Part shown: piece after piece, positions 1 to 64,000 of the stretch
How positions within the stretch are numbered: position 1 is the stretch's first letter
Layout of the letters: each line of letters opens with the position of its first letter
Position numbers and translations under genes: made by a program
The notes under the pieces: generated by a model
What the model saw: only the letters and a program-made list of their open reading frames with translations
What the model was told of the DNA's origin: nothing
Databases searched by the model: none
NCBI RefSeq assembly: GCF_964204645.1
Contig: NC_134034.1
Location: forward strand, 806,001-870,000
Origin: Tubulanus polymorphus
Lineage: Eukaryota > Nemertea > Palaeonemertea > Tubulaniformes > Tubulanidae
Length of the DNA: 64,000 nt
Direction: 5' to 3'

Positions 1-190
1 ATCATGTAATTCTTATGTGCTCTGATCTATAGACTCTTCTAAAAAAAGATGGCTGCCTCCAAAATTCCGCCAATTACATCATAATATAAACGTGCTCTGA
101 TCTATAGACTGTTCTAAACAGATGTCTGCCTCCATAAATCCCCCTATGACATCATCAAATTGCCAACTAGTGACTTGATCTAATAGAGCC
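1..190. repeat. Partial cluster of the 76-bp dispersed repeat
   Basis: About two diverged copies of a 76-bp unit that recurs across the window. Its marks are CCTATGACATCATCAAATTG, a TCTATAGAC segment, TTCTAGAA and a GTCTGCCTCCAT segment. It lies just downstream of Kunitz gene 1, so that gene's 3' end and any further exon are interrupted by this repeat or lie outside the window. Confidence 0.75.
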
Positions 191-232
191 TTTTAGACCT
201 GTTCTAGAAGTCTCTTAACTTACCTAGATGTT

Positions 233-746
233 TCAACATTCTTTCTGGCACTGTTCCAGCGTGAGGAAGTTATTTGCATTTCCCTGGCAACCTCCGTACG
301 TGAACGACTGACAGGTCTTTGTTGATTGGTCAAAGTAAAATCTCGGCATCAGCGCCATACACGGTCCGGTATCCTTTGGTAGGAAGCAGGCAGCTTGAGG
401 GAAGAGAAATAGAATAACATCTTGTTTCAATTCAAAACTTGAGACCACTCAAAAATTGAATATACACGTTTTGCGAGACTGCTTACTTGAGTGTAACGCC
501 GCCTGGGAACACACGAAAACCGTCTACAAAAAATACGAATAAAATTCATGTAGTCAATTTGAATTTCTCTAGAAAAAAAAAACAAAGATGGCGCTGCCTC
601 CACGGTTTCTGGAAATGTCAACATTAGGCCTGAATATATGAAACAGGGTCGCATTGGGCCCAGTATAAGTTCAAGTCAATAAAATCAATAAGATATCTAC
701 TTACGCATAGCAACGCGACACAAATCAATAATTTATTCGACGCCAT
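233..746 (-). CDS. Kunitz gene 1: small secreted single-domain Kunitz/BPTI-like protein
   Basis: Three coding exons on the minus strand: 746-705, 523-487 and 393-233. They join in frame to 79 residues. Exon 1 (MASNKLLICVALLC) and the 37-nt exon 2 (TVFVCSQAALHS) together encode a hydrophobic signal peptide; exon 3 is one complete Kunitz domain. Cysteine spacing is canonical: C-x8-C-x15-C-x7-C-x12-C-x3-C. The family blocks GPC, FTYGGC and NNF are present. The P1 position after the second cysteine is Met, so trypsin inhibition is not expected from the sequence, and an elastase- or chymotrypsin-like target or a non-inhibitory role is possible. The stop codon directly follows the sixth cysteine. 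A good donor (TAG/gtaagt) lies only 9 nt after the stop, hinting at a 3'UTR intron and a lost C-terminal exon compared with genes 2 and 3. All three junctions are GT-AG. Confidence 0.85.
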
Positions 747-1462
747 TGTAAAGGGATTGCGATCTAACAGTCATGTATCTAACAGTCGACTGAACTCACG
801 TTGTTTTATACCCGAACCGGCGGAAACGGAATCCCGGACGTTATCACCACTATCTACTATAACGACGATTTAAAATTCACCGAAATCAAATGTATTTTTA
901 TCTTTTTCATTTTTTCGAGATTAACGATTTTCATTATTCAATACGCAATCCGACAGGTCACGTGACCGTGCGAAACGTTGCACGTGACCTTCCCTAGCAG
1001 ACGGCAAACAAAATCATCAACCACCTCTACTACATACTCGACTGTGAAGCTAGAGATGGTGGCTCGGGGGCCAAGGGCCCGTTCCATAGTCAAGAACTAA
1101 GGCAAATTGGTGTTCGATTGGTCGCAGAAGTAATTTTCCAGATTGGTTATAGAATAACATTAGATAAAAAATACGTCAAAAATGTATCTGTCTTGTGAAA
1201 TGGTTTTTATGATAATGGAACAATTAATCGGATTTTTAAATCAATTCTATCATAATTTCCAGAATTCCAGTTCCCCAGTTGTTGAATTGTTGCTGCCTAT
1301 TCGTCCAAATCCTGAAAGAAATAAGACTTGTCAGATCTATAATATATTTTGTTATGGTGACCACGTCGTTGTGTCGTCACTCGAAACCCTAGAGTTCCAC
1401 GACAGGTCTGTCGGTAAAGATTTCGAATATTTTTAACTCATTTCGAATATTTCAGAGTTAAC
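747..1462. other. Spacer between Kunitz genes 1 and 2, with the gene 1 promoter
   Basis: No further exon was recognised. Gene 1 reads leftward, so its promoter lies here. On the minus strand TATAAA occupies 810-805, about 60 bp upstream of the ATG. A perfect palindrome GGTCACGTGACC lies at 956-967, and a second CACGTG core at 981-986. The short open frame at 1182-1436 has no recognisable family and is probably chance. Confidence 0.5.
804..986 (-). promoter_or_regulatory. TATA box and paired CACGTG E-boxes upstream of Kunitz gene 1
   Basis: TATAAAA on the minus strand at about 810-804 is well placed for a start site near 775-780. The two CACGTG cores (in 956-967 and at 981-986) are the usual palindromic sites of bHLH factors. 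CACGTG also occurs next to the TATA box of Kunitz gene 3. Function is inferred from position only. Confidence 0.5.
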
Positions 1463-1550
1463 TCAACAAACCTTCATTGTACAAGAGCCTTGTTTCAGTA
1501 AGGCCGCGCATCTTTCGCAATCTTTCGGTTCTTTTTCTACGATGACCGAT
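1463..1550 (-). CDS. Exon 4 of Kunitz gene 2: C-terminal four-cysteine tail
   Basis: The exon joins in phase after ...YCID and encodes KSVIVEKEPKDC, then ERC, GSC and KVC followed by a stop. The homologous exon of gene 3 lies at 4369-4276. Between the two copies the start of the exon is diverged while EPKDCERCAALLKQGSC is kept, the pattern expected of selected protein sequence. I do not recognise this four-cysteine motif as a named domain. Confidence 0.8.
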
Positions 1551-3180
1551 CTATAAAATAACCAAACACAGTCTCAATCATTGTGCCCTACACGCAGCAC
1601 GCACGCACGCACGCACGCACGCACACCAATATTTTCAAATTATTTGTGTTAAGTCTGTAGGCTAACCCTGAGTTTGATTGGTCGAGATACGATTGTTTCT
1701 TGTTGACCAGGGCGTCAGAGTGGTGGACCCATACTGATCAAGTTGTTGGCCTATATTGTCGAAGTTGTAGGCTCACGTCGTTTAGGCCCGCCATATTAAC
1801 AAAGTTGTTGTTGTGGACACATATTGGCGTGCGCATTGATGGCTGGAGGATGGGCGCTTACACGAGATGGGGCGCTTTATTTAATCCCACAATAAATTCA
1901 GCCAAAAATGAAAAGTTCTATATTAAAATGATTATATTTCGAGCAACATTTCGGCTAAGCCATCATCGGGCGTACTGGACCTTCATTTTTGGCTCAATCT
2001 ATTTTGGGATCTCTCTCGTAAAAGCAGTCATAATTTGATTTGTGATAATTACTTGTCAATGCAGTATGCCTCGCAAAGATCCTTGGCGATGAAATTATTG
2101 CTATTTCCATTGCACCCTTCGTATAGGAACTTTTCGCATTTCTCGGTCTCTGTGTTGTAATAATATCTATAAGGTTTAGTGAAGCCATATGGGGTGTAAA
2201 GACAGTGACCAACTTCTAAAGGCAGATAACAAACCACTGAAAATCAGACAGAAAAAAAAACAATGTCAGTTCATCGCAAAGTAGTGAAACTCGTTATGGA
2301 GGACAGCTTATGCGGTGGTACTAGATAGTGAAACGGGGTTTACAGACATTTCTACCGAGTTGAGGGAAATATAGAAATGAGGTAATTGTGGAACTGAGGA
2401 ATGAACAACAGAGTTTGGTAGACAACTGTGAGCTGGGTGGATAACACTATCGACAGTGAGCATTGGAGAGAACGGAGGACTTGGTCATTGCACAACTTAA
2501 ATGAAGGACCATATGGGTCCAGTAGGATCAAAAGAGTTACTTTTGGGGACAAAAATCGATTTGTTCCAAGATTTGCAATTACGTAAACAGCTGATAGGGA
2601 TGAAATCATGGTGCACTGTGTACATTTTCAACTTTGATGATATAGCATGGTATAAGACTCACTGGCATATGGTAGAACAATCAGTACTATGTTCTTGATA
2701 AGGATATCTCTGGGAAAGCCCTTCTTAAGAGATTTCCAAGTGATGTCTTCATGGAGGGCTTTCCCTGTGATGTCATGAAACAAGGTCAAGCATCGATTAG
2801 CAGAATAGGGAAAAATTCTGTGAAGTTTTGCACATTTTCTCCCCCAGCACTTCCAAACGGCTTAGAGCTGATGGACGAAACTTTCCAGATCAACACCTAT
2901 CTCCCTCCTAGTGACAAAATATCGGCCGTGTGTATGTCCAGTAGTTACAATTAGGATGAACACAGTTGATCCTAAAAATGCGGAAAAACAAGAAGGACAG
3001 CCACATTACTTACTTCGTTTATACTCAGTGGGTGGTTCACTGTACACGCATATGGCCTACAAATTGAAATAGCTTATAATTATCAGGACTGGATCTAGGA
3101 GCCACCCAGGATAGCCCTGCTGTCCAAATAGATACTTCACATACCCAAAGACAGATAACTGCTATTGTAAGGTACTTCAT
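1463..3180 (-). CDS. Kunitz gene 2: secreted Kunitz protein with extended loop and Cys-rich tail
   Basis: Four coding exons on the minus strand: 3180-3145, 3056-3014, 2236-2053 and 1550-1463. They total 351 nt, 116 residues. Exon 1 (MKYLTIAVICLW) plus exon 2 (AICVYSEPPTEYKR) give the signal peptide and a short linker. Exon 3 is a Kunitz domain with C-x8-C-x21-C-x7-C-x12-C-x3-C; the second interval is six residues longer than the usual 15, placing extra sequence in the inhibitory-loop region. The residue after the second cysteine is Leu. Exon 4 follows the strong acceptor tttggttattttatag and encodes a linker and a tail containing DCERCAALLKQGSC and a final Cys before the stop (C-x2-C-x8-C-x4-C). 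The tail is nearly identical in gene 3, in the same phase, which supports it as coding. An in-frame TAA sits just past the exon 3 donor, so an unspliced form would stop after the domain. Confidence 0.85.
1596..1624. repeat. ACGC tetranucleotide microsatellite
   Basis: About seven perfect copies of the 4-bp unit GCAC/ACGC, just upstream (minus sense) of exon 4 of Kunitz gene 2. Confidence 0.9.
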
Positions 3181-3430
3181 CGTGTTGAAGGTTGACTGAT
3201 ATTGAGTCTACTCGGCATCCTGCTCTCTATATATTCAATCGTCCATATAAATATCATTCATTATCATTTGTTTGATCCATGCGTAAAAAATTGTGTAACC
3301 GTTTGCCGATAGAGCACATAGTCAACCGGGTATGAATTAATTTTTATGTTTACCAAACATGTTCTATCTATATTTTGCTTCTGGTGCATCTGAAGTCGTT
3401 CTCTCCCCATCCCTGTCGCAGGGTTCCCAA
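3181..3430 (-). promoter_or_regulatory. Promoter of Kunitz gene 2, part of a duplicated block
   Basis: A TATA-like ATATATAGAG lies at 3234-3225 on the minus strand, about 50 bp upstream of the ATG. The flank up to about 3430 matches the flank of gene 3 (5339-5590): shared landmarks are ATTCAATCGTCCATAT, TGTTTACCAAACATGT and ATCTGAAGTCGTTCTCTC. The duplication that made genes 2 and 3 therefore carried about 250 bp of upstream DNA with it. In gene 3 a CACGTG core sits by the TATA box; in gene 2 it is lost. Confidence 0.6.
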
Positions 3431-4275
3431 GGGTTGGCAAAAATCATTATCTATAAGCAGATTATAAATTTTCGATACCACGAAGTTACGACTGGAACGA
3501 CTGATCACACGGGTGCCAAATGGGCCAGAGCCTGGTTCCACGCTGCTGAGAGGGTGTCGCCAGGCGGAGAGGCCGGTTCAACGCTGCTGAGAGGATGTCT
3601 CCAGGCGCAGAGTGTTCCAGGCTAGAAAATGTGTCTCACGTTGAGAAGGTGCCTCCAGGTTCAATCTGAAAGAGCTAGGGCAGCACCGCATGTTGAGGAT
3701 GGTTCCAGCTACGAGAGCGTGTGCCTCCGGACTGCAGAGAAGGTGCTTCCAACGAGAGGAGATCTTCAGCCCTCGCTGGTGCTGTTTAGATAATCAATTC
3801 CAGTTTTAATTCGAATTTTATTTCATACATAAAAATCAATTTCTTAGTAACTGAGAAATGAATTTCAATCAAATATTTGCTATGATACCATGAATCTTAT
3901 ATTTCATTTCTCAATCACATACAACGATATAACTTATAAATTTACAATTTCCAAATGACATAGTTTTCAGTAATCTCCCCATCTATAGGAGAGACCAGTC
4001 CCGCATAGTAATATCGACTATTCTTCCTGCAAGAAATAGAATTTTATGGTGGCATTTCATTAATTTCATAAGGATTTTTGAAGCGATAAGATGACGATCC
4101 TCCGAGGCCAGATCCGTAGTCGAGACTTGAAACTAAAATCCTAAGACTGGTCACATGTTAGTCATTAGATTGTCTACAGAACTAAGATGGTCTCGGTCTA
4201 TACCCCTTGACTATGGGACCAGCCGCTGGTTTCGATGTCGAGTTTCTATATTTCAAACTATAATGATTTGATATT
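3431..4275. other. Spacer between Kunitz genes 2 and 3
   Basis: No gene recognised. On the minus strand an AATAAA (plus TTTATT at 3817-3822) is a possible polyadenylation signal for gene 3, about 450 bp after its stop. Positions 4085-4240 look like a diverged foldback element related to those at 13220-13350 and 54467-54596, with repeated 'actaaaat/aagac' and 'gactatggga' ends. Confidence 0.4.
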
Positions 4276-5338
4276 TCAAACTGCTAAACAAACCTTTACA
4301 ATACAAGAGCCTTGTTTTAATAACGCGGCGCATCTTTCGCAATCTTTCGGTTCTTCTCTGATCGTTGTTCTGAAAGAAAAAAAACAAACAGAATTTCTCA
4401 ATGTGCCAAATGCACCAATAGTGTCAAGGCTTAAGTCATGATCAAGCTAAACTATAATCAACAGACCCGGCAGTTATAGAAATGAACTGATTACAAATGT
4501 TATTGCGGTTTACAAAAGTGACCCGGCCGATTAGGAGAAACAAGGTTTCATTTTTAGCCCAATCATTGGTTTCTGAGATGAGGGCTCAGAGTTGTGATGG
4601 GTTCATAATACAGTTTTACCCATTTTAAACCAGTAATGCTCGGACAATGGTTGATATTTACTTGTAAATGCAGCGGGCCTCGCAAAGTTCCTTGGCTAGG
4701 AAGTTATTTTCATTTCCCTTACATCCACTGTAAAAGAATTTTTCGCAGTTCTTGGTCTCGTGGTTGAAGAAATATCTCGGAATTCCGATTTGATGCGCAT
4801 CATATATACAAACGCCTTTTATTGCAGGTAGGTAACACTCCACTATAGATTATAAATAGAAAAACACTTTCATTTCATATCAGGCCTACTTAAACACGAC
4901 CGGAATTCGGTGGAGGATATCTGTAGATTTTGGTGGACAATTGTGGAACAGATTTGAAAACTCGGAATTTGTGAATGGACAAGCGCGGGACTGGTTGGAC
5001 TTGGTGTATAGCTGGCCGCAACGTTACAGAACTTAGTGGACAAATGTAGGTTTTCACCCAGTCCTGGAAGTGGTTGCATCAACAGTGGACTTAATAGGCA
5101 ACAACTGTGTTTGCATGGCCACTTGCGGGTCGGGTGCACAGCTTCAAAAGATGCTGAAATACTGGCAGATATCACTTACTTGGTCTAAGCCCAATGCATT
5201 GACTGTAGGCGAAAATAGTCTGAAAATTTGAAAGAGACATTAGAATTAGTGCTGAATCTAGGACTGCTCCATGGTTACCGAATGTACGTAAGATGCACAT
5301 ACCCATAAACAGATAACTCCTATTGAAAGGTTGTTCAT
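4276..5338 (-). CDS. Kunitz gene 3: secreted Kunitz protein with extended loop and Cys-rich tail
   Basis: Four coding exons on the minus strand: 5338-5303, 5219-5180, 4842-4662 and 4369-4276. They total 351 nt, 116 residues, the same length as gene 2. Exon 1 (MNNLSIGVICLW) and exon 2 (TIFAYSQCIGLRP) give the signal peptide. Exon 3 is the Kunitz domain, C-x8-C-x20-C-x7-C-x12-C-x3-C, with five extra residues in the second interval and Ile after the second cysteine. Exon 4, behind the strong acceptor tttttttctttcag, encodes the tail EPKDCERCAALLKQGSC...KVC and ends LAV-stop. Exon order, exon phases and promoter flank match gene 2, so the two arose by tandem duplication. Inferred role: secreted protease inhibitor or matrix/defence protein; the altered loop makes classical inhibition uncertain. 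Confidence 0.87.
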
Positions 5339-5386
5339 CGTGTTGAATATTGAACTGATATTCAGTGGAGGGATCATCAGTTCAGT

Positions 5387-5403
5387 CACGTGCTCTATTT
5401 ATA
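5387..5403 (-). promoter_or_regulatory. TATA box with adjacent CACGTG, Kunitz gene 3
   Basis: On the minus strand TATAAATA (5403-5396) is followed directly by GAG and CACGTG (5392-5387). It lies about 60 bp upstream of the ATG, a good core-promoter position. Confidence 0.6.
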
Positions 5404-5926
5404 TTCAATCGTCCATATCAATATCATTTGTCTGATACGTCAAAATTGTTAAATAGTTTCAAGATAGTGAGTCGACACATTCTAAACCAGCGATGAATCA
5501 ATTTTATCATGTTTACCAAACATGTCCTATCTCTCAAATTGTTTCTAGTGGATCTGAAGTCGTTCTCTCTCCATTCCTGTCGAGACCGTGATTAAAGGGT
5601 GGGAGAGGGTGGCTCCAGCAAACGTGCTGACCGGAGAGAGCGGTACGATTTTGGAAGATGGGGATCCGCCAGACTGAGAGAGGGGGGGGGGGGGGGGTAC
5701 AGGATATCCTCCGACAAAAATGTAACCAAAAAAAATCATAAGTTTTTTTCAATTTTTGATAAAACTTTTATTTTAATGATTTTTTGTACATAAAATGCAA
5801 TTTCATACATTTGCTGTTCGTATAAGGAGCTTCTAAACACATGAGTTTCATACACGAACCGTTTCAGCAGAGAGATTATAAACACCGGCACACACCCTGT
5901 ACTTACTGGATCCAGTAAAACAAGTT

Positions 5927-6132
5927 TACAGTATAAGTCCTTTATAACGCCGCGGTTGGAACCGATGAAAAACATGGCGTTAAAGCGAATTTCGCCAACG
6001 TTATAAAGAATTGTGTTTATGGAATTTGCCTCATAGATTTGGAGAATTCGTTCTCTATGGAAAATGTTGGCGTTATTGTGAGCGATGGCTTTAAAATTAA
6101 TGATGGTAGCGTTATAACGGACTTTCACTGTA
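5927..6132. mobile_element. pogo/Tigger-like non-autonomous MITE, 206 bp
   Basis: Terminal inverted repeats are clear: TACAGTATAAGTCCTTTATA at the left and, reversed, TACAGTGAAAGTCCGTTATA at the right, differing at only a few bases over about 23 bp. The outer TA fits a TA target site. The motif 'GTTATAACG' beside the ends is typical of pogo/Tigger-type (Tc1/mariner superfamily) elements. There is no transposase. The minus-strand open frame across it is a by-product. Confidence 0.75.
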
Positions 6133-8149
6133 GTCTTATCTCCCAGCCCCAATCGGGGCCTGGCGAGAATTCGAGAATTTCTCTGCTTAAATTCGGTTAT
6201 GTTTAAATCCCATTTTACTAAGCAGTAGCGTGTCTACAAGGTTATAGTTAAGATCTCAGAGGGTCCACTGGACAGTCGTGACCAAAATCCATAAGTGACC
6301 ATCTGTCATTAGGTTGGTTATTATGAAACCAAGATGGTACCCACATCTTAACTTCGACTGCGCAACGGACCCGTTGTCTTGCCATTCCCAACTATGTTTT
6401 TCGTTAAGTCAGGAAGCAGGCAGACATGCAGGCTCGTTTTTCTGGGTTCGAACCCCGATTTAATCTATCGTGAATAAAGCAACAGTTGATTGGAAAAATA
6501 TTGAGCAATTTTAACGTTCAGAAACAGCACGACAGAGGGCGGCACCAGACTGTGTATCGTCTATAGGTAAAACCCTCATTAACATATGCAAACGAGATTG
6601 TCCATCCAGCACCAACCAATCAGAGCACAGAAAAACCAGGAGAGTCGTATGTCGCACATGGTAAATCGTATAAGACTTGAAACTTGCGACAATATGTACA
6701 ACAACTTACAACATTCTCGGATAAATATGACAGTTGAAAAATCAAACAAATATTCTCTAGAATAACCTTCTGAAAATCTACGACTCAAATATTGTTGTTT
6801 TATATTGTAAACGTCATTCAAAATCTTTTGACATTTCCGATCAACATTTCAACCATTTTTTGTCTTATTCGTAAAAATAGACAACAGACTATTCTCGCCC
6901 CATAACAACGAACGGACTGTATTGTTGCTAATTATTTGAATTTACTGTTGAACGATTGGATGAATTTTAATCAGCATTTAATCAATCCAATCAACGTCAC
7001 TCAATAAATTCATTCTTGATTTCAATCGTAATTTGTTAAAATGAAATACCAGGGGTCCGGTTCCACACAGCTGTGAGTAAGAGTCGAGTTTGAAATTAGT
7101 TCATTTTCAATGTTTTAACTCTGAGACTTAAACCACAGTCAGAACACTGTGGAACAAGATTCCTGGCCGCAAATTACGTTCTATATTGGAAGCTCTTAGA
7201 TTTTAGCAAATGTATAAGGACTGTACATAAACAGCCTACCCTAAACGCCCCCTAGCGAAACGTAAGAGAACCGATCGAGCCTATAATAAATGAATTGCAC
7301 GAAAGCAAATTGCTTTTTTTGCAGTTTGCGCTAAACTGAAACGTCAAACCTGACCTAACTAGGTCAAACAAAAACAAATTCAATTCAGAATATATTGAAA
7401 CTGGACACCAGAAAAAAATACGTTTTCAAATTATTTTCACAATTTTACATCAGTCGATTTGAGTAAGTCAATACAATAATTTATCTATTATATTATAATT
7501 AATACTAATAATAATAATAATTATCGATCATGCAAAAACTAATTGAATTATTCATTTACTGTACAGTAATTAACTATTTTTGATACAAGATTATTTAGAA
7601 ACTAACATTTTTTATACAAAGGATCCCGTTTCACAGTTGTGAGTTAGAGTTAACTCTGAACTCAAGATCCAGTTCCACAGTTGTGTGAGTTAGAGTTAAC
7701 TTAGGATCCAGTTAACTCTGAGTTCAAATTAGTTCATTTTCAATTAGTTAACTCAGAGTCTAACGTTAACTCGCAGGAGTCTGGCGAAGAGATTTACAAA
7801 GTACAAACATGAGCACAAACTGGGGGCCAGTTCCACAAACCTAATTCAAAATGAACAACATCTGAAATGAAAAGATCGCGATAAGTAACTGAACATAACT
7901 TTGTGGAACTGGTCCCTGGGTCCCGAAACATACAACAGTTTGAACGATTTTTAGAAAGGTCACTTCTATGAACTCTATAGACCGTTCCACGTGAACGTGT
8001 GTGAACCACGTCTGCGTTCTAATCGGTTATTGATTTAATAATAACAGACGAATTATCTATTTACAGACGAAAAATCGCGTTCAGAAAAAACGAAAAGAAT
8101 TTCAGTAGCATTTCGAATATTTAAGCAGATGACCGAGAACTATCACTAA

Positions 8150-8335
8150 CAAACAACATGGCCGCTGTTATCAGTCCACCAATGACATCACTAATTACAT
8201 GTCATATGGCTGTTATCAGTCCACCAATGACATCACTAATTACATGTCACATGGCTGCCACAGTCCACCAATGACATCACTAATTACATGTCACATGGCT
8301 GCCACAGTCCACCAATGGCATCACTAATTATGTGT
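8150..8335. repeat. Minisatellite of about 45 bp, four copies
   Basis: Units share CACCAATGACATCACTAATT and ACATGTCA-ATGGCTG, with the last copy diverging. It contains the same TGACATCA core as the 76-bp repeat but is otherwise different. Confidence 0.85.
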
Positions 8336-8705
8336 TTTTCTAACTAAATCAATCGTCAATGAATTATCTTCGATGATGTCATAGGGTGATATTACGAAAG
8401 TGGCCATTTTTCTCATATATTCACAAACGTAGGTCAAGGAAAATAGTCTATGCTTCAACAATGAACATAAATCCCGATTTTAGGAACACGGCGTAACAAT
8501 GTGAAGCTCGTCCAAGCACCTGTATTGTTTTTGTTGCTAGGCAACTTTATATAGTCACGACCGAAGCCCCCGAGCACCATCTGAAATAACGCGTTGCCAG
8601 GCAACTAGCACGTTTTATATGCCCGTCGAATAAATATCAATCTATGAATATATATATATATATATATATACGTTTGAAATTGGTTTCCATTGACAACTGA
8701 TCAGT

Positions 8706-38522
<29,817 letters not shown>

Positions 38523-39659
38523 AATACACTCCTCTACTGATCACGTGACCTACACGATGGCGCGTTACGACGACAAACATTCATCTGAATCCCAGGACAC
38601 GACGTCTTTAAATCCAAACAATGAGGCATCGAACACACGGAAAATTCTATCCAGAGTTCCTTAACAAATTGAGGATATCCACGGAACGAAATAAAGAGAA
38701 ATTCTTTGTAATCCTTTCTTTGGTAGTTAAGCTAATCCTACCTACTACGTTTCTCGAAATGAATGAATTTACACAAATTGACCCCCCGAGTTTCAGTAGG
38801 GGTAGCCGCCCTTTCCGTCAGTCAGTGGATAGACTGAGTCTGAGAAAAACAATACAAAAACTTTCAAAAAGAAACTTTTTTTTCGAATAACACTTTAACG
38901 CATTAACAACGGTAACTTATCATTGTAATCTAGAAGTGTTTATCCTGGTGTCATATTGCCTGCTTTCACCTGTTTAAAGTCCACCGTGAATTCATCATTA
39001 TTTCCCATTATTCCACATATTATTTTTAGCAGAAATCGCTCGAAATGAACCAAACCCGGAAATGATCGGTTTACACTAATCGGCGTATTGTACGAGTGAA
39101 CTAGCGGGTGTCGGATTCGGACGCGGAAACGGGTCATACTAAAAGGCTTCGATTCCGGCCTCAGACGCGGATCAGATATGTCGCAATTTTCCCGTGCCCT
39201 GAAAAAAATACAATGGCAATTTTTTTCAGGACATTTTTTTCCACCCGCATCAGATAGGCAGTCCGCATACGAGATTAGAATTATATTTGCTTTATCTAAT
39301 ATTTGAAATTACCAGCAGGGAAAGTTCTTACAGTACACTTTCTAGGAGAAACCTATCGAAACGTCGAAATAAGTTTACACCCGACTGCTTACCATTAGAT
39401 CTATGGTCTAATGGTTTGAATGCTCGGCCTGGCGTGCTTGAGGTCGCAGGTTCATGTCCTACCAGCGTTGGGGTTTCTTTAAGCAGAAATTTTGCCTGGA
39501 GACGCCCGATATGGCATCATGACACATAACAAGCAATTTCATTTTCCGTGAAATTGTTGTTATCTTGGTAAGAAGTAATAAGTTAACCGAAACAACATCT
39601 TGTGCAATGAATTTCCTCACTTATAGAAAGAGCCTCCTCCACAGACAAACTTAAATATT
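38523..39659. other. FMNL upstream region and FMNL-CNOT9 spacer
   Basis: FMNL reads leftward, so its promoter lies here. TCACGTGA with a CACGTG core is at 38541-38548, only about 20 bp before the ATG. No clear TATA box. Two short open frames (38621-38890 plus; 38940-39137 minus) show no recognised family. A tRNA-derived sequence lies at 39395-39475. Confidence 0.45.
39395..39475 (+). repeat. tRNA-derived SINE head (degenerate)
   Basis: TATGGTCTAATGGTTTGAAT is A-box-like and GTCGCAGGTTCATGTCCTAC is B-box-like, at tRNA spacing. The ends do not form an acceptor stem, so this is a SINE head or tRNA relic and not a working tRNA gene. Confidence 0.4.
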
Positions 39660-39671
39660 TAATACAAAATC

Positions 39672-39677
39672 TTTATT
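39672..39677 (-). terminator. AATAAA polyadenylation signal, CNOT9
   Basis: AATAAA on the minus strand (plus TTTATT), about 690 bp after the CNOT9 stop codon, with no better site nearer. It implies a 3'UTR of about 0.7 kb that includes the minisatellite at 39945-40345. Confidence 0.5.
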
Positions 39678-39944
39678 GCGACAAGAAATGTTACATTTTT
39701 ACACAAGTTTACAAGTTTATATTACACTTTTAAATTGAATTCTAAACCGTTATACAAGTTTTCAATATGATGTTTTAATTTCTTATAACTTTAAATTTGT
39801 CATAAATAATCAAAGCCCGCATGATGCAAATCCTTAAGATACAGGGAGATCTGAATCGTGATATATATCTCTAGATAAAATGGACTGTGCATTTGCCATG
39901 GAGTAGACTACCTCTAATTATCAAATGCTTCGATAAGAATGGGC

Positions 39945-40345
39945 AGTCTACTGTAGACCGAGTCAAGAGTGGACAGTCTACAGTAGACTAGAGACACAGC
40001 CCACAGTCTACTGTAGATCAGAGTCAAGAGTGAACAGTCTACAGTAGACCAGAGACACAGCCCACAGTCTACAGTAGACCAGAGACACAGCCCACAGTCT
40101 ACTGTAGATCAGAGACACAGCCCACAGTCTACAGTAGACCAGAGACACAGCCCACAGTCTACTGTAGATCAGAGACACAGCCCACAGTCTACAGTAGACC
40201 AGAGACACAGCCCACAGTCTACTGTAGATCAGATAGGATTGGACAGTCTACAGTAGACCAGAGACAACCCCACAGTCTACTGTAGACCAGAGGAAAGCTC
40301 AGTTCTACTGTAGATCAGAGACAAGCCCACAGTCCACTGTACCGT
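39945..40345. repeat. 29-bp minisatellite of alternating self-complementary units, CNOT9 3'UTR
   Basis: About 13 units of CAGTCTACAGTAGACCAGAG plus ACACAGCCCA, alternating with a form reading GTCTACTGTAGATCAGAG. GTCTACAGTAGAC is the reverse complement of GTCTACTGTAGAC, so the two unit types can pair. It starts just 20 bp after the CNOT9 stop. Confidence 0.9.
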
Positions 40346-40364
40346 ACAAACTTATTTCTGTTAT

Positions 40365-43300
40365 TCACTTAAGCATCTCTCCGTGAGGAGGCATGGGTAT
40401 CCCGCGCGGGTCTGGAGTCTCGAGATTCTTCAGTAATTGAGCGAGCCAGCGTTTCGTCGAATTATCGTCCTTCAAACAGTTCGCGAAGGTCACGTCCTTT
40501 AACTGGTCCGGTAAACACTGACGCAGCGCCTCGCGAGCCCTGAAAACAACAACACAACATACGCCATCTATAAGATAAACCATGAACTAGATATCTATAG
40601 TCCGAAATGCTTTTTCGAAATGCGAAATGATATTTTCATTTCTGTATATTTCTACATATAGGTTATAGATTGGATATCTCAAATCACTTCACACATATGC
40701 CATCTATTAGACGTATCGGACACTAACTTACCGAGGATTATCGGACAGTCTCAGGTAACATCGAACGACATGTTTTAATAATCGAGCCGATTGATCTTTA
40801 GCTAAATGGAGCACCATTTTACCCTGAAAAAAAAAAAACAATCATTTTCAGTGTAATGAAGCATGGTACAGAGGGATTTGAGAGCAATTTCCTCTATGTG
40901 CTGGGATTTCTGAAATGTTGTCTTCACTTTTTTAGTATAAAGCATTGTGGCTTTCGAAGAGGCAGGGTTCGAACCCGATGGCATTGCTTAAGCTAGTGTG
41001 GCAGGGTCTAGACGCCCAATCAGGTTCAAATCCCTGCTGAGTGAGAACAGTAGAGGAGCAGCGAATATTCTACAATGCGCTTTGAAGAACAATGATGAGG
41101 TAATGAAGAGGATGTCAGGAGGGGAGGGGGGGGGGTGAAAGAGAGGGGGAAGTAAAAGGGAGTGAAAAGGGGTATTAAATATACTGACCAGAATCATAGC
41201 GACATGCGAGAATCGTTCGTACGTTTGGCAGATATAAGACAAACCGGTTTCATCCAGTAAAATCTTCTGTAGAATAAACGTCGCTACCTGAAAAATATGC
41301 AAAATCATGAAGTAACAGTGAATTGAGGGGAAGGGCCAACACCGTCCCTCCTTAACCCGTACAGAATCTGGATAATTGTCTCTTCTCTCCCCTGACACTC
41401 ATGAAAAAACTCCTGTACAATCCAAAACGGATCCAGTTCCAGCTTGCGAGTTAGAATCAAGAGTTAGAATCAGTTCACTTAGAAATGTTTGAAATCAAAA
41501 CCCTAGAATTGAGTTCAAGAGGCGAACTGGCTCCCTCCCCTTCCTCCCTTCACCCTCCCCTTCCTCCCTTCACTCTCCCCTTCCTCCCTTCACCCTGGAA
41601 TGAAATACATACCGTTTTTGACAGTTCACTACCCGATTCCATAATCCTCAAACAAAGTGGAATGATTTCAGTCGTCAATAGGAAATTTATCACTTCTTGT
41701 TCATCGGTCTGGAATATATTAAAAACACCATCACCAGATGGCGGCACACAGCCAGTCAGTTATATGTAACAATTCAAAATGGCCGATGTACGGAACGGCT
41801 GTGCCACCAGGTGGCGATACTTACTTTGACTAGAGCGCCGATGACTCCGAGACTCGTTAAACGCAGATATTCAAACGGTCGAGTTTTACTGACTGTGTGT
41901 AAAAACGGGTACAAAAACAACGGGATATGAGCTGAAAATAAAAACAATCGACATCACGATGAATATCAGACATCAGGGTCCGTCCTGGGTGTAACAGGGT
42001 CCGTCCTCGATATAACAGGGTCCTTCCCTTCAGATCGGTCCGTCCTGGATATAACAGGGTCCTTCCCTACAGACCGGTCCGTCCTGGATATAACAGGGTC
42101 CGTCCTGGATATAACAGGGTCCGTCCTGGATATAACAGGGTCCGTCCTGGATATAACAGGGTCCTTCCCTTCAGATCGGTTATTCATATATCACAGGGTC
42201 CCTACAGATCGGTGATTCCTGGATACACAGGGTCCCTACAGAATAGTCATTCCTGGATATACAGGGTCCCTACAGATCAGTCATTCCTGGATATAACAGG
42301 GTCCCTACAGATCGGTTTTCATAGGTCTATATCACAAGGTCCCTACAGATCGGTTATTCATATATCACAGGGTCCCTACAGATTGGTGATTCCTGGATGT
42401 GAGGTCAGAAGGGAATTTGAGGGGCCAAGGGCTATCACTCAGAATTTGAGGGATTTTGTACTGTCAAAAATGGATTTTGGTATTTGAGGGATTTTAGGGG
42501 CTGTAGGAACCATGTGTTATTACTATAGACTTCTCCTGAATGTCTACTGTTTATCTCTCGGTAAACCATTGTTTTAGTAATTTTGTAAGCAAATTCCTAA
42601 CCTCAACTAAACTTGGTTTCTAATTAACCAGTAGGTTAACAATTAGGTAGAAAATCCTGGTCCCAACATTACCGATTTAGGACACTGTGCAACTACAAAC
42701 ATTTCCAATTGCCTATTTCTGTTTTGGCCATTTTGCACAAAAAGGAGATTCAAGCAGCTTTGATAGTATTTTCATTTCGGAAGAAGTTTTTAAGGAAGCA
42801 TTAGTAGTACGTAGGGACCTTGACCTACCTCTGAGAAACGCCGACCTAGTTTCCGGATGAGATGCGACACATTGTAACAACGCTAAAGCATTACAAACTC
42901 TGTTCGACTGATGTGCCTAGAATAAAATAACAAATAACATTGAAATCATTTCACTCTTGTACCTCAGGGAAATCATGATCACAGACAGCTAGGAGTGGAT
43001 TAACACTTACTGTAAGATTAGGTGGATTAATAGCGGGATAAATGTTGATAATCTCTTGCAGTAACGCGGCAACCGTACCGAACGAGTTCCACAACATCGG
43101 AGCCAAATCCGGAACAACTTCTCGCTTTTTACTGAACAGAAAAAACAAAATTAAGGCCAATCGTCATTTTGCTTATTTTAAACCATTTATCCTTAAAACC
43201 CTTAATCTGCTAATCCTCTAAATCCTTAATCTGTTAATCCTCTAAATCCTTATCCTTATCATTATCCTTAACCTTCCCTCAACGCAGGGCCTGGTTTTTC

Positions 43301-43590
43301 GAACTGCTAACATTGATTCAGTGGTGAGGAATCCAGAATCAATGGTAGCCGAACTGCTTCTTGTGGTTCTGGTTGCTGAAATATCGCTTCTAGGTTAGAG
43401 AAGCAGGAAAGAAGGGGTCCTACCTGAGTTCCAGTAAAGCATTCTCTCTAGTTTCTTGATACGACAACTCAATAATCCATTGATATATTTTATCTCTGTC
43501 GACTTGTTGTTGAGTAACGCCTGAACCGGGACCGGGCGTAGGTGGTTGACCTACACCGCCGACTGCAGGGGGTTGACCTACATTCATCAT
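40365..43590 (-). CDS. CNOT9: CNOT9 (RQCD1/Rcd-1/CAF40), CCR4-NOT complex subunit
   Basis: Eight coding exons on the minus strand: 43590-43424, 43131-43011, 42916-42829, 41931-41825, 41708-41613, 41287-41189, 40823-40732, 40539-40365. They total 945 nt, 314 residues, with all phases consistent. A short Gly/Pro-rich N-terminus ([12 protein letters not shown]) precedes the armadillo-repeat fold: [90 protein letters not shown], then [11 protein letters not shown] and RGIPMPP. This closely follows the family. CNOT9 is a scaffold of the CCR4-NOT deadenylase that binds peptide motifs of mRNA repressors. The ATG is the first codon after an acceptor, so a non-coding first exon must lie upstream, probably in the CpG-richer stretch near 43900-44300 or beyond. 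Confidence 0.97.
40947..41045. mobile_element. Short copy of the inverted tRNA-like element, CNOT9 intron
   Basis: Left GGCAGGGTTCGAACCCGATG and right CCAATCAGGTTCAAATCCCTGC face each other with almost no middle: a deleted copy of the elements at 13801-14131 and 57724-58024. Confidence 0.55.
41965..42395. repeat. Minisatellite of about 23-26 bp, CNOT9 intron 3
   Basis: Units of CCGTCCTGGATATAACAGGGT on the left, changing to CCCTACAGATCGGT.ATTCCTGG on the right; about 17 units in all. Confidence 0.9.
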
Positions 43591-46187
43591 CTATAAAACC
43601 ATACAATCATTATATCACCATATTCTATAGAAATTTTAGTCTCTAGGGCCAAAAGTGCACAAATATGAGGTTAATTTTCATCATTTCAAAATGCAATAAC
43701 GCCAAAACCCAGGCACTTAGTCTGAATACCAGTCCTTGTTACCGGTTCCCTACAGTTGTTTGTGGAATGATGGCTAGGTACTAGACTAATATCTGAGATG
43801 TCTTAGGACGGTGGAGGAGAGGGGGCTTTTTTTAATAGCCGTTTTACTAGATAGAGAGAGAGGCAGGGAGGCCAGGGCCCAGGGTATATTTTGGGAGGGG
43901 TAGTTCCTATACCTGTATAAAGTTATTTTCAGTAAGGTATGAATTGTTGCTAACTGTAGTTAAAACCATCGAGACCGACTGTAAAATCACGTCTACACAA
44001 ATACAGCCTGAAGAATGTTATTACTTCACACTCCAAATAAATATTCTCACAGTTCACAGGTTCAGTTCGCTAACAATTCAATTCACTATATCACGTTTCA
44101 GGACGAAGGTGCGCGCTAATTGGCGGTTTAGGCACTTATAATCGCGTGCCAGGGTAGGTATTAGAATGGGCGCTAAATCACGGTTGCGGGACTTCGGAAT
44201 ACCGGTGTCGAAATCGTCATTCGCGGCTAACAAGCCGGCGCCTATTCGAATATGTTTGTTAATTCTTGTAAAGTGAGGTCGTAACTAAAGCACTCCCTCG
44301 GTTAATGAAATAAAGAAAGTCGCACGAATGAATTTGAGGGCCGTACCTAGCATTTGAATCTTAGGGGGCAGAGAAACTCAAAAAGGGGCAGTCTAGCTAG
44401 AGTTATGACAATAATTAGATTAGTGGAAAAAGGGCACCTTTCTAAAATTTCTTGGGGGCATCGCCTCCCTCAGGACCCCTGTTACTAGCACCGATGAAAA
44501 CAAACAACAAAGAACAAGCTTTATTTATTTTTGTTACACACAGATAACTCCAGAGCCAATGAAACCAGAGTAAAACTGGTATTGTCATGAATAAAAGTTT
44601 AAATCATGCTTAATATAAAAAGGTTTACTGAAAACTTTACATGATTCACCGATAATCCTCCGATGAAAAATGTTGCAACAACTTCAATGATCTATCGTCA
44701 TAATTATCACAATATTTTCCAACAACAATATATCACTATCTCTTAATTTCATAAACATATCCCAACTTATTGATCCATAAAAATCAGACTCAACGACACT
44801 TGATGACAATTCACCAATGAATGGTTACGAACACACGTGTATCTCATGAAGTATCAAGCATTCTATCATATCAACTATGTATTTGTTTAATTTAATGTTT
44901 TGAGTTTATTGCGCGTTTAATTGGTAAAAGGTTTATTAGAAGTCGAGCTCTGATAGAATGCTAAAAATGACATCACGAGATCGAGGACACACGTACTGGT
45001 CAAACCTTAAGTAGTAAGGTATCGGTAATGTATGAACCATTGAAAAACACCACTTTGAAATTATCGAGATAAAACTTAACCAAACGAACAAAGGATTTAA
45101 TGATCATATGAATGCCGTTTTATTCTTAGACAACAATTATACCTAGATGACAATAAGACATAATTGTGACAACGCTAAATTGTAAGTTACTGTTTTGAAC
45201 CATCGAAGAAATCTGAAAACGACTGATCTTCGTCTGACCTCTACCCCTAGACCTGTCTGGTATGGTTGAACCTGCCGGGAGATATTAAACCCCCCACCAG
45301 CATAGCTCGCAGGGTCACCGAGGCGCACAAGCTACTACACCGCGTCAAGCCACGTAGTAGGAGACTTTGTGTCGAGTTTGTGTTGTTCCAGTGGAATAAA
45401 CACGCGACCCGGCGACACCTCTATACACTCGAGGCGTATGTAGCCTACTTGATAGAAAACCGACCCCCGTAAATAAAATTTAAGCGAAATTGAATACCCA
45501 CGTACTACTGCTGTAAGGTCGACCATAGTTCCAGGACGCGTTAAAGTCTAGAGTACCTTTTTTGGCCAAGTCGTGAAATCCGTACAGTGCCGCAGGGCGT
45601 TAAATTGCATACACGTGTTCTATTCTTTATAGTGGGTTTTTAAAAACTGGGTCATGTCAGTGTAGCGTGGAAACAGAAGTGTTACGCGTCTAATGTTGAA
45701 ATGAATCTGCGTGAACTTTTTGAAGCCTGAATGCGATGTCTACGAATCATATGTTATTACACTACTACATGTACAAATAAATGAATTGTTCAAATCAGTA
45801 AATGAAAACAGTGAGATCGCCAATTTCATTTCTCCCATCATTTGAATAAAATTCATCACAATTTTCACTCCAATTTAATTTTTTTCTGCAGTCCTTTCGA
45901 GGTTTTATGTGCAAAATACTCAAATAAAAAATAAAGTAAGCTCCGCGCCAAAGAAGGCCTATTAATACTATTTTCCTTCGGCTTCACCCCTAGCGCCCTC
46001 CCCCACACTTTTTTCTTGAAAAATCCGTACTTTAAGTAATTAAGAAGGCCTTATACGAATAAATGAATTTTCAGGAATGGTTCAAAAGTGCAATAGAACC
46101 GGGTGTGTCTGTCCAATGTAATCTTGTTGTTATTCGGACGCAATAAATCTGAATTGTATTGAATTGAATGAGAATTATCGAGTAATA
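43591..46187. promoter_or_regulatory. Divergent intergenic region between CNOT9 and SMARCD
   Basis: CNOT9 and SMARCD read away from each other across 2.6 kb. A non-coding first exon of CNOT9 is expected here but I could not fix it. Positions 43930-44290 are richer in CpG than their surroundings and are a candidate promoter. The rest is AT-rich with no recognised exon; short open frames at 45143-45526 have no family. Confidence 0.4.
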
Positions 46188-54367
<8,180 letters not shown>

Positions 54368-54466
54368 AACAGTCCTGCTACTTCTTATATTGTACACTGA
54401 GAGTAGGTCTAGTACCGACCTTGCCATCAGGCCTCATTTCTGCTACCGACCAGGGGCCAGTTGCAT

Positions 54467-54596
54467 AGTCGTGGCTAAGACTTAAGACCAGTCTAAGACC
54501 AACTTAGTTCTATAGCCAATCTAACAACTTAAGACCAGTCTTAAGATTTAAGACCACTTCTGGACTTAAGTCGTGACTGTGCAACTGGCCTCTGGT
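54467..54596. mobile_element. Foldback element in the SMARCD 3'UTR
   Basis: Left GGGCCAGTTGCATAGTCGTG, right AAGTCGTGACTGTGCAACTGGCC read inverted, with repeated CTTAAGACCAGTCT palindromes between. Confidence 0.7.
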
Positions 54597-55543
54597 CATC
54601 ATCGGGACTCGGTACATTATCGTCTGGTAGTCTAACTAACCAAGAGCTATTGTTTCGTTGAACTATTTGTTGTTAAAGGGGAGGGAGGACTGTGTAACCC
54701 CCACAGTAACTCAGACTAGAGATATGAGGGAATGCTGATGTAGTTCCTGTTATACAGATTCATGTGTTGTATATAAAGCGTTTATTTAATCGATAATTTT
54801 GCATTTAATCGTTTACCTTGACCTTCGATTGAATCTTCGTTTCGGGTATTGTAAATGTAAGGCCCGCTCTGATTGGCTAATATCCACCAGTCGTACCGGT
54901 ATATGTAAGATCGATGCTGATTGGCCCGTGCTGACAGCTAGAGTAGTGTTATTTTTGTACCATGTTTATATCGTGTTCGGCGTCTGTATGAAAAACACTC
55001 GATTGTAAATAAATGAATAAAGAAATATCGTATCCTACAATATTTGACTAGTTTTATCATTGTTTTATGGTGACGGGACCCGATTCTGGTAATCAACGAT
55101 ACCAAGAAAAGCGTCTTGGGGCAGGCCTTCTAAACTGGGAGTAACTTAAAATTGGCCGAGGTTAACTCGTATTGAAAATACCAGTCGATATAGCCTGCCT
55201 CTGATGAAGAGGATGAACATGAGGCATGATCTCAAGTCACTGCTCTATTTGACCAAAATGGGGTCGGTGGTGTATGGAGAGTTGCTTCAGTACTGACAGC
55301 TCTATCCCTGGTGATCAGCTCCTTTGTTTCCTCCATGAGATAAACAGACAATGAACAAAAACGACAAGTTTTAGTTCAGTTGAAAGCGATGTTGAATTTT
55401 ATTGCGACAACATTTATTCATAAATCATTACAAACGACGAGAGATAAAACATTGATAGTTTACAGAATAAACGACCGACCACAGTCTGTGGTATTCCAGT
55501 TAGTCTTATACCAGCAGGTATCGATTTTAAAATATTACAACAT

Positions 55544-55680
55544 GGCCGCAGATGCTGAAATGTTGGTTAAAGATAACCGGCGGATTATAATAGCGTCGTA
55601 ACGATGAACTTTTAATCGTCACTATATCGACTATCCACTGGTTTAACTCTAACCAACTTTTCAGCAACTGCAGCCCCAGG
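55544..55680. mobile_element. Second copy of the GCTGCAG MITE
   Basis: Shares GTTGGTTAAAGATAACCGG on the left and CTAACCAACTTTTCAGCAAC, TGCAGCCCCAGG on the right with 24575-24697. Confidence 0.6.
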
Positions 55681-57723
55681 AATCTAACTATGTATGATTC
55701 ACCAATGAATGACGTGTCATTATCAATAACACAATTCATTAATAGTTTATTTGTTCATGATTCTAAAATAATCGTTTAAACGGTTTTCAGACCGGAGACA
55801 GTTTTAACATCGACAGTCAGATTCATCAGTGACGATAGAGAGAGAGAGAGAGACAGAGAATGGGTCGAGTTACCAAAGGTACGATAGTTTCGCGCTTTAA
55901 ACAAGTGGATTCAAATCAAGTTCCACAGTTTGACTCCACCATTCATTTTCAATGTCAAAACCCTCTAAGGAGTCAAATATCAACAACAGGTAACTGTGGA
56001 ACTATTGTAGATCTAAGTATCGAGACCCAGTTTTATGGTTTTAAGTCACCGAGTTCATTTTCAAAGCTTTCACTATATAAATCGTAATCAAAAACTGTAG
56101 AACTGGGTTTTAGGAGTTAGTTTGTTTAAACAGGGTTTAGTTAAAGTCCTGTTCTGTTAGTAGTCTAGCTGTTATAGCTACTCAATCAGACGAGGTCTTA
56201 AGAATTCGTCTAGGTCTAGTTACATCATTAAATCCTCAAAAATTTTCATCACTTGCGTCTGAATATCTCACAGAATCGGTAATAAGTGCTTTAGCGAGAA
56301 AATACAGAGGCAGCTCTTAATTGAGTCGCTGTAAGATGACCGTCTACAAACTCAAAATACATTACACTCTATCAAACTGATGGGACAGTCTCAGACACTG
56401 ACCTCCCTGACCCCGATCCACAGCGGCCATTTCACAATACCTCATCCGCGAGTGTCCGAATTTAACCTCTCGATTGAGACTCAAAAACTTCTACAAAATT
56501 GTTGAAAATGTCCGTCACAAACTGCGAGAAACTCTTTTCCAGAATCCCGCTGTACTACAACATAACTAATTACCTTAATGACAATATCGCTAATTACCAC
56601 GGAGCCTAATTAGTCTATCGAAGTCTGACGGATACGTTCATGCTTATCGAAACCAGCGTTCTTCATACTTACCAAAACCCCCCCCCCACCCCCTCACTTA
56701 AACACGTGCTAAACTCTTAGTCCAGTAACTTCTAAACTCATTTCATCTACATAAAAAACCAACACTTTTTTTTTTTTTACAAATTTTAAAGTTCAAAAGA
56801 CTAAAAAGTGTCTTTTGACTTTATAAATTTGTATATGGCAGGCTATGAATAGATACACCCAGTCCAAGTACACGTAACTATCCTACAGCAACAACATAGA
56901 CATTATAAAACTAAGTCCGATTCTTGTTAAGTCTGCCATACGTACTAATATCGGCGTCGTTGTTAGATCTGGTCTTAGACTGCGGTCTAAGTCTGTATGT
57001 AGTTAAACCCGCGTCCGGTCGGATCGGGTTTCATATCTCACCTCCTGTCACTGTTGTGTCATCAGGTATAGTTCAGGGGGCTCTGCTCTGCGAGTCTTCA
57101 ATCCAGCACTATTTCCTATAAGTCGTCTGTGAGCTGTTGTTTTATTTTTAAAGTCGTCTGCTGTTAAAGTCGTTTGTGAGACTCTCTCCTCTCTTTGTTA
57201 AGTCGTCAATTCTCTTTATTTTTTTATGTGTGATTTTTGTGACTGTCGTCGTCAAGAATCTTCCTGTTTTTATTTTTAAACTATAAAAAGAGACAGAACA
57301 ACAAAATCTCAAAACAAATGACAAGTTTTTAACAGTTTTAAACATTTCACCGGGCAAAAGTCAACAATTTTCAGAATTTGTCAGACTGGCTACAAATCCT
57401 GATTGACATATTCAACTCCCCCCCTGTTTCCAGTCCAGTCCAGTCCGGTCTGGTCCGGTCATCAGATCTGACATTGATTTCATTTGAACTCGTTTTAAAT
57501 TCTAGACTTCAAAATTCGTTATTATACACATGTTATACCTTACCTTATAAGGAGTCATACTATAATGACTCCCGCGTCAAATAATTACAGTGAATTTTTG
57601 ACTCAAACTCTTAAATTCAGAGCCTGGAGACACCAGCTAAACAGAAATAACAGTAAGTATCCAGTTCTACAGATATCAGTCAACAGGGTACCTACGGATC
57701 GGTAATTCCTGGATAGAACCAAG

Positions 57724-58024
57724 CTTCCGCGGCAGGGATTCGAATCTGATGGCATCGAGATTACCACGGTACGAAACCCTGCCACACCAGACCGAGTCGC
57801 AGCAGCTACACGCGCTTAGATGATGCCATCATTATCAGAAATCCCATTTTATCTTAGCCTGGGTTTTCCAATTTACAGAAATTTACCTCAGTGATTATAC
57901 GACGAGCAATCTGATTGGCGCCGCAAGTTTTCGCACGGTAAACATGCGCACCCGGTCTAGCGTGGCAGGGGTTCGTGCCGTGGCTGAGTGTAGCCATCGG
58001 GTTCGAATCCCTGCCGAGGGATGA
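57724..58024. mobile_element. SINE-like element with inverted tRNA-like ends, second long copy
   Basis: Left GGCAGGGATTCGAATCTGAT...ACGAAACCCTGCCA; right GGCAGGGGTTCGTGCCGTGG...GGTTCGAATCCCTGCC. The middle shares GAAATCCCATTTTATCTTAG and ACGAGCAATCTGATTGG with the copy at 13801-14131. Confidence 0.6.
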
Positions 58025-58115
58025 CGAGTCGGCACCAGTGGAACCCCGACTGTTGAACTGGGTTACATTAAGACGTGTTACCTCTCTCTGATGAAGTTAT
58101 CTTACCTGTTCGAAT

Positions 58116-62438
<4,323 letters not shown>

Positions 62439-63330
62439 TTTGTAAGCTGGGAAGAATGGATCTTTTAGACCGTCAAGTGCTGCCGCCTATCGTATGTGCA
62501 TTGTGTCGTTCCAGTTCAAGTTGAAATTTATTTTAACGGATGGTTATATAGGCCTACAGAGATTAAAGGGGGAAACAAACAATGAAATTGTTGATAGTGA
62601 ATATGTGAACCAACTTACTTATTACTCGAATGCCGCAGTAGGAATATTGTGGGCTCGGTTAGTTCACATATTCACCGCTATCGAGATACATAGCGGCAGC
62701 ACTTTACGGTCACGATCTGATCCACCGATCACTTTCTGTTTTTTTTTCAAATCTGAAATCCTTAAATAACAAGCAAGAAAAACATCGTGATTTCAAAGTA
62801 GATTACAGACTATGTTTATTATATAATAGCGTTCATTAGTTATAGTATTGATATAAAAAAATTGACATTGTTTTCACTTCAAAAACCACGGCGCTGGGTT
62901 TCAGCAAATTCAGTCGTAAATTTCACAAATAATGTTCTGGCAAATCGTAAACTTATTATTTCAACATTTTGCGGCGTATCTTACAATGGCAAGGTTCTAG
63001 CAACGGTACAGTCTCCCAATCCTCCCCCCATAAGTCCATCAAATTTCTGCACACTGCAGTTAGAGTTTGTCACATAGATCACCATAGGTCCGGTTCCACA
63101 AAGTTAAACCAGACAATGGTTTACTTGCTGTTGGTTGTTTTTCATGTTTATCAATTTGAGGACAACAATTCAAACTTTAAACCGTTTCAAACTGAAAGGA
63201 ACTTTTTGAAGCCAGTTTCTGTGTAAGTACCATGTTTGTTCCGCACAGACGAGACCCGGCGCCCATCTCGTGCATCAATAGTTCATTCGGCAATCTAGAA
63301 ACTCCTTCCCATCCGCGGTTCAGCCTCATG
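62439..63330. other. RBM45 upstream region and 3'UTR of the last gene
   Basis: RBM45 promoter is expected just right of 62438. On the minus strand AATAAA (plus TTTATT at 62815-62820) is a plausible polyadenylation signal for the gene at 63331-63993, giving a 3'UTR of about 0.5 kb. A diverged foldback element with GGTCCGGTTCCACAAAG at its left end covers about 63090-63220. Confidence 0.45.
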
Positions 63331-63993
63331 TCATAATTCATCGCTATTTTCGATTTTATCCAAAAATTCGTCGACTTTTCGCAATTCGCGCGTCAGCGAT
63401 TTCCAAGTGGCCACGTGAACTATAGCCCTAACGACGTTCGAACGCTTCTTGCCGTGTCGGTCTAATTCCGGCTGGTGCGCCTGACCGAACGCCACTTCCG
63501 CTTCCTCGTGCATTTTTATTCGATGAGTTAAACTTTTTATTTTCAGGTTTAATTTCTCGTCGAATTTGGCCGTTGATAATCGCGTTTTCAGTGTCTCCAA
63601 CTCCGCGTAAAATACAACTTTATCTTCTTCGGAGTCAAACTTTTCATTATCCATAGAGTTATCCACAACTTTAGCCGGTTTATCCGCGGAGTTATCCACA
63701 TCTCCAGATGGAGTATCCACAGGGCTATCCACATCAGCAGCAGGGCTATCCACAGATTCCACAGCAGGTCGCTTAACCGTTACTTTTGTCCCCGAATCTG
63801 ATAGAATATCATACCGACGGTTCGACTGTTCGAATCTGTATTTATCGAGCAGTTTTTCGCGGAACGGAATCGTCTTCCGACGGCCGCCGCCGTCACCACG
63901 ATCTCGAGAATAATAACGATTCAGAAACATCGACACGAGAAACAGGGCGAATAAACTCGCACCGTACAGAACTAATCTTCGCTGCTGCATCAT
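63331..63993 (-). CDS. Unrecognised type II membrane protein ending in SDEL
   Basis: An uninterrupted 220-codon frame on the minus strand. Two ATGs in tandem open it (MMQQRRLVLYGAS). A single hydrophobic segment at residues 7-25 is preceded by RR and followed by RYYSRDR, so a signal anchor is likely. The remainder is hydrophilic: a basic RRKTIPFREKLLDKYRFEQS, an acidic Asp/Ser/Pro-rich spacer (about 75-120), and a helical, probably coiled-coil part (about 125-215). The last four residues, SDEL, fit the general ER-retrieval pattern [KRHQSA]-[DENQ]-E-L. I do not recognise the family. The frame begins 7 bp from the window end, so an upstream exon cannot be excluded. Codon use and length suggest a real gene. 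Confidence 0.6.
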   Translation of the reverse strand: MMQQRRLVLYGASLFALFLVSMFLNRYYSRDRGDGGGRRKTIPFREKLLDKYRFEQSNRRYDILSDSGTKVTVKRPAVESVDSPAADVDSPVDTPSGDVDNSADKPAKVVDNSMDNEKFDSEEDKVVFYAELETLKTRLSTAKFDEKLNLKIKSLTHRIKMHEEAEVAFGQAHQPELDRHGKKRSNVVRAIVHVATWKSLTRELRKVDEFLDKIENSDEL

Positions 63994-64000
63994 TACTCCA

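Follow-up and report, generated by a model that had tools for sequence, protein, structure and literature searches.

A tandem group of Kunitz genes with a conserved four-cysteine tail exon and an enlarged, divergent reactive-site loop in Tubulanus polymorphus

The left end of the window, the 64,000-nucleotide stretch of DNA analysed here (C10:806001-870000, from an assembly of 267.8 Mb in 77 contigs), carries three Kunitz genes (gene 1, gene 2 and gene 3), all on the minus strand. Genes 2 and 3, together with a third gene of the same kind (T3) just left of the window, combine an enlarged reactive-site loop with a conserved final exon coding for four cysteines. The account that we favour, and to which we would give roughly an even chance, is that these genes form a tandem family of secreted Kunitz inhibitors whose enlarged loop is turned against changing targets while the tail stays fixed. 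The remaining sequence (window 9500-64000) holds exon pieces that we take to belong to a Daam-type formin, SMARCD and an RBM45-like RNA-binding protein, with many short tandem repeats among them. The features on which the argument draws are listed here, in window positions unless C10 is named.

233..746 (746-705, 523-487, 393-233), minus strand: gene 1, tail-less, 79 residues, 5-residue loop; Kunitz domain by Pfam
1463..1550, minus strand: gene 2 exon 4, four-cysteine tail and stop; from the gene model, the gene 2/3 comparison and the genome search
2053..2236, minus strand: gene 2 exon 3, Kunitz domain with enlarged loop; PF00014, E 8.2e-15
2169..2201, minus strand: gene 2 enlarged reactive-site loop, LYTPYGFTKPY, 11 residues; from alignment and loop extraction
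3014..3056, minus strand: gene 2 exon 2; splice-site gene model
3145..3180, minus strand: gene 2 exon 1, signal-peptide-like start, MKYLTIAVICLW; TATA at -51 and TCAGT at -19 from the ATG
4276..4369, minus strand: gene 3 exon 4, four-cysteine tail and stop; from the gene model, the gene 2/3 comparison and the genome search
4662..4842, minus strand: gene 3 exon 3, Kunitz domain with enlarged loop; PF00014, E 8.5e-16
4778..4807, minus strand: gene 3 loop, IYDAHQIGIP, 10 residues, every one changed in T3; from the gene 3/T3 comparison
5180..5219, minus strand: gene 3 exon 2, coding for an extra cysteine ahead of the Kunitz domain; gene model
5303..5338, minus strand: gene 3 exon 1; splice-site gene model
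C10:804616-804581, 804496-804457, 804048-803868 and 803594-803501, minus strand, as written: T3 exons 1-4, 116 residues
C10:789344-799127 and 799127-808910, unstranded: exact tandem repeat of 9,784 bases, zero mismatches
1..2910, unstranded: window portion of the right-hand repeat copy, whose end cuts gene 2 in intron 2

The original prediction gave genes 2 and 3 a fourth exon in matching phase and proteins of exactly 116 residues, and both statements are borne out by gene models of four exons each with GT/AG splice sites. The shared length is less telling than it looks, as three single-residue indels between the two proteins are offset by three extra C-terminal residues. Gene 1 consists of three coding exons and ends in exon 3; nine bases past its stop (window 218-235) there is a consensus donor, GTAAGT, and an untranslated exon may follow. 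Assignment to the Kunitz family is secure for all three genes of the window, with PF00014 scores of 77.9 (gene 1), 55.2 (gene 2) and 58.3 bits (gene 3) against a curated cut-off of 21 bits, and with all six Kunitz cysteines aligned, by order only. Gene 3 and T3 code for one additional cysteine before the domain, a position at which gene 2 has none. Judged from their sequences, the products of gene 2, gene 3 and T3 are probably secreted. A blastn comparison of genes 2 and 3 aligns exon 4, a portion of exon 3 and the promoter together with exon 1; beyond these there are just two matches, each shorter than 20 bases. Promoter-like sequence with TATA and TCAGT is common to window 3180-3440, window 5338-5600 and C10:804616-804876, and the upstream region of T3 is nearer to that of gene 2 (235/261) than to that of gene 3 (204/243), though the body of T3 is of the gene 3 kind.

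Genes 2 and 3 enter exon 4 in identical phase, and it adds EPKDCERCAALLKQGSC..KVC, in which the cysteines follow the predicted C-x2-C-x8-C-x4-C spacing up to the closing KVC. Over the 22 residues that run from EPKDC to KVC the two genes agree at 20, and the tail does prove more conserved between them than the linker that precedes it. By Nei-Gojobori counts, the tail has a dN of 0.047 and a dS of 0.55 (23 aligned codons, the shared stop included), compared with 0.133 and 0.58 for the whole of exon 4 (27 codons) and 0.373 and 0.90 for exon 3 (60 codons). The synonymous excess over nonsynonymous change within the tail is significant (by Fisher's test, p is 0.007 or 0.0006 according to the rounding used), and nonsynonymous differences are fewer there than in exon 3 (p 0.0002). 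Between gene 3 and T3 the same EPKDC to KVC stretch has no nonsynonymous change and one synonymous change. Substitutions of this kind indicate that purifying selection acts on the tail, and make it very probable that the tail is translated. Gene conversion, considered as the only reason for the likeness of the tails, is not needed: the synonymous rate of exon 4 is comparable with that of exon 3, and because it is not far below it, selection suffices and recent copying need not be invoked. Three distinct paralogues, a matching phase and a low dN/dS support the pairing of a Kunitz domain with a translated four-cysteine exon.

A search of the genome for the four-cysteine tail found it in five places at E up to 10, all within C10:793.7-810.4 kb (~17 kb), and the 16-residue tail core used as query returned the same five places with 16/16 residues identical at each; the search scores only candidates from a loose first look, so that far-diverged tails could be missed. 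These places are gene 3, gene 2, T3 and one exact copy each of T3 and gene 2, which makes the tandem arrangement larger than had been claimed. T3 carries the same tail as the genes of the window. The two copies of the exact repeat overlap by one base, and the repeat either arose by duplication very recently or is an artefact of the assembly. Because its end falls inside intron 2, the copy of gene 2 is 5'-truncated, without exons 1 and 2; if the repeat is real, there are four complete copies and a truncated one, which represent three distinct tailed genes. Two tail-less Kunitz genes, gene 1 and one at C10:802.0-802.6 kb, are interspersed among the tailed copies. With exon 3 of gene 2 as genome query, 51 matches were obtained, with scores of 139 bits for gene 2 and its copy, 66.1 for gene 3 and 62.6 for T3 and its copy; since the next gene scores only 42.1 bits, the tailed genes form one group. 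T3, the tail-less gene near 802 kb, the exact repeat over window 1-2910 and the enlargement of the loop all go beyond the original prediction.

The loop is counted here between Cys14 and the conserved Arg20, the arginine of RYYY/RYFF that closes the stretch. There are 11 residues here in gene 2, 10 in gene 3 and 10 in T3, compared with 5 in gene 1. All five tailed copies have a loop of 10-11 residues and a Kunitz span of 168-174 nt, and the standard 5-residue reactive loop of canonical Kunitz inhibitors is found in none of gene 2, gene 3 and T3. From 30 fetched Kunitz loci, 16 were extracted for comparison (a set that includes both copies of gene 1 and of the gene near C10:802 kb); 12 gave 5 residues by script, and the 4 that were missed or mis-cut read as 5 by eye. 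The genome gave 66 Kunitz matches, of which only 11 are longer than 159 bases, namely the five tailed copies and six on contig C12. The C12 genes, whose matches are equally long, were considered as kin and rejected, for they have another cysteine layout, a 7-residue loop by eye and no tail in the stretch shown. They comprise six Kunitz-like exons at C12:5707445-5766651, in two groups ~52 kb apart, in which the cysteines are spread out and a motif resembling GCGKPKRxDNIF occurs. A large Kunitz exon array lies at C5:2036415-2121809. At 7 of the 9 loci fetched from it Cys14 has become Gly and Cys38 has become Met or Ala, so the second disulfide is lost at these loci. Loss of the second Kunitz disulfide is also a trait of conkunitzins.

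Divergence between gene 3 and T3 is concentrated in the loop. Fifteen of its 30 bases and all 10 of its residues differ (13.8 nonsynonymous and 1.2 synonymous changes), against 14 of 318 bases in the coding sequence outside the loop, 42 of 689 aligned intron bases (gaps left out; ~94% identity) and 31 of 293 in the 300 bases past the stop. By Fisher's test the loop departs both from the other coding sequence (p 8.7e-11) and from the introns (p 3.1e-10), while these two do not differ from one another (p 0.30); the contrast is that of one paralogue pair, gene 3/T3. Fast change is also seen beyond the loop, the protein start ahead of the Kunitz domain showing a dN of 0.352 against a dS of 0.27 between genes 2 and 3 (26 codons). 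As read from this comparison, the loop difference would reflect either diversifying (repeated) selection or replacement of the loop.

No family matching the tails was found in Pfam or NCBIfam by hmmscan, whose filters drop most matches above E 0.1. Zinc fingers supplied the only two rows for the tail among PDB sequences, at a chance level of E 1.3 and 2.1, and were rejected as a known domain; whole gene 2 likewise drew a chance zinc-finger row from Pfam (E 0.7) over its Kunitz part. A literature search turned up neither a named Kunitz protein with a tail of this kind nor the letters of the tail. The suggestion that a Kunitz-plus-tail family may be undescribed stands so far as Pfam, NCBIfam, PDB sequences and the literature searched go. 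Exon 3 and the tail were modelled apart, from alignments of 3 and 2 rows respectively, and both models, of low confidence (pLDDT 55.5 for exon 3; 62.2 with a pTM of 0.24 for the tail alone), are too weak to use. The tail may be a small disulfide module absent from the domain libraries searched.

How such proteins might work can be outlined as follows. Genes 2, 3 and T3 would make up a small tandem family of secreted Kunitz-scaffold proteins in which the enlarged loop, of 10-11 residues instead of 5, contacts a fast-changing target. The tail coded by exon 4 would be a conserved structural element, probably held closed by two internal disulfides and lying alongside or against the Kunitz domain. 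Once expressed, the proteins would most likely block proteases of an opponent, be it a microbe, a parasite, prey or a predator, by means of a reactive loop that is modified and has a hydrophobic residue (Leu, Ile, Met) at P1. We consider secreted inhibitors in conflict with changing targets the most likely reading because the loop sits at the canonical protease contact, a place where positive selection has been reported. The protease target itself is not secure, as the doubled loop and the Tyr or Asp at P1' misfit the usual canonical mode of inhibition.

It is this last point that gives weight to another reading, in which the Kunitz scaffold no longer serves a protease inhibitor, the enlarged loop recognises a channel, a receptor or a microbial surface, and the tail stabilises or dimerises the protein. 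Each of the three distinct tailed genes has a loop of 10-11 residues in which P1 is followed by Tyr (two genes) or Asp (one gene), and this makes a target other than a protease a serious rival, with a substantial though clearly smaller than even chance of being correct. It would also accommodate the replacement of every loop position, not P1 alone, between gene 3 and T3, and the extra cysteine of these two genes, the eleventh if it is retained in the mature protein, could bridge two chains; gene 2, however, has no cysteine there, and a hydrophobic P1 is retained in all three genes. Quite a different objection is that transcripts stop in exon 3, through a retained intron that adds K and then a stop, so that the tail would be unused or confined to a minor isoform. 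By eye the donors of exon 3 (GTAATT, GTAAAT) are weak, with no G at either -1 or +5, and gene 2 has ATTAAA at 1885 and AATAAA at 1881 within intron 3, with neither signal from its stop (1463) until 737, a position inside gene 1. In gene 3 and T3, however, neither poly(A) signal occurs in intron 3 and AATAAA lies downstream of exon 4 (window 3822; C10:803082), while the immediate stop is the ordinary outcome of a phase-2 GTAA donor after AA. Since, moreover, dN/dS is low when the tails of genes 2 and 3 are compared, and no amino acid from EPKDC to KVC changes between gene 3 and T3, we think it very improbable that transcripts end in this way as a rule; a Kunitz-only product is possible as a minor form.

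The origins of the loop and of the tail each invite a further alternative. The loops of gene 3 and T3 might differ through a single segment swap, by gene conversion from another paralogue, and not through repeated point selection. The cluster does recombine, as its exact repeat shows, and T3 joins an upstream region nearer to gene 2 with an exon 1 equal to that of gene 3. Yet no donor of either loop is present in the window or in fetched loci L001-L030 and L036-L040, and a swap sparing both flanks would still have to be retained, so that we hold this explanation possible and on the whole unlikely. Less probable again, in our estimate improbable, is descent of the tail from the shortened start of a second Kunitz domain. 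Its segment CAALLKQGSC has the spacing and glycine of a Kunitz start (C-x6-G-x-C; compare CFLPKDTGPC of gene 1), and in phmmer the alignment of gene 2 with boophilin continues through the tail and enters the second domain of boophilin at its start. If the cysteines are kept in place, the eight inner residues can be arranged in 10,080 ways, of which 608 reach the tail's mean score against 17 Kunitz starts and 450 its best score, a borderline result with a register picked after the tail had been seen. When no register is imposed the test is negative (59 of 300 whole-tail shuffles score as high), and the flanking C-x2-C before and C-x4-C after this segment have no place in a Kunitz domain.

A bolder reading, which we hold possible though on the whole unlikely, goes further. 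The tailed genes could be a lineage-specific Kunitz subfamily whose inhibitory loop has turned into a hypervariable recognition loop; the rest of the scaffold would stay fixed and be locked by the tail, a novel four-cysteine element with a small fold of its own, and tandem duplication would renew the copies, with a different loop for each gene. The family has the look of a new local form of a familiar kind of inhibitor. It offers a natural case of one short contact loop rewritten from end to end between two genes whose introns remain ~94% identical and whose tail is nearly unchanged. Should the loop be the recognition surface, the family would lend itself to testing how inhibitors evolve against targets that change fast.

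Among known systems, genes 2 and 3 resemble the Kunitz/BPTI family (PF00014, MEROPS I2) in their six cysteines and profile match, and differ from it by the 5-6 residues inserted after Cys14 and by the four-cysteine C-terminal exon. Against PDB sequences, the best match of gene 2 is the carboxypeptidase inhibitor SmCI (4bd9), followed by boophilin, among the best 60 of 112 matches. ShKT or SXC modules contain a C-x8-C segment with a Gly two residues ahead of the second Cys, and by description the tail shares such a segment and glycine; these modules have six cysteines, however, and the tail only four. In hmmscan, with the same filters above E 0.1, neither the three genes of the window nor the two tails gave a listed match to ShK (PF01549, presumably ShKT) at E up to 10. 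In snake Kunitz families the canonical loop is under positive selection, and the venom genes are like those described here in forming a multigene family with selected sites in that loop (PMC5107962). Many selected sites lie outside the loop in the snake genes too, whereas in the gene 3/T3 pair it is the loop that stands out; the words "insertion" and "indel" are absent from the available text of that paper (PMC5107962). The available text on the EgKU family of Kunitz inhibitors of Echinococcus granulosus, in which the words "insertion" and "C-terminal extension" are absent, describes close paralogue pairs and what its authors call "accelerated evolution" (PMC2740865), and it is as a Kunitz family with close paralogues evolving fast that EgKU resembles the tailed genes.
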